56,367 nt of DNA from a virus. A program made the translations under genes and the position numbers. Location: the IMG/VR virus record IMGVR_UViG_3300020438_000048, positions 1-56,367 of that record. One strand, 5' to 3'. Every line of letters begins with the position of its first letter. Position 1 is the stretch's first letter. Of this stretch, positions 1 through 56,367 are shown piece by piece. The notes under the pieces were generated by a model. The model did not search any database, was not told the origin of the DNA, and saw only the letters and a program-made list of their open reading frames with translations.

Positions 1-793
1 ACTCAACCTTAAACTGTTGTTCAGATGTGTTCTTAATAGTCTGTTCTTTCCACTTAGCATCCCTACCAGGTACTTCTGACCAGTGGACTTCAGTGGCAGT
101 ATATTCATTCTTACCTCTCTGTGCATCATGCCAATACCTATAGAAATGATTCATACCACAAGGGGTAGAAACCATTATAACTTTCGTTGATTTACCAGAA
201 GTAATAGTAGGATATACTGAGGAAAAGAATGCCTCAGCAATATGATTAGGAACAAAGGCAAACTCGTCCAGAAAAATAATGTTGAAAGACATACCTCGAA
301 CTGCTGATGCAGAGGTAGATGCTGCAAGTATTTTAGATCCATTATCTAACTCCATTGATCCTTTATTCCATGACAAAATACCCTGCTGCATCCACTTAGG
401 TAAATTTTCATAGGCAGTTTGTAACCTACCTAATAGTTCCCTTGCAGTTGCTGCTTTGTTTGCTAGAATACCTACATTAACACTATCATTAAAAACAATA
501 TAGTGCAATAGATATGAAACAGCAGTTGTTGATTTACCAGTCTGTCTAGGCATCTTACAGATGTTAAATCTAGACTCATGGAAATTTTTGATTAACTTCT
601 CCTGAAAGTCATACATGTTAAAAGGAACTAGTCCTTCATCCAAAGATACAATTTTAATGTAGTTCTTTGCAAAGTATATTGGATCTTGTTTACATTTAAT
701 AAATTCCGCAATCTGTTCTTGACTAAACTCAACAGATGTGTTTGCCTTTTTTAGATTGGGATTGCCAAGATAGATTTCATTTGATGTAGGCAT
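1..793 (-). CDS. 17: Terminase large subunit gp17 (partial, N-terminal ATPase part)
   Basis: This is the DNA-packaging motor ATPase that, with the small subunit gp16, drives genome translocation into the prohead. The visible 264 codons hold the N-terminal ATPase domain: a Walker A motif RQTGKSTT at residues 83-90, a Walker B IIFLDEF at 172-178 and the coupling motif STPCG at 209-213. T4 gp17 is about 610 residues, so the C-terminal nuclease domain lies beyond the left edge of the window; the gene is cut by the window, not broken. The ATG at 793-791 overlaps the stop codon of the upstream nuclease gene by one base (TAATG), which suggests translational coupling. The gene was read by direct translation of the minus strand. 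Identification is from motifs and from gp16 lying upstream in the same operon. Confidence 0.97.
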   Translation of the reverse strand, partial: MPTSNEIYLGNPNLKKANTSVEFSQEQIAEFIKCKQDPIYFAKNYIKIVSLDEGLVPFNMYDFQEKLIKNFHESRFNICKMPRQTGKSTTAVSYLLHYIVFNDSVNVGILANKAATARELLGRLQTAYENLPKWMQQGILSWNKGSMELDNGSKILAASTSASAVRGMSFNIIFLDEFAFVPNHIAEAFFSSVYPTITSGKSTKVIMVSTPCGMNHFYRYWHDAQRGKNEYTATEVHWSEVPGRDAKWKEQTIKNTSEQQFKVE

Positions 794-1269
794 TATTCTA
801 CTAGCGTACCGTGTGCTCTACGAATTTCTCTGAGTTGCTCAAAGTCTTTTTGTTTTGTACCACCATCATATGCCCAAGCATAACCCTCTTGAATCATTAA
901 TTCGTTGAGTGATACATCAGCATCGCCAACATATATCCAACCAAGAAGCCTACCATACTTACCCACGCCACCCTTAAGTTCGGTTCTAATAGTAAGTTCT
1001 TCATCACCTTTAATTGTTTCTTCTAATTTTTGTTTCATCCACTCAGTAGCATCAAGTCCTAATGCTTTCTCTTCCAAGTCTCTAGTCCTTTTCTCAGGAG
1101 TGTCTACACCAGCTATCCGTACCCGTTCTGTTTTCGCTATATCAAATCCTAGATCAATAATGACATCAATAGTGTCACCATCAACTACCTTCTTTATCTT
1201 CGTCACCCTGAAGTTGTAGCAGCTCTTCCTGCTTGGTGGTGTCATCGCTCCCATCTGGCCAAATTTCAT
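793..1269 (-). CDS. Staphylococcal-nuclease-like (thermonuclease) protein
   Basis: The protein is a SNc-fold nuclease, expected to be a Ca2+-dependent DNA/RNA endonuclease. Residues equivalent to the staphylococcal nuclease active site are all present: Asp30 in VVDGDT, Arg51, Asp56-Thr57 and Glu59 in RIAGVDTPE, and Arg107 in YGRLLG. No signal peptide is visible, so it probably acts in the cytoplasm, perhaps on host DNA. It directly precedes the terminase gene and shares a one-base TAATG overlap with it. The start is uncertain: ATG at 1269 has no clear ribosome site, ATG at 1245 follows GGGAG closely, and a GTG at 1206 would leave the whole nuclease fold intact. With the 1269 start the gene overlaps the upstream small membrane protein by 89 bases. 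Confidence 0.9.
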   Translation of the reverse strand: MKFGQMGAMTPPSRKSCYNFRVTKIKKVVDGDTIDVIIDLGFDIAKTERVRIAGVDTPEKRTRDLEEKALGLDATEWMKQKLEETIKGDEELTIRTELKGGVGKYGRLLGWIYVGDADVSLNELMIQEGYAWAYDGGTKQKDFEQLREIRRAHGTLVE

Positions 1270-1351
1270 CGTACTTAAGTATGTAGTAGATTACAATGCA
1301 TACTAATATGCAAAGTAACGCTACCGCATTGTTCACAAACCAAACAGTCAC
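1181..1351 (-). CDS. 56-residue single-pass membrane protein, GTG start
   Basis: This small gene was found by reading the minus strand. It begins with GTG at 1351-1349, which overlaps the stop of the upstream gene in a GTGA arrangement; AGAGAG lies just upstream as a possible ribosome site. Residues 4-25 form one strongly hydrophobic segment rich in Val, Leu, Ile and Cys, followed by an acidic, Gln/Glu/Asp-rich tail of about 30 residues. It would sit in the cell membrane with the tail in the cytoplasm or periplasm. The function is not known. Its 3' part overlaps the start of the nuclease gene in a different frame. The coupled start and the clean hydrophobic profile make it likely real. Confidence 0.55.
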   Translation of the reverse strand: MTVWFVNNAVALLCILVCIVIYYILKYDEIWPDGSDDTTKQEELLQLQGDEDKEGS

Positions 1352-1635
1352 AATGTTCTCTCTAATCTGGTTGTTGCTTGGTCGGGAAAGTCTCTAGGTC
1401 TACTGTCGGTTGCGTTGTCTGTCTTAGGAGATCCTTCGTTTGCTTTCATAGTATGCTGATAGTTTGGTCTTGGGTATCTGATACGAAAGGGATCAGGCAT
1501 CCAGTAGGTTACTTGCCACTCTTGCTCAGGACATAGTTCAAGGTGTTTCTCTACAGTATGAGAGAAACTACCAAGTTGAATGTAACCATCGTGACTGACA
1601 CATCTGCCATCGCCAGTGTCAACCAAGAACATCAT
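1348..1635 (-). CDS. Hypothetical protein, 95 residues
   Basis: I do not recognise this gene. The ATG at 1635 is chosen because it is the first ATG after the stop of the upstream gene (1644); an in-frame TTG at 1662 would overlap that gene. The N-terminal half is mixed and contains two Cys; the C-terminal half is polar, basic and Pro/Asp/Thr-rich and looks disordered. Its stop overlaps the GTG start of the next small membrane gene by four bases. It belongs to the small-gene cluster between the oxygenase at 2346 and the terminase. Confidence 0.6.
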   Translation of the reverse strand: MMFLVDTGDGRCVSHDGYIQLGSFSHTVEKHLELCPEQEWQVTYWMPDPFRIRYPRPNYQHTMKANEGSPKTDNATDSRPRDFPDQATTRLERTL

Positions 1636-1643
1636 TTTGCTAC

Positions 1644-1943
1644 TCAATCTCTTTGTCTCCAATCGTCAGATCTTTCTTGATGAAACCAGTCTACTACATC
1701 TTGTGGATCTCCGAAACCCCTACGATGATGAGTTGGATCGGGGTCTCCAATATTCAACTCATTCAGAAAAGAATCGTTCGGATTCTTACTCATTCTTCTT
1801 GCTGTACTCAGCATACCTCTTGCTGATGTGTTTGCCTTTGACAATTTCTCTGCCCATATCATATCTTCTAGACTAACATCACTCCCAGAAGCAATATCTT
1901 TACATATTCCTTCCAACCTTAAACGGTAATGAGTAGATAACAT
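1644..1943 (-). CDS. Conserved cyanophage-type hypothetical protein, 99 residues
   Basis: The protein starts MLSTHYRLRLEGIC, and a helical N-terminal half (EDMIWAEKLSKANT) is followed by a polar, Asp/Pro/His-rich C-terminal half. From memory, proteins of this appearance sit just upstream of the terminase gene in other T4-like cyanophages, but I cannot name a function. There is no signal peptide, membrane segment or obvious catalytic motif. The ATG at 1943 is the natural start. The high charge and the short length fit a small soluble accessory protein. Confidence 0.75.
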   Translation of the reverse strand: MLSTHYRLRLEGICKDIASGSDVSLEDMIWAEKLSKANTSARGMLSTARRMSKNPNDSFLNELNIGDPDPTHHRRGFGDPQDVVDWFHQERSDDWRQRD

Positions 1944-1977
1944 ATTTTAATGTATGTAATTAATATAATTTATAATA

Positions 1978-2091
1978 CTACACCCATGCAGTTGCTGCAA
2001 GTGCTATTGACATTGATAAAGAAACACCCATAATGGTGAGTCTACTCATCCACCACATGATCTCATGTTTATTTTTTGTTATATTACTCAT
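1978..2091 (-). CDS. 37-residue membrane micro-protein
   Basis: The gene was found by reading the minus strand. Its ATG at 2091 overlaps the stop of the preceding gene in an ATGA arrangement, so the two are probably translated together. After a short polar N-terminus with two Trp, residues 17-37 are hydrophobic (LTIMGVSLSMSIALAATAWV) and form one membrane segment that ends the protein. It resembles a tail-anchored micro-protein. The function is not known. Confidence 0.55.
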   Translation of the reverse strand: MSNITKNKHEIMWWMSRLTIMGVSLSMSIALAATAWV

Positions 2092-2255
2092 TCTTCTAAC
2101 AGGCAATATTCCGTTGAGTGGGGTCCAATCAACTTGGGGAGATCCTCTCTTGCAAACTTTATTGCTTCATGTGCATCTTCTGCATACGCACAAATTTCTG
2201 CTTTATTGTTTTGGTTATCGTGATAACCAACAGTGTAATGTTTAGTCAGGGGCAT
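2088..2255 (-). CDS. Hypothetical protein, 55 residues
   Basis: This small soluble protein is acidic and probably helical in the middle (AEDAHEAIKFAREDLPKLI). The pattern of a short beta start followed by an Ala/Glu helix is common in phage micro-proteins, but no function can be assigned. It is the first gene after a T4-type late promoter at 2281-2288, which predicts late expression with the downstream 37-residue membrane gene. The ATG at 2255 was chosen because it is the first in the frame after the promoter. Confidence 0.65.
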   Translation of the reverse strand: MPLTKHYTVGYHDNQNNKAEICAYAEDAHEAIKFAREDLPKLIGPHSTEYCLLEE

Positions 2256-2280
2256 GATCTTTCAATCCCATACTGCAATA

Positions 2281-2288
2281 TATTTATA
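2281..2288 (-). promoter_or_regulatory. T4-type late promoter (TATAAATA)
   Basis: A perfect TATAAATA box on the minus strand lies 25 bases upstream of the ATG at 2255. In T4-like phages this box is read by the gp55-type late sigma factor with the sliding clamp. It would drive the two small genes at 1978-2255 and possibly the downstream nuclease and terminase genes. Confidence 0.75.
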
Positions 2289-2345
2289 GCACAGTCTGAG
2301 TAATTTTGCCTATTTTAGTGAGGACTCCAACACTCAGTTAGGGGA

Positions 2346-2906
2346 TCAATAAAAACCTGCATAACTGTTGTTATACTTAACATTTGGCATGCATGACCTC
2401 AATCTAAAATTCATTGATATGACAGTTCTTTTAGCATCAGTTGGTGGGACTTTATGTTTTAATACTGATGGGAAAAATATTAACTTATTATTCTCTGGTT
2501 TTATCTCCAAAGAGTTTTCAAAAATTATAGGTGCACAGTTGTCTTCGACATCTACAAAGTATACACAGGACATAACATCAGGAAAATGATCGTGCTCTTT
2601 TGTCCAATCTCCTTCAACATATTCCACCACCCACATGTTAGAACAAATCAATTCGGCATCTGCATTGAAATGTGTTCTGGATAAAAAATTACATGCTTCT
2701 GTACAGACATCAACAAAGGGTTGAAATCTAGGATCTTTTTTATGAGTAAACCAATCACTCCTCCATGCCTGAACATTACTACGATATCCTTCAGGATATT
2801 GTCTTCTATGATCTTTGATTAGATGTTTTAATGTATTATCAAGTTCAAGAGTTGTGGTAAAGACAGGTATGTCTTTTGTTACATTAGAAATTTCAAAGTT
2901 TGCCAA
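2346..2906 (-). CDS. 2OG-Fe(II) oxygenase, 186 residues (TTG start)
   Basis: The sequence fits the phage 2-oxoglutarate/Fe(II)-dependent oxygenase fold, which hydroxylates protein or nucleotide substrates. The metal-site region EHDHFPD (residues 104-110) is followed by a typical beta strand (VMSCVYFVDV), a distal His151 in FFPSVLKHKV and Arg160 as a 2-oxoglutarate contact. The only sensible start is a TTG at 2906 directly after the upstream stop codon (TAATTG); the first in-frame ATG would remove almost half the protein including part of the fold. The substrate is unknown. It is one of four oxygenases in the window and lies just after the lysine-rich mosaic protein, in the same direction. Confidence 0.85.
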   Translation of the reverse strand: MANFEISNVTKDIPVFTTTLELDNTLKHLIKDHRRQYPEGYRSNVQAWRSDWFTHKKDPRFQPFVDVCTEACNFLSRTHFNADAELICSNMWVVEYVEGDWTKEHDHFPDVMSCVYFVDVEDNCAPIIFENSLEIKPENNKLIFFPSVLKHKVPPTDAKRTVISMNFRLRSCMPNVKYNNSYAGFY

Positions 2907-5087
2907 TTAGCATTTCCATTTTCTAAGTGCCAATGCCTTACGACTAGGTTCACCGTTAGGTTTTTTCATCGGTCCTTTAACACCACCCATTCTAGCACAG
3001 AAAGATTTCTTTCTAGGTCCACCTTCAGGTTGTGGTGCTTTTAAATCACTACCAGGATTTTCTCTCTCATAAGATTTTCTACCTTTCTCATTTAGACCAC
3101 CTGTTTTATTCTTACCTTCCTTTCTCTGCCAAGCAGATTCCATGAAAGATTCAAAATTCTTTGATTCTTTTACGGGAACACCAGCTTTCTTTACAGAGTT
3201 TTTCTGTTTATCTTTATCATTATCAATCGATTTACCAATCCTACCACCTATTTTACTACCAACATATCCACCAGCAAGTTCACCTGCAACCATTAAAGGT
3301 CCATCAGGAATTGCAGCTCCAGCAGCACCTCCAAGAGCAGCACCGACTTGAGCACCTTTTCTTTCATACTTGCCAGGTTCTTTACCTTCATTCTTCATGC
3401 TAGATGAGGAATTTCTCATGCTTGCAGTGCCAGGCATCACTTTGTTTATAGCATCATTGTTTTGCTGTAACTTGTTATTGTAATTTTTTACAACTTTCTT
3501 TGCTGTTTTTATAAAATTAAAAACTTCATCCATCTCATTTTTTCTTACATATTCTTTGCCACCAGCTCCAATGTCAGTTACCTTAACTTTGATCTTCTTT
3601 GGATCTTTAAGTTTAACTTTGATCATTGGTTTCTTTGCTTCATCCATAGAAGCAGAACAATCTTTCTTTCCATGAACAGGACATTCTTTATCCTTCCCAC
3701 TATGATCACACTTTGCTTCTTCACTCACAGGAGGTGGAGGTAAGGGTCTTCCATCAGCCAGTTTTGTTTTACCATTTCTTCTTTCATGAGCAAAGGGATC
3801 ATATGATTTCTTCTTCTTTGCAGCATCCATACGAGCAGCACCTTTCGGATCAATCATTTCACCCACTACATTCTGAATTTGAAGAGCATTTTTTCTTTTC
3901 TTCTTATTCTCTTCACCATAAGTTATGCAAGGATCCTGTCCACAACCACAATTCTTTTCCATCTCTTCCTTCACCTTAGTCTTTACACCACGCTTTGCTT
4001 CGTGATCTGCTCTCCTATCTTTTCTGATACCACCACCTAGTTCAAGTGATCCATGTGGGTTACCATATCTCTTGTCTCTAGCAGTTGCTCTCTTATAGTC
4101 TGGAGTTTCCTTATCAACCTTTGCTTCAATAACTTCTGCATTTTTATCATGGTTGATATAATGCTCATGCATTTCACTAACAAGAACTTCTAAATTGTTG
4201 ACAGGAACATTCCTTTCAACACCATGATTAAACAGCACATCATAATGTGTGATGTCACCATACTCATCAAGAGTATGCATTTCCTTAATACAATCACCTA
4301 CACCATACTCTTCATGCTTTACTTTAGATGAGCAATCATGCTTTACCTTTGCTGCTATTCCTTTTCCAGGTGAAACTTTTTTCTTATCATATCTCTTGTC
4401 AAGAAAATTTTTCATAGCACCTGATGGTTTACCAGATCCTTTGGTAATACCATAAGCTTTTCCTTCTACATTCAATGTCTCAGGATAATCTTTATCTCCT
4501 TTTTTAGCAGGTGCTTCACCACGCTTTCTCTTTGCATGGATGTTGTCCCATAAACCTTTCTTCTTTCCTTCTGCAAACTCCTGTCTTAAGATTTCTGCTT
4601 TGTCTAGAATGGATTCATAGGTCATGTGCTTTTTCCCAACTTGAGTGCTAAATTCGCCTTTCTTTGCTTTGAGTTTACCTGCGGTTTCACTCTTAGACTT
4701 TCCTAGTCCACCTTTTCTAGTGGCATGCAACTTAGCAGATGAACTGCCTTTTTGTTTAACTAAGACTGAATCTTGACTGTGCTTTGCTGCAACCTTCTTC
4801 ATATCTTTTTTAAACTTTCTCTTACTTTTCTTACCTGAGGTAACAAAATAAGATCTTTCTTTAACTTTATTTTCCTTGCCAGTCTCACTATCTTTTTCAG
4901 AATATGTACCTGTTGTTTTTTTAGGACCATATCCTCTACCACGAAGATCTTTCTCTAATTGCTTAGAACGAGATTTATTCTCCTTTTTGGATTTGTCACC
5001 TCTCTCAGCAGACACAGTTGCATGAGATTGTTTTTTGTTCTTCGCTCTACTAATTACTCTAGAGAGACCACCTTCATCTAGTTTCAT
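2907..5087 (-). CDS. Lysine-rich mosaic protein, 726 residues
   Basis: The protein is very basic through its first 240 residues and appears built of several short modules. GLWDNIHAKRKRGE (178-191) is a motif I recall from many phage proteins. An SH3/KOW-like beta region follows (about 246-315: GVGDCIKEMHTLDEYG and following). Two Cys clusters, one around 380-387 and one CDHSGKDKECPVHGKKDC at 460-477, could bind metal. A glycine-zipper segment lies at about 578-620 (GAQVGAALGGAAGAA and GGYVGSKIGGRIG). The C-terminal 65 residues carry the signature GGLNEKGRKSYERENPG and end LRKWKC. The role is not known; a virion-internal or DNA-binding protein is an inference from charge and late promoter. The ATG at 5087 was preferred to an in-frame TTG at 5096. 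Confidence 0.8.
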   Translation of the reverse strand: MKLDEGGLSRVISRAKNKKQSHATVSAERGDKSKKENKSRSKQLEKDLRGRGYGPKKTTGTYSEKDSETGKENKVKERSYFVTSGKKSKRKFKKDMKKVAAKHSQDSVLVKQKGSSSAKLHATRKGGLGKSKSETAGKLKAKKGEFSTQVGKKHMTYESILDKAEILRQEFAEGKKKGLWDNIHAKRKRGEAPAKKGDKDYPETLNVEGKAYGITKGSGKPSGAMKNFLDKRYDKKKVSPGKGIAAKVKHDCSSKVKHEEYGVGDCIKEMHTLDEYGDITHYDVLFNHGVERNVPVNNLEVLVSEMHEHYINHDKNAEVIEAKVDKETPDYKRATARDKRYGNPHGSLELGGGIRKDRRADHEAKRGVKTKVKEEMEKNCGCGQDPCITYGEENKKKRKNALQIQNVVGEMIDPKGAARMDAAKKKKSYDPFAHERRNGKTKLADGRPLPPPPVSEEAKCDHSGKDKECPVHGKKDCSASMDEAKKPMIKVKLKDPKKIKVKVTDIGAGGKEYVRKNEMDEVFNFIKTAKKVVKNYNNKLQQNNDAINKVMPGTASMRNSSSSMKNEGKEPGKYERKGAQVGAALGGAAGAAIPDGPLMVAGELAGGYVGSKIGGRIGKSIDNDKDKQKNSVKKAGVPVKESKNFESFMESAWQRKEGKNKTGGLNEKGRKSYERENPGSDLKAPQPEGGPRKKSFCARMGGVKGPMKKPNGEPSRKALALRKWKC

Positions 5088-5109
5088 ATTACACAATATG
5101 CTACAGATT

Positions 5110-5117
5110 TATTTATA
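5110..5117 (-). promoter_or_regulatory. T4-type late promoter (TATAAATA)
   Basis: TATAAATA on the minus strand overlaps the last codons of the oxygenase gene at 5113 and lies 22 bases before the ATG of the lysine-rich protein at 5087. The leader would be only about 15 bases long. It predicts late expression of the 726-residue protein and the following oxygenase. Confidence 0.75.
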
Positions 5118-5628
5118 TCAGGTTGAACGAGAAGATAGTTCTATGTGTATCACTAGTATTATTAGGAGCCATGTGCATTATATTTGCAGGAAATATTATT
5201 AGGTCACCTTCTGTGACTGATGGACTGAACGACTTTCTATGTCCATGAACATCTTGAAATGGTGAAAAGAATGTAGTGCTTCCATGTTTCTCTTTGTCAT
5301 ACTCTGCATAGAATATGGCAGAGTATCCTACACCACCATGATCATGTGGTTGAAAATAATCTCCTTTATTATATCTTTGACACCATAATGCAGTTACATC
5401 ATTGAATTTATAATCTGATTTTTCTACAAAGTCTTCTAATTCTTGTCTAACAATAGACAAAAAAAGTTCACTGTATTTAGGTATATCTGTCTTAAAATAG
5501 TCTGTGTATGATATATTATGATCTCTTAACGATGTATCTCCAAAGGGAACCATAGAGAGTATTTTACTTTTGGACCAAGCCCACTCTCTGCAAAAAACTT
5601 TATGGTACTCTATAGAAAATAAATTCAT
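5113..5628 (-). CDS. 2OG-Fe(II) oxygenase, 171 residues
   Basis: This second oxygenase shows the metal-site motif PHDHGGVGYSAIFY (HDH at 95-97), then FFSPFQDVHG, a distal His152 in FPANIMHMAP and Arg163 in THRTIFSFNL. These are the expected ligands for Fe(II) and 2-oxoglutarate in the phage branch of the family. No signal peptide or membrane segment is visible. Its ATG overlaps the stop of the upstream zinc-finger-like micro-gene (ATGA), so both are likely co-translated. The substrate is unknown; in T4-like cyanophages such enzymes are common and mostly uncharacterised. Confidence 0.9.
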   Translation of the reverse strand: MNLFSIEYHKVFCREWAWSKSKILSMVPFGDTSLRDHNISYTDYFKTDIPKYSELFLSIVRQELEDFVEKSDYKFNDVTALWCQRYNKGDYFQPHDHGGVGYSAIFYAEYDKEKHGSTTFFSPFQDVHGHRKSFSPSVTEGDLIIFPANIMHMAPNNTSDTHRTIFSFNLI

Positions 5629-5765
5629 CTAGATGTTTTTTTACAAAAATACTTCATGTGTCCCTGTATCATACCTTGTATTGACTTGGTTTGATGACCA
5701 CAATTAGGGCACTCATAGACTGCCTCGCCTTGTTCATTAATAACCTTCATAGGTAACCTTGACAT
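5625..5765 (-). CDS. 46-residue zinc-finger-like protein
   Basis: The gene was found by reading the minus strand. It encodes a Cys19-Pro-Asn-Cys22 knuckle followed by His36 and Cys41 (spacing C-x2-C-x13-H-x4-C), a plausible single zinc site of the C2HC kind, in an otherwise basic protein. It could bind nucleic acid or a partner protein. Its stop overlaps the start of the oxygenase gene by four bases, which is good evidence that it is expressed and possibly functionally linked. The ATG at 5765 is the first in frame. Confidence 0.7.
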   Translation of the reverse strand: MSRLPMKVINEQGEAVYECPNCGHQTKSIQGMIQGHMKYFCKKTSR

Positions 5766-5791
5766 AGTGCCCTCCGATTATAACATAATGT

Positions 5792-6403
5792 TTAGGTATA
5801 ATACAAGTTCCCTGATATCGAGACCCTATCTTCCTCAGAATTATAAAACGGATAAACACCGTGTCTAAATGATGATGGGAAGAATAGCATGTTGCCTTCC
5901 ATATCTGGGTTCATTTTGTAAATATAAGAACTTATTACACCAGATGTATCTATGTATGACATCTCAAAATCAGATGCTACAGAGTTATGTACTTCTTTTA
6001 GGAATCCCTGACTATTCTGTTCAGCACTGGATGTTGGTATCTTCATCCAAACTACAAAAGAGAATACTCCACCATGATCATGGGATGGATTGAACTCATG
6101 TTGTTTCTGTTTGTTAACCCAAAAACCATTCAACTTCAATCCATCAACCTTCATATGATTTAACTTCTTAGGTGTGTATGGAAAATGTTTAGTATATTGA
6201 TTAGCACAACCTATTAGAATATTTGAAAAATAATTATCTTTGTCTACTAAATCTAAGCTTGAAGATATATGCCCTGCTAATTGACCCTTAGCAGACCCTG
6301 ATGCTACAGAGATCCTATCCCAGAGATAATCTATAACTTCTTTATTCAATCCAACTTCCATCCATCCTGTTACAGGTGGATAGACAGGTTTACAAGAAAA
6401 CAT
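5792..6403 (-). CDS. 2OG-Fe(II) oxygenase, 203 residues
   Basis: The third oxygenase carries SHDHGGVFSFVVWMKIP (HDH at 108-110), a long insertion with polar residues, then MLFFPSSFRHGVYPF with His181 and Arg193 in EDRVSISGN. This is the layout of the TIGR02466-like phage hydroxylases. It lies directly downstream of two small membrane proteins and upstream of the zinc-finger-like gene and a second oxygenase. Only the motif region is shared with its neighbours, so the three genes are old paralogues or independent acquisitions. The substrate is unknown. Confidence 0.9.
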   Translation of the reverse strand: MFSCKPVYPPVTGWMEVGLNKEVIDYLWDRISVASGSAKGQLAGHISSSLDLVDKDNYFSNILIGCANQYTKHFPYTPKKLNHMKVDGLKLNGFWVNKQKQHEFNPSHDHGGVFSFVVWMKIPTSSAEQNSQGFLKEVHNSVASDFEMSYIDTSGVISSYIYKMNPDMEGNMLFFPSSFRHGVYPFYNSEEDRVSISGNLYYT

Positions 6404-6406
6404 TAT

Positions 6407-6679
6407 TTAAAAGTTAGGAATACCCAATCCAACAGGAGGCATAGCAGCAGCATTTCCTTTACTTGGTGCAAGATCATTAGATCCTAGAGGAAGCGATCCC
6501 CCAGATGCTCCACCAAGTCCACCAGGTAATCCGATAGCACCAGTAACAGATTCCATAACTTGTGATTTAACTTCATCAATGATTGCATCCTTGTTGACAT
6601 ATACATATATCCCACTGCCGACAACGGCAACAGATACAGCAGTGGACGCAAGAGCGAGTACATTAATTAATTTTTGCAT
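6407..6679 (-). CDS. Small membrane protein with Gly-rich tail, 90 residues
   Basis: Residues 5-28 form one hydrophobic segment (LALASTAVSVAVVGSGIYVYV) that could be a membrane anchor or an uncleaved signal. A short charged helix follows (NKDAIIDEVKSQVMESV), and the C-terminal half is Gly/Pro/Ser-rich, with GGLGGASGGSLPLG. I recall similar proteins at this position, after gp16, in other T4-like cyanophages, but no function is established. It sits two bases downstream of another membrane protein gene, so the two may act together at the membrane. Confidence 0.8.
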   Translation of the reverse strand: MQKLINVLALASTAVSVAVVGSGIYVYVNKDAIIDEVKSQVMESVTGAIGLPGGLGGASGGSLPLGSNDLAPSKGNAAAMPPVGLGIPNF

Positions 6680-6681
6680 GA

Positions 6682-7083
6682 TTACATTTTGTAAGTGTCA
6701 TTTTTCTTAGGGTCAACAGCAATGATTTTTAGAGGTGCTTGTTCGATACGAATAGTCTGAGTAGGACCACCGTTGCCGTTACCACCGTTACCATTACCAT
6801 TCATCTTCATAGTACCGTCACCTTTCTTAGATGCGGTCTGAATTCCAAAGCTAGCTAAAACTCCTGTAAAAACCGAAGCTATAAAAGTTGGATCTATTTT
6901 TTGTTGAGGAATGCCTGGAATAGCAACATAATTTAATGTCAATATTCCTCCAGACCAAACCAACACACCAAGGCGAACAAATGTACTAATGATAGCACCT
7001 CGATCATCCTCATCGGGTAGGATTTTGTCTTTTAATTTTCCGAGAGGGCCTTTTGCTTTGTCCTCTTTAACTTCATCAGACAT
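6682..7083 (-). CDS. Two-segment membrane protein, 133 residues (holin-like layout)
   Basis: A charged N-terminus (residues 1-28, Lys/Asp/Glu) is followed by two hydrophobic segments at about 30-52 (ISTFVRLGVLVWSGGILTL) and 64-82 (PTFIASVFTGVLASFG), and then a soluble tail containing the Asn/Gly run NGNGNGGNGNGG. Two membrane passes in a short phage protein would suit a holin or a small membrane accessory, but this is inference only and no lysin gene is adjacent. A GATAAATA late-promoter-like box lies 22 bases upstream, overlapping the end of gp16. Confidence 0.8.
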   Translation of the reverse strand: MSDEVKEDKAKGPLGKLKDKILPDEDDRGAIISTFVRLGVLVWSGGILTLNYVAIPGIPQQKIDPTFIASVFTGVLASFGIQTASKKGDGTMKMNGNGNGGNGNGGPTQTIRIEQAPLKIIAVDPKKNDTYKM

Positions 7084-7104
7084 TTTTTCTATTATAACAC
7101 ACCC

Positions 7105-7524
7105 TTATTTATCACCCATTAGTCCCTGCTTGATGAGTTTTTGCAACTCTGCAGTGCTGCCAGTGAAAATAGCGTTATTAGTAACATTATTTGTAGTTGT
7201 ATTTTTAGTCTCGTCAATTTCTTTGACCTTTTTTTGAAGATCCATAAGTTTATCTGCGATATCTGCAGTAGACTTTAGTACCTGACCTGCTACTTCATAC
7301 GCTCTTGGTGAACCAGAACTATCAGCAACATCCATTACACCATTCAATACCTCTTGACCCTTCTCGATCAGAGAATATAGTTGTGCTCTGGAGTATTGAT
7401 AATCTTTATCTACCTCTAAACCATGATCTCTTTTCTCAGGTAGACTTTTATGCTTGTTAAATTTTTGTACATACTCATGATCATTAGATGTAACATCCAA
7501 TGCATCATCTATTCCTTTAGTCAT
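7105..7524 (-). CDS. 16: Terminase small subunit gp16
   Basis: This is the DNA-recognition subunit of the packaging terminase and works with gp17. The length of 139 residues matches the T4 family (T4 gp16 is about 164). The centre contains the helical region GQEVLNGVMDVADSSGSPRA and AGQVLKSTADIADKLMDLQKK, which resembles the oligomerising coiled-coil core of gp16, and the C-terminus is polar (NTTTNNVTNN) and variable. The position directly after gp15 is the T4 order. The ATG overlaps the gp15 stop by one base and is preceded by AGGAGG. Confidence 0.9.
   Translation of the reverse strand: MTKGIDDALDVTSNDHEYVQKFNKHKSLPEKRDHGLEVDKDYQYSRAQLYSLIEKGQEVLNGVMDVADSSGSPRAYEVAGQVLKSTADIADKLMDLQKKVKEIDETKNTTTNNVTNNAIFTGSTAELQKLIKQGLMGDK
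7106..7113 (-). promoter_or_regulatory. Late-promoter-like box GATAAATA
   Basis: GATAAATA on the minus strand differs from the T4 late consensus only in the first base. It coincides with the last codons of gp16 (GAT AAA TAA), so chance is possible, but its distance to the ATG at 7083 matches the other late promoters in the window. Confidence 0.4.
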
Positions 7525-8330
7525 TATACATCCTCCTGTCTAGTAGGACTGTACTTCTTAGAATCATCGAACATGGTAGTACTCTCACTAAATCCAAAGT
7601 CATCTTCAGGTCCAGCAGTAATTGGATCTGGAGTTACAGTATATCTCATTTCACGCTTAGCTGTTCTGATATTAGTATCAGCATAGTAGTCAACCTGTGC
7701 CTTCTTAATAAGACCGTCTGTGCTCTCAGCAACAGGACCAAAGAGGTAAGTTTTAGCAGTAAAATTAAAAGTGTACATTAACACTCGTCTAGTTGTAAAA
7801 TCTCCCTCATACTCATCACTAAACGATATGTTTTCAAGCACGACAGGTACATCTCTTTTTTCTCCAATAGAATCTACAAGATCAATTGTAATATTATACG
7901 CTGGTTGGAAGAACGGAAGTATCTGTTCTACGATCTGTAACGCATCATCATTCAATTTTGTCATAACATTAAGTTCAAACCCAACATTATATGGAACTGG
8001 TAAATAAACTTTCTTTGTTTTTGTACTATCTGTTTTATCTACTGCCTTAAAAGTTCTGGTAATACTACCTTTTCTACTAGGATCATAATTCATAGAAGAC
8101 ATCTCAAATGACATCCTAGGCAATGTAATAGCAGTTGCCTTTGTCAATTCTTCTTGCTGCTCAAGTTTTGCTAAAAACTTTTGCCTAGGACCATATGTTA
8201 ATGGAACTTTAGTTTCACTAATAGTTTCTCCACTCCTGTCATCATGGCGAACATTGATATCATTAAAAAGTGTACCAAATGAAATAACAGTCTTTCGTAA
8301 AATTTCGTGGTAAAAATAAGTGCCTAACAT
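7524..8330 (-). CDS. 15: Tail completion / sheath stabiliser protein gp15
   Basis: gp15 caps the contractile tail and forms the connection to the neck in T4-like phages. The protein of 268 residues (T4: 272) starts MLGTYFYHEILRKTVISFGTLF, typical of the family, and has the conserved middle section VYLPVPYNVGFELNVM and the tail-fold strand TYLFGPV. It lies between gp14 and gp16 with one-base TAATG overlaps at both ends. GGAGATGTATA precedes the start as a ribosome site. No insertion is present, in contrast to gp13 and gp14. Confidence 0.95.
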   Translation of the reverse strand: MLGTYFYHEILRKTVISFGTLFNDINVRHDDRSGETISETKVPLTYGPRQKFLAKLEQQEELTKATAITLPRMSFEMSSMNYDPSRKGSITRTFKAVDKTDSTKTKKVYLPVPYNVGFELNVMTKLNDDALQIVEQILPFFQPAYNITIDLVDSIGEKRDVPVVLENISFSDEYEGDFTTRRVLMYTFNFTAKTYLFGPVAESTDGLIKKAQVDYYADTNIRTAKREMRYTVTPDPITAGPEDDFGFSESTTMFDDSKKYSPTRQEDV

Positions 8331-9988
8331 TATACATCTCCAAAGGGATTTTTCTCAGTAAAGTCGAGAAGTTCGTCTGCTGCTGCTTCAAATTCATCAT
8401 TCATAAAGAACTCATCTCCTGTAGCTTGAGTGCTCAAGTCATCAGAATAAGAGAACACTTGATATCTAGCAGAGGATGCAGTTCCAGTAATATACTCACC
8501 AGACCTGAAATCACCTGTATTTATCGAAACTTCTAATTTTCTATTAGTAAAGTCCCAACTCTTAACATATGCTTCAGTGCCAGAATCAGATCCAACTACC
8601 CTCTCATTAAGTTGATAAGTTCCAAGACCAACACTCAAAGGAGCAGAGATTGAAATGGTAGGAGTGCTCTCATAACCAACACCAGCATCTGTTAGGAAGA
8701 TTCTAAACATGTTAGATCCAGACAAGGTTGCAACAGCAGTTGCCTGTACCTGACCTGCTTTAGCACCAACCATAGCACCAGTACCAATAAAGGTTGTATT
8801 GACAGTACCAGTACCAGCAATGGATGTACCAATACCAACACTGTTAGCACCAATAGAAGTTACAATACCACCACCAGAAAGTGTTACAGCACCAAGAGAC
8901 TTGAAGTTAATAGTATGACCAATAGCAATATTTGCCATAGTATTAATACCAACAATCTCCATCATTCCAGCAGTTGCAATACCAGTAAATTCATACTGCT
9001 TATCAACAAACTGAGGATGTTGAATTGTTATAATAGGAGGACTAACATAGTTATTACCTGGTTGTGTAATTCTAATAGATGAAATACCACTATTAGTTAA
9101 TGTTGAAGTTGCAGCAGCACCGACACCTGGAGTACCAAATCCAATAGTAGGTGGTTCTACATAAGCAAAACCTGGATTAGTTATTGCAACAAAATCAATA
9201 GCAGCAAGATTGCCTTTACTTGTAGTAATAGCAACACATTGACCCAATGATGTAGATACACCAGCAGGAGATGTCTGAACAATAACTGAAGGTGCTGAAG
9301 TATATCCAGAACCATCATCATTCAATGTAATCTTCTGTATTGAACCATTTAGTGCAAAGGTATCAACAGATGCCTTAGCAGTCGATCCTATACCAGCAAG
9401 ACTTACTGTAGTAATATATCCTTCTTCGCTTAGTCTGGTATCTATAGCAGCAACATTCGTATCGATAATCTCGTCTTGTAACTGGAAGAGTTCACATTGA
9501 AGTTCGTATGTATAGTTTTTACCTAACTGGAAAAAAGGACTCTCATGTTCTACCTGTTTAATTTCAAATAGTCTTTCTCCTAATGGGAAAAATATAAGGT
9601 CTCCTTCTTTAGGTCTAGTACCAAAATCTATATCACCGTCTAATGGACCTTGTAAGTTAGTAGAGTTAAATTGGAAAGGAGCAATAAAATCCTCAAATCT
9701 TTCTCTTGATATTGTTAAAGTAATTTCATTCTGTAAATTTATACCAAACTTGGTCATCACATCACTACCCTTAGCGTAACCCTCATAGTTGTTTAGGTAT
9801 GCTTCGATAATGTAATTATCGTTGAATTTAGATGATTGAACTTCACCTAAAATATCATCAGTAACTATTTGTTTTCTAGGAATGTAGTAGCAATCTAAAC
9901 CAAACATTCCAATCTGTTCATCAACAAGCTGCTGAACTAATCGCTGCTCATCAGGTGAACCATGTTGGAAAAAGGGATTTAATGGCAT
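8330..9988 (-). CDS. 14: Neck protein gp14 with a large beta-repeat insertion
   Basis: gp14 forms part of the head-tail neck. The N-terminal portion (MPLNPFFQHGSPDEQRLVQ and on to about residue 190) and the C-terminal end (SARYQVFSYSDDLSTQ to NPFGDV) match the family. The length of 552 residues is about twice that of T4 gp14 (256). The extra part, about residues 215-460, consists of repeats with a GSGYTSAPSV / GFAYVEPPTI / GNNYVSPPII / GVGYESTPTI pattern separated by Ala/Thr/Gly-rich strands. The same module occurs in gp7, gp8 and the DUF4815 protein. It probably forms a surface-exposed beta structure on the neck; its ligand is unknown. Confidence 0.93.
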   Translation of the reverse strand: MPLNPFFQHGSPDEQRLVQQLVDEQIGMFGLDCYYIPRKQIVTDDILGEVQSSKFNDNYIIEAYLNNYEGYAKGSDVMTKFGINLQNEITLTISRERFEDFIAPFQFNSTNLQGPLDGDIDFGTRPKEGDLIFFPLGERLFEIKQVEHESPFFQLGKNYTYELQCELFQLQDEIIDTNVAAIDTRLSEEGYITTVSLAGIGSTAKASVDTFALNGSIQKITLNDDGSGYTSAPSVIVQTSPAGVSTSLGQCVAITTSKGNLAAIDFVAITNPGFAYVEPPTIGFGTPGVGAAATSTLTNSGISSIRITQPGNNYVSPPIITIQHPQFVDKQYEFTGIATAGMMEIVGINTMANIAIGHTINFKSLGAVTLSGGGIVTSIGANSVGIGTSIAGTGTVNTTFIGTGAMVGAKAGQVQATAVATLSGSNMFRIFLTDAGVGYESTPTISISAPLSVGLGTYQLNERVVGSDSGTEAYVKSWDFTNRKLEVSINTGDFRSGEYITGTASSARYQVFSYSDDLSTQATGDEFFMNDEFEAAADELLDFTEKNPFGDV

Positions 9989-11556
9989 TAGCCTATCATA
10001 TCAAGGACTGGCATTTCATATGTATCTTGCATCTTATCTTCTATTTCTCTTAACTCAAAATCAGCATCTTCATACAGTTGTCTACCATTAAGTTCTATAC
10101 CGCCTGGTAATTTAACACCTTGGAACTTTATAAGATTTTGTCCCCATTGTTTTTTTGTTTTTGCTGTTAGATATTTTTTTAAGAAATAATCATTGTAAAC
10201 TCCACTATAATTTGATGGGTCCATTATTCTATAACACTCTATTAAAATGTAATGTCCACTAGTTGCAGCAGCCCAATCAATATCTATATAGAGTTTATTA
10301 TTTCTCTTGTTATATCTAATCTGTGTAGATGTAGTTAATAAGAAATTAATATCTTCAAGATATGTTTTGGTCATTGCATAATTTAGCAGTCCATTATATC
10401 CCATGTTAAAAGCAACATCATTTAAGAATAACTGATACTTTAAATTGAACATTCCATTACTAAGTCCACTACTATCAAATTGATGAACTTTTTCTATACC
10501 AAGCACAGAATCAGGTACAGTTATAAAATTGGAACTCTCCTCAAAATTAGAAACCTCTCCACCAGCTGATGATGTAACAGTCCCATCTATGGGGAACGCA
10601 GAAGTTGGTGCAGTGAAATCGCTAGTGTATCTTTCTTTTAAGGTAATTCTTACATCATCATAAAGTGCATCACATCCTCTGGTTCCTTGACTAAATGCTG
10701 ACCAGGCATTTAAATGTAGTGGATATGTTACATCATAGTGTACAATATTATTATCAATAATTTGATTGGATGATGTCTCGGCAGACTCCGTTCCGTTCAA
10801 GAAGAAGTGAATACTGCCGTCAGATGCTTTTCTAGTTACTGCAACATGAACCCAGTTCTGAATGATATCTGTAGAAGTATAAGATCCTAAAGTAGTTCCA
10901 TAGGTACTATTATGATTTGAATTATCCGTATTCTTCCATCTAAAATTAATTTGGCTGCCTTGGTTATCTACCATAAGTCCATAGTTTCCTCCTGAAAATG
11001 CTAGATTACTTCTTGAAAATAGAGCACCTTGGGATGGACTACTATCAAGATAGATCCAGGTCTCAAAAGTCCACGGACCAGTAAAATTATATTCGTCATA
11101 AATTCCATAATTAAGATATTGCCCACTACCTGTAAATCTAATAGCTTTGTTTCCAAACTTTACAGGAGATCCTACAAGAGTAGGAGACCCAACAGTAGTT
11201 GGCGTATTTCCAGCATAGTTTGTCAGATCAGAATCAAAAGTTTGTCTGACAATTACATCGTCCCAGAGTGTATCCCCACTAAGGGTGACAGATCCTGAAG
11301 AACCTGTACTAGAAGTAGTGATACCAAGAGTATTGCCACCGCCTCGTGCTCTGCCTCGTTTGATGTCATTTTCCGTAATTTTGTACTTAAGTAATACTTT
11401 TTCAACTCCATCAAAATGTCTTTCATAGAACAATTGTAATGAATCATCTAATAGATCATCAAACTGTTCATCGGCAACATTGATCTCCAATATAGGAGCA
11501 CCTAATTGCCTAAAAACATAATCCTGTAATGTTACCCGACTATTTGGTTTTGCCAT
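9988..11556 (-). CDS. 13: Neck protein gp13 with an inserted LamG/concanavalin-like domain
   Basis: gp13 forms the neck ring with gp14. Residues 1-72 (RVTLQDYVFRQLGAP, ERHFDGVEKVLLKYKIT) and about 338-522 (HQFDSSGLSN, YNDYFLKKYLTA, YEMPVLDMIG) match gp13, together about 257 residues, close to T4 gp13. Between them lies about 230 residues of a LamG/ConA-like beta sandwich: LVGSPVKFGNKAIRFTGSG, WTFETWIYLDSS, WVHVAVTRKASDGSIHFFLNG, and DDVRITLKERYTSDFTAP. Such domains bind glycans or proteins, so this neck may carry a host-adhesion or decoration function. Linkers rich in Ser/Thr/Gly flank the insert. The TAATG overlap with gp14 and with the fibre gene is intact. Confidence 0.93.
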   Translation of the reverse strand: MAKPNSRVTLQDYVFRQLGAPILEINVADEQFDDLLDDSLQLFYERHFDGVEKVLLKYKITENDIKRGRARGGGNTLGITTSSTGSSGSVTLSGDTLWDDVIVRQTFDSDLTNYAGNTPTTVGSPTLVGSPVKFGNKAIRFTGSGQYLNYGIYDEYNFTGPWTFETWIYLDSSPSQGALFSRSNLAFSGGNYGLMVDNQGSQINFRWKNTDNSNHNSTYGTTLGSYTSTDIIQNWVHVAVTRKASDGSIHFFLNGTESAETSSNQIIDNNIVHYDVTYPLHLNAWSAFSQGTRGCDALYDDVRITLKERYTSDFTAPTSAFPIDGTVTSSAGGEVSNFEESSNFITVPDSVLGIEKVHQFDSSGLSNGMFNLKYQLFLNDVAFNMGYNGLLNYAMTKTYLEDINFLLTTSTQIRYNKRNNKLYIDIDWAAATSGHYILIECYRIMDPSNYSGVYNDYFLKKYLTAKTKKQWGQNLIKFQGVKLPGGIELNGRQLYEDADFELREIEDKMQDTYEMPVLDMIG

Positions 11557-14500
11557 TAGAAGAATCCTCCATCAATAGAATCAGACCAACTTGGAACTCC
11601 AGCAGCGTTCGTGGTCATAACATAGTTAGAAGTAGTTAGGAATCCAACTGTGCTTGCTGTACTTACTAACCTACCATCTGCTTCAAAGTAACCCATACCA
11701 TTAGGACCACTGTATCCAATACCAGTGCTTCCTCCTTGATCTGAGCGATAATATAAACCGTTTTTAAATGTAGCATAACCAACAACATTAAAGTTATCTT
11801 GGATTGTTACTTGACCTGATGCAGAATCAAGAACAAGTTCTCCAGTGTTAGTTTCAATCTTAGTAGTAGAACCACCTGCACCAATCTTGATGTCAGATAT
11901 AGTAGCAACTCCACTAATAACAGTTAAGTTAAGTGTACTGATACCAGTTACATTTAAGTTTCTACCTTGAACTTCATCATAGAAAACATCACCAACTACA
12001 TTCAAGTTACCAGCAACAAATACATCTTGCTGGAAGGTTGCTATACCAACAAAGGTAGAGAAACCAGCGAAGGTCATCTCAGTAGCAATACCAGTTTGAA
12101 TCCTAGCATTAGTGATTGCAAAGTTGGTTGCTAAACCAGCAGTGATCTTAGCGTCAAGTACATCTAGATTAGTAACATCAATTGTTGTAATTGTTGCTGC
12201 TGTACCTGCAAGAGATGTGACAATACCTACATCAATAAATGCGTTAGTTGTAATAGCAACTCTAGTCTTGAGATTGTCACTAATATACACACCATAGTCT
12301 GTAGTCTCTAGGCGTTTTGTATTATCGTGGAAGAGCTCTACTCTAGAATCTGCTATAAAGTTAGCAAAATTCTCTCCATTTGTTTTTTGAAGAGAGATAT
12401 AGTTATCAGATTGAATAATGAACTGTCCAGTTCCATCATCTCTGATGTAACTATTATCACCTGTATGATAGATTTTTAGATCTTGACCATGACCAAATGT
12501 AAGATTAGCAGAGTCAGCAAAGTGACCGTCAGTTGCAAACCCAACTGTACCAGCAACACCTATGACAATATCGTCAATAAATGTAGATACACCTGTTACT
12601 CTTAGATCTGCATCAATATCTACATCTGCATTGATATCAAGTTTGCCACCGTATGTTGAAACACCAGTTATATTAACACGCTCAAACTGAGCAGTATCTA
12701 AAACATCAAGTCTATCTCTAGGTGATGCGGTTCCGATACCCAACTTTTGATTGGCATCAAGACGCATACCTTCAACATTATCAGTGTTAAATCTAATAGT
12801 GCCATCACTACCAGAGTCATCTAGAGCAATAGAAGTGTCATTCTTTTGGAAAGCATCTAACTGAATAACCGTAGCAGTTAAGATACCTAAGATGTTTACA
12901 TCACCAGTGATGTTAATATCACCAGCACCAGCAGGATCAATATTAATATCTCCTGAAGTAGATTCAATATTGTTACCAGCAATTTGGATATTACCAAATG
13001 TACCACTGTTAGGAGTAATCGTACTGTTGTTACTACCATCAGTTATTACTAATGAAGATAGTGCCTGTAGACTTGTTACTTGTTGTGAGAATGATACTGT
13101 ACCATTTTCTTGATCAACGAAGAATGCTTCACCAACTCTGAAGTCTCCTCTTTGGTCAATACTTACATAAGATACATCACCGTTATTAACTTCAGTAACT
13201 TCGTTCGCTTGTATCGCTAAGTTAGGATCATTAGTAATATCTGCACCAGCACCAACTTGGTTGAAGTTGAGTGCAAACATTCTTAACGCAACACCTTCAC
13301 CATCAGCGATAACACCCTTTTGACCATACTCAACAGCACAACCAACTGAACGCATGTCAGCACCAAACTGACTATAATCAGCAAGGATAACCTTTGTTGC
13401 AGTTCCAATTCCACCACCTGCTTGAGTGATGCGAATATCTTGATTGCGAATTATGTTATCAGTAGTTGTACTGATACCATTAGAACCGTTAAAGTTAAGT
13501 AGTAATCTAGTATCCTTATCACCTGATAACTCAGCAGTAGGAGCAGTGAAGTTTGCTGTGTACTTAGCAACACCATACTCTACTCTAAAATCATCAATCC
13601 AACCTGTTACATTATTGCTTGCTCCATCAAAATCAGCACCAATTACAAGACCTTTAGATGCACCATAATCTGTGGTGTCTGAGGTCTTGATACCTCTCTG
13701 TGTACCATCAACAAATAGTCTTGTGTTTGTACCACCTCTTGCAATTGCATAGTGCTTCCAAACTCCAGTAGCAATACCAGCACCAGATCCAGTGATAGCA
13801 GTAGTTGTACCAACTCTTAGGTCAACTTCACCAGCAGCACGGTATGCAAGACTTAGACCGTTAGTATCAGATCCATTATCTCTTAAGTCAAAGAGAGTTG
13901 CACTAGAGAGTCCAGTTGTATTTGAGTATGCCCAGAATTCAACTGTAAAGTCTGTATTGGTTCCAAATCCAAGATCTCCACTAGAAGGAACACTAATAGA
14001 ATCATTAGTACCATCTAACTTAAGTGATGCAGTACCAAACTTCTTAACAGATGTGTCTAGTTGAGCACCATCATTAAATGTTACTGTCTTAGCAGTTCTA
14101 GCATTAAGAACTTCAAATCCAAGTTGCTTGCCAGTTACCTCTAGATATGTACCATCAAAGTTAGCAACAACTGCAGTACCTAAACCAGTAGTTCCATCAG
14201 TATCAAATAGAGTAATGGTGTTACCTACACCAACTGTGGTAATTCCAGTTAATCTTAATCTAGTCTTACCTGCAGATGAAATACCAAGAGAACCAGATAC
14301 ACCTTTGATCGCTTCAGATGCAAAGTATGTAAATGCATTCAAGTACTCTGAACGAGCACCGTTGGTTATTACAACACCTTGACTGTTTGGTACGATAAAT
14401 GTGACCTCATTGAAGAGCATCGCTGCCTCAATGGATCCTGCTGCCATTTCAGAACCATCTATGTATGCACCACCACCAGCGATGTACGATGATGGATTAG

Positions 14501-17500
14501 AATCAGCAGAATTATATCCATATGGATCAGTAGCAGTTGTATTACTACCTTTGTTGAATACAGTTACACGCTGTACATAAGGTGATCTAGAAGTAACAGC
14601 AATACCAGGAGCAAACTTGAAAGCAAAACCTTCATTTGCTGATGTATTGAAGAACATCTCAGCAATAGTTAAGTCTTCAACAACTGATCTGTCATTCAAT
14701 AAGAATCCATCTTTCTGCTTAGTAGCAGAAGTTGGTTTAATTTTTGTTGCTCTAAGACCACTACCTTTAACAGTCAATCCAGCAGGAACTGTTAGTGGGA
14801 ATATTTCTTCATATACACCACCACCAATGGTTAGAATTTCATTCTCTCCTATAATGTTTGGTGACTTGCCAACATTAAGACTAAATGATGTAGTGTTTAT
14901 TACAGTAACAGCAGTTGTTACACCTGCAATAGGATCAGTTGCTCTTGGATAAGTATGGTTAGATCCATTATTATCTTTTGAACATGTAAATGTTAATGAA
15001 TCATTATCAAGAGTGATAGTATCAGCAGTTGACAATCCATGAGCACTACCAAATGATAATGTTAATTTACCTGTACCTTGCTCATATACAGCACCGTTAG
15101 GTGTTTTTTCGTTTCCAGACTCAGCACCACTTTGTACATTAACAGCATTACTTGCTGCAGATACAAATGTATGGTCGTAAATATTACTTATTCTTGACAG
15201 TGCATATGCAACTGTTCTAAATGGTCTATCATCAGTGCGTCCACGAGAAGGTGCATTGTCATCAACACCGTGTGTATCAACAAACCATACATCCGTTGCT
15301 GCATTGATAGTAGCAATACCAATCTGTGCAGGTTCACGCCATGTAATTGTTCCAGCATCATCAGTACTTAAGATATGCTGAGTATTGATACCAACGACTC
15401 CAGTAGAGTCATATAGAGAAGTTATATAACCAGCATTGATCTTAGCAGTTACTGCATCAAAGGCAGAAACATCAATCGTAGTTATAGTTGCAGCAGTACC
15501 AACGATGTCTGTAATAATACCAGAGGTAATCTTGACATCCTTAAGATCTGCAGTCTCAGTATCAAAGGTTGTGATAGTGGCGTAAGTACCAACTATTGAT
15601 GTTATAACACCAGCAGTGATCTTAGCATTAACAATATCTCCTTCTTGTACATCGAGAGTTGTAATGGTTGCTGCAGTACCAACAACATCAGTAACAGCAA
15701 TTCCAGTAAAACTTAAGTTATCAGCACTAAGAGTTGTTATATGTGCTGTTGTGATAGTTGCGTAAGTACCAACAAATGATGTTACAACACCAGCAGTGAT
15801 CTTAGCATTTACTATATCTCCTTCAGTTGCATCAATCGTTGTGATTGTAGCAGCAGTACCAACAATGTCAGTAATGATACCTGAAGTAATCTTGACATCC
15901 TTAAGATCTGCAGTCTCAGTATCAAAGGTTGTAATGGTAGCATATGTACCAACCAACGATGTGATAATACCAGAGGTAATCTTGACATCCTTAAGATCTG
16001 CAATTTCAGAATCAAAAGTTGTTATAGTACCATAAGTACCAACCAATGATGTTACAATACCAGCAGTGATCTTGGCATCTAAAATATCAGCAGCATCTAA
16101 ATGTGCAGTACCATCAATGTAAATATCTCTCCATTCTCTATCCGTAGTACCTAGATCGTGAGTATCGTCAGCAGCAGGATTGAATTTTTGGTTAACAGTC
16201 CAAGCAGCTCTTGATAGATCCCACTCAATAGTTTTATCCGTTGTACCTTTTAAAGTAATACCACCACCAGAAGCAGAAGCGTCTGAGGCAGATCCAGAAG
16301 TAGTTACGCCAAGTTCAATGTTTTTATCATTGACCTGTAAAATAGCACTTTGTAGATATGATGTTGTTCCTTCAACATCAAGATTACCCTTGATTAAGGT
16401 GTCACCAGTTACAGTTAAAGCACCACCAACTCTTGCATCTCTTGTAACATCTAAGTCAGTGATAGTAGAATATGTACTGACTAAAGAAGTAACAACTCCA
16501 ACAGTGATATTACCTCTAAGGGCATCTACCTTAACAAAGTCTGCTTGATTGAAAGTAATACCATAACCAGATAGAGATGTAACAACACCAACCGTGATAA
16601 ATGCGTTAGTTGTTAGACCAACTTCATTACGGAAATAAGTTGCATCAAAGTCAGTTGCTAAACCAGCAACAATTTTTGCTTGCTCAATATCTGCGTTGAT
16701 AAAATCAACATTAGTAATAGTAGCAGCAGTACCAACTGTATCAGTTACAGCAAGTCCAGTTATATTAACTTGCTTCGCATCTAGAGTCTCAATATCAACA
16801 ACATTGATAGTTGAGTAAGTACCAACATAAGATGTGACAACACCAACATCAATGAAGGCGTTAGTAATGATACCAACCGAGTTGACTAGGTTAGTAATTG
16901 CCAAGTCAGTAGCAAGACCGACTGTAATTTTAATATCTTCTACATCTACATCAACGAAATCAGCTCTGGTAATTGTTGCTGCAGTACCAGTTTGGTCTGT
17001 AATAATACCAGTTTGAATCTTGGCATATGTAATTGCTAGATCAGTTGCTAAACCAGCAGTGATCTTAATGTCTTCTATACCAAGATCATTAACATCTATC
17101 TGAGGAACAGTAGCAACACCAGTGATGTTGACATCACCATCTACATCGAGCAACGCTGTGGGCGTTGTGGTTCCGATTCCTACCCAACCGTCGCTATTAC
17201 CAGAAATCCACTTAACATCACCTGAACCAACAATTAACTGATCGTCTTGCTCTGGATATCTAACATCTTGTCCTTTACCAATGATAACATTATTACTACC
17301 AGTATTATTAGCACCAGCAGAGTTACCAATGGCAACATTATCACTACCCATTACATTGTAAAGGGCAAACGCACCGATAGCAATGTTATTGCTCTGGTTA
17401 GTTGATATACCAGCACCCCATAGTGCTTCTCTACCTATACCAATGTTCTGATCGTGATCTTCCTTACCACTATTTGTTGTGATACCAGCTCTTACTACTA

Positions 17501-18785
17501 AGAATCCATAGGTATCAGTTAGTCCAATACTACCAGTTGATAGGTAGATAGCATCGTTTAGATCAGTTAATAAAGCAAAATCATCCTGCCCCTTAACTGT
17601 AAACTGTTGACCAATTAATTTTGCTAGATGAGCATTAGTACAAGTACCAATATTAAATGATAGGTTGCCAGTAACAGCATTGTTAATTGTTCCTAAGTCA
17701 CCAAGATTCTGGATAGCAATTGCAAAGTCGCCACCTTCTAGGTTAGCAAAATTATCTGTAACACCATATACTCTGTAAGAATATGGATCATTTGTTAGAG
17801 AACTAGTATCAGAGAATGAAATACTACTTGCATCGCCAGTCTCACCATAAGTAATGACAGATTGAGAACCTAAATCCTGTCCAACCTTATCACCAATATA
17901 GATGTTATGTGAACCTTCTGCTTCTTGTCCAGCAAAGTTACCTAAGAAAACATTAGATTCTGCTTTAGTCTTACCACCTTTTTGGAATGCACTATGACCA
18001 ATAGCAATGTTTCTATTAGTAAGTGTTGTTAGACCAGCTTGTTGACCTGAAAAGTTACCAATAAAGAATCCCTGACGATCTGTACCGTCAGTTTCTAGTT
18101 CACCTGCTTCTCTACCAATTCTTATTAACTGCGTTCTGAAGTCTAAATTATCTTCAATCGTTGCAATACCAGTAACCGTAAGGTTCTTAGTAGTAGATGC
18201 ATGACTTACATTAATCTGCTCAAATTGTGCAGATGTAGCATTCCAATCATTATATGTACCAGCAACACCAGCAATAGCACTGACAAGACCAACTCTGTTT
18301 GTAAAGAATGGAGTATCAAGTGTTGATGTAATGCCAAGAGTGGCAATAGTACCAATACCAATAATATTAATATTTCTACCAGTTACCTCGTCATATGAAA
18401 TATCTCCCGTTACATTTAATTGTCCACCTACTGTTAGGTCACCAGATACCGTGGCTGCAGATCCAACAACTAAGTCAGTCTGAACATTCCAAGATACAAC
18501 TTGCCCTGAGGGGTTAAGAATAACCGCTTTAGAAGCAACTGGTTTACCAAAGTCTGCAGGGTTATCAGAGAATAATTGTGTATAGTACTCACCACCAATC
18601 GGTATGGGAGCTGATGTATTACCTGAAGGGTCACCAATATATAATTTTTTATACGACTTACCAGCACCTACATTTGTAACATCATAGGTGTAAACTAGTT
18701 CACCAAAAGATACACCAGTTCCAACTGGTGCTGCGGTTGGTGGAGAGGTTCCTTGCGTCCTCTTGATTAGAATAGTAGCAGACAT
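11556..18785 (-). CDS. Giant tail fibre-like protein, 2409 residues
   Basis: This is probably a host-recognition fibre or whisker-like protein in the position of T4 gp12/wac. The N-terminus starts MSATILIKRTQG. Residues about 255-500 contain YadA-head-like repeats (NIAIGHSAFQ, NVFLGNFAG, NNIAIGAFALYN, DNVAIGNSAG). About 900-1120 are 30-residue tandem repeats (KITAGVVTSFVGTYATITT type). A right-handed beta-helix-like part begins near 1165 (VWFVDTHGVDD, DDRPFRTVAYAL), one Cys/YPR module lies near 1262-1284, and a LamG domain (FTVEFWAYSNTTG, DDFRVEYGVAKYT) at about 1560-1755. A second repeat zone follows, and the C-terminus ends WSDSIDGGFF. Long Val/Thr/Ala beta repeats suggest a trimeric fibre. 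GGAGGAGAG precedes the start. Confidence 0.9.
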   Translation of the reverse strand: MSATILIKRTQGTSPPTAAPVGTGVSFGELVYTYDVTNVGAGKSYKKLYIGDPSGNTSAPIPIGGEYYTQLFSDNPADFGKPVASKAVILNPSGQVVSWNVQTDLVVGSAATVSGDLTVGGQLNVTGDISYDEVTGRNINIIGIGTIATLGITSTLDTPFFTNRVGLVSAIAGVAGTYNDWNATSAQFEQINVSHASTTKNLTVTGIATIEDNLDFRTQLIRIGREAGELETDGTDRQGFFIGNFSGQQAGLTTLTNRNIAIGHSAFQKGGKTKAESNVFLGNFAGQEAEGSHNIYIGDKVGQDLGSQSVITYGETGDASSISFSDTSSLTNDPYSYRVYGVTDNFANLEGGDFAIAIQNLGDLGTINNAVTGNLSFNIGTCTNAHLAKLIGQQFTVKGQDDFALLTDLNDAIYLSTGSIGLTDTYGFLVVRAGITTNSGKEDHDQNIGIGREALWGAGISTNQSNNIAIGAFALYNVMGSDNVAIGNSAGANNTGSNNVIIGKGQDVRYPEQDDQLIVGSGDVKWISGNSDGWVGIGTTTPTALLDVDGDVNITGVATVPQIDVNDLGIEDIKITAGLATDLAITYAKIQTGIITDQTGTAATITRADFVDVDVEDIKITVGLATDLAITNLVNSVGIITNAFIDVGVVTSYVGTYSTINVVDIETLDAKQVNITGLAVTDTVGTAATITNVDFINADIEQAKIVAGLATDFDATYFRNEVGLTTNAFITVGVVTSLSGYGITFNQADFVKVDALRGNITVGVVTSLVSTYSTITDLDVTRDARVGGALTVTGDTLIKGNLDVEGTTSYLQSAILQVNDKNIELGVTTSGSASDASASGGGITLKGTTDKTIEWDLSRAAWTVNQKFNPAADDTHDLGTTDREWRDIYIDGTAHLDAADILDAKITAGIVTSLVGTYGTITTFDSEIADLKDVKITSGIITSLVGTYATITTFDTETADLKDVKITSGIITDIVGTAATITTIDATEGDIVNAKITAGVVTSFVGTYATITTAHITTLSADNLSFTGIAVTDVVGTAATITTLDVQEGDIVNAKITAGVITSIVGTYATITTFDTETADLKDVKITSGIITDIVGTAATITTIDVSAFDAVTAKINAGYITSLYDSTGVVGINTQHILSTDDAGTITWREPAQIGIATINAATDVWFVDTHGVDDNAPSRGRTDDRPFRTVAYALSRISNIYDHTFVSAASNAVNVQSGAESGNEKTPNGAVYEQGTGKLTLSFGSAHGLSTADTITLDNDSLTFTCSKDNNGSNHTYPRATDPIAGVTTAVTVINTTSFSLNVGKSPNIIGENEILTIGGGVYEEIFPLTVPAGLTVKGSGLRATKIKPTSATKQKDGFLLNDRSVVEDLTIAEMFFNTSANEGFAFKFAPGIAVTSRSPYVQRVTVFNKGSNTTATDPYGYNSADSNPSSYIAGGGAYIDGSEMAAGSIEAAMLFNEVTFIVPNSQGVVITNGARSEYLNAFTYFASEAIKGVSGSLGISSAGKTRLRLTGITTVGVGNTITLFDTDGTTGLGTAVVANFDGTYLEVTGKQLGFEVLNARTAKTVTFNDGAQLDTSVKKFGTASLKLDGTNDSISVPSSGDLGFGTNTDFTVEFWAYSNTTGLSSATLFDLRDNGSDTNGLSLAYRAAGEVDLRVGTTTAITGSGAGIATGVWKHYAIARGGTNTRLFVDGTQRGIKTSDTTDYGASKGLVIGADFDGASNNVTGWIDDFRVEYGVAKYTANFTAPTAELSGDKDTRLLLNFNGSNGISTTTDNIIRNQDIRITQAGGGIGTATKVILADYSQFGADMRSVGCAVEYGQKGVIADGEGVALRMFALNFNQVGAGADITNDPNLAIQANEVTEVNNGDVSYVSIDQRGDFRVGEAFFVDQENGTVSFSQQVTSLQALSSLVITDGSNNSTITPNSGTFGNIQIAGNNIESTSGDINIDPAGAGDINITGDVNILGILTATVIQLDAFQKNDTSIALDDSGSDGTIRFNTDNVEGMRLDANQKLGIGTASPRDRLDVLDTAQFERVNITGVSTYGGKLDINADVDIDADLRVTGVSTFIDDIVIGVAGTVGFATDGHFADSANLTFGHGQDLKIYHTGDNSYIRDDGTGQFIIQSDNYISLQKTNGENFANFIADSRVELFHDNTKRLETTDYGVYISDNLKTRVAITTNAFIDVGIVTSLAGTAATITTIDVTNLDVLDAKITAGLATNFAITNARIQTGIATEMTFAGFSTFVGIATFQQDVFVAGNLNVVGDVFYDEVQGRNLNVTGISTLNLTVISGVATISDIKIGAGGSTTKIETNTGELVLDSASGQVTIQDNFNVVGYATFKNGLYYRSDQGGSTGIGYSGPNGMGYFEADGRLVSTASTVGFLTTSNYVMTTNAAGVPSWSDSIDGGFF
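15430..16080 (-). repeat. Tandem 90-bp repeats inside the fibre gene
   Basis: The DNA repeats with a 90-bp period (30 codons), seen most clearly where the string CTTGACATCCTTAAGATCTG (plus-strand reading) occurs at 15531, 15891 and 15981, that is 360 and 90 bases apart. At least seven units are visible, with more diverged copies out to about 17.1 kb. They encode repeated strands of the type DVKITSGIITDIVGTAATIT. Such repeats allow fibre length change by recombination. Confidence 0.8.
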
Positions 18786-19001
18786 TTAGTACTCTCCTCC
18801 GTCAACAGTAGTAGTTGGCAGAGTGGTTTGTGTTACGAACTTAGCAGACGCTGAGTCGTAAACTAGAAAACTACCATTTGTTAAATTGTTGGCATTAACA
18901 TCTGAAAGTAAAACTAGTTTACCTCCACCGCCTCCACCTCCTAATGATCCACTGGCAATAACCTTAACTTGGCTGCCAGTACCAATTCGTAATGATGGCA
19001 T
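18786..19001 (-). CDS. Small Gly-rich tail-associated protein, 71 residues
   Basis: The protein has a beta-type N-terminus (MPSLRIGTGSQVKVIAS), a run of seven glycines (residues 21-27), and ends TTTVDGGEY. The ending resembles the last residues of the neighbouring fibre (SDSIDGGFF), which suggests it is a short fibre-end or adaptor paralogue. It lies immediately before the fibre gene and overlaps the upstream gene stop by one base (TAATG). The function is not established; a fibre-assembly partner is an inference. Confidence 0.7.
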   Translation of the reverse strand: MPSLRIGTGSQVKVIASGSLGGGGGGGKLVLLSDVNANNLTNGSFLVYDSASAKFVTQTTLPTTTVDGGEY

Positions 19002-19339
19002 TACCTTGTTACCCCTGCTCTAACATTGATCATTCCTTCAACGACCTTTACTTTAGAACCAGTAGTGTCTGTCAAAACAACATCATACAAATAACGACCT
19101 GGTCTAATATCGGTTGTTATGCTTGATGCCATAGAGATTTGTATTTCTCCATCAGTGGCACTAGATATTGTCGAGGCAAACGCAACAAAACTGTTGCTAC
19201 CTGCCCACTTCCGCAGTTGTGAATTTACTGAAAAACCTGAGAGATTTAGGGTAGTATTGTTATCGTTATCACCAAGAGCAAATAAATGTTCAAATTCAGT
19301 ACCCGATTCTATCTGCAAGTTAGAGACAAAAACTGCCAT
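19001..19339 (-). CDS. Small beta-sandwich tail protein, 112 residues
   Basis: The sequence alternates hydrophobic and polar residues throughout and ends with GRYLYDVVLTDTTGSKVKVVEGMINV. That ending pattern is like the N-terminal immunoglobulin-like domain of BppU-type baseplate proteins, so a small beta-sandwich is likely. There is no signal peptide or membrane segment. It is placed between the coiled-coil gene and the Gly-rich gene in the fibre cluster, so a role in attaching the fibre to the baseplate is plausible but unproven. Confidence 0.75.
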   Translation of the reverse strand: MAVFVSNLQIESGTEFEHLFALGDNDNNTTLNLSGFSVNSQLRKWAGSNSFVAFASTISSATDGEIQISMASSITTDIRPGRYLYDVVLTDTTGSKVKVVEGMINVRAGVTR

Positions 19340-19359
19340 CTTTAATGCTGACTATTATC

Positions 19360-19515
19360 CTATAAGGTATTTAGTTTCTTTATCTCTACTAAAAGTGTAT
19401 CCACCTTGTTTTCGAGTCTTTCTACACTTGCTTTTAGTATTTCTATATCATTAACTTCAGAAGGTCCAGAATCACCATAGTGATATTTTAAAAATTCTGT
19501 GTGTCCGTCTCTCAT
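19360..19515 (-). CDS. 51-residue coiled-coil protein
   Basis: The gene was found by reading the minus strand. After a polar N-terminus (MRDGHTEFLKYHYGDSG), residues 24-51 are a leucine-zipper-like coiled coil (IEILKASVERLENKVDTLLVE). The ATG at 19515 overlaps the stop of the upstream 65-residue coiled-coil gene by four bases (ATGA). The two are likely to be made together and could form a heteromeric coiled coil. The function is not known. Confidence 0.75.
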   Translation of the reverse strand: MRDGHTEFLKYHYGDSGPSEVNDIEILKASVERLENKVDTLLVEIKKLNTL

Positions 19516-19709
19516 AATTTCTCTACAATTTTTGCGAGCATACTCTTTATTTCAGAGATCTCTTTTTTCATACTATCTAGTTCATCCTTCTCAAGTTGTT
19601 TTTTATATTTTGCTTGCATGTAGGCAGTATAAGAGGAGCTATCGGTGTTTACGATAGCTCCTGATCTCTCGTCTCTATACAAGTGTGGGTGTCCTTCAAC
19701 TCTTTGCAT
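19512..19709 (-). CDS. 65-residue coiled-coil protein
   Basis: The N-terminus MQRVEGHPHLYRDERSGAIV is of a kind I recall next to baseplate genes in T4-like cyanophages. Residues 38-65 (KQLEKDELDSMKKEISEIK and on) predict a coiled coil. The start overlaps the stop of the large DUF4815 gene by one base and the end overlaps the start of the second coiled-coil gene by four. It may be a chaperone or adaptor for the fibre; this is inference. Confidence 0.8.
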   Translation of the reverse strand: MQRVEGHPHLYRDERSGAIVNTDSSSYTAYMQAKYKKQLEKDELDSMKKEISEIKSMLAKIVEKL

Positions 19710-22700
19710 TATGCTAGTGCCAACGCCCTCACATTTTTAATGATAGGTATCTCTGCTTGATTAGTACCATTCATCACAACCTTAATAATAAATCCTGTGA
19801 AAGGTGCTAGATCATTAGCAGTGTACTGATACTCATTCCATCTAGATTCAGGGTTGATAAACTTATCTGGATTACCATCAGGACCAGGTAGAGAAAGTCT
19901 TAACTTATCTCCAAACCCATCTCCATCAGTGTCTACCAAATTAAAGTAACCTGGGAAGAGATCAAATGATTGATCAACTTCACTAGAATCACCTCTGATC
20001 AAACTATACATTACTCTAAAATCTACAGATGCAGGTCTAAAGGCATCAAAGATAACCTTTAACGAAGTTGCAGGTTGTTTGATTTTAATGATCTTAGACA
20101 TGTAATATGAAGTATGCAAATCTCCATAGATAGCATTTGCTCTAGGATCAATTGCGTAATCTGCAATAGGTTTATTAAGTCTATTAGATGAGAATAACAT
20201 CTTAGCAGTATCAAGGCATAACATTGGAGAACTCCAGAAGTTACCACCGTTAGACATTGCAATTCTAGTTGTTAGAGATTTATTTCTAAACAGACCAGTT
20301 AATTTACTTAACTCATTAATTTCAGATGCAACTATTCTTGTAGTTTCAAGTTTAGTTTCTTCATTAAGACCAACAGGAATAAATCCAAGATCGGCAAATG
20401 AGGTTTCAGAACCATCTACACTAGTTCCACTAACAGTTCTAATGTTCACAGCAGCACTGTCAGAAGCACCAGGTGTAGTTATATCATACAATGGGGTTAT
20501 TGTATCATACTGGATGTTTTTGGACGCATGAGCAGCGATACCGCCACCAAAGACTTCCTCACCGAATGAGAGTTGAGGTACACCGATACCAGAGATATCA
20601 ACTGACCTACCCTCTCTATCAATTTTAATCAAGAAATCATCCATATTTTTCTCTTGCGATTCTACATCATGTTCAGCATTAATCTTGGTTAGAGAAACTC
20701 CACCAAACTCATACTGTTTGATAATAGAACCAGACGCATGGTTGATTGATTGGGTATTATTAATACCTCTCACAATACCACCCAGAGTGTTGATACCAAC
20801 GCTAGTGTAAGATATAATTTCATTATTAATCAAAGCGTATGCAGTATTTGCTGCACTAACTAACACTCCTTCAAATACATCGAATCCTGTACTATCTCCA
20901 ATAGAAATATTGGTAGTAGTAGAATTGACTAGAGTAGATAATGTTGATGGTAAAGTATTAGGTTCAACGCCACTAATTGCAACTTTGTTTCCTATACCAT
21001 ACATTCCGTGATTGAAGTAAGATACTCTTGCAAACTCACCAGTGTAAACACTACCAGTAGCATCATATCTGTATACATCAGTTCCAGAATCAACAATTGT
21101 ACCTGCCTCGTGGAAGTAAGTTAAATTACCACCAGCAGTAAACTCTTCTGCTTGAATACCAGTTAGATATAGAGTGTCAAGACCTGCAATAGAATTAATA
21201 CCGATTCTGACTCCAGAACCACTACCACTCGTATCAGCAGTTACAATACCAACCATATCACCAACTTTGTATCCATTACCAGCAATAGCAATTGTTGCAG
21301 CAGTAATTGTTGAATTACCAGCACCAACTGTTACTCCTAGTTTAAGTCCAGTTCCTTCACCAGTAATGTTGAAGGTTCTAACTTGTGCTAGAGGTGTTCC
21401 ATAATTAGATCCATTTGTAGTAATACCTACAGTACCATCTGCAGGACCACCAGAATCTTCAATAAATCCATAACGGTAATTAGCAGTACTATCTCCTACC
21501 TTTCTACCCTGAGTGAATACTGTTCCAATCAATCCAGCATTTGTTGTGGTTGTAAAACCAACAGCAGCTTTCTTGGGAAGTGCTTCAATAGGATTTTTAT
21601 TCAAGGCATTCAGTTGACCATTATTAGGTCTAATTGGTGGGTTCTGGAATGTAACAACACCATCAGTAGAAGTAAACTTCGCTCTGTAAATCTTGAATGT
21701 CATGTCTTCAAATTGACATGGTGTCCATTCACGACCATTCTGTGACTTGAAAAGTGAACCAACTAAGAATTGGTTTGAGTACACTCTTCCAGAAGCATTA
21801 GGTAGAGATTGTGCGTTGATAGCAGTTTGACCCATTTCAGCAGTAAAGATCTCATATCCATTTGCAGGAGCACCAATAACTAAAGCATAAGGTTTAGCAG
21901 GTTCCAACCAAATTGGAGAAGGGAATGTAAATCTAGTAGCTATAGAAGCATCATTTGATACTTGTATATTTCTAGGATCTATCGATATGTGTGCATCGGG
22001 TGTAAGGATTTCTCCTTTAGGGATGCCAAGTTCCATTGCTCTAATTTGAGCAAAAGGAGCACGAGTAGGATCGTTATCTGTAGTAGCAAAGAAAACATCA
22101 ACAGCAGTTATATAAGCACCATGTTCATCCACAACGAATGATTGTGCAAGAGGATCATCATCCTGACTTTCTACAACAGGTACTGGTACAGGTACTGGTA
22201 CGGGAACAGGATTTGGAACAGGAACAATAACGGGCACGGGAACGGGCACATTATTTACAACCTCAACCTCAACAATCTCCGTAACAGTATTATCAATTAT
22301 TGTAGTGTTCTCAATAATGACAGGAGGTGGTGGTGGCGGTGGTGGGGGCGGTCTTCGGTTAATGAAGGTCAGTCCGTAATCACGCTGTACTGTCGTAGTT
22401 TCTAGAGTTGTAACTCTAACATCAGTTTGTATTATTCTTGTAGTTCCTACAGCAGTGTATACTGCAGATGCATTTGATATTAAACTACTACCTCTCAATC
22501 CACTTGAGTTTGTGTTACTAGATGTAATTTTAAATTCTCTTTCACCTGATCTAACTCTTGCTAATGGTATGGGTGATGAATTAGGATTTCTAATCCATAC
22601 ACATCCGTAGAGATCTCCCCAAGCATCAGTTCTCAAATCAAGAGATGAAATAGTTGCTTGAGCACCACTAGTCTCACCAGCAATAATAGTTCCTACAGGT

Positions 22701-25700
22701 AGATATCCAAAGAAGTCTCCTTGTGCAGCATTACTTAATCCAGCAAGGTCAATGTTGATTGCAGTAGAACCTTGAGAATATGAAGTAGGTAATGTTTCAT
22801 CCCTGTTCAAAGGATTGCTTTCATAAGTTCTTGTTGGAGATGCAAATGGTCCTTCTTTATGATCGGGTCTACAAAGTCTAAATCTATAAGTCTCTCCATT
22901 AACTAACGCTGTAATTGTTTCACCAACAGTGAAAGATCCTGTAACAGATTCTATTCCTATAATCTTAGGTATGACATCAACCGTGCTGATATCATCAAAG
23001 AATATAAAGTATCTTGCAAAAGGTCTTAGACCAATACAATCATATTGAATATTTCTAGACCTAATAAATGGATCAAATGTTTCACTTGCGATGAATGTAT
23101 TTTCAGAACGAATATCATCTCTTTCAACACTAGATGACTCACTCGTGCTTAGTGTCATTTCATCGTCACCAAATCCACCATCAACATTTGCTAACGATAG
23201 TCTAGTATCATAAGAAGTTCTTCTAATAGTTTGAGTAAAGAGATTTTGTGTTCTTTCGGTATGAATCCAATTATCACTAACAGGTGAGAGACTTAGATCA
23301 CCAATAAACTTATGTACAAAGAATGGGTTTAGGTTTTCGACTCTTGTAGCAAAGTTCTGTTGAACAAATAGATCATCCTCATAATTTAGGGTGATCATTC
23401 TACCAGTCTTTCTAACATTAGAATCTAATAGATCAAAATCTTGTGATAAATCTAACTGTTCAGGTGGTAGATTGGTTGCAGGTAGCAACTGCATATCAAT
23501 AGATTGTAAATCTCTAAGAGGTCTTAGTTCTCCTCTTTCCTTATCAACATCAATAGGCGAAGATTCATCAACGAACATAGTTGATTTAAATGAATCTGCA
23601 AAGAAACCACTCTTAAATCTATCAAGTCCATCAGCATCTTTAACTTGTAAAGTAGCAACTTTTTGTTCTAATAGAGATAGCGAAGTAATTTTTTCTAAGT
23701 TTTCTATTCTGTCTTCAATCTTACCAATATCACGCATCGTATATCTACGATTGTCAATCAAATAAACTCTAACATTTTCAATGTCATAGAGATATGCTGG
23801 CATTACAATAGTTGCCAATGTCATACCTGTAGGACAATCTACTGGTGGTTTAGGATTAGAAGCAGGAGTTCCTTTTTCTACTATTAAAGCACCGCTTGTT
23901 TTTAATATTAATTTATCAATTCTACCCAAGTAATGTTTGAATCCAAATTCTGATGATTCGTTGGGAGTTGCAATCCTTCTAGGAGCATCAGCAAATACTC
24001 TACTACCTTGATAGTAAGGAGAGAAGGATGCTGAAGCAGGAGTGAAGACAGGAACTCTTGGTCTAAAATCTAGAGTGTCGCTAGATCTTGTTTGACCTTT
24101 ACCAATTCTAGGAATATCATGATTAAATCTATCTGAATCATAACTGCTGACAGTAAAGAAATCTCCAGTATCTGTAGATGGAACTTCATACCTATCAAAC
24201 ACAACATATAATCTTTTAGATGGGATGTAACCATTATTGACTCTAACAATACTAGAGTAATCATAATATTGATCTTTTTGTCCTTTGTCTAAAAGATATA
24301 GATCTGTAAGATCTTTATACTTGCCAGGTACAAATGCTTGTAGTGTAGCAACAGCATTTGACTCTTTGAAGTTTAAGGTTTCTAATAGATTGAATTTATC
24401 TTCGGTTTTAAATACAACTTCTATTCTACTATTACCAGAATCAATAGCTACAATTCTTGCAACAGCATTTGTATTAGCACCTATGATATCTTCACCAATA
24501 AGTGCTTCTGTAAATATACTATCAGTAGAAGTAAATACTAACTTATCTAAAACAGGAGCATTTTTATCTAATGATTCATAGATAGAAATTACTTCATTGA
24601 CATCAGGATAATTTAAACATATCTTTCGATCTTGTACTCTAGTACCATATAGTTGACTATTAGTTAATCCATCATTTAAAGTTTGTCCAGGAGTTGTGCC
24701 AGAACCTTCGTTATTTGAAAATGTTACATTAACAGTTTCACTCTTTTGGAAGTTTTTAACTTTGTTCTTGATATTGCTCTTAGCAACAGTTACATTAACT
24801 TTAACATTACTCTGAGAGAAAACTAGACCATTGATAGTTAAAGTATTAGAAGTAATTACTACTTGAGATGAATCAATCTGTGCAATAGTTTTGTTAGAAT
24901 ATTGTACTTGATATCTCTCTTGGTCAAAGGCAACAAAAGTACAATCATCTATACCTACTGATGCAATAGGTACTACAAGAACACCATTAGCATCAGTAGA
25001 TTCTCCTGTTACTTGCTCGGATAAAAGAATTTCAGATCCAGTAAAATCAAGATCAGAAATATGTTTCTTAGGTAGAGGTAAAAATAAACCAGTATTATCT
25101 TGAGAACTTAAATCTTGAACACCTATCCTAATTTGTCCTGTATAGTTACTACCAGGCAGTCCACCATCAAATAGGTTACTAACATCATTAATTGCCACAA
25201 CGGTCATATTAGCACCATCTTCAGCAACTACAGATACAACATTCTGTCTTACTAAAGCAGAACCCTGCAATTGATATCTAATAATATCACCAGGTTTAAA
25301 TCTTTCAAAAGTTCTACCAGGACAACTTACTACACCACCAGTAGTAATTCTAACTGAATCGGTAGTAGTAAATCCAAAAGGAACTTTATCAACTAATTTC
25401 TTATTTGCAGTGAATGAATTTCCAGACTGTGCAACCTTAGAGACATCATCAATATCATAAGATTGAACTCTCTCAATAGTTCTACTAAGATTCTGTTTTC
25501 TACCATTAACAATTATCTGCTCACCTGCTTGGAAATTTCCAGATGTTTGAGTTACTGTTATTGAACTACTACCTGCACCACTAACAGCATATGCTGTAGC
25601 ACCACTCTCATTACCTTCTATAAATGCAGAAACATTTACTTGAGCAGATGTTACATTATCATTCAATTCCAATACAGTGTATGTTTGGACATCGAATAAG

Positions 25701-27052
25701 AATAGATCGAAATCAGTAGAAGCATTTTTATAACTATCATCTACTAGACCAAAGTTATATACCTTTGCCTCTCCAATTTTTATTGAACCACTTGCACCAT
25801 CTTGTTTTTGTAAATCAATACTATTTCTAAATGTAGTAACACCAGCAACATTATTAACTCTGATTTGATTTCCCATTCTAAAGGAAAATGTTTCTCTATT
25901 AAAATCGGATGTTGTTCTTGGTTTATCTACATCAATAGTTTGTCCTGCTGTACTCCATTCATAACCTTGAACATACGCTTTACCAGCAGATATTTTTACA
26001 CATGCAAGATCATCATTGGGTGTATTACCTTCTTGAGTTACCTCATTATTGTAATAGATTCCATCATTACCTTGTCTATCATTAAGACTATTTTTAACAT
26101 CAATAAAGAATGGATTTAAGGTATAATCACCTGACTCATCAGAAGTCCTTTTAGCGATGTAATCTCTAATTAAATTATATTTTGTATCTTTGTTAGTATG
26201 TGTTTCTACCTTACCTGCCCTGACCCTCATTATCTCAATGAAGTCAGTGTCATTAAAATCAAATAAATTTTTCTTAGTTAACTTAAGTTCTATTTTAAGT
26301 CTATCAGCACCTGGTGCTGCAAAGTTAGAAAATCCTTTAGCGTTATCATATAGATCAGGATCATCTTTTGCGTTAACAGCACTCTCTACTACCTGTAATC
26401 CAACCCTGTAAAAAGGACCATTAGAGTATTGTTCTAGTACAATTGTTTGTTGATTGACCCTTACAAATGCTCCTCTTACAAAATAAACACCACTAGAAAC
26501 ACTTGCTGATGAACCAATAGTACAAGAGTCTAATGGAATTGTGGATGCAAATGTAGAACCTGCAGTTAAAGTTGTATTACCATATGTGATTGCTTCTTCC
26601 AACAATAGAAGTTCTGAGTCTTGGAAGAATGAAAAATCTCCACTAGGACCACATTGCTGATACTTGACGAATAATGTAGGTACTCCTTCATTAGAATCAG
26701 CAGAGGTTACAAAGTCAACTACCTTTGCTGTAATCTGAGATGTTTCTCCTTTAATCCTTTTACCAACGATTTGCTTTATATAAACTTCAACATCTGTTCC
26801 TAAATGAGTAGGATCTATTTTTACTGCAAAATATTGACCATCATAGGTAACCCCACCAGGAACCACAACGGATCCCTCTTTAAACATATGACTACCAAAC
26901 TGTTCAACTTGATTCTGCATGATAGATTGCAGAGTCGTAAGTTCACGAGCTTGAACAGGAAATCCTGGTTTGAACAGAACTCTATGATAATTGTCGGTTC
27001 TGTCAAAGTCGTCGTAATAGGGACTTATATTCAGGTTAGTCTGTTGTGGCAT
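19709..27052 (-). CDS. Giant DUF4815 tail/baseplate structural protein, 2447 residues
   Basis: The N-terminal region (ISPYYDDFDRTDNYHRVLFK, FPVQARELTTLQSIMQNQVE) is the DUF4815 domain of marine T4-like phage virion proteins, and the gene lies where T4 has gp9/gp10, so a baseplate wedge or tail-pin role is likely. Near residues 1567-1577 there is a run of ten prolines, and about 1600-1628 a Val-Pro repeat (VPVPVPVIVPVPNPVPVPV), probably a stiff linker. It is followed by the DDPLAQSF segment common to these proteins. The last third contains a GNGYKVGD beta module as in gp7 and gp14. Both ends join neighbours by very short distances. A T4 gene number would be a guess, so none is given. Confidence 0.9.
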   Translation of the reverse strand: MPQQTNLNISPYYDDFDRTDNYHRVLFKPGFPVQARELTTLQSIMQNQVEQFGSHMFKEGSVVVPGGVTYDGQYFAVKIDPTHLGTDVEVYIKQIVGKRIKGETSQITAKVVDFVTSADSNEGVPTLFVKYQQCGPSGDFSFFQDSELLLLEEAITYGNTTLTAGSTFASTIPLDSCTIGSSASVSSGVYFVRGAFVRVNQQTIVLEQYSNGPFYRVGLQVVESAVNAKDDPDLYDNAKGFSNFAAPGADRLKIELKLTKKNLFDFNDTDFIEIMRVRAGKVETHTNKDTKYNLIRDYIAKRTSDESGDYTLNPFFIDVKNSLNDRQGNDGIYYNNEVTQEGNTPNDDLACVKISAGKAYVQGYEWSTAGQTIDVDKPRTTSDFNRETFSFRMGNQIRVNNVAGVTTFRNSIDLQKQDGASGSIKIGEAKVYNFGLVDDSYKNASTDFDLFLFDVQTYTVLELNDNVTSAQVNVSAFIEGNESGATAYAVSGAGSSSITVTQTSGNFQAGEQIIVNGRKQNLSRTIERVQSYDIDDVSKVAQSGNSFTANKKLVDKVPFGFTTTDSVRITTGGVVSCPGRTFERFKPGDIIRYQLQGSALVRQNVVSVVAEDGANMTVVAINDVSNLFDGGLPGSNYTGQIRIGVQDLSSQDNTGLFLPLPKKHISDLDFTGSEILLSEQVTGESTDANGVLVVPIASVGIDDCTFVAFDQERYQVQYSNKTIAQIDSSQVVITSNTLTINGLVFSQSNVKVNVTVAKSNIKNKVKNFQKSETVNVTFSNNEGSGTTPGQTLNDGLTNSQLYGTRVQDRKICLNYPDVNEVISIYESLDKNAPVLDKLVFTSTDSIFTEALIGEDIIGANTNAVARIVAIDSGNSRIEVVFKTEDKFNLLETLNFKESNAVATLQAFVPGKYKDLTDLYLLDKGQKDQYYDYSSIVRVNNGYIPSKRLYVVFDRYEVPSTDTGDFFTVSSYDSDRFNHDIPRIGKGQTRSSDTLDFRPRVPVFTPASASFSPYYQGSRVFADAPRRIATPNESSEFGFKHYLGRIDKLILKTSGALIVEKGTPASNPKPPVDCPTGMTLATIVMPAYLYDIENVRVYLIDNRRYTMRDIGKIEDRIENLEKITSLSLLEQKVATLQVKDADGLDRFKSGFFADSFKSTMFVDESSPIDVDKERGELRPLRDLQSIDMQLLPATNLPPEQLDLSQDFDLLDSNVRKTGRMITLNYEDDLFVQQNFATRVENLNPFFVHKFIGDLSLSPVSDNWIHTERTQNLFTQTIRRTSYDTRLSLANVDGGFGDDEMTLSTSESSSVERDDIRSENTFIASETFDPFIRSRNIQYDCIGLRPFARYFIFFDDISTVDVIPKIIGIESVTGSFTVGETITALVNGETYRFRLCRPDHKEGPFASPTRTYESNPLNRDETLPTSYSQGSTAINIDLAGLSNAAQGDFFGYLPVGTIIAGETSGAQATISSLDLRTDAWGDLYGCVWIRNPNSSPIPLARVRSGEREFKITSSNTNSSGLRGSSLISNASAVYTAVGTTRIIQTDVRVTTLETTTVQRDYGLTFINRRPPPPPPPPPPVIIENTTIIDNTVTEIVEVEVVNNVPVPVPVIVPVPNPVPVPVPVPVPVVESQDDDPLAQSFVVDEHGAYITAVDVFFATTDNDPTRAPFAQIRAMELGIPKGEILTPDAHISIDPRNIQVSNDASIATRFTFPSPIWLEPAKPYALVIGAPANGYEIFTAEMGQTAINAQSLPNASGRVYSNQFLVGSLFKSQNGREWTPCQFEDMTFKIYRAKFTSTDGVVTFQNPPIRPNNGQLNALNKNPIEALPKKAAVGFTTTTNAGLIGTVFTQGRKVGDSTANYRYGFIEDSGGPADGTVGITTNGSNYGTPLAQVRTFNITGEGTGLKLGVTVGAGNSTITAATIAIAGNGYKVGDMVGIVTADTSGSGSGVRIGINSIAGLDTLYLTGIQAEEFTAGGNLTYFHEAGTIVDSGTDVYRYDATGSVYTGEFARVSYFNHGMYGIGNKVAISGVEPNTLPSTLSTLVNSTTTNISIGDSTGFDVFEGVLVSAANTAYALINNEIISYTSVGINTLGGIVRGINNTQSINHASGSIIKQYEFGGVSLTKINAEHDVESQEKNMDDFLIKIDREGRSVDISGIGVPQLSFGEEVFGGGIAAHASKNIQYDTITPLYDITTPGASDSAAVNIRTVSGTSVDGSETSFADLGFIPVGLNEETKLETTRIVASEINELSKLTGLFRNKSLTTRIAMSNGGNFWSSPMLCLDTAKMLFSSNRLNKPIADYAIDPRANAIYGDLHTSYYMSKIIKIKQPATSLKVIFDAFRPASVDFRVMYSLIRGDSSEVDQSFDLFPGYFNLVDTDGDGFGDKLRLSLPGPDGNPDKFINPESRWNEYQYTANDLAPFTGFIIKVVMNGTNQAEIPIIKNVRALALA

Positions 27053-27055
27053 TGT

Positions 27056-28627
27056 TTAGAACTCTAATACGATCTTGATGTCTTCTTTTTGACGAACATT
27101 TCTTGTAATAGAAGGTCTATTATCAAGGTAGATGATCTCTCCACTTCTTTTATTTATCTCAGCATTCGCAACACCGTTCGTGAATTGCACACCGAGATCA
27201 ACAACCTTACCAGAAGGTGTTGTTGTAGATATACCACTAAAGGATTGATCTACATTGACACTGAATGAAGTACTAGTAACAGCGTCAGCAGTTGATTGGA
27301 ATTCTAAGACTGCTGCTTGACCAGCAACATTAACACTATCCGTATTATCAAAAGTAGATTGGTTGAACACCAAACTTTGATCTTGGAAGTATTTAATCAC
27401 CTTAGTATTAATATCATATGATGCAACATAACCTCTGGCAGTTCCAACTCCAGAAATATTTTGTGTAATTGCTGTACCAACTCCCAATACCTGTGACACA
27501 TCTCCTGTAAACTTAAATGCTTTTAGAGCAGAGAATTCAGAAGTTTGTAAGAAGTTTGTACCAGCAGCACCGATAGCAGTTGGATTTCTGATCAATCCAA
27601 CCTGTGCAAATATAGTGTCACTTGCAAAATCATATGATGAAGCATCAAACCTAGTGTAAATCAGAACTTTATCAGTTCCCAATTCCTTATAAAGATCAAA
27701 TCCATGACCCTTAGAAGGAGGAATAATAGGTGTTAATCTAGAAAATTTTGTGGCACTACCATTAATAGAAGAAAGGTCAATCCTTCCATAACTATAACCT
27801 CTACCACCGTTAGTTACTTGAGCAGAAATAACTTGACCATTTGTATTAGTCAAGACTCTAACTTTTCCTCCAGTACCGTCACCAATAATATCAACTTCGA
27901 TAGGACTAGATAAGAAACTATATCCAGCACCACTCTCATCAATTGATACTACTTTAATTTGATTGTTGTTAGTATCCGAATCACCGTTATTTCTAACAAC
28001 TGTAATATCGTTGTTAGTCGATGTGCTCCATTCATTAGGAACAGCAATATATTCCGTAGAGTCAAATTTGACAATATCTGCAGGAGGAACCGTAAACAAA
28101 TATTTCCAAAGATAACCATCACCACTTACACCAGCAGCAGATGGTTCAAGATCAGTAAATGTGGGTTCATCAAGAGATGCACTTGCAATACTTGATATAC
28201 CAGCAGATCCATTATTGATACAAATATAAATTCTATAATCCCTATTCATCACATAGTAGTTGGATGAATAAAGTCTACTAGAGTTAGAAACTAGCGATCT
28301 GTTATTTACATTATAATCATGTCTGTACATGTCATAGGATGTACCCTTTGTCCATGTAATTTTTTTGACTAATCTTCTTACATCACCAGGAAAAACCTTA
28401 CGACCAAAAAGCATAGTATCATATACATGATTATTGTATTGGATACTGTCCGTAGGTGCTGGTGGTTGTAAAGTTGTACTATTCCATGTGTCAGTCCGAC
28501 CAAATCCAGCATATGTTGGGTTTGCTAAACTTAAAAATGCATAGTAAGAATTATTACCTGCCGTAACATCTTCCATGAAGTTGTTGGCATTTATAATTCT
28601 AAATTGGTCGGTTATAATTGCTGCCAT
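27056..28627 (-). CDS. 8: Baseplate wedge protein gp8
   Basis: gp8 is a component of the T4 baseplate wedge with gp6, gp7, gp10 and gp53. The protein of 523 residues is longer than T4 gp8 (334). Family features are the N-terminal ANNFMEDVTAGNNSYYAFL, NNHVYDTMLFGRKVFP, and SGDGYLWKYLFTVPPAD. The C-terminal half carries the ESGAGYSFLSSPIEV / GGRGYSYGRI module found also in gp7 and gp14. It is served by its own late promoter 34 bases upstream and lies in T4 order after gp7. Confidence 0.95.
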   Translation of the reverse strand: MAAIITDQFRIINANNFMEDVTAGNNSYYAFLSLANPTYAGFGRTDTWNSTTLQPPAPTDSIQYNNHVYDTMLFGRKVFPGDVRRLVKKITWTKGTSYDMYRHDYNVNNRSLVSNSSRLYSSNYYVMNRDYRIYICINNGSAGISSIASASLDEPTFTDLEPSAAGVSGDGYLWKYLFTVPPADIVKFDSTEYIAVPNEWSTSTNNDITVVRNNGDSDTNNNQIKVVSIDESGAGYSFLSSPIEVDIIGDGTGGKVRVLTNTNGQVISAQVTNGGRGYSYGRIDLSSINGSATKFSRLTPIIPPSKGHGFDLYKELGTDKVLIYTRFDASSYDFASDTIFAQVGLIRNPTAIGAAGTNFLQTSEFSALKAFKFTGDVSQVLGVGTAITQNISGVGTARGYVASYDINTKVIKYFQDQSLVFNQSTFDNTDSVNVAGQAAVLEFQSTADAVTSTSFSVNVDQSFSGISTTTPSGKVVDLGVQFTNGVANAEINKRSGEIIYLDNRPSITRNVRQKEDIKIVLEF

Positions 28628-28660
28628 TGCAACTTTTCTCTAAAGGTCTTACTATTTTGG

Positions 28661-28668
28661 TATTTATA
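28661..28668 (-). promoter_or_regulatory. T4-type late promoter (TATAAATA) for gp8
   Basis: TATAAATA on the minus strand spans the end of gp7 (its stop codon is TAA at 28666-28664) and lies 33 bases upstream of the gp8 ATG at 28627. The distance is typical of T4 late leaders. It provides an internal late start for gp8 and the downstream tail genes, independent of the 14-kb gp7 message. Confidence 0.8.
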
Positions 28669-31600
28669 ATGTTTTTCCAAGTGCTCCTGTATTACGAAGA
28701 CCAACATTGGTTCTCTTAACAACAGGATAGTTATCTAGATCAGGGTTATAATCTAATCCCTTAACATTAAGGGTCAGTGGGTATCCTACATTTCTAGTAG
28801 CACTAGAGAAGCGACCCCATGTAAATCTAGCAGCAGGGAAAGCAGTTGATCCAACACCAACTAATCCTGTAACATCAGTACCAGAGTGGATATTACAAGT
28901 TATAACACCTGTTCTAGCACTTCCGTCCCAATGCAATCCATGTGCATAGTATATATTGTCAAGTTCAAAGGTACTGATACCAATTGTATCAGAGTCATGA
29001 GAGTCAATACTGGTTATCACACCAGCAGCAGGATTGATACCAGATGCAAATAATTTAAATGGATATCCTTCTTGGAACTGCTGAACATACGCTGAATTTT
29101 CAGAGTTGATCAAAGCGTTCATATCTAACTGGAATACTAAACCGAGGTCAGTACCAATACCAGCAGATGTTGTAATACCAGTAACAAGACCAGTATAACC
29201 TTGAACATCTGTGTTCAATGAATCAATATCATTCCAAACTTCCCAGTTAATACCTGCTGTTGCTGTTGTTCCAATACCAACACCAAAGACATAAAGTCCA
29301 AAATCGCCAGTTAACTGACCATCAAGATCTCTAAATCTTTCTACATGATCAACAAACAACTCTGTTGCAGTAGCAGCATAACCAGAAAGAACATTGGCAG
29401 TAGGAACAATCTGTGCTTCTAAAGTATCTCTTGCTTTAGAAACTAGAGCACCACCAAATATTTTGTCTTCTTTTTGTTTATTCCATCTAAATGGTTTAAA
29501 GTTATCAGCGTTAACACCTGAACCTTGATAGAATGGAGTTTCTAAAACTGATGCACTTGTGATGTTAACAGCAATTCTTTCATCTTGTTGTTCAAAGTTG
29601 GATGCATCAATAGAAACTCTATTCAATTCAAGTTCCTTACTCTTGAATAATTCTAAAGAGTCACCTAACTTAATAACTTCATTTACATCAAATAGTATAC
29701 TATCATTGCCCACTGTTCCTCTATAGAAGAATATGAAGACATCATCTTCAACTGTAGGTGCAGTTTCAAAACTTACCGATGTACCACCATTGAAGGTATA
29801 GTGTACATTGGGTTCTTGAAGAATACCATTCACAAAGATCATAAGAACTGGTGATAGATCAATTTCTCTAGAATCAGGATCATTATTATCAATCTCAAAA
29901 CTAACTAGTTGATCTTGGTAGTAAAGAGGATATCTTAGTCTAGCTCCATCTTGGAAAGGTTTGATATTATCAATGTAATCAATATTACCAAACTGCCATG
30001 CAGATATATCATCATTAAAGATATCAATAACTTCAATCTCAAATGGTTGGAAAAGATCTCCTGCCTTAGGATCTGTAGACAAACCTGCCAATTCAAACTT
30101 ATCACCTTTCTTAAATCCATAACCAAACTTAGTCATCTTCCAGATGTAAACTTGATTTAAGGAGAATTCAGGAGCTGTTGACACACCAACATAGGTAGTT
30201 GATACACCAATAATATCTACTGTAATAGAAGCACCAACACCAGTAAGGGTAGTACTGCCAATACCTTCTCTATATTTTCCAAGAATGCTAAGATTGCTTC
30301 CATTAGGATCTGCAACATCTAAAGATGCTGTATCACTATAATTTGTTCCACCAGAACCAATACTATAAATTAATGTTCCACCAACACCAACAGTTGCAGT
30401 TATTGAAGCGTCAGTTCCAATACCACCGTAATCATGTGTACATACTTCCAATTCTCCCATTAACTGATTATATCCAGAACCAAATGTTAGGTTATACCAA
30501 GGAGCAGCAGTACCACCAGTCACATAGAAGTGGGGTATGGTACTAACTCCAGCATTGACTCTAAATGTCTTAGCAGAAACAATTCCCGTAATATCTAATT
30601 CTTCATCGTAGTCTGGGAATATATTAGTTGTAATACCAATTCTAACTTCACCACCACTTACATATTGATGTGCAACAGTTGATATGCCAACACTAGTAGT
30701 AAACTTAGTAGAGTTAGTAACATTTCTAACTGTAAAGAAGAAACCTTGTACACCGCTAGGATAAGTCTTAGCACCATACACACAAGTTACTCCAATTCCA
30801 CTCAACTTAAAGTTTGATGGATTTACTAATCCATGATTGGCAGCAGTGATTTGCAACACTCCTGATGTAGGATTGTACACTGCATTTGTTGGAGTCAGAG
30901 CAGCACCAGACCAAGAATCAATGTAAATTGTACTTGATGCAGCACTAACAAATTTGTGAGCATAGTTGCCACCATACTGAACTGCTCCAGTCAAAGCACT
31001 TTGGAATGTATGTGCATAAGCACCACCACTGATGACTGCATCAGTTGCTTCATGACCTGCCATGATATCATAACGATGCTCACTAGTGTCAGTAGAAATA
31101 CCAACTTGAAGGGTGATAACATCTCCACTAACTGAATGAATACCAATAGGGGCATCAAATGCTTGATCTCTCTTCTGATCCATACTACCAACACCTGCTG
31201 CTTGGAAGGTATGAGTGTAAGGACCACCACCAACAATTTGCGATCTTGTAATACCACCTGTTACAGCAGAAGAGAATATATGATCTGATTTGTCAGGAGA
31301 TATTCCAATATCTACTCTGAATGTATTTGTAGTAACATGTGACACCTGTGTCCACTTACCGCTATACGGATCAGTCTCTCTAGGATATGCATGTGTTGTA
31401 CAATAGTCATCTTTAGCACAAGTAAATGTAACTGAACCAGGTTCAAATCTAACCCAATCACCGTTACTTAGACTGTGATTAGTAGATTTAACAGTCATGA
31501 TACCTACAGTACCATCATACTGTGTACCAGTCTCAGCAGTGAATCCTGCATTTGGAACAAAGTGATGTGTAGAAATATTTGTAGAAGGTTGTGATGCTAA

Positions 31601-34600
31601 AACTTGGAATGAAATACTATTAGCAGTTGTTGAAGCAATTGAAACTGCAGTGTTGTAACCAACAGTGTCAGTTGATCTTGGATAGTAATGTAGACTTTGA
31701 TAAGTATCAAGACCACATCTAAATGCAAATGATTCAGGAGATAACCTTATGCTTACTCCAGTCATGAAGTTGTGATCACCAATTGTCGCAGTTACTATAC
31801 CAGCAGTAGGATCGTAGATAGCACTAGAGATACTAAATGGTTCTGCAGTAGACTTACCCACATCAACTGAGAAACTAGTTGTTGTAATACCTGTTATAGG
31901 TAACCACTTACCACTGACAGGATCAGATGCTCTTGGATAAGTCTTAGTTGATGTGCCTCCATCCATATCACACTTGAATGATATTGAATCATTATCAAAC
32001 TTAATCCAATCACCATCACCCAACAATCTACCGCCAGGTACAACTGTTACTGTCATGATACCTGCATTAGCATCGTAAGTTGCACCATTAACAGTTTGTG
32101 TGTCAATAATATTTCTAGGATAGGTATGAGTTGATATGTAACTATCTGTATTGCAACGGAAAATCAGAGATTCTGTCTTCAACTTAATAGAAGTTCCTGC
32201 TGTCAATGAATGAGATCCAATATTAAGATCAAGGAATCCAGTCGCAGGTGTATAAGTTGCAGTACTAATATCGAAATTGACGATAGGAGATGTTCCTACA
32301 GTTATAGCAATACCAGTAGCAGTAGTAGAAGCAACAGAAATTGCTGTATCATATACAGGATCTGTAGATCTAGGATACGATTTTGTCTGACTAGTGCCAT
32401 CCATAGCACACTTAAAGTCAAGTGAACTGTTCTTAATCTTGATACTTCTACCTGCCATAATATTATGGTTAGGTATAGTCATCGTCATAATACCAGCATT
32501 AGCATCATAGATGGCATTTGTAGGTGTATATCCAACATTAGTTGTAATACCCACAAACACATCAAAAGTATCTGTAGTAACATTCCTTACTTCAAGGAAC
32601 TTATTATCCGCAGGATCACCCGATCTTGGATAACTATGGTTTGTAGATTGACCATCCATCTCACATGTAAATGTAAGACCGTCTGTAGTAATAGCAACTT
32701 GACTAGGATCGGTAAATCCATGTGCAGCATCTGTTATGATTGTAGCAATACCACTAATATGATCATATACAAATGATGTTATACCAAGAGTATTACCATA
32801 TCCAGTACATGCAAATTCAAGTCCTTCTAACTTGACAGGATCACCAATTAAGAAACCATGATCACAGTTTGTACTTATTTCAATAATACCATTAAGATTA
32901 TTGTATGTGGCAGTGCCTATAGCAACTTTATGTCCTGATGTAGGAACACCTACAATATCAGTAATAGTACCTGCAGAGTTTATAACAGGTCTTACCTTCG
33001 CACCCACAAATGCAGCATATCCTCTACCTGGTGTAGATGCAACAGAAACTATGATGCCACCCCTAGGTAATTGGTTTTCGTTAATATCCCCTACATCTAT
33101 AATCGGATCCGTGAATCCAAAAGAACTAATACCTGTAAACTGCACACTAGCAATTCCCGCATTTTCTATAATTTTAAAGTTTGCATTAGTATTATTTTCA
33201 CTAAATGGTGCTTGGAATATATTATTGATGAATAATACACCGTTACCACCTGTAGTACCAATACCAGTTACGGCAGCACCAATAGAGGTAAGTGGATAAG
33301 TTGTTTCTAACCCATCAAAACTTTCAGATAGATCATCAAACAGTTGGTTCTTACTATAGTCATTTCTTAAGAATGTTCTACCACCAAATGTTGCTCTAGC
33401 AAAAGGTAGATTATTAGGATTTAAAATACCAGTATCACCACCAAGAGGTGCTTGAGTGAAATGAACCTGACTGTCTAGAATCTGGAATGATCCTCTAAAG
33501 AGTCTCACCGTCTCTCCAGCAGCGTGTGGAGTAGCAGCAGTACCAACTGCTCCTCTTTCCACTTCAACGAGTGTCCAAGTACCAATACCAACAGCAGGAC
33601 CAATAGTAGTTGTACCAAATCCAACAGTTTTTACTATGGAATATTCATCTTCAATCTTAAGAAGATCTCCAGATGTGATAGATGAAATACCACTCAATAC
33701 AAATGCAGTTACAAAACCAGCAACAGGAACATCAAGATCATACTTTATTGAAGTAAATGATATTGGTTTTTGTACAAGACCGCTTAGAGATATCATAGAT
33801 TTAGAATCTCTCTTTCTCATAGAAATTCTATGCTGGTTACCTGCACCAGAATCAGGAACAAAGGTTACTCCAAATCCTGCTCTAGCGTCACTTTCTGATA
33901 ATGCTAGTCTAAACTGTCTATTATTATCTTTGATACAATAAACTTCTTCTGGAAGACGGGCAGTACCAACACCTGTATAGTATACAAGAGCAGTTCCAGC
34001 AATACCAATAAGGTTAGAATCTGCCTTATAAGATAATTGCTCAAAGTTCATAAAGAAATGTTCTTGTTCAAATCTACCAAATCCATAGTTGATTTGAGCA
34101 GGATCAGAAATATTTGTCTCACGAGCATAAACTGGTACGCCTCTATATGTAAGATCAAATGATTTGATATCTCTATTGTTAATACCTAAGTATGTGTTTT
34201 GTGAAACAGATTCATATACTTGACCATAATTCAATTCTCCAACACCGTCCAATGTACCATTAGGATCTTTTTCTTTATAAAGAATCTCATTATACGCTGT
34301 GATACTAACAATACCAGAAACAGAAGGGTGGAACTCTAGGTTAAGGTGACCATCCGTTTTGTAGGTAGAACCAAATGTACCGACTCCAGTTGTACTACCA
34401 ATAGCAGCAATTGCATATTCTGATATGAAAGATTGACTTTTTTCTGGATCAGATAGTAAGTATAACTGATGGATAGATTGTGTCTCACCTATTGCAACAT
34501 GAACTGTTGATTTTACAGTTAAATCTCTAATACTTGCTATACCAACGATTGTTGATATACCTGCTTTTGCTTGACTGGTAACTTCCAATCTAGCTGTTCT

Positions 34601-37600
34601 TTCAGTCCCATCAGGTGTAAATGGAATCTTAAATCTATAATTTGTAGTTACTCCAACAGCAGAAGGATCAACAGCAATAGTCTTATATTTAACATTTACA
34701 GATCTCTGACTACCATTCTCAAAGTTAAGTTTAAGAACACCACTATCAATCTCAGAAGTAAATGTGCCAATAAACTTAGGAGCAGATAATCCACTTAAAT
34801 TTTGCCTAGTATTAAACGCTCCTAACTCAGTTAAATAAGTATCGGTTCCATCATGCATTACTGCATATTCTAGATAATCAACTTGTTTTGTAGCAGATGA
34901 ACCAACACCAGGATTATCAATCACTAAGAACTGCACAAGAGCAGCTTTTGTGCTTGTAGTTGTTAAACCTATGATATTTGTTGTACTGCTAATTCCAAGT
35001 GTAGACGCAGCACCTGCTTGAACCAAACCACCATCCAATCTAATATGCCCAAACGCAGTTGTTCCAACACCTACAGAATCGGCAAAATTAGTCTGCAATG
35101 ACTTAACTTCATAGTCAGTATCGAATGGTTCATTAGGTCTGAATATAAGTCTTGTTTTTGCAACACCAGAATCATACTGAGTATCAAATTCAGCATATCC
35201 TGTTCCTAAACCAACTTGATCAAAATTCTTAAGTTCTGCCTTCTGCATCAAGAATGTATCTTGATCTAGGGTGATAGAAATAAATTCATTTATTTGATAC
35301 TGATTTTTTCTAGGATCTTCCGCTTTAAAAACAGTTTGGGTGAAGAATCTTTGGAAAAATCTTCCTGCAGGATATTGAGCAACTACTCTAAAGTCACTTA
35401 GATCATTAGACTCATTAGACACGAATTGAGAACTAATATCGTCAAGATTTAAAACACGGTTAGTTTTATTTAAAATAAAGTCAGATAATCTAGTATTTCT
35501 CAATTCTACAAATTTAGAAATATTTCCAACTGGTAAGAAGTCTCTAGCAAGGTCATATGGATATATTGCGTCCAATCTCATTGGATCTCCAATAAAGTCA
35601 AGAACTAGACCACCAGCATCTTCTGCAGGTTGTATAAAGTCACCAGGTGTACCTTCTGTTATAATCTCAGTATTCGCAAAGTTCTTAAGTCCAGTTGGGT
35701 GTACTATGTCATTAACATAGTTAATTAACTCTTCATATGTCTTAGGACTCTCAATAGCATAAGACATGTTCTGATAGTAGTCATTATCAGGCAATACTTG
35801 ATTAGTATCGTTAATAATACCAATATTGTCTCTCCAACCAACTAAAGTCTTAACAGAAGAAGATAGATTAAAGTTTCCATCAAATTCAGTAATTTGAACA
35901 ACTCTTGCTTGAGATCCACTTAATTTACCAGTCAATACATTGCCAACTTCAATTGGTTCAGCACCACTAACAACAATCTTTGCACTATTGCCATCAATGA
36001 AGTCTAATTGTATATCAGCGTTTGCTTTGTCGTTTTTCTTGAAAGGTTCATTAGTTATGAATGTAGAATTGATTTTTATTGCTTCAAATTCAGCAACAAA
36101 CTCATTTTTAACTAATTGACCAAATCCAAATGATACTGTAGCACCTGTACCAGGATTTGTACTAATTCCGTTTAAATCAAATGTTACTTGTCTTGGGTTA
36201 GTTGCATCATTATAGTCTGTTACTACAAATGGTGTAAATTTGTAATCACCTGAATTAAATCCATCACCAGATCCAGCATCGAAAGTTATACCTTCAACTA
36301 AGACTGCATCACCAATAGCAAATGGTTCTTCATCAAATCCCAAAACAGGAGTACTAATCTTACAAGTTAACACACCTACATTGGCCTCTACACTCATAAT
36401 GCTAAGACCATTACTATTTCTTATTGGTGCAATGCCAAAATCATTATTTGTCAATCCAACAGGTGATACAGAAACTTTTGCACTTACAACAGCAGAATCA
36501 CTTAACTCACAAGTTATAAGACCGTTATCTAAGATAATACCAGTTGCTTTATCATACAATGCTAGAGATGGAGCATTAACATAGAATTTACCACCAAAGA
36601 GAACATTAACTTGACCAATAGTTGCAAAATTATCAATATCAATTATTCTAGGAATAAATGCATCAGGTTTAAGAGTATTGTCTGAAGGATATCCATAGAC
36701 ATCTTCAGGAACACGCATTTCATCCAATCTATTAATAATTGTTGATTCTGGTATTAATGTTGCGTTAATACCATTACCAGTGACACTAGTAATGCCAGGT
36801 AACTTAGAATACTCAAAACCACCACTAACTAACTCAATCTTAGAGATACCACCAGTTGCATTGCTTGATTCTGTATCATATGATAATATTTGGCAATCAG
36901 CATTATTATACTGCAAACTTTCTGGTGCAGCTTTTAGATTAAAGGTAAACTCAGTATTTCCTATTGAAATAATGCTGTGAGTACCACTATAGTTACTATT
37001 GACATATTTGATTTCGCTTCCATTGACAACTGTTCTATCCGCAGTAGATAATCCACTAGGACCGAAGACATTGTAATATAGAGTCTTAATATTATCAGAA
37101 TACCTTAATTTTACTGTTGGATGACCATCAGAGGGAATTGCAGTGGATGCAATACCAACAGTTGCCAAAGTAGTAACTCCAACAACTTCAAATCCAGCAC
37201 TTGTACCAGATCCAACAAATTCATTGAAGAAATTAGTATCATAGAAGAACTTCAAATCGTATCCACTCATGGATGGATCACTCAAATCGAAATCAATCGT
37301 ATTATTCTTAAATGGTCTTATTTGAGGATTAATTGGGTTAATACTCCAACCACCACTACCAGTGCTTGTAATATCAACAACTTCTGGTTTTTTAGCGGTT
37401 GCCTGTTTTAATGTATCTGCTATTTGTAATGTATCATCATCAATTTTAATTACATAGTACTCTCTTTGCTCTATTCCACCTGGTAGATTAGTTCCATAGT
37501 AGTAAACTCTATCACCAGTAATTAATCCATGATTTGCTGAAGTAATTCTATTGCTCGTAGTGTTAATACCTGATGCAGCAACATTTAATGGATTGACAAT

Positions 37601-40600
37601 CAAATAGTCATCAAGTATCTTTAAGGAAACAAAAGAAGTTGTTCCAATACCAGTTGTTAGACCAGGTTTTACAATTAGATCAATTCTATCATCATCTTCT
37701 AATTCATGATTGTCTGATGTCTGGATAGTTCCAGTAATTCTTTGTGTTTTACCTGTAACTTGTGTATATTGCTTTTCTAGTTGATAATCATACGCATTAC
37801 TGCCACCACTGATGAAATGTAATTCATTTGATGATTTTGTTGTCTTTAGTCCAATAGTATCATCGGTTTTCCTTACAACATAGACAGTAGATGGTAAATT
37901 AAAGGTTCCTGCATATATTGCTGATGTAGCAACGGATATGTTCGTTCCACCTGAAGGAATACTAAACTCAAGTGCATCATTGGTTTTAAAACCATGATTC
38001 TTCAAGAATATAGTTTGAGTAAGAATAGATCTATCAGCAGTAACTCCAAGATATTGATATGCCCTTGTTATAGTCTGTCCTACAGTTGTACCAAATCCCA
38101 CTGCTTCTGATGGGTTGAAAAATACCGTTTCATCGGGATCAGACTCAAAATAATCAGTTCTAACTAAAACTTCATACTGATCAGGAACAAAGGATACTCC
38201 AATACCTAATTGACCTGAAGTTCCAACTCCAACTGATCTACGAACTCGCAATACACCGTCATCATGGTATACATTAAGAACTTTGGCAGTTTCTGATCCA
38301 ATACCAGCAGTTGTACCAAATCCAATAGTAGAACCTATGGATATTGACGCTGGAATAAATTGTACTCTAATATCAGTTACAACTCCAACAAATCCATCAT
38401 CTAAAAGTTTTGTAGTAAACTCAATTTGATTAATTGTATGCCCACCATTCAATTTGTCGATTGCAGTTGATAAACCAGCAATAACAACATCATCTTTTAA
38501 CTTAAGATCATGAGATGGTTGAATATATCCAGTTACCCTATCTGCTCTCCATTTAAATACAGTATTTTCATAATTTAAAAATTCTGTAGTAATTTTGTTA
38601 ATATTTTTACCAGATAACCTTCTAACATATGCATTTGCACCTGTACCACCAGTATCACTATTATCAAAGATAACATTTGATCCAACAGTATAACCTGTAC
38701 CTACTGATGCTACTTTTACATTTGTTATAGGACCAGTTTCAAGTTTATCAGGTCTTGCAACTTGAGGAATAAATTTATATGGTTGATATACAAAATCATA
38801 ACTAGCACCCTCCCCAAACATCTTGTATGGGAATGTATTTCGCACTAATTTAGAATTTTCAAAATCAAATGTTGTCTGCTGAATTTTTTCACCAGCAACA
38901 GTATTAACTATGAGAGGAGCTCCTCTAAATGTATCACCAATGTAGTATGGAAACTCTGGATTACTAATTGCATCTATAGCAGCGTAATATGCATATATTC
39001 CATTAGGAAAATCAGGTGTTTTAGCAAACCTACCATTATGTTCATCTAGATCACCAGAGGTATCATAGTAATAGTCTTCAATAAATGATCCTGCTGGCCA
39101 GTCTGCTGTAGAAGGTCTATTAAAAATTCTAGTTGAATCTAACTTATAAGATGAGAGCATTCTTCTTGATGAAGACTGAATATCATCAATATCAGCAAAA
39201 CCATATGGTCCGTAAATGGGTATACCATCATATGCCCATCCAATGATAGGAGAATGACCACCACCATTGTCATAAAATGATTCTCTAATAGTATTACCAT
39301 ATCCTACTGACTCAACTGCCAAACCATCTTCTACTGGACCTAGATATTCACCATTTGTAGTTCCTGAAATAGCAAACTGGTTAATAGGTATTCTTCTAAC
39401 TCTTGTAGAGAATGAAGCAGCTTCACCAGGTGATTTAACATTAACAGTAGTGCTTCCTGAAGTATAACCAATACCTGCAGATAGTACAATTACACTACCA
39501 ATAACATTTCCGTCCATAACAGCACGGAGTCTAGCACCAAATGCAGTTCCTGTTCCAACTACAGTTATATCTGGAGGTCCATCGTAATCTATACCACCAC
39601 TTTGTACAAATGCGTCTAAAATTCTACCATTTATTATAGTTAAACCTATCTGACCAAATTTTCCAGTTCTAACAGAAACTGAAGGTGCTTTTTCAAAATT
39701 AACTATATTTGAACCATAATTTAGACCCCTATCAAACATGATAGTGTCTGTAATACGACCACGGACTATTGGTGTTGCATTTAATGTTAATTCAGAGTCT
39801 AAATTAGTAATAACATTAAGATCAACTGTTACAGGAGGATAGAAGAAGTCCTGATATTCAGATCCCGAACCACCAAATCTTATATACTCTTTATTATTGT
39901 AATTTGTAGGATTTGGAATTCTAGCAGTAGCAACACCTGACTCACACAGTCTAAATTTATCAGTATCAATAGTTAATACCTGATATTGTGCGGTAGTTGA
40001 CAAACCACTAATAACGGTTCCTCCAGTAGAAGAAATTCCGTAATGAACTACTTCTCCGTCTTTGAATCCGTGATTATCGAATTCGATAAAGTCTCGTGCT
40101 GTACTAATACCTGCAGGTAAGACTGATATCTTCCTGTTAGCATATCCTTCTCCACCATCGAGAATAGTAACACGAGAAATTCTTCTCTTTGTTTCAAAAT
40201 CTCTAAAAGCGTGAATCCCTGAATTTAGGTTAACAGCATTTTCGTTAAACCCAACAGTATTTACTCCAGCAACAGAGTCTGCTTTAGATCTGTATAGTTG
40301 GAATATTGTAGAACTAGTGATACCAATATAATATGACTGATTTTGTACTAAACAAGTATCAATTCCAACATTAGCAGTGGTTGCCAAACCAACAGGATTA
40401 TTATTATTGGCATTGTAGACTACTCTATCACCAGTTTGATAAAAATGATTTTTGCTTAGAATAAATCTATCATCTACATGATCAATCGTACCACCATCAT
40501 AGAAAGACTTTGCATTGAATTCAAATGTTCTATAATTTAATTCAGTGACTGCTTGTGCTTTAGCACCCTTACCATTACCACCATGAATATCAATTGAGAC

Positions 40601-43045
40601 TACTTTCTTAATTTCAAACTCTACTGGATCGATTTGAACATCAGTTATTGAACCAGCAACAGAAACTCTAGCAAAAGCAGTATTGACTCCAGTAGTATTA
40701 TCCTCAATAGTTAGTTGAGGAGGATTTAATACATCATAATTAGTACCTGCGTTAACTACATCTAATGCTTTTAGAGGTCCAAAAAAGATTGATTTGTCTG
40801 ATTTATAATTACGAATCTCAACACCATTGATCAACATTCCAGTATTACCTGAAAGTGTCCTATCCGATGTTGTTCTTGCTTCTTTACCTACAGTAAGATC
40901 TTGCTCTAAAATAAATTGCTTAAGTTTTCTACCTGGAAATATAGATCTTCTTGCTTGTTCTACAGAAACAAAATCATGAGTACCATTAGTTTTAGGAGCA
41001 ACAAATTCTTGAGCAATACCTGATGGAATAAACGATCTAGATTGATATAACTTAATTTGGTTGGTAGGATTTAATACTTCAACAAAATAAGAGTCTCTAT
41101 CTAATCCAGCAAGAGGATCAGACCCAGTTGTAGGGATGTATACAATTTCATCACCAGTTCTAAATGGTACAGGATTATTAAATGATATTGTTGTAAATCT
41201 ATCAGTTAATGTATTATAACCTTGGAAGTTACCACCTGATACTGAAGGATTTATTAATACAGCGTGAATTTTATCACTATCAATTTGATAAGAGGGTAAG
41301 GAGTTTGCAGCAACATATCCTTCTACTTTTGTACTTTCAGTTTTGCTCGCATCTACAATATATGTGTTACCAATATCTGTTAAGATTTGATTTTGACCAC
41401 CAACGATAGGAACTATGCTACTAGTTGCTTTACTTTGTATTCTTCTAATATCATAAGACAATCCTTCTACTGTAGCAAAAGTTCCAGCAACATTTATAGA
41501 ATTATTTGGAATATTTACATAAGATACGGTTAAATTGGATGCTTGAACAGTTTCTGTATTTCTAACAAGCAATTCAATCGAATCACCAATCTTTAAACTA
41601 GAATTAAAGATACCACCAGTCAAAGTAAAGGTAGATCCACTTAAATCTGCTATCTGATACCTAGTACTAGTGTTATAAATCCAAGAATTGAAGAATGTCT
41701 GAACATAGGTTTTTGATAATTGAGGATTAGTAATAAACCGTCCTAAATTTTTAACTTTGATTCTAGATTCTGGATTTAAACCAAATAAATCTTGATCGCT
41801 GTCAAATTCTCTTAAGACAGCAGTAATTCTCATGTTGACCCTTTTATCAAGGTCATTATCTTCAAAACCGTAAACTACAGTTGGAGTAAAGATGTTTGTA
41901 GTTGAAGGAATATCAACATTAGTGGTTGTAACACCAATAAACTGGTTTACAGTCTTTTCTGTGTAATCTAATTGTTGATAAAAATCATCTGTTGTTTGAC
42001 CAACTTCAAAACTACCAGTTTGACCAAAACCAATTGTAGAATCAACTGTTAATACGGTTGCACCTAGTCCAACTTGACCAACAATCTGAGTTCTACCTGG
42101 AACCATGAATGTTCCTTGAATTAAGGCTCTATCATCATAACCAATGAACACAGAGAGACGATAATAGTTGTCTCTAATCTGTACAACCTCTGAAATAGGT
42201 CCACTAGCAGAATTTACATTAGGGTTATTAAGTTCATTGTCTTGATATAAGGTTTGACCTACTAATTTCTCTGGACTACCTGATACCAACTCAACAGCAA
42301 AGGATTCTCTCCTTAGATAGTTTGCATAAGAGGGTTTTATGAGGTATTTTTCAAGATCATTGATTTTTGGTTCAATACCAAACAATGCTTTGAATAAAAT
42401 CTTGAAAGATTCGTCTGTACCCTTAGATTCGTATAAACTTCTTGCTTCTTTGACAAAATTGACAACATCCAACTCAGGACTCAATGGTACACCTTCCAAA
42501 CCAGGTGTATACATTGCTTTTAAGTTAGTGTATATCTCCGTTAGAAATAATGCACTTAAATTTTGTACCTTAGAGGACTCTGTATGCTCTCCAGCGACTG
42601 ATTGAGACCATTCAAGGTTACTAGGATCATTTACCTTGCGGTATGTTGTAATACCACTAAAACCCCTAACACAACCAGTGAAGGAGTTTGTAGTAAGACC
42701 AGTATATGTAATAATCTCATCATTAACTTTCAGTAGACCCCATTGTCTAGGAAATCCTTTCGTAGAAAATGTTCCAATACCTATTTCAGTCTCTGTTGCA
42801 CTAATACTAGATGCTAAGGCAACCTCACCATGTATAACATCTCTAGTTAAATTGTCAATACGAATATATTTGTCAATATTCTCTGCTATATCTACAACAC
42901 CACCCTGAAACTCTTGAGAAATATAATATTGCTCAAGAAAATCTTCTAACAGAGGATTCTCCGTTATTGCAAATTCTGGAACTGTATCCACTACTACCTG
43001 ATGAGTCTTGACTCTCGAAGATAGGGGACTATAGGTTTCTATCAT
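28664..43045 (-). CDS. 7: Giant baseplate wedge protein gp7, 4793 residues
   Basis: The position after gp6 and the first 250 residues (PLLEDFLEQYYISQEFQGG, ESFKILFKALFGIEPKIND) identify it as gp7, the wedge initiator. It is more than four times the T4 size (1032). A YHYH-like domain lies at about 1240-1360 (GWAYDGIPIYGPYG, then NGRFAKTPDFPNGIYAYY). Many GxGY beta modules are scattered through the middle. About residues 3440-3890 contain at least six Cys/YPR modules (LDFKCAMDGTSQTKSYPRS type), followed by GGAYAHTF repeats to about 4020. The C-terminus has a strand-rich unit (LMIFVNGILQEP, FIFFYRG). The reading frame is open throughout, with no frameshift seen. Much of the mass probably projects from the baseplate. 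Confidence 0.92.
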   Translation of the reverse strand: MIETYSPLSSRVKTHQVVVDTVPEFAITENPLLEDFLEQYYISQEFQGGVVDIAENIDKYIRIDNLTRDVIHGEVALASSISATETEIGIGTFSTKGFPRQWGLLKVNDEIITYTGLTTNSFTGCVRGFSGITTYRKVNDPSNLEWSQSVAGEHTESSKVQNLSALFLTEIYTNLKAMYTPGLEGVPLSPELDVVNFVKEARSLYESKGTDESFKILFKALFGIEPKINDLEKYLIKPSYANYLRRESFAVELVSGSPEKLVGQTLYQDNELNNPNVNSASGPISEVVQIRDNYYRLSVFIGYDDRALIQGTFMVPGRTQIVGQVGLGATVLTVDSTIGFGQTGSFEVGQTTDDFYQQLDYTEKTVNQFIGVTTTNVDIPSTTNIFTPTVVYGFEDNDLDKRVNMRITAVLREFDSDQDLFGLNPESRIKVKNLGRFITNPQLSKTYVQTFFNSWIYNTSTRYQIADLSGSTFTLTGGIFNSSLKIGDSIELLVRNTETVQASNLTVSYVNIPNNSINVAGTFATVEGLSYDIRRIQSKATSSIVPIVGGQNQILTDIGNTYIVDASKTESTKVEGYVAANSLPSYQIDSDKIHAVLINPSVSGGNFQGYNTLTDRFTTISFNNPVPFRTGDEIVYIPTTGSDPLAGLDRDSYFVEVLNPTNQIKLYQSRSFIPSGIAQEFVAPKTNGTHDFVSVEQARRSIFPGRKLKQFILEQDLTVGKEARTTSDRTLSGNTGMLINGVEIRNYKSDKSIFFGPLKALDVVNAGTNYDVLNPPQLTIEDNTTGVNTAFARVSVAGSITDVQIDPVEFEIKKVVSIDIHGGNGKGAKAQAVTELNYRTFEFNAKSFYDGGTIDHVDDRFILSKNHFYQTGDRVVYNANNNNPVGLATTANVGIDTCLVQNQSYYIGITSSTIFQLYRSKADSVAGVNTVGFNENAVNLNSGIHAFRDFETKRRISRVTILDGGEGYANRKISVLPAGISTARDFIEFDNHGFKDGEVVHYGISSTGGTVISGLSTTAQYQVLTIDTDKFRLCESGVATARIPNPTNYNNKEYIRFGGSGSEYQDFFYPPVTVDLNVITNLDSELTLNATPIVRGRITDTIMFDRGLNYGSNIVNFEKAPSVSVRTGKFGQIGLTIINGRILDAFVQSGGIDYDGPPDITVVGTGTAFGARLRAVMDGNVIGSVIVLSAGIGYTSGSTTVNVKSPGEAASFSTRVRRIPINQFAISGTTNGEYLGPVEDGLAVESVGYGNTIRESFYDNGGGHSPIIGWAYDGIPIYGPYGFADIDDIQSSSRRMLSSYKLDSTRIFNRPSTADWPAGSFIEDYYYDTSGDLDEHNGRFAKTPDFPNGIYAYYAAIDAISNPEFPYYIGDTFRGAPLIVNTVAGEKIQQTTFDFENSKLVRNTFPYKMFGEGASYDFVYQPYKFIPQVARPDKLETGPITNVKVASVGTGYTVGSNVIFDNSDTGGTGANAYVRRLSGKNINKITTEFLNYENTVFKWRADRVTGYIQPSHDLKLKDDVVIAGLSTAIDKLNGGHTINQIEFTTKLLDDGFVGVVTDIRVQFIPASISIGSTIGFGTTAGIGSETAKVLNVYHDDGVLRVRRSVGVGTSGQLGIGVSFVPDQYEVLVRTDYFESDPDETVFFNPSEAVGFGTTVGQTITRAYQYLGVTADRSILTQTIFLKNHGFKTNDALEFSIPSGGTNISVATSAIYAGTFNLPSTVYVVRKTDDTIGLKTTKSSNELHFISGGSNAYDYQLEKQYTQVTGKTQRITGTIQTSDNHELEDDDRIDLIVKPGLTTGIGTTSFVSLKILDDYLIVNPLNVAASGINTTSNRITSANHGLITGDRVYYYGTNLPGGIEQREYYVIKIDDDTLQIADTLKQATAKKPEVVDITSTGSGGWSINPINPQIRPFKNNTIDFDLSDPSMSGYDLKFFYDTNFFNEFVGSGTSAGFEVVGVTTLATVGIASTAIPSDGHPTVKLRYSDNIKTLYYNVFGPSGLSTADRTVVNGSEIKYVNSNYSGTHSIISIGNTEFTFNLKAAPESLQYNNADCQILSYDTESSNATGGISKIELVSGGFEYSKLPGITSVTGNGINATLIPESTIINRLDEMRVPEDVYGYPSDNTLKPDAFIPRIIDIDNFATIGQVNVLFGGKFYVNAPSLALYDKATGIILDNGLITCELSDSAVVSAKVSVSPVGLTNNDFGIAPIRNSNGLSIMSVEANVGVLTCKISTPVLGFDEEPFAIGDAVLVEGITFDAGSGDGFNSGDYKFTPFVVTDYNDATNPRQVTFDLNGISTNPGTGATVSFGFGQLVKNEFVAEFEAIKINSTFITNEPFKKNDKANADIQLDFIDGNSAKIVVSGAEPIEVGNVLTGKLSGSQARVVQITEFDGNFNLSSSVKTLVGWRDNIGIINDTNQVLPDNDYYQNMSYAIESPKTYEELINYVNDIVHPTGLKNFANTEIITEGTPGDFIQPAEDAGGLVLDFIGDPMRLDAIYPYDLARDFLPVGNISKFVELRNTRLSDFILNKTNRVLNLDDISSQFVSNESNDLSDFRVVAQYPAGRFFQRFFTQTVFKAEDPRKNQYQINEFISITLDQDTFLMQKAELKNFDQVGLGTGYAEFDTQYDSGVAKTRLIFRPNEPFDTDYEVKSLQTNFADSVGVGTTAFGHIRLDGGLVQAGAASTLGISSTTNIIGLTTTSTKAALVQFLVIDNPGVGSSATKQVDYLEYAVMHDGTDTYLTELGAFNTRQNLSGLSAPKFIGTFTSEIDSGVLKLNFENGSQRSVNVKYKTIAVDPSAVGVTTNYRFKIPFTPDGTERTARLEVTSQAKAGISTIVGIASIRDLTVKSTVHVAIGETQSIHQLYLLSDPEKSQSFISEYAIAAIGSTTGVGTFGSTYKTDGHLNLEFHPSVSGIVSITAYNEILYKEKDPNGTLDGVGELNYGQVYESVSQNTYLGINNRDIKSFDLTYRGVPVYARETNISDPAQINYGFGRFEQEHFFMNFEQLSYKADSNLIGIAGTALVYYTGVGTARLPEEVYCIKDNNRQFRLALSESDARAGFGVTFVPDSGAGNQHRISMRKRDSKSMISLSGLVQKPISFTSIKYDLDVPVAGFVTAFVLSGISSITSGDLLKIEDEYSIVKTVGFGTTTIGPAVGIGTWTLVEVERGAVGTAATPHAAGETVRLFRGSFQILDSQVHFTQAPLGGDTGILNPNNLPFARATFGGRTFLRNDYSKNQLFDDLSESFDGLETTYPLTSIGAAVTGIGTTGGNGVLFINNIFQAPFSENNTNANFKIIENAGIASVQFTGISSFGFTDPIIDVGDINENQLPRGGIIVSVASTPGRGYAAFVGAKVRPVINSAGTITDIVGVPTSGHKVAIGTATYNNLNGIIEISTNCDHGFLIGDPVKLEGLEFACTGYGNTLGITSFVYDHISGIATIITDAAHGFTDPSQVAITTDGLTFTCEMDGQSTNHSYPRSGDPADNKFLEVRNVTTDTFDVFVGITTNVGYTPTNAIYDANAGIMTMTIPNHNIMAGRSIKIKNSSLDFKCAMDGTSQTKSYPRSTDPVYDTAISVASTTATGIAITVGTSPIVNFDISTATYTPATGFLDLNIGSHSLTAGTSIKLKTESLIFRCNTDSYISTHTYPRNIIDTQTVNGATYDANAGIMTVTVVPGGRLLGDGDWIKFDNDSISFKCDMDGGTSTKTYPRASDPVSGKWLPITGITTTSFSVDVGKSTAEPFSISSAIYDPTAGIVTATIGDHNFMTGVSIRLSPESFAFRCGLDTYQSLHYYPRSTDTVGYNTAVSIASTTANSISFQVLASQPSTNISTHHFVPNAGFTAETGTQYDGTVGIMTVKSTNHSLSNGDWVRFEPGSVTFTCAKDDYCTTHAYPRETDPYSGKWTQVSHVTTNTFRVDIGISPDKSDHIFSSAVTGGITRSQIVGGGPYTHTFQAAGVGSMDQKRDQAFDAPIGIHSVSGDVITLQVGISTDTSEHRYDIMAGHEATDAVISGGAYAHTFQSALTGAVQYGGNYAHKFVSAASSTIYIDSWSGAALTPTNAVYNPTSGVLQITAANHGLVNPSNFKLSGIGVTCVYGAKTYPSGVQGFFFTVRNVTNSTKFTTSVGISTVAHQYVSGGEVRIGITTNIFPDYDEELDITGIVSAKTFRVNAGVSTIPHFYVTGGTAAPWYNLTFGSGYNQLMGELEVCTHDYGGIGTDASITATVGVGGTLIYSIGSGGTNYSDTASLDVADPNGSNLSILGKYREGIGSTTLTGVGASITVDIIGVSTTYVGVSTAPEFSLNQVYIWKMTKFGYGFKKGDKFELAGLSTDPKAGDLFQPFEIEVIDIFNDDISAWQFGNIDYIDNIKPFQDGARLRYPLYYQDQLVSFEIDNNDPDSREIDLSPVLMIFVNGILQEPNVHYTFNGGTSVSFETAPTVEDDVFIFFYRGTVGNDSILFDVNEVIKLGDSLELFKSKELELNRVSIDASNFEQQDERIAVNITSASVLETPFYQGSGVNADNFKPFRWNKQKEDKIFGGALVSKARDTLEAQIVPTANVLSGYAATATELFVDHVERFRDLDGQLTGDFGLYVFGVGIGTTATAGINWEVWNDIDSLNTDVQGYTGLVTGITTSAGIGTDLGLVFQLDMNALINSENSAYVQQFQEGYPFKLFASGINPAAGVITSIDSHDSDTIGISTFELDNIYYAHGLHWDGSARTGVITCNIHSGTDVTGLVGVGSTAFPAARFTWGRFSSATRNVGYPLTLNVKGLDYNPDLDNYPVVKRTNVGLRNTGALGKTL
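31380..32720 (-). repeat. Cys/YPR protein-module repeats in gp7
   Basis: At least six diverged copies of a 75-100-residue module are encoded here. Each has a core of the form 'strand-F-x-C-x2-D ... H/K-x-YPR-x2-D' (for example LTFTCEMDG...HSYPRSGDP and ISFKCDMDG...KTYPRASDP). One Cys is present per copy. DNA identity is lower than the protein pattern, so the array is old. Confidence 0.75.
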
Positions 43046-43048
43046 TCT

Positions 43049-44971
43049 TTATTTCTGCCTAGTGATGGTTCCGTTGGAGTAACTAGAGGTTACCTTATAC
43101 CCAATTCCAGATATTTGTTGTCCAGAAGAAATGGTGTCTCTCACGATATTTATCTTAGTATTTGACATGTCCAATTGAAGGTACAAATCTTTCAATCCAA
43201 TAATATCATTAGATTCTGGATAAACTTGTATTTCAACCAATCCAGATGCAAGAGAAGACTCCGTAATTTTGATTGTATTGATAATAATTTCACCTGTTAT
43301 GTAATCTACAGTACCAGCATTAGGAACAACAACCGTTGTTAGGGATTGTTCGATGTCTGATAGTTGAACTACCGCAAGATTACCAGTTTTTAGGTCTTCA
43401 TTAGGAATATCAGAGAAATAAAGTGTGTCGTTATTACCTTCAACCTTAAATCCTGTACTTTTTATGTTTTTACCCTTAGGATTAACATGAAATTGATTTC
43501 CAAAGCATAATTCATACTGAGCATAAGCATTTATGATTGGTTTTAGATCTCTTCTAATCGTCAATTTAGTAATATTGGATGTAATGGCAGAATTTGCCTT
43601 ATCAATGATAGATTGTGCTTCAGAATATTTAAATCTGCCACCAAATGCGTTCAAATTGGTGTCAGTTCCATATCTAGTGATAGAATTTATAACTTGTGCC
43701 TTCAATCCTTCAGTATCACTGTAAACATTCGGGTTATAATATGCATTAACATCCAATTCAACATAAAGAATCTTAAGATCAACAATTCTTTGGTTTATTC
43801 CAGCAATTGCATAACTTTTTAGTCGTTCTAATATCACTGACTTACTAAAGTCAGACAAATATGTAGCATTTCGAGGTTTGATACTCAATACTACCGTTCC
43901 AAATTCAGGTGGTTCCAATTCTTCACCACCAATAACAGAAACAGACTCCGCATCAGGGAATATACTCTGTACAATTGCCTCGTAATCCTTTGTTGTAACC
44001 GCCCTGTACTGCGATGAATAGATTCTAGGTGCAATGTACTTAATAGACTCTACATTCTCGATCTCACCGCCTCCTTTAGCGGATTGAACGGTAGATACTA
44101 TAACAGTTGTAGAAGAATCTATAGAATTACCAGCATCATCTACAGCATTACCACTGTAGGCAAAGAATTTTCCATCATTACCTGCTTTTCCATCAGTAAT
44201 AATATAAGTTACTTCAATAACATCACCACTATCGAGTTTTTTACCAAACAACCCATCGCCAAACATCAATTCGTATTGCTCATCCTTAACTTCTTGGATC
44301 AGGAATATGTTAGACTTCTCGTTAATGCCTGTAATGTTGTCTAAAAGTGAATATTCTAGTCCAGCACTCGCTCCTGACTTAGTAACAAAGACTCTGATGC
44401 TATCTGTATCAACAAATGAGTTCTGTAAGATGAATCTTTGATCCCTTGTTCCATCTACATTGAAAGTTTTCTTTAATAATGTTCCCTGAAAGACATTTAG
44501 ATTATTAAATGTAGCAGTTCTAGGAGGATTTATCGTAGTAGTACTACTAGTATCAATTGGAGCAGTTACTGATACATCATCTGGGATGGAAAATGTAAAG
44601 GATGTATTATCCTGAGCACCAACACAGACCAAACCCTTCCTTAAAGTGACAGTATTACTATTTCCGTTGAATTTAAAATCAAAATTTATAATTGCTTTAG
44701 ATGATTTGCGTGACCTAGGGACATATCCTATGTTTCTTGCCAATGAAACAACATTTTCTCTCAGTGTTGCTGAATCCAAGAAGGATTCATTGACCACCAT
44801 GTTGCTATTGAACGCTGTAATATAAGTATTGTATGCTAAAATGTCGATCAATACCGACATGTTTGACCCTTCATAGTCAAAGTCAGTAAAATTTGAGTTC
44901 GCACGAAGATAATCTCTTATTTGAGACTTAATTTGATCGAAATCTAAGTTTGTAAACTTCGTTACTGCCAT
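43049..44971 (-). CDS. 6: Baseplate wedge protein gp6
   Basis: gp6 is the wedge protein that links neighbouring wedges in the T4 baseplate. The length of 640 residues matches T4 (660). Diagnostic sections are TNLDFDQIKSQIRDYLRAN, YEGSNMSVLIDILAYNTYI, and ATLRENVVSLARNIGYVPR near the N-terminus, and TTKDYEAIVQSIFPD in the middle. It lies between gp25 and gp7 with gaps of only a few bases, as in T4-like cyanophages. Confidence 0.97.
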   Translation of the reverse strand: MAVTKFTNLDFDQIKSQIRDYLRANSNFTDFDYEGSNMSVLIDILAYNTYITAFNSNMVVNESFLDSATLRENVVSLARNIGYVPRSRKSSKAIINFDFKFNGNSNTVTLRKGLVCVGAQDNTSFTFSIPDDVSVTAPIDTSSTTTINPPRTATFNNLNVFQGTLLKKTFNVDGTRDQRFILQNSFVDTDSIRVFVTKSGASAGLEYSLLDNITGINEKSNIFLIQEVKDEQYELMFGDGLFGKKLDSGDVIEVTYIITDGKAGNDGKFFAYSGNAVDDAGNSIDSSTTVIVSTVQSAKGGGEIENVESIKYIAPRIYSSQYRAVTTKDYEAIVQSIFPDAESVSVIGGEELEPPEFGTVVLSIKPRNATYLSDFSKSVILERLKSYAIAGINQRIVDLKILYVELDVNAYYNPNVYSDTEGLKAQVINSITRYGTDTNLNAFGGRFKYSEAQSIIDKANSAITSNITKLTIRRDLKPIINAYAQYELCFGNQFHVNPKGKNIKSTGFKVEGNNDTLYFSDIPNEDLKTGNLAVVQLSDIEQSLTTVVVPNAGTVDYITGEIIINTIKITESSLASGLVEIQVYPESNDIIGLKDLYLQLDMSNTKINIVRDTISSGQQISGIGYKVTSSYSNGTITRQK

Positions 44972-44975
44972 GTTT

Positions 44976-45371
44976 TTACCTGGTTGCTTCTAATACGAAG
45001 GAAAATTCTGTTATTGGTATCTCTTCACCTACTATATCAAAGGCAATTTTAATCTCAAATGCATTGTCATCGGGTCTAGGAACCGCTTGCACCTTAACAT
45101 TAGTCACTCTAGGTTCAAAAACCTTCAAAATATCAATAATTTGAGTTGCAATTATACTTCCAGTTGCAACATCAACAAAACCAAATAGACTATTAGTGAC
45201 ATCTGACCCTAAATCAGAATAAAATCTTTCTTTTAGACCAGTCTGAACTAAATTTCGCACACTACGAACAATTGCTCTCTCATTTTTTAGTACATTTAGG
45301 TCTCCTGTGACAGGATTTGGTACAAATGAAAGATCTATATCCTTATATGAACGAGATTTTAAGGTCGTCAC
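44976..45371 (-). CDS. 25: Baseplate wedge protein gp25 (GTG start)
   Basis: gp25 is the small lysozyme-fold baseplate protein at the sheath-baseplate junction. The 131 residues match the T4 size (132), with typical sections SRSYKDIDLSFVPNPVTGD, NERAIVRSVRNLVQTG and the basic FYSDLGSDVTNSLFG. The start is GTG at 45371; no in-frame ATG lies nearby. A perfect late promoter sits 25 bases upstream, making gp25 the first gene of the late structural operon. Confidence 0.95.
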   Translation of the reverse strand: MTTLKSRSYKDIDLSFVPNPVTGDLNVLKNERAIVRSVRNLVQTGLKERFYSDLGSDVTNSLFGFVDVATGSIIATQIIDILKVFEPRVTNVKVQAVPRPDDNAFEIKIAFDIVGEEIPITEFSFVLEATR

Positions 45372-45396
45372 CAGTATTAATAACAGGTATCAGGTT

Positions 45397-45404
45397 TATT
45401 TATA
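45397..45404 (-). promoter_or_regulatory. T4-type late promoter (TATAAATA) for the gp25 operon
   Basis: TATAAATA on the minus strand lies 25 bases upstream of the gp25 start at 45371, in the gap after the Ycf35-like gene. It marks the boundary between the accessory/early cluster and the late structural operon. Confidence 0.8.
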
Positions 45405-45414
45405 CGCTATTTTC

Positions 45415-45792
45415 TCAATTCCATCTAGTAACAGTTAATTCAATGCTATTATCATCCATCTCCCACTCCTCTGCTACCTGCCATCCCTCTTCCTTCATAG
45501 TATTATGTACAGTCATCCTGGCATATTGTTGAGTTACCTTTTCAATAAGTCTTTTTGGTGGTATAGGACTCTTCCAAGTCTGTATATCTGCTACTAATTC
45601 ATACTCTGTGCCGTTCCAACGGAATCCAATATCATCACCTATTGATATATCAACCTTCACCTTCTCATGGTTATGATCTATAGGATTAATTAGTAGTTGA
45701 TCCTCCAGCACATCGTACTGAAGGATCTCTAGTGCTTCAATTAAAGCAGGTTTCTTTGTTATCTTAGTCTTTATTGTACTGAAGTGCGACAT
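45415..45792 (-). CDS. Ycf35-like protein (DUF1257)
   Basis: The N-terminus MSHFSTIKTKI, the core DDIGFRWNGTEYELVADIQTW and the end VTRW match the Ycf35 family of cyanobacteria and plastids, of unknown molecular function. The length of 125 residues is normal. The ATG at 45792 was preferred to a TTG two codons upstream because it forms a TAATG overlap with the DUF2997 gene. The gene is probably derived from a cyanobacterial host and points to a cyanobacterial phage. Expression is with the accessory cluster rather than from the late promoter downstream of it. Nothing here shows what it does during infection. Confidence 0.9.
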   Translation of the reverse strand: MSHFSTIKTKITKKPALIEALEILQYDVLEDQLLINPIDHNHEKVKVDISIGDDIGFRWNGTEYELVADIQTWKSPIPPKRLIEKVTQQYARMTVHNTMKEEGWQVAEEWEMDDNSIELTVTRWN

Positions 45793-45998
45793 TAGCAACC
45801 CTCTGAGTCATGTACATATTCATCAACTGTTTCGGTCTCATAAAAAGCAGGAGTAAAATCCCTAGTTAATACATTACCAAGTTCATCTTCTACATTCTTA
45901 GTAACCTCTAAGCATTGGTTACCTACTACACCATATATTTCTGCAGTTACATTACCATCTTGATGGATGGTGTACTTGACCGTTTGTTGTTTTGCCAT
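45792..45998 (-). CDS. DUF2997-like small protein
   Basis: The protein (68 residues) has the form of the cyanobacterial DUF2997 family: a beta pair (KQQTVKYTIHQDGNVTAEIYG), then a single Cys in NQCLEVTKNVEDELGNV, then FTPAFYETE near the end. In cyanobacteria DUF2997 genes are often beside ycf35; here the two overlap by one base, so the pair was probably acquired as a unit. The function is unknown. Confidence 0.85.
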   Translation of the reverse strand: MAKQQTVKYTIHQDGNVTAEIYGVVGNQCLEVTKNVEDELGNVLTRDFTPAFYETETVDEYVHDSEGC

Positions 45999-46024
45999 AA
46001 CTCAAAAAAGTAGGTGTGTGTTAT

Positions 46025-46261
46025 TTAGAATTGTTTAGGATGTGTGATTACATCTCCATGCATTTCACCAATGTCATCTATGTGTGCATGATCTATGTCT
46101 ATGTGACCTTCTACGATCTTAACTTTGTATACAATCTGTGATTGCTTCTTTGCAAACTTAAGATCGATCCATTTCTTAGACCAGTACAGTCCTGCTAATA
46201 CTAACAAAAATGGAATCGCCTCTGCCCATGAGATTTGATTCCAAGCTTCTACTGGATTCAT
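46025..46261 (-). CDS. Small membrane-anchored protein, 78 residues
   Basis: Residues 10-27 (ISWAEAIPFLLVLAGLYW) form one membrane segment close to the N-terminus, followed by a basic stretch (SKKWIDLKFAKKQS) and a C-terminal part rich in Ile, Asp and His (EGHIDIDHAHIDDIGEMHGD). The His/Asp pattern could bind metal, but nothing more can be said. The start overlaps the stop of the upstream basic gene by four bases (ATGA). Confidence 0.7.
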   Translation of the reverse strand: MNPVEAWNQISWAEAIPFLLVLAGLYWSKKWIDLKFAKKQSQIVYKVKIVEGHIDIDHAHIDDIGEMHGDVITHPKQF

Positions 46262-46401
46262 TTACCCTGTCCTCGGTAGGGCTTACGAGCCGAGTTTCGG
46301 GCGGTAGCGGAATTTTTTGTATTCTTAGAGTTACCTTGTCTTGTCTTTTTTTCGTGAGTCTGCCAATCAGAAGTTCCTGTTGGACTATTGTACAGTGCCA
46401 T
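46258..46401 (-). CDS. 47-residue basic protein
   Basis: The start MALYNSPTGTSDWQTHE was chosen because the upstream in-frame codons lie inside the preceding gene. The rest is Lys/Arg/Asn-rich and low in hydrophobics (KKTRQGNSKNTKN ... ARKPYRGQGK), so the protein is probably disordered and may bind nucleic acid. The function is unknown. It overlaps both neighbours slightly. Confidence 0.65.
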   Translation of the reverse strand: MALYNSPTGTSDWQTHEKKTRQGNSKNTKNSATARNSARKPYRGQGK

Positions 46402-46558
46402 AATAAGTTTCGTGTGAAATAGAATCGGGGTGTGGATACCCTGTCTCATAATAACATTGAGACAGTTCCACTATTTTATCCATAAAATCCTCTTCAGAGA
46501 GATCTGTGTAGACCTCTCCGTCCTTGATAGTAATCTTATATAACTCGTTGCTTTTCAT
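46385..46558 (-). CDS. 57-residue acidic hypothetical protein
   Basis: The start MKSNELYKITIKDGEVYTD at 46558 overlaps the end of the glycosyltransferase by 23 bases; a longer frame upstream is just the shadow of that gene. The protein has a short beta hairpin followed by an acidic helix (SEEDFMDKIVELSQCYYETG). I recall proteins of this shape in other T4-like cyanophages, without function. Confidence 0.7.
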   Translation of the reverse strand: MKSNELYKITIKDGEVYTDLSEEDFMDKIVELSQCYYETGYPHPDSISHETYYGTVQ

Positions 46559-47291
46559 GACCAACCCTGATACGAGGATCACACCAGATCTCGAATCCTG
46601 CTTCGAGAGCATCGAGACAGAATGATACATCTTCTCCACACATATCCTGTACCTCTCCAGACTCGAAGACTTGCATCTTAGGTGCGAACCAAGGATACTT
46701 CATCTCATCATGCTCCCACACACCATTCTTGATGAGTACCCAACCAAATCCTGTATAGTCTACAGTGAAAGGTTTGCGTCTCTTAGACATGGTTTCTCCA
46801 GTCTCATGATTCATGACACCACCGTTGTTACGGAAGTTATCCTCATCCAACCAGTGTGCTACAGAGGTAGTCTGACCATCTTCGGTCATATACCACCCTG
46901 CTGCGATATCCTGATCCATGAGAACGAGTTGAAGGAACTTCTCAGTATTGAATACAATATCACTATCGATCCATAACTGATAGTCGTACTTAAGTTTACC
47001 ATCCCAAGGAATCTGGTCTGGTCCTCTTAGTACATTTGCTCCAAGACACTTACATCGAGCAAAGTTAACCATGCTGCTGTAGTCTTGGGAGATCTGAATA
47101 CTAACTCCATGCTGAACCAAGTCAAAGCAGAGTTGTACAAAATTCTTTAAGAACACATATGAACACCCACGACCAGGCATGCAGAATACTAGGTTTTTAC
47201 CCTTCAGCGTCTCCCATGCCAGATCATAGTCCCATTCTTGTTGTTGTTTCTTAGGCGGGTTCTTCGCCTTAACCGTAAATCCTTTAGCCAT
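46536..47291 (-). CDS. GT-A-type glycosyltransferase, 251 residues
   Basis: The fold is suggested by the nucleotide-sugar/metal motif Asp109-Ser-Asp111 in YQLWIDSDIVF, a preceding Rossmann-like region (NLVFCMPGRGCSY, ISQDYSSMVNFAR) and GEDVSFCLDALEAGFEIW with the acidic pair Glu220-Asp221 expected near the catalytic site. It would transfer a sugar to a protein, phage DNA or surface glycan; the acceptor is unknown. Long cyanophage-type variants of this enzyme are common. It is first after a strong sigma70-like promoter at 47314-47342. Confidence 0.85.
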   Translation of the reverse strand: MAKGFTVKAKNPPKKQQQEWDYDLAWETLKGKNLVFCMPGRGCSYVFLKNFVQLCFDLVQHGVSIQISQDYSSMVNFARCKCLGANVLRGPDQIPWDGKLKYDYQLWIDSDIVFNTEKFLQLVLMDQDIAAGWYMTEDGQTTSVAHWLDEDNFRNNGGVMNHETGETMSKRRKPFTVDYTGFGWVLIKNGVWEHDEMKYPWFAPKMQVFESGEVQDMCGEDVSFCLDALEAGFEIWCDPRIRVGHEKQRVI

Positions 47292-47313
47292 AATGTTTTA
47301 CTAGGACATCATT

Positions 47314-47342
47314 ATTATAACAGATTATATATGTCTAGTCAA
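47314..47342 (-). promoter_or_regulatory. Sigma70-type promoter TTGACT-17-TATAAT
   Basis: On the minus strand, TTGACT (47342-47337) and TATAAT (47319-47314) are separated by exactly 17 bases. The -35 overlaps the stop codon of the upstream 55-residue gene. The start codon of the glycosyltransferase (47291) lies 23 bases downstream of the -10. It should be read by the host housekeeping sigma factor, implying early expression. It lacks the dyad found at six other promoters here. Confidence 0.8.
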
Positions 47343-47506
47343 TATGACGCTTCATCATAGTCATCTTCGGTTATCTTTACTATAGTAAGTTCATCATATT
47401 TGTTAACTCGCTCTTTAAGTTTTTGTATTAACTGATCTTCATCCAGATTAATTAGATCACTAACTGGAGTACTATCCTTATCGTAGACATGGAATGAAGT
47501 ATTCAT
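47339..47506 (-). CDS. 55-residue acidic hypothetical protein
   Basis: The gene was found by reading the minus strand. The ATG at 47506 overlaps the stop of the oxygenase upstream by four bases (ATGA). The protein is acidic with a helix (DQLIQKLKERVNKYDEL) and ends TEDDYDEASY. No function is recognised. Its stop codon lies within the -35 box of the glycosyltransferase promoter. Confidence 0.75.
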   Translation of the reverse strand: MNTSFHVYDKDSTPVSDLINLDEDQLIQKLKERVNKYDELTIVKITEDDYDEASY

Positions 47507-47970
47507 TTTAATTTAAATGCTAGTGTGATTCTCATAGGGCATGCTTGATGCGAGAACGAATATCCTTTGTGAGGAATATTGCCGTCAAAGACTATGAGTC
47601 GGTTCTGTACAGGTGGAATAATGATTTGTTCACTACCTTGAAGTAGTTGTGTGAATCCACCCCACTCAGGTAAACAAGGTACAATGTATAATAACACAGT
47701 TTGTTCACAATTATCTATATGAACAGTACCATCCCTACCTGGCCATTGCCCATTGAAGTATATCCTCTCTAACCTATTAGGTGTCTTAACAACCTTATCA
47801 ATTTGCCCCTTTAAGTAACTATTATAATATTCTTGATCTGTTACATCATACTCTAAAAAATCTAAACCTTTACCATTGCTAGTTTGAATTCGCCATTGAA
47901 CATCATTAGTATCTTCTATTACTCTCTCTAGATCTTTCCTACTCAAGAAGTTGTCATACTGTTCAATCAT
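47503..47970 (-). CDS. 2OG-Fe(II) oxygenase, 155 residues
   Basis: This fourth oxygenase has the classical HxD metal motif (His84-Ile-Asp86 in TVHIDNCEQTVLLYIV), a long beta section (PEWGGFTQLLQG), a distal His134 in FDGNIPHKGYSF and Arg147 in MRITLAF. It looks like a small prolyl-4-hydroxylase-type enzyme rather than the HDH type of the three genes near 2-6 kb. It is in the accessory cluster and so probably expressed earlier than those. The substrate is unknown. Confidence 0.88.
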   Translation of the reverse strand: MIEQYDNFLSRKDLERVIEDTNDVQWRIQTSNGKGLDFLEYDVTDQEYYNSYLKGQIDKVVKTPNRLERIYFNGQWPGRDGTVHIDNCEQTVLLYIVPCLPEWGGFTQLLQGSEQIIIPPVQNRLIVFDGNIPHKGYSFSHQACPMRITLAFKLK

Positions 47971-48148
47971 CAGTCTCTAGAAAAACACCATCACCTTGGA
48001 GTGATATAAAGATATCGGTATCTTCATACCAATTCATTTCGTTAACTATTTGTTCTGGAATATTAATGATATATTCGTCTGTTACTGAATCGACCCTGAG
48101 AGTCAATTGTATTTTCTCGTATTTTTTCACTATATCGTGGACTGACAT
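47963..48148 (-). CDS. 61-residue AbrB-like small protein
   Basis: The segment YIINIPEQIVNEMNWYEDTD followed by IFISLQGDGVFLE has the spacing of an AbrB/SpoVT swapped-hairpin DNA-binding domain (strand, IP-x2-I helix, D-x-strand). This is a resemblance, not a firm assignment. If right, it could be a transcriptional regulator or an antitoxin-like protein. It is the first gene after the 584-base gene-free region and would be read from the promoter at 48385-48413 through a long leader. The end overlaps the oxygenase start by eight bases. Confidence 0.7.
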   Translation of the reverse strand: MSVHDIVKKYEKIQLTLRVDSVTDEYIINIPEQIVNEMNWYEDTDIFISLQGDGVFLETDD

Positions 48149-48384
48149 TATGTTTTTATATATCAGAAATTTTTTTTATAGATTGATATCACTCTCTCGA
48201 ATTGGGTCGTTTATAGCTTAGGAAGGTTCCTTCGTTTTAAACACGATATAACATAAGAACGCAAAACACTGTCGCTCATTGATACTTAGTGGTCTCACAG
48301 TTCTTATTACATAAGACTGCTAATCACATGATGACTCGGTGTTACTTAGTGTCTCATGATTGTCTCTCCTGTTGCTTATACTTT

Positions 48385-48413
48385 ATTATATCATGATACT
48401 CACAGACTGTCAA
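48385..48413 (-). promoter_or_regulatory. Consensus sigma70 promoter TTGACA-17-TATAAT
   Basis: On the minus strand TTGACA (48413-48408) and TATAAT (48390-48385) are separated by 17 bases, a perfect match. It is followed by AAAGTATAAGCAACAGG, which resembles the initiation region of the dyad promoters, and by AGGAGA ahead of ATG AGA CAC TAA, a three-codon ORF. The next real gene starts 237 bases further at 48148. Strong early transcription is expected. Confidence 0.8.
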
Positions 48414-48638
48414 CTACTGTCAGAGTCTTATGATATACAATTGACATAAAACTTGATGGACTGTGTGTTACAAAGTGTGTGGGTGCTGGTTGACATTCTG
48501 AGATCCTCATGTTACGCTCGCTAAGTCAACACCATAATGAGACGATTAGACCCCTTAGAGTGTCATTTAGTGACCTTACAGTAAGACTCTATTAACAACG
48601 CAACATAGTTTATTTAACTATTTAATTAAAATGCGTAG

Positions 48639-48670
48639 TTATCCACAGGTTTGTAATAAACTGTGGAAAA
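48639..48670. promoter_or_regulatory. DnaA-box-like inverted pair / hairpin next to AT tract
   Basis: TTATCCACA at 48639-48647 is a perfect DnaA box; TGTGGAAAA at 48662-48670 is an inverted near-copy. The inner bases can pair as a hairpin (CCACA with TGTGG, GTTT with AAAC, one bulged G). An AT-only tract (TTTATTTAACTATTTAATTA) lies just left of it. This layout recalls a bacterial origin element, but no functional evidence is available. Confidence 0.45.
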
Positions 48671-48732
48671 CACTTGTTGTTACATAGTGGGGCAACTTAT
48701 CAAATCTATGTGATACACTTGGATTTGAAGAT

Positions 48733-48978
48733 TTAAGACTGATGTACACTTAGTGTGGAATCTTGTGCGGTATTGTTGTTATCAACTAACTCGCAATCTA
48801 TCCATTGTTTAGGATACACTAGCATTGCTACTTTACATGTTGGGTATCTACTATGGGCACAAGTATTAGGTTTTTCACTAACACAAAAGGTTATGTATTC
48901 CTCTCCAACAAACTGTACCTCACCTATGATACTTTGGTATTTGATTGTTACACCGATTTGGAATTCTTCTCTCTGCAT
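48733..48978 (-). CDS. 81-residue hypothetical protein
   Basis: The beta-rich N-terminal part (FQIGVTIKYQSIIGEVQFVG, EYITFCVSE) followed by a short Cys/His-containing stretch (NTCAHSRYPTCKVAML) looks like a small SH3/OB-like barrel with a possible metal site (two Cys, one His). I recall similar short proteins from cyanophages without function. The C-terminal tail is polar. The start overlaps the upstream gene by 31 bases. Confidence 0.7.
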   Translation of the reverse strand: MQREEFQIGVTIKYQSIIGEVQFVGEEYITFCVSEKPNTCAHSRYPTCKVAMLVYPKQWIDCELVDNNNTAQDSTLSVHQS

Positions 48979-49142
48979 GATGCTAACTGATGTAAGGTAG
49001 ATGATAACAAATCTTCAACATGTGCAGGTAATGTTGTACCCTTCGAGTTCCATACTTGTTGGTATTGTAGTACAATAGCATGGACAATTGACAGTTGATT
49101 GTGTGATAGTTCAACTGTGTAATTAGATGTCTTATCTATCAT
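48948..49142 (-). CDS. 64-residue helical hypothetical protein
   Basis: The protein is mainly helical (LSHNQLSIVHAIVLQYQQVW, VEDLLSSTLHQLAS). It has no membrane segment or motif I recognise. The start overlaps the stop of the upstream gene (ATGA at 49142-49139) and the end overlaps the start of the next, so it lies in a tightly coupled operon. Confidence 0.65.
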   Translation of the reverse strand: MIDKTSNYTVELSHNQLSIVHAIVLQYQQVWNSKGTTLPAHVEDLLSSTLHQLASCREKNSKSV

Positions 49143-49303
49143 TTAGTACTCCTATTCTCATGAGGTTCATAATCGTTAGCGGGCGAAATCGGGCGTGACT
49201 CGGTGTTACTCACATTAGAGTGAATATGCTCTGGAAAGTTCTTAAAATACTCTACGATTTGATCATAGTTTGTAATAAGAACTCGATCAGAAGAAATGCT
49301 CAT
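49139..49303 (-). CDS. 54-residue hypothetical protein
   Basis: The start MSISSDRVLITNYDQIVEYF at 49303 was chosen because the frame upstream runs into a terminator-like hairpin. The N-terminal half is beta/helix; the C-terminal half (SNTESRPISPANDYEPHENR) is polar and disordered. Its codons for SNTES share 15 bases with the leader at 48332-48346. The function is unknown. Confidence 0.6.
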   Translation of the reverse strand: MSISSDRVLITNYDQIVEYFKNFPEHIHSNVSNTESRPISPANDYEPHENRSTK

Positions 49304-49345
49304 AAGTGTTAGATAGTTGAATAGATTAGTGTTTAGTTTGTAATA

Positions 49346-49369
49346 AAGAGGGGGCAACAAACCCCTCTT
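49346..49369 (-). terminator. Intergenic stem-loop, 8-bp GC stem
   Basis: AAGAGGGG (49346-49353) and CCCCTCTT (49362-49369) form a perfect 8-bp stem with an 8-base loop, placed 3 bases after the stop of the 98-residue gene. On the minus strand it is followed by TATTACAAAC, so the T-run is poor and it may be a weak terminator or an RNA-stability element. Confidence 0.5.
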
Positions 49370-49371
49370 AA

Positions 49372-49668
49372 TTAACTCTCCGATAGAGATTTTAACTGAA
49401 GATCAAGTACATCAAAGTCATTAGACATAATATCACATAGAGTGTTTAATTGTTTAACACCACTAGCATAAATGTGGAATAATTGATCTACCTCATCATC
49501 ATCATCTACCATCACTATGTTACAATCTTCTTGCTCATATTTAGAAACAAAGTTAATGATAGAGTCAATAGATTTGTCATAGAAGTCAACAAGAATTTCA
49601 GCACAATAACCATCAAAGAAGTTAATGTCTTTAGATAACTTGTCAAGAGTTAGAGAGTTTCTAGGCAT
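49372..49668 (-). CDS. 98-residue acidic hypothetical protein
   Basis: The protein is acidic and helical with a run of four Asp (MVDDDDEVDQLFHIY) and no hydrophobic anchor. No function is recognised. GGAGAG, seven bases before the ATG, is a good ribosome site and lies at the end of the upstream 35-residue gene. The following hairpin at 49346-49369 marks the end of this unit. Confidence 0.7.
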   Translation of the reverse strand: MPRNSLTLDKLSKDINFFDGYCAEILVDFYDKSIDSIINFVSKYEQEDCNIVMVDDDDEVDQLFHIYASGVKQLNTLCDIMSNDFDVLDLQLKSLSES

Positions 49669-49672
49669 GTAA

Positions 49673-49780
49673 TTACTCTCCTACCAGTTCATTTAGGACA
49701 CGCAATACATCTGCACCAGTCATACATTCAGCGAAGTATGAGTTGAGGTCGATGTTAGCGAGTGGGATAGATTCAAACAT
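49673..49780 (-). CDS. 35-residue micro-protein
   Basis: The gene was found by reading the minus strand. It encodes MFESIPLANIDLNSYFAEC followed by a short helix MTGADVLRVLNELVG. The hydrophobic, acidic composition is like other cyanophage micro-proteins. There is no clear ribosome site, so the call is tentative. Its last codons supply the ribosome site of the next gene. Confidence 0.5.
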   Translation of the reverse strand: MFESIPLANIDLNSYFAECMTGADVLRVLNELVGE

Positions 49781-49814
49781 GATAACAAATAGTAAAGAAC
49801 TTATATTATGTTTA

Positions 49815-49835
49815 TAGTCCCATATAGGGGGACTA
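49815..49835 (-). terminator. Stem-loop after the 106-residue gene
   Basis: TAGTCCC (49815-49821) and GGGACTA (49829-49835) form a 7-bp stem with a 7-base loop, nine bases after the stop at 49844. The minus strand continues TAAACATAATATAAG, so there is no T-run. It could slow or stabilise the transcript end. Confidence 0.4.
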
Positions 49836-49843
49836 TGTGATAG

Positions 49844-50164
49844 TTAGTCTACTGCTAACTCAAAACCGTTGACAAAATCTTCGGTGAGATTCTTGTAACC
49901 TACGAACCACTCAAATTGCTTTTGGAAGACCCTAGCACCATAAGAGAATTCATCTAGGAGAGCATTTAAGCGTGATTTTGTGGTGACTGACTGCCAACCG
50001 CCATCAAATAGCAAAATTGAGTTCTGTGTGACTGTGGCGATGTGATTGCCATGCAGGAAGATGTTTGCATCGCCTTCGCTGTCTACTGTCACTGCTGTGT
50101 TTGCTGAAGTGAAGTTAGAGCGTGAGCGAACTGCTCTGTTCATCTGTCTTTCGATTTTTCTCAT
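49844..50164 (-). CDS. 106-residue hypothetical protein
   Basis: The sequence VTVDSEGDANIFLHGNHIAT followed by ILLFDGGWQSVTTKSRLNAL is a pattern I recall from several T4-like cyanophages, where the function is unknown. The N-terminus is basic (MRKIERQMNRAVRSRSN) and the middle beta-rich. It has its own dyad-type promoter (-10 at 50194-50199) with a 29-base stretch between -10 and ATG. Confidence 0.75.
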   Translation of the reverse strand: MRKIERQMNRAVRSRSNFTSANTAVTVDSEGDANIFLHGNHIATVTQNSILLFDGGWQSVTTKSRLNALLDEFSYGARVFQKQFEWFVGYKNLTEDFVNGFELAVD

Positions 50165-50193
50165 GGTGTCCTGTGTGTGTTGCTTATACTAAT

Positions 50194-50249
50194 ATTATAA
50201 CGGTTTGAGGGGTCAGTGGGGGTCAGTGTGTGCCAGTTTGTCTAGTGTC
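50194..50249 (-). promoter_or_regulatory. Dyad promoter for the gene at 50164
   Basis: On the minus strand the dyad GACACTAGACAAACTGGC (50249-50232) lies 32 bases upstream of TATAAT (50199-50194), followed by ATTAGTATAAGCAACA. No -35 box matches at normal spacing. Same arrangement as five other promoters in the window. Confidence 0.7.
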
Positions 50250-50429
50250 CATTAGTGGTTGCAGGGGGTGTGGGGATGATATAAACTGATTTTTCCATAT
50301 TCTGGTTTGTTGCGTGTGTTTGGTCATCCTCGCAACTCCCGATATGGGAAAATCAAAAAATGAGCAATAGCAGAAGAATTGAATAGAATCGAGCATAAAC
50401 TCTTGACCATTCTTGTTTGGATTTGATCA
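50250..50429. other. Intergenic region with long structured element
   Basis: The stretch lies between the dyad promoter of the gene at 50164 and the stop codon of the 84-residue gene at 50430. It contains the nested stem-loop at 50288-50354 and a G-rich tract (CAGGGGGTGTGGGG, plus strand). An overlapping open frame at 50324-50545 is judged a shadow. Confidence 0.5.
50288..50354 (-). ncRNA. Nested stem-loop, possible structured RNA element
   Basis: GATTTTTCCATAT (50288-50300) pairs with ATATGGGAAAATC (50342-50354) over 13 positions with one wobble, and GTTGCG (50309-50314) pairs with CGCAAC (50331-50336) inside. No coding potential is seen. It lies 76 bases after the stop at 50430 and could be a 3' structure, a small RNA or part of a terminator, but no T-run follows directly. 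The strand is assumed from the flanking genes. Confidence 0.4.
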
Positions 50430-50684
50430 TCACCAGCGAGTTTGAATGAGAGCAGAGTTGAAAAGTTGTGGAATTGTATGCAGGTCGGTAACCTCATAAT
50501 TATAACCTTCAACACGAGAGTCAACCTCTTTTTGAAATGATTCAATATTGATATATGACTTCGATTGAGTTTCTTTGCAGAATGTCACAGATTTGAACAT
50601 CAAACGAGTGCTGATAGATCCATCTGCATATTTGACTGGATAGAAATCGACTACCATATCACCATGTTTCGCTGTTAGTTGCAT
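50430..50684 (-). CDS. 84-residue hypothetical protein
   Basis: The protein begins MQLTAKHGDMVVDFYPVKYA and is predicted mixed alpha/beta (STRLMFKSVTFCKE, INIESFQKEVDSRVEG). No family is recognised. ACAGGGAGC gives a strong ribosome site ten bases before the ATG, and a dyad-type promoter lies directly upstream. It is probably a single-gene transcript. Confidence 0.7.
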   Translation of the reverse strand: MQLTAKHGDMVVDFYPVKYADGSISTRLMFKSVTFCKETQSKSYINIESFQKEVDSRVEGYNYEVTDLHTIPQLFNSALIQTRW

Positions 50685-50712
50685 GAGTTGCTCCCTGTGT
50701 GTCTATACTAGT

Positions 50713-50769
50713 ATTATGACATGAAATCCAGTCAGGTGCTAGGGGTCTTGTGACAGTTTGTGCACTGTC
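50713..50769 (-). promoter_or_regulatory. Dyad promoter for the gene at 50684
   Basis: On the minus strand the perfect dyad GACAGTGCACAAACTGTC (50769-50752) lies 33 bases upstream of CATAAT (50718-50713), followed by ACTAGTATAGACACACA. The dyad starts just after the stop codon of the upstream 48-residue gene. No -35 box is evident. Confidence 0.7.
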
Positions 50770-50770
50770 A

Positions 50771-50917
50771 CTATGGATTGTTTTTGAAAAACTTATCGCT
50801 TAGACTATCGTATGCTTTAGAATCAATATGATCAGGTAAACCCATATCATCAAAAAACTGAAGCATATCTAATAAAACTTGATCTTCGTCAGTAGTGAAA
50901 GTGTAATCGTATTTCAT
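50771..50917 (-). CDS. 48-residue acidic hypothetical protein
   Basis: The gene was found by reading the minus strand. It encodes MKYDYTFTTDEDQVLLDMLQ and a short helix ending DKFFKNNP. It has no recognised domain. It is preceded by its own dyad promoter and followed, right after the stop codon, by the dyad of the next promoter. It is therefore probably a monocistronic unit. Confidence 0.65.
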   Translation of the reverse strand: MKYDYTFTTDEDQVLLDMLQFFDDMGLPDHIDSKAYDSLSDKFFKNNP

Positions 50918-50943
50918 AGTAAATTAATTTGTTTGTTACCTCT

Positions 50944-50999
50944 ATTATAAGGGTAATGTGGGTCAAATAGGGCAATTAGTGGACAGTTTGCTTACTGTC
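50944..50999 (-). promoter_or_regulatory. Dyad promoter for the gene at 50917
   Basis: On the minus strand the perfect dyad GACAGTAAGCAAACTGTC (50999-50982) overlaps the stop codon of the upstream gene and lies 32 bases upstream of TATAAT (50949-50944). TTGACC lies only 11 bases before the -10, too close for a -35. Confidence 0.7.
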
Positions 51000-51237
51000 A
51001 CCAACAGGGGTCATCCTCATCCACAAATGAGATAGGATTAAAAGAATCGAATTCTAATTTGTATCCCACAACTTTTGCATCCTCATATAGTTGTGAATTC
51101 TTATCATAGTATGAAACATTGCTATCCAAATATTCCTGGATATGCTTACATATCTTATAGGGGTCAATCTTATGGTCATCGTTATCATTATTATCTAATG
51201 ATATCCTTACATTAAGATTGATGAAATTGCTACTCAT
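50998..51237 (-). CDS. 79-residue acidic hypothetical protein
   Basis: The start MSSNFINLNVRISLDNNDND at 51237 overlaps the stop of the upstream gene by eight bases; a longer frame to 51264 is less likely. The protein is acidic and mixed (PYKICKHIQEYLDSNVSYYD, VGYKLEFDSFNP). No family is recognised. The stop lies inside the dyad of the next promoter. Confidence 0.65.
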   Translation of the reverse strand: MSSNFINLNVRISLDNNDNDDHKIDPYKICKHIQEYLDSNVSYYDKNSQLYEDAKVVGYKLEFDSFNPISFVDEDDPCW

Positions 51238-51400
51238 TAACAGCAACCTCCCACATTTCTCCATAAACTGTTAACCAGTCTCTTTGATCAGGTGTGAGAG
51301 TATCATCACCAAATAGCAAGTCATCGGCACTAATGAACTCTTTATTTTCCACTGTGCACCAATCTGATAACACTTCTGTCATGAATTCCATTTTACTCAT
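51230..51400 (-). CDS. 56-residue acidic hypothetical protein
   Basis: The gene was found by reading the minus strand. The ATG at 51400 has GGAG eight bases upstream, in the end of the preceding gene. The sequence includes SADDLLFGDDTLTPDQRDWL and ends MWEVAVNE; it is acidic and rich in Trp. The function is unknown. It is in an operon with the genes at 51403-51946. Confidence 0.65.
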   Translation of the reverse strand: MSKMEFMTEVLSDWCTVENKEFISADDLLFGDDTLTPDQRDWLTVYGEMWEVAVNE

Positions 51401-51402
51401 TG

Positions 51403-51603
51403 TTAGATCTCCTCGAATTGGTTTACAATAATGTTCTCTAGTTGTGATATCCTCTTCTCATCAATTAGACCGAGATAGTCTAATAGAATCTCATTCAGTA
51501 ATTTCTCTCTCTTGTCCTCTGGAAAATCAGATAGAACACAATCCAAGATATCTTCCTTTAGATTTAATACTCTGTGGATCTCTTTAGATAGTTCTACTGA
51601 CAT
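51403..51603 (-). CDS. 66-residue helical hypothetical protein
   Basis: The whole protein is predicted helical, with Leu/Ile and charged residues in register (EIHRVLNLKEDILDCVLSDF, KRISQLENIIVNQFEE), so a small helical bundle or coiled coil is likely. The function is unknown. It overlaps the upstream micro-gene by ten bases. Confidence 0.65.
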   Translation of the reverse strand: MSVELSKEIHRVLNLKEDILDCVLSDFPEDKREKLLNEILLDYLGLIDEKRISQLENIIVNQFEEI

Positions 51604-51722
51604 AAATCCTCGAATCGTTTGGTGGCAATTAGTTCTTGAGTTGTTTCATCAAGTGTGGGAAAGTCTTCGCAAACTTCATCAAAGATGGTTTCTAGGATGT
51701 CTGCGTGGTGCAATGTTGACAT
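51594..51722 (-). CDS. 42-residue acidic micro-protein
   Basis: The gene was found by reading the minus strand. It begins MSTLHHADILETIFDEVCED and ends TKRFEDLCQ; it is acidic and helical with two Cys. The ATG at 51722 overlaps the stop of the upstream gene by one base (TAATG). The function is unknown. Confidence 0.65.
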   Translation of the reverse strand: MSTLHHADILETIFDEVCEDFPTLDETTQELIATKRFEDLCQ

Positions 51723-51946
51723 TATGCAACCTCCCTGATGTAACCGTTTTCTGCTTTGATGAACTGATCTAGCATGAATACATTGAGATCAGGATCATCA
51801 AATTCGATCTTTGCACATCCTGTAACACCCCACTCCTCTAACTCTTGAGTAAATTCTTGCCAGTTCGAGCAGCAACATGCCATATTTTGGAAGTTGATAA
51901 CCTGTACGATTCTGTTCATTACTTGTTGAGTTTTGGTCTTTGGCAT
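51722..51946 (-). CDS. 74-residue hypothetical protein with Cys cluster
   Basis: The protein has a Cys triplet (NMACCCSNWQEF) and a fourth Cys in VTGCAKIEF, which could bind metal or form disulfides. The N-terminus is basic and helical, and the rest acidic. No family is recognised. It is the first gene after a dyad promoter and probably heads an operon down to 50998. Its leader is identical to that of the gene at 53663 over more than 30 bases. Confidence 0.7.
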   Translation of the reverse strand: MPKTKTQQVMNRIVQVINFQNMACCCSNWQEFTQELEEWGVTGCAKIEFDDPDLNVFMLDQFIKAENGYIREVA

Positions 51947-51971
51947 AGTGTTGTTTGTTGCTTATACTAAT

Positions 51972-52027
51972 ATTATAAAGGATTATGAACCATATTCAAC
52001 CGATGATGTGACACTTTGTTGACTGGC
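51972..52027 (-). promoter_or_regulatory. Dyad promoter for the operon starting at 51946
   Basis: On the minus strand the imperfect dyad GCCAGTCAACAAAGTGTC (52027-52010) lies 32 bases upstream of TATAAT (51977-51972) and inside the last codons of the upstream gene. A TTGAAT box 16 bases before the -10 could also act as a -35 here. It is followed by ATTAGTATAAGCAACA. Confidence 0.7.
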
Positions 52028-52219
52028 ACTAGATGATGCCACTTCATCGAGTTTGCTGATAATATCCTTTAGGTCGTATAGTTCAACATCAGTCAAATCA
52101 ATTGAAGTTTGTTCAATACACCATAGCAAGAGATCCGCTTGATTTCGGTCTACAGTGATTTCTGTTTGTGCCATTTGAAGATTGACCTGATTTGTGATTG
52201 AAATGGTATTATACATCAT
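51983..52219 (-). CDS. 78-residue acidic hypothetical protein
   Basis: The protein has a helical acidic core (QADLLLWCIEQTSIDLTDVE, LKDIISKLDEV) and a Ser-rich end (ASSSASQQSVTSSVEYGS) whose codons carry the dyad of the next promoter. The ATG at 52219 overlaps the upstream stop; MAQTEITV at 52174 is an alternative start. The function is unknown. Confidence 0.7.
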   Translation of the reverse strand: MMYNTISITNQVNLQMAQTEITVDRNQADLLLWCIEQTSIDLTDVELYDLKDIISKLDEVASSSASQQSVTSSVEYGS

Positions 52220-52347
52220 AGGAACTCAAAGATCAAGTAGTCTAACGAAACATTTAATAGTTTACATTGTACTTCAAAATGTTCAAGTGATTCGATGTTA
52301 GTTTCTAGATCGAAATAGTCTGTTTGAATAATAAATTCACTAGGCAT
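52216..52347 (-). CDS. 43-residue acidic micro-protein
   Basis: The gene was found by reading the minus strand. It encodes MPSEFIIQTDYFDLETNIES and a following amphipathic helix, and it ends LDYLIFEFL. The stop overlaps the start of the next gene by four bases (ATGA). The function is unknown. Its start lies within the end of the upstream 79-residue gene. Confidence 0.6.
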   Translation of the reverse strand: MPSEFIIQTDYFDLETNIESLEHFEVQCKLLNVSLDYLIFEFL

Positions 52348-52579
52348 GATTAGACCAATAGATTGCATTAATTTCGGCAATGTTTAGATAATTCTTATCA
52401 TGATAGGTCATCCAATCTTCAACATCATCACACTCAAAAATGAACTCTTCACAAAAATGTTCAACAGATGCCAGTTTCTGGTGTTCGATACACCTCAACA
52501 TTTCACCAATTTGATCGTCACTCATGTCACAATCATCAATACAATATGCAATGTTCTTTTCTAATTGTGTTGTGCTCAT
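52340..52579 (-). CDS. 79-residue acidic hypothetical protein
   Basis: The start MSTTQLEKNIAYCIDDCDMS at 52579 was preferred to a TTG at 52645 that overlaps the preceding gene. The protein is acidic, with three Cys and repeated Asp/Glu (HFCEEFIFECDDVEDWMTY). No family is recognised. Confidence 0.65.
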   Translation of the reverse strand: MSTTQLEKNIAYCIDDCDMSDDQIGEMLRCIEHQKLASVEHFCEEFIFECDDVEDWMTYHDKNYLNIAEINAIYWSNHA

Positions 52580-52631
52580 GTTAATAGAAGAAGTGAAGTT
52601 TGTAGGATTAGTGTTAATGATAGTATATGGA

Positions 52632-52988
52632 TCATTGATTAGCAAGGACGAGAAGTTTACCTAGTAAGAGTGAATTAGTACGGCAAGTCTCATCATCTTT
52701 GTATTCTTGTTTGATCTCATTGAATACAAGAGAGATTAACTTTTCATACTCCTCAACATAGAGATCAGTCGATTCATCAAAAATTTGCTGACTCCATGCA
52801 TACTGGGTTGGTTCTGTGGTTTGCATTAGTTCCTTGATTACGATATTATCAATATACTCGTTATCGGGTGAGTATTCAACCCCTCTTGTGCCAGTTTCTT
52901 CACTGTCATCAGATGGCATCCAAAATCCGTCTGCCGTCATATAATGACCTGATTCAACCATTTCTTGATATGATGTGAGATTAGACAT
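52632..52988 (-). CDS. 118-residue acidic hypothetical protein
   Basis: The ATG at 52988 is chosen because AGGAG lies seven bases upstream; the ATG two codons earlier would be too close to it. The protein is acidic (MPSDDSEETGTRGVEYSPDN) with a helical C-terminal half (EEYEKLISLVFNEIKQEYK). No family is recognised. The preceding gene ends three bases before. Confidence 0.65.
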   Translation of the reverse strand: MSNLTSYQEMVESGHYMTADGFWMPSDDSEETGTRGVEYSPDNEYIDNIVIKELMQTTEPTQYAWSQQIFDESTDLYVEEYEKLISLVFNEIKQEYKDDETCRTNSLLLGKLLVLANQ

Positions 52989-52990
52989 GA

Positions 52991-53218
52991 TCATGCTCCT
53001 TTAAGTGTTAGTCCACCTGCGTAGTCTTGCTGATTAAAAATACATGTTTTGTGTATTTTAAAGAGCAAATCCATGTTTACTCCCTCCCAATCTGTCCACT
53101 CTGATACATAATCTTTTTGAGTAAAATCGCCTGTACCGTCTTTATTTTGTGGACATGATTTGAAATCAAAGTCGTCATCCACCCAAAATAGTCTTCCAAA
53201 TTGTTCACTGCTGTACAT
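52991..53218 (-). CDS. 75-residue hypothetical protein
   Basis: The sequence is rich in Asp, Phe and Trp (FWVDDDFDFKSCPQNKDGTG, YVSEWTDWEGVNMDLLFKI). It resembles other cyanophage micro-proteins only in general composition. No function is assigned. A TATAAA box (53242-53237 on the minus strand) lies upstream without a dyad. Confidence 0.65.
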   Translation of the reverse strand: MYSSEQFGRLFWVDDDFDFKSCPQNKDGTGDFTQKDYVSEWTDWEGVNMDLLFKIHKTCIFNQQDYAGGLTLKGA

Positions 53219-53255
53219 GATGTTAATTAAATAAGGTTTATAATTGATGGTATGA

Positions 53256-53663
53256 TTATCTCAAATAGAGATAACCACCTGCCCATCCTGTAAAGTTTGG
53301 GTCATGCATCTTCGCACGATCATTGATAATTCTCATATCAAATCGTACATACTTTGTGTGAGGTGCTGACCATGATGCAGGTTTGTAAACTTGACCAGTT
53401 GATTTATTAACAAATGCATGTACACCTCCATCACGATACTCATTCCTATCTCTGAATGTATCGAAATCTTGTTGAATGATCTTGTAATACTTTCTACCTG
53501 ACTCAATTCTAAATCTCATCAAGTTTTCAGTATCTGAATAACCTTGGCGAGTATGATATAGTCTATAGTTTTCTGTAAGGGTCGCAGCATATGTTTCTGT
53601 CCACTCTCCAACCAACTCTTTTAGTCTTTCTTTAGTTGTGATGTCAAGTGCTTTAATTGTCAT
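53256..53663 (-). CDS. 135-residue conserved cyanophage hypothetical protein
   Basis: The pattern GGVHAFVNKSTGQVYKPASW and the end GWAGGYLYLR are what I recall from a protein common in T4-like cyanophages, of unknown role. The N-terminal half is helical (KERLKELVGEWTETYAATLT). A perfect 7-bp inverted repeat (TTATCTC/GAGATAA) spans the stop codon. It has its own dyad promoter. Confidence 0.78.
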   Translation of the reverse strand: MTIKALDITTKERLKELVGEWTETYAATLTENYRLYHTRQGYSDTENLMRFRIESGRKYYKIIQQDFDTFRDRNEYRDGGVHAFVNKSTGQVYKPASWSAPHTKYVRFDMRIINDRAKMHDPNFTGWAGGYLYLR

Positions 53664-53688
53664 AGTGTTGTTTGTTGCTTATACTAAT

Positions 53689-53744
53689 ATTATACATCCT
53701 CCAGAGCGTCTGTGAGTGCGTTCTGTACCACTTTGTCAGTTGGC
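53689..53744 (-). promoter_or_regulatory. Dyad promoter for the gene at 53663
   Basis: On the minus strand GCCAACTGACAAAGTGGT (53744-53727), a diverged dyad inside the methyltransferase coding end, lies 32 bases upstream of TATAAT (53694-53689). The -10 overlaps the methyltransferase stop codon. The sequence from -10 to ATG is identical to that of the 51946 operon. Confidence 0.65.
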
Positions 53745-54568
53745 ACACGCTCATCAATTAGTTTAGAATATTCTTCATGCAGTTCACATCCTATGTAATG
53801 CCTACCCAAATCTTTAGCAACCATCGCAGTAGTTCCCGATCCTATGAATGGATCTAATATAATATCACCTGTTTTGCTCCCTGCCTTGATACATGGTATT
53901 ATTAGGTCAGGTGGATATACTGCAAAATGTGCACCTCTATAAGGTTTCTTTTGAATATTCCATACACTTCTCTTCCTCCTTGTTGGTTCTCTAATTGCAT
54001 CAACATCAAAATAATAGTTCTGATTCTTACTCAATAGGAACACATATTCATGTGATTTGGTGCATCTATCTCTTACACTCTCTGGCATGGGGTTAGGTTT
54101 ATGCCAAATAATATCTTGCCTCAAATACCATCCATCTGCCCTCAATGCAAATGCCAACATCCAAGGAATACCAATTAAATCTTTCTCTTTTAATCCATCC
54201 AGTTTGTTACCTCTACGAGCACATTTATCTGGTAGATCTTGTTTACTATTAGATACAGTTTGTTTAACAAGTGCTTGACCTTTTCCTGGTCGATAGTTAT
54301 AATAACTATCACCCATATTAACCCACAATGTACCATCGTCAGTCAAACAGTTTCTAACCTCTCTGAATATATCTACTAGATTAGATATATATTTTTCTGG
54401 TGTATCTTCCTGCCCTATTTGATTATCTTCGCCACCATAATCCCTAAGTCCATAGTATGGTGGGGATGTCACACACATGCGAGGTCTATCACATATACCA
54501 ATGGTAATTTGTGTTTTTAAAGTATTAAGAGTTTGGCGACAATCACCATATAAAATAGTATCTTTCAT
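53690..54568 (-). CDS. Type II beta-class DNA methyltransferase, 292 residues
   Basis: The protein has motif IV SPPY (residues 35-38) before the AdoMet-binding motif I DPFIGSGTT (239-247), the beta-class order. SPPY fits an N4-cytosine or N6-adenine amino-methyltransferase; the base cannot be told from sequence. The region between (IIWHKPNPMPE, HEYVFLLSKN) is typical. The ATG at 54568 forms a TGATG overlap with the upstream gene; a TTG one codon earlier is less likely. No restriction enzyme gene is adjacent, so it may be an orphan enzyme protecting phage DNA. Confidence 0.9.
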   Translation of the reverse strand: MKDTILYGDCRQTLNTLKTQITIGICDRPRMCVTSPPYYGLRDYGGEDNQIGQEDTPEKYISNLVDIFREVRNCLTDDGTLWVNMGDSYYNYRPGKGQALVKQTVSNSKQDLPDKCARRGNKLDGLKEKDLIGIPWMLAFALRADGWYLRQDIIWHKPNPMPESVRDRCTKSHEYVFLLSKNQNYYFDVDAIREPTRRKRSVWNIQKKPYRGAHFAVYPPDLIIPCIKAGSKTGDIILDPFIGSGTTAMVAKDLGRHYIGCELHEEYSKLIDERVPTDKVVQNALTDALEDV

Positions 54569-54717
54569 CAATTAAGATTTACTCTCTTGATATCTACATT
54601 ACCATATTGTTCTCTTACTGTTCTCTCAGCAGCAGCATAATTTGTTGCTGGTACTTCAACATCAATTAAACCCATGTCGTTACGATAAAATGTAACTGTA
54701 GCAGTACGATAAGTCAT
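54568..54717 (-). CDS. 49-residue micro-protein
   Basis: The gene was found by reading the minus strand. It encodes MTYRTATVTFYRNDMGLIDV followed by a helix (NYAAAERTVREQYGNV) and a final strand. The layout (strand-strand-helix-strand) parallels the next gene upstream, suggesting duplicated micro-genes. The function is unknown. Its stop overlaps the methyltransferase start. Confidence 0.7.
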   Translation of the reverse strand: MTYRTATVTFYRNDMGLIDVEVPATNYAAAERTVREQYGNVDIKRVNLN

Positions 54718-54719
54718 AG

Positions 54720-54887
54720 TTAGTTAGAATAGGATGTAACACATTTAATCACTTCAATCTCAGTGCCACCAAGATTAGTTTGAATTAAACGCTTTGCAGC
54801 AACTGGTGTGCTTGCAGTAACTTCTTCAGTGTAGTGTTTACGACCTGATGGAAGTTTACGATAGGTTACTTGCTGGACATAGTTCAT
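54720..54887 (-). CDS. 55-residue micro-protein
   Basis: The gene was found by reading the minus strand. It encodes MNYVQQVTYRKLPSGRKHYT, an Ala-rich helix (STPVAAKRLIQTNL) and a final strand EIEVIKCV. The fold pattern resembles the 49-residue neighbour. A GATAAATA box (54918-54911) lies upstream, overlapping the helicase stop. The function is unknown. Confidence 0.7.
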   Translation of the reverse strand: MNYVQQVTYRKLPSGRKHYTEEVTASTPVAAKRLIQTNLGGTEIEVIKCVTSYSN

Positions 54888-54910
54888 AGTTAGATTCTAA
54901 TTTAGTGTAA

Positions 54911-54918
54911 TATTTATC
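54911..54918 (-). promoter_or_regulatory. Late-promoter-like box GATAAATA
   Basis: GATAAATA on the minus strand differs from the T4 late consensus in its first base and overlaps the helicase stop codon. It lies 24 bases before the ATG at 54887. If active, the methyltransferase and two micro-genes would also be expressed late. Confidence 0.35.
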
Positions 54919-56077
54919 GGGTTACAGTCGATATTGCTGGTAACCCTTGATTGAAAATAGTATCAACAACTGCTTCAATTCTGCGTGATGTTGATATACC
55001 AACTCTATCATAAACTGGTACACAAATCAATCCATAAGTCTTAGCAGCATTGCCTGTACGGATGACTCTGCCGATTGTTTGACTGATACCAATGTAATCC
55101 ATGTTTCTTAGAAAGATTGCTGTCTCTAATCCCTTTACATTGATACCTTCAGATAGTATACTGTAATGTAATACTACAAACTTCTTATCAGCATCTTGAC
55201 CCCAATCATTCAATGTATTGAAGAAATCTTCACGAGATACCTTCTTACCATCAACAACTGCACCAGTCTTTGATGTAATATACATCCATGAATATCCACG
55301 AGTTCTTAACTGTATGCAGAAGTCAGTTAGTGATGTCAAACTAACAATTTGCTTAGTAGATCTTGCACAAATAAGGATCTTATCCTTGTTACAATCATCA
55401 ATACTATCTAATACATTGTCACAATCTTTCTCATGTCTGAATCTACTATCGTCAGTCTCGTCAATCTTCTTGATTGTTACTTTAGGTGATAGAATAAAAC
55501 CTTGTTCAACTAACTCTGGTGCTGGTACATTGATCAATACCTTACCATAGATGTCCTCGTCATTCATTCCCACTTTAAAAGGGGTCTTAGAATGTTTAGG
55601 TGTAGCAGTAAAGAAATAGCAGCGTTTTGCATACAATGAATAAAACTCAACAGACTCAATAAAATTCTTTTGAACACTATTGTGTGCTTCATCAAAGTAT
55701 ATTACATCAACATCAACATCTGCTTCTACTAATCTATTAAGAGAATGATAAGTTGTAAAGATAATCTTGTTGCCATTACGCTCATGCCACTGACTAATCA
55801 TATCAACATTAGTTGTATTGAAGTGATGAGTATCTCCACTATGTACATGAAGCACCTCAACATTATCAATCTTCTCTAAGAACTCTGATGATAATTGCTC
55901 TGCTAATAGTATACGAGGTGCAACTACAACGATAGTCTTAGAACGACCAGTAAGATATAATAGAGCATCATCAATCATGCACATGGTTTTACCACCACCA
56001 GTGGGCACGATAATTTGACCTTTGTCGTTATCCCACATTGCTTCGAGAGCGTCAATTTGGTGTGGTCTTAGTTGCAT
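54914..56077 (-). CDS. Superfamily II DEAH helicase, 387 residues
   Basis: The protein has Walker A PTGGGKT (25-31), the DEAH box (129-132), motif III TATP (157-160) and motif VI QTIGRVIR (333-340), with N-terminal Q-like LRPHQIDALE. It is a DNA helicase/translocase of the UvsW-like or related SF2 phage class, likely acting in recombination or fork repair; UvsW itself is longer, so I give no symbol. The ATG at 56077 was chosen because an upstream in-frame TTG (56089) lies too close to the promoter -10 to have a leader. The unit has its own dyad promoter with a terminator between dyad and -10. Confidence 0.88.
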   Translation of the reverse strand: MQLRPHQIDALEAMWDNDKGQIIVPTGGGKTMCMIDDALLYLTGRSKTIVVVAPRILLAEQLSSEFLEKIDNVEVLHVHSGDTHHFNTTNVDMISQWHERNGNKIIFTTYHSLNRLVEADVDVDVIYFDEAHNSVQKNFIESVEFYSLYAKRCYFFTATPKHSKTPFKVGMNDEDIYGKVLINVPAPELVEQGFILSPKVTIKKIDETDDSRFRHEKDCDNVLDSIDDCNKDKILICARSTKQIVSLTSLTDFCIQLRTRGYSWMYITSKTGAVVDGKKVSREDFFNTLNDWGQDADKKFVVLHYSILSEGINVKGLETAIFLRNMDYIGISQTIGRVIRTGNAAKTYGLICVPVYDRVGISTSRRIEAVVDTIFNQGLPAISTVTR

Positions 56078-56097
56078 AATGAATTTCAATTACCTTA

Positions 56098-56153
56098 ATT
56101 ATAGCGTAAAAAACCCCCTGTGAAGGGGGCTGTGTGACAGTTCTTTGACTGTC
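56098..56153 (-). promoter_or_regulatory. Dyad promoter for the helicase
   Basis: On the minus strand the perfect dyad GACAGTCAAAGAACTGTC (56153-56136) lies 32 bases upstream of TATAAT (56103-56098). The 32-base interval holds a rho-independent terminator. The spacing matches the other dyad promoters although the interval sequence is unrelated. Confidence 0.7.
56108..56129 (-). terminator. Rho-independent terminator
   Basis: On the minus strand CCCCCT-TCAC-AGGGGG is followed by TTTTTT. This is the clearest intrinsic terminator in the window, with a 6-bp GC-rich stem and a 4-base loop. It ends transcription of the upstream 44-residue gene before the helicase promoter. Confidence 0.85.
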
Positions 56154-56154
56154 T

Positions 56155-56289
56155 TTAGAAGAGTAAACCCCATGCTAGAACTATAAAAAATGCCCATGCT
56201 AGAAAGTTTCTCTCTTCTAATATATTTGATTCTTGCTTGATAGCACTAAGTAATTCAGTCTTAGTGTTTTTCATGCTGAACTTGCTCAT
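56155..56289 (-). CDS. 44-residue membrane micro-protein
   Basis: The gene was found by reading the minus strand. A charged N-terminus with an amphipathic helix (TELLSAIKQESNILEERN) is followed by one membrane segment (FLAWAFFIVLAWGLLF) at the C-terminus. MKNTK five codons later is an alternative start. The stop lies just before the dyad of the helicase promoter. The function is unknown. Confidence 0.6.
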   Translation of the reverse strand: MSKFSMKNTKTELLSAIKQESNILEERNFLAWAFFIVLAWGLLF

Positions 56290-56367
56290 GTAATAATAAT
56301 CAAAGTGAAAAGAGTGTTGAGAGACTAGGGTAATTGAATTACTCTAACGTCATGTCTAAGATTTACA

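Follow-up and report, generated by a model that had tools for sequence, protein, structure and literature searches.

Dyad promoters of the window

The window, that is, the whole stretch of 56,367 nt analysed here (positions 1 to 56,367 of IMG/VR record IMGVR_UViG_3300020438_000048), represents part of the genome of a T4-like cyanophage. The genes and promoters considered here lie on its minus strand, and besides a series of small ORFs they include a gene for a ResIII/DEAD helicase (54914..56077), whose relatives in many T4-like cyanophages also have an upstream dyad, and, as a neighbour within the same block, a gene for an N6/N4 DNA methylase (53690..54571). A sequence-only reading had proposed that six promoters of this region share an 18-bp dyad located 32 bases (33 in one case) upstream of a TATAAT or CATAAT box, three of the dyads being perfect palindromes. 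Every one of these dyads was recovered at the position it had given, as was the −10 box belonging to it, and the promoters are read on the minus strand; the 18-mer is separated from the −10 box by 32, 33, 32, 32, 32, and 32 bases, and the box is TATAAT in five promoters and CATAAT once.

Dyad 1 (GACACTAGACAAACTGGC, 50232..50249), in which four of the six outer pairs match and which scores 39.2 in the family model described below, precedes a TATAAT box (50194..50199) leading to an ORF of the Kyano_Gp96 family (49844-50164, 106 aa). Dyads 2, 3, and 6 are those perfect in the outer six pairs, as had been claimed. Dyad 2 (GACAGTGCACAAACTGTC, 50752..50769) is the one with the 33-base gap and the CATAAT box (50713..50718), followed by an ORF of 84 aa (50430-50684), and dyad 3 (GACAGTAAGCAAACTGTC, 50982..50999) touches the stop codon of ORF 50998-51264 and faces a TATAAT box at 50944..50949, with the first ATG at 50917 and an ORF of 48 aa extending to 50771. 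Two copies lie inside coding sequence, again as predicted: dyad 4 (GCCAGTCAACAAAGTGTC, 52010..52027; four of six outer pairs; score 40.9) within ORF 51983-52219, its TATAAT box (51972..51977) leading to ORF 51722-51946 (74 aa), and dyad 5 (GCCAACTGACAAAGTGGT, 53727..53744) within the 3′ end of the methylase gene, its TATAAT box (53689..53694) overlapping the methylase stop codon and leading to an ORF with a DUF7717 domain (53256-53663, 135 aa). With three of six outer pairs matched, dyad 5 is a weak palindrome, yet it has a good model score (32.7). Between dyad 6 (GACAGTCAAAGAACTGTC, 56136..56153) and its TATAAT box (56098..56103), which leads to the helicase gene (ATG at 56077, 387 aa), there is indeed a terminator-like stem with a T tail (56114..56128). 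An additional, seventh copy (GACAGTGAAGAAACTGGC, 52890..52907) is located inside ORF 52632-52994; it faces a TATATT box on the minus strand (52851..52856, gap 33; score 32.6), with an internal in-frame ATG at 52826, and a TATAAT box on the plus strand (score 26.8). Three of the window promoters have an identical stretch of 21 bases in common.

None of the dyad promoters of the window has a consensus −35 box (best matches one to four of six positions), which goes somewhat beyond the earlier statement that most lack one, and a TTGACA-like element at 16-18 bases, as expected of a host-like sigma-70 promoter, is absent from them. By contrast, the promoter at 48385..48413 (minus strand) has TTGACA and TATAAT separated by 17 bases (12/12 positions) together with a TG extension, and has no dyad. 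The combination of dyad, spacing, and TATAAT was seen six times in the window, compared to a mean of 0.02 and a maximum of one in 200 first-order Markov resamplings. The dyad without the −10 box (up to three mismatches allowed) occurs 27 times in the window, compared to 27.7 expected, which does not amount to enrichment, and the dyad alone was therefore rejected as evidence.

The composite element and its spread

A family model trained on 13 cyanophage sequences gave the consensus GTG[A/C]CA[G/C]TT-N4-AA[C/G]TG[G/T]CACA, followed after 28-31 bases by TATAAT, without a −35 box and with the dyad centred at about −53; TATAAT itself, the A following it, and often a YAT-type start are conserved. 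The symmetry noted by the sequence-only reading was thus retained, but not the length of 18 bp, as the actual motif spans about 22-23 bp and reaches through GTG.../...CAC(A). When gaps of 14-44 bases were allowed in the IMG/VR loci, 111 of 118 distinct matches, among the matches listed, fell at 28-30 bases. The idea of a protein-binding site some 53 bases before the start gains support from this spacing, which is fixed across hundreds of promoters in many phages.

In the training sequences 283 sites were found with a threshold that gives about four in null sequence. Dyad, spacing, and TATAAT are present in almost all T4-like cyanophages tested, usually with 13-37 sites per genome, the lower counts (13-16) being those of Syn9, P-HM2, and Bellamy. 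Held-out sequences behaved alike: freshwater phage S-CRM01 has 37 sites (none after shuffling), and held-out IMG/VR loci contain 342 further sites in 1.0 Mb versus one in shuffled DNA. P-TIM68 is a weak exception with four fair sites, a different element having largely taken its place within this gene block; since these four sites are kept, this phage may still possess the binding factor, and its use as a control lacking the binder was dropped. No model sites were found in T4 or in pelagiphage HTVC008M, and the dyad element was absent from the other cyanobacterial phages P-SSP7, Syn5, PSS2, S-TIM5, and Ma-LMM01. A search of a bacterial genome collection (257 Gb) with the strict composite pattern yielded five stretches, three in cyanophage-like contigs of marine bins and two in Clostridia, and none in a cyanobacterial contig, so that this strict pattern does not mark a promoter class of cyanobacterial hosts.

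As an inverted repeat, the dyad would fold when transcribed, and it might therefore act as RNA, forming the 3′ end of the transcript from upstream, where it could terminate transcription, serve as a hairpin for processing, or confer stability; in S-CRM01, two copies are in fact annotated as terminators, and a T tract occurs in 51 of 233 spacers. A T tract directly after the dyad, as in an intrinsic terminator, is present in only eight of the 233, however, and the half-sites vary independently, with mutual information at the bias level for the outer nine pairs and Watson-Crick pairs at the expected frequency, i.e. without compensatory changes, as fits a site bound by a protein dimer. In view of these data, the fixed distance to the −10 box, and the several copies within coding sequence, this explanation, which the sequence-only reading had already judged the poorer one, is extremely improbable and was rejected. 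Rfam matches were not obtained in the window.

Proposed function and presumed binding protein

A protein almost certainly docks at the dyads, and we infer from the features described above that they quite probably are operators to which an activator binds as a dimer, in promoters devoid of a −35 box. The dimer would bind at about −53, a class-I-like position, and recruit or hold the RNA polymerase of the host, with its principal sigma factor, where a good −10 box and start motif are present. Dyads are bound by repressors as well, and phage early genes get shut off, so that an operator for the later shut-off of these genes might be envisaged; a repressor site would not usually have its centre at −53 in a fixed helical phase, however, and promoters without a −35 box need help rather than hindrance, which makes this alternative unlikely.

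The genes behind the two promoter types differ. Dyad sites cluster in blocks of tiny ORFs of the host-takeover type (Syn9 has seven above-threshold sites at 43-58 kb and P-TIM40 ten plus-strand sites at 44-64 kb, in both phages within the tiny-ORF block), few of the dyad promoters overlap with the TTGACA class, and the first gene is conserved in at least ten genomes in 25% of the cases after dyads versus 54% after host-like promoters. Examples of −10 boxes of dyad promoters are those at 48611 and 53049 in Syn9 and at 53814 and 55077 in P-TIM40. In P-RSM4, dyads are located before the helicase gene and the tiny-ORF block, and host-like promoters before gp55, gp44, gp43, uvsX, mazG, and gp61/nrdA. 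The P-RSM4 relative of the window helicase is annotated as T4-GC 36, distinct from UvsW (GC 138), and an assignment of the window helicase as UvsW was rejected on these grounds. The activator-dependent promoters would thus fire the clusters of tiny takeover genes, the helicase gene, and a few others, while replication and metabolic genes would use ordinary host-like TTGACA/TATAAT promoters. An early class is most likely for the dyad promoters, as judged from gene content and a published abstract. The composite might also be a recombination cassette for gene shuffling, comparable to the promoter-early-stem-loop modules of T4-like phages, with regulation being secondary, as it separates small, rapidly exchanged ORFs, sometimes spans a terminator, and includes the 21 identical bases in three window promoters. 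Copies differ outside the motif in most genomes, however, and promoter function explains the spacing constraint, which renders this possibility very unlikely.

If the genes are truly early, the activator must act at once on the incoming DNA and would be a host regulator, a protein brought in by the virion, or one made from a few dyad-independent promoters. We lean slightly towards a host regulator, at about even chances. Somewhat less probable is a phage-encoded binder, either virion-delivered or a very early protein whose own promoters work without it, and the class might then be delayed-early rather than immediate-early. The confinement of the element to T4-like cyanophages and the lack of the exact composite in cyanobacterial contigs of the genome collection favour a phage protein, but the families common to S-CRM01 and most site-bearing phages show no recognised DNA-binding domain among those scanned, nor do ten conserved candidate families in Pfam. 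Phyletic profiling was not productive, as the universal families that HTVC008M and T4 lack resemble PsbA, ThyX, MazG, and DUF3110. The best phyletic candidate, T4-GC49 (PHROG 507, window 1644-1943), was discarded because it is missing from S-CRM01, truncated in P-TIM68, and without a known DNA-binding fold; its AlphaFold model is modest (pLDDT 69) and gave no fold match at E ≤ 0.001. With no recognised DNA-binding domain among the shared phage families scanned and no strict cyanobacterial match, neither hypothesis on the binder has a candidate.

T4-like cyanophages rank among the major killers of the main photosynthesisers of the ocean. They are not known to possess Alt, ModA, MotA, and AsiA of T4, which is why the first minutes of host takeover are poorly understood. 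The same dyad signal stands at a fixed distance before sets of promoters in viruses of ocean and freshwater cyanobacteria, and such a precise and portable 22-bp site could serve as bait for a protein that starts infection, could allow host-takeover genes to be called in any metagenome by sequence alone, and would allow control by the host to be clearly distinguished from control by the virion. The element swap in the same gene block of P-TIM68 offers a natural comparison.

Comparison with known systems

In the late promoters of phages P2 and P4, a dyad near −55 is bound by Ogr/Delta, a zinc-finger activator contacting the alpha subunit. These promoters resemble those described here in the dyad near −55 and the poor −35 region and differ in sequence, in serving late genes, and in belonging to unrelated phages; no match to Ogr/Delta was found among the proteins scanned. 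T4 middle promoters likewise combine an activator site with a −10 box and lack a good −35 box, but their MotA box is located near −30 rather than being a dyad of about 22 bp at −53, and T4 has no dyad matches. Cyanomyoviruses are reported to lack motA and asiA (PMC2984593), and this, like the position at −53, does not fit MotA-dependent middle promoters. A putative middle promoter, also a motif upstream of phage genes, was reported for Syn9 and P-SSM4, two of the phages considered here, and is absent from P-SSM2, S-PM2, and S-RSM4 (PMC2984593). As these three phages carry many dyads, the two elements are probably different. For the host regulators NtcA and PhoB, an action on promoters of cyanophages has been proposed or demonstrated (PMC3037559, PMC10976474). 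Neither the NtcA motif GTA-N8-TAC nor tandem Pho boxes match the dyad.

The dyad motif was not found in print in the cyanophage reviews and transcriptome papers retrieved by our literature search. Doron and colleagues reportedly described in 2016 that early genes of T4-like cyanophages are under a "novel regulatory element" and middle genes under host-like promoters, both types being abundant and conserved among these phages, with Syn9 and P-TIM40 as model phages. It is a rather doubtful alternative that their element is something else and that the dyad promoters form an undescribed activator-dependent class, in which T4-like cyanophages from marine and fresh waters share a dyad of 22 bp at −53 that is read by a host or virion protein of an uncatalogued DNA-binding type. 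The dyad element is likely identical to the early-gene element of 2016, an assumption that we base on what is reported of that element. Both occur in Syn9 and P-TIM40, the dyads being situated in the tiny-ORF block of either phage, and both are conserved among T4-like cyanophages, with P-TIM68 as the weak exception for the dyad. The host-like promoters of the middle genes likewise have their counterpart in those found here before replication genes.

Dyad promoters in the window and among cyanophages

The sequence-only reading had placed six promoters with an 18-bp dyad of the GACAGT-N6-ACTGTC type upstream of the -10 box at window positions 50232-50249, 50752-50769, 50982-50999, 52010-52027, 53727-53744 and 56136-56153. 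All six dyads are present; promoters and block genes alike are read on the minus strand. The gap to the -10 box, described as 32 bases and once 33, measures 32 in five copies and 33 in one. Each of the six promoters has, about 30 bases past its -10 box, an ATG that begins a reading frame, and a -35 box is indeed missing from the promoters of the window dyads. The description of three copies as perfect palindromes holds for the outer six pairs of three copies; the copy at 53727 is poor, with only three of six pairs. A seventh dyad, previously unlisted, is located inside a gene (52890-52907) and is partnered by TATATT on the minus strand and TATAAT on the plus strand. Three promoters also share an identical 21-base sequence, TATAATATTAGTATAAGCAAC, which extends from the -10 box into the leader (50179-50199, 51957-51977 and 53674-53694, minus strand).

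Within the window, the dyad alone (up to three mismatches) was no commoner than in shuffled DNA, and the spaced dyad-TATAAT pair occurred six times, against an average of 0.02 over 200 first-order Markov resamplings. The same arrangement proved to be widespread in cyanophage genomes and IMG/VR loci. When a wide IMG/VR scan (CAGT-N6-ACTGTCACA followed by TATAAT after 14-44 bases) was pooled with a narrow one (28-30 bases), the gap was 28, 29 or 30 in 111 of the 118 distinct matches listed; this peak was not made by the narrow scan, since the wide scan alone, with more than 80 matches listed, has only a handful outside 28-30. Complete genomes likewise showed a concentration of the pair at this spacing, with P-SSM2 and S-SSM7 as examples, each having 11 copies against 0.1 expected. 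A weight model, started from scan matches and refined over 13 cyanophage sequences, gave the consensus GTG[A/C]CA[G/C]TT-N4-AA[C/G]TG[G/T]CACA, followed after 28-31 bases by TATAAT and an A, with a T/C-A-T start motif in many cases; its palindrome is longer than the 18-mer. The model found 283 sites in the training sequences at a threshold passing about 4 in null sequence, where model counts include some dyads scored twice, once per strand. The held-out freshwater cyanophage S-CRM01 contained 37 sites (shuffled, 0), and among other genomes outside the training set P-TIM68 had four and T4 and the pelagiphage HTVC008M none. IMG/VR loci yielded 342 further sites in 1.0 Mb after exclusion of the site by which each locus was fetched (shuffled, 1). 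The dyad composite is a genuine promoter element, both widespread and specific. The spacer near -35 carries a phage-specific consensus (CACTACCG in P-TIM40, CCCCATT in P-RSM4, GTTG in S-SSM7), as though the phages differed in a second contact.

Symmetry of the site and its candidate reader

A functional RNA stem is expected to show compensatory change. Across the 233 distinct dyads compared, variation in one arm is independent of the other, with no mutual information above sampling bias at paired positions and a Watson-Crick agreement equal to the product of the arm frequencies, and a T tract directly follows the dyad in only 8. The independent arms and the scarcity of T tracts uphold the earlier preference for a protein site over an RNA hairpin. 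The promoter-proximal arm is somewhat more conserved (11.4 versus 9.2 bits), and the arm pattern is, judged from sequence, that of a site that a protein dimer would read with both its subunits. Two annotated Rho-independent terminators of S-CRM01 (HQ615693; 125862-125891 and 154634-154661) coincide with dyads and are probably misannotated.

The dyad centre lies about 53 bases upstream of the inferred start, and because the allowed spacing spans only about three to four bases, the site stays on roughly one face of the helix. This position, the missing -35 box and the narrow spacing make an activator that would bind the upstream dyad and contact the polymerase the natural reading.

At two mismatches, no dyad was found in cyanophages of other lineages (P-SSP7, Syn5, PSS2, S-TIM5 and Ma-LMM01). 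In a bacterial genome collection the strict composite, which would miss a host regulator whose own sites are few or differently placed, matched five stretches: three belong to cyanophage-like contigs from marine bins and two to Clostridia, the latter about the number expected by chance. The absence from other lineages and the rarity in bacterial genomes speak for a system that would be phage-specific. Contigs binned as a Gammaproteobacteria MAG and the Flavobacteriales TMED113 MAG (L305, L307 and L309) encode cyanophage-like proteins, carry dyad promoters and are probably misbinned phage.

About 54 gene families are common to S-CRM01 and most other site-bearing phages, and the scanned unannotated families among them revealed no known DNA-binding domain. 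The family best co-distributed with the dyads, T4-GC49, is not found in S-CRM01, and no fold could be recognised for it. Its protein (T4-GC49/PHROG 507; window 1644-1943, minus strand) has an invariant DDWRQRD-like tail, is shortened in P-TIM68 and is matched by at least 599 stretches in IMG/VR. Because no phage family stands out, we lean slightly, at about an even chance, towards a host protein as the binder. The site is nearly identical in freshwater Synechococcus phages and in Prochlorococcus phages, so that the reading surface of the binder would have to be strongly conserved.

Gene context and timing

Dyad promoters cluster in blocks composed of very small reading frames, where several such promoters often fall within 10 kb and the helicase gene (T4-GC 36; in the window at 54914-56077, minus strand) is among the genes served; they also precede a large "peptidase" gene and, in S-CRM01, tRNA clusters. 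The window is a 56-kb virus record whose helicase and methylase genes have matches in cyanophages both cultured and from single cells; its first dyad promoter is followed by the gene for a Kyanoviridae Gp96 family protein. At 50-56 kb the window shows the layout of tiny ORFs that adjoins gp25 in P-RSM4 and P-TIM40, and a gp25-like baseplate protein is encoded at 44976-45371; the very large reading frames filling much of the remaining window are probably structural. The other promoter class is represented at 48385-48413 and 47314-47342 (minus strand) by two host-like promoters, near-perfect and with an extended -10. GC skew is slightly positive at 48001-52000 and negative over the remaining window.

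The first gene belongs to a widely conserved family in 25% of cases after dyads versus 54% after host-like TTGACA-TATAAT promoters, which in P-RSM4 precede gp55, gp44, gp43, uvsX, mazG and gp61/nrdA. Nucleic-acid metabolism genes are middle genes in cultured cyanophages (PMC7238727), as are auxiliary metabolic genes in P-HM2 (PMC5082946). Since the host-like promoters precede such nucleic-acid genes, the dyad class is, by gene content, most likely early.

Almost all dyads have disappeared from P-TIM68. In the block matching the dyad block of other phages (KM359505, 47100-56100), this phage carries about 12 copies of another promoter-like repeat, CTAAATGTTAGTTACCTCTAAATTGA, placed some 50 bases upstream of start codons; the exact 24-base core of this repeat occurs in five IMG/VR contigs (L318-L322). 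With the dyads swapped for this repeat, the early promoter signal appears to be exchangeable as a set.

Relation to the published early element

The abstract of Doron et al. 2016 reportedly places the early genes of Syn9 and P-TIM40 under a novel regulatory element and the middle genes under host-like promoters, both types being said to be conserved among T4-like cyanophages. Syn9 and P-TIM40 both have dyads in the expected block, and the dyad motif is probably the element of that study. It is most likely the early element already known, if incompletely understood, from T4-like cyanophages; the element's anatomy is sharpened here with respect to its palindromic consensus, position, half-site independence, freshwater spread and replacement in P-TIM68.
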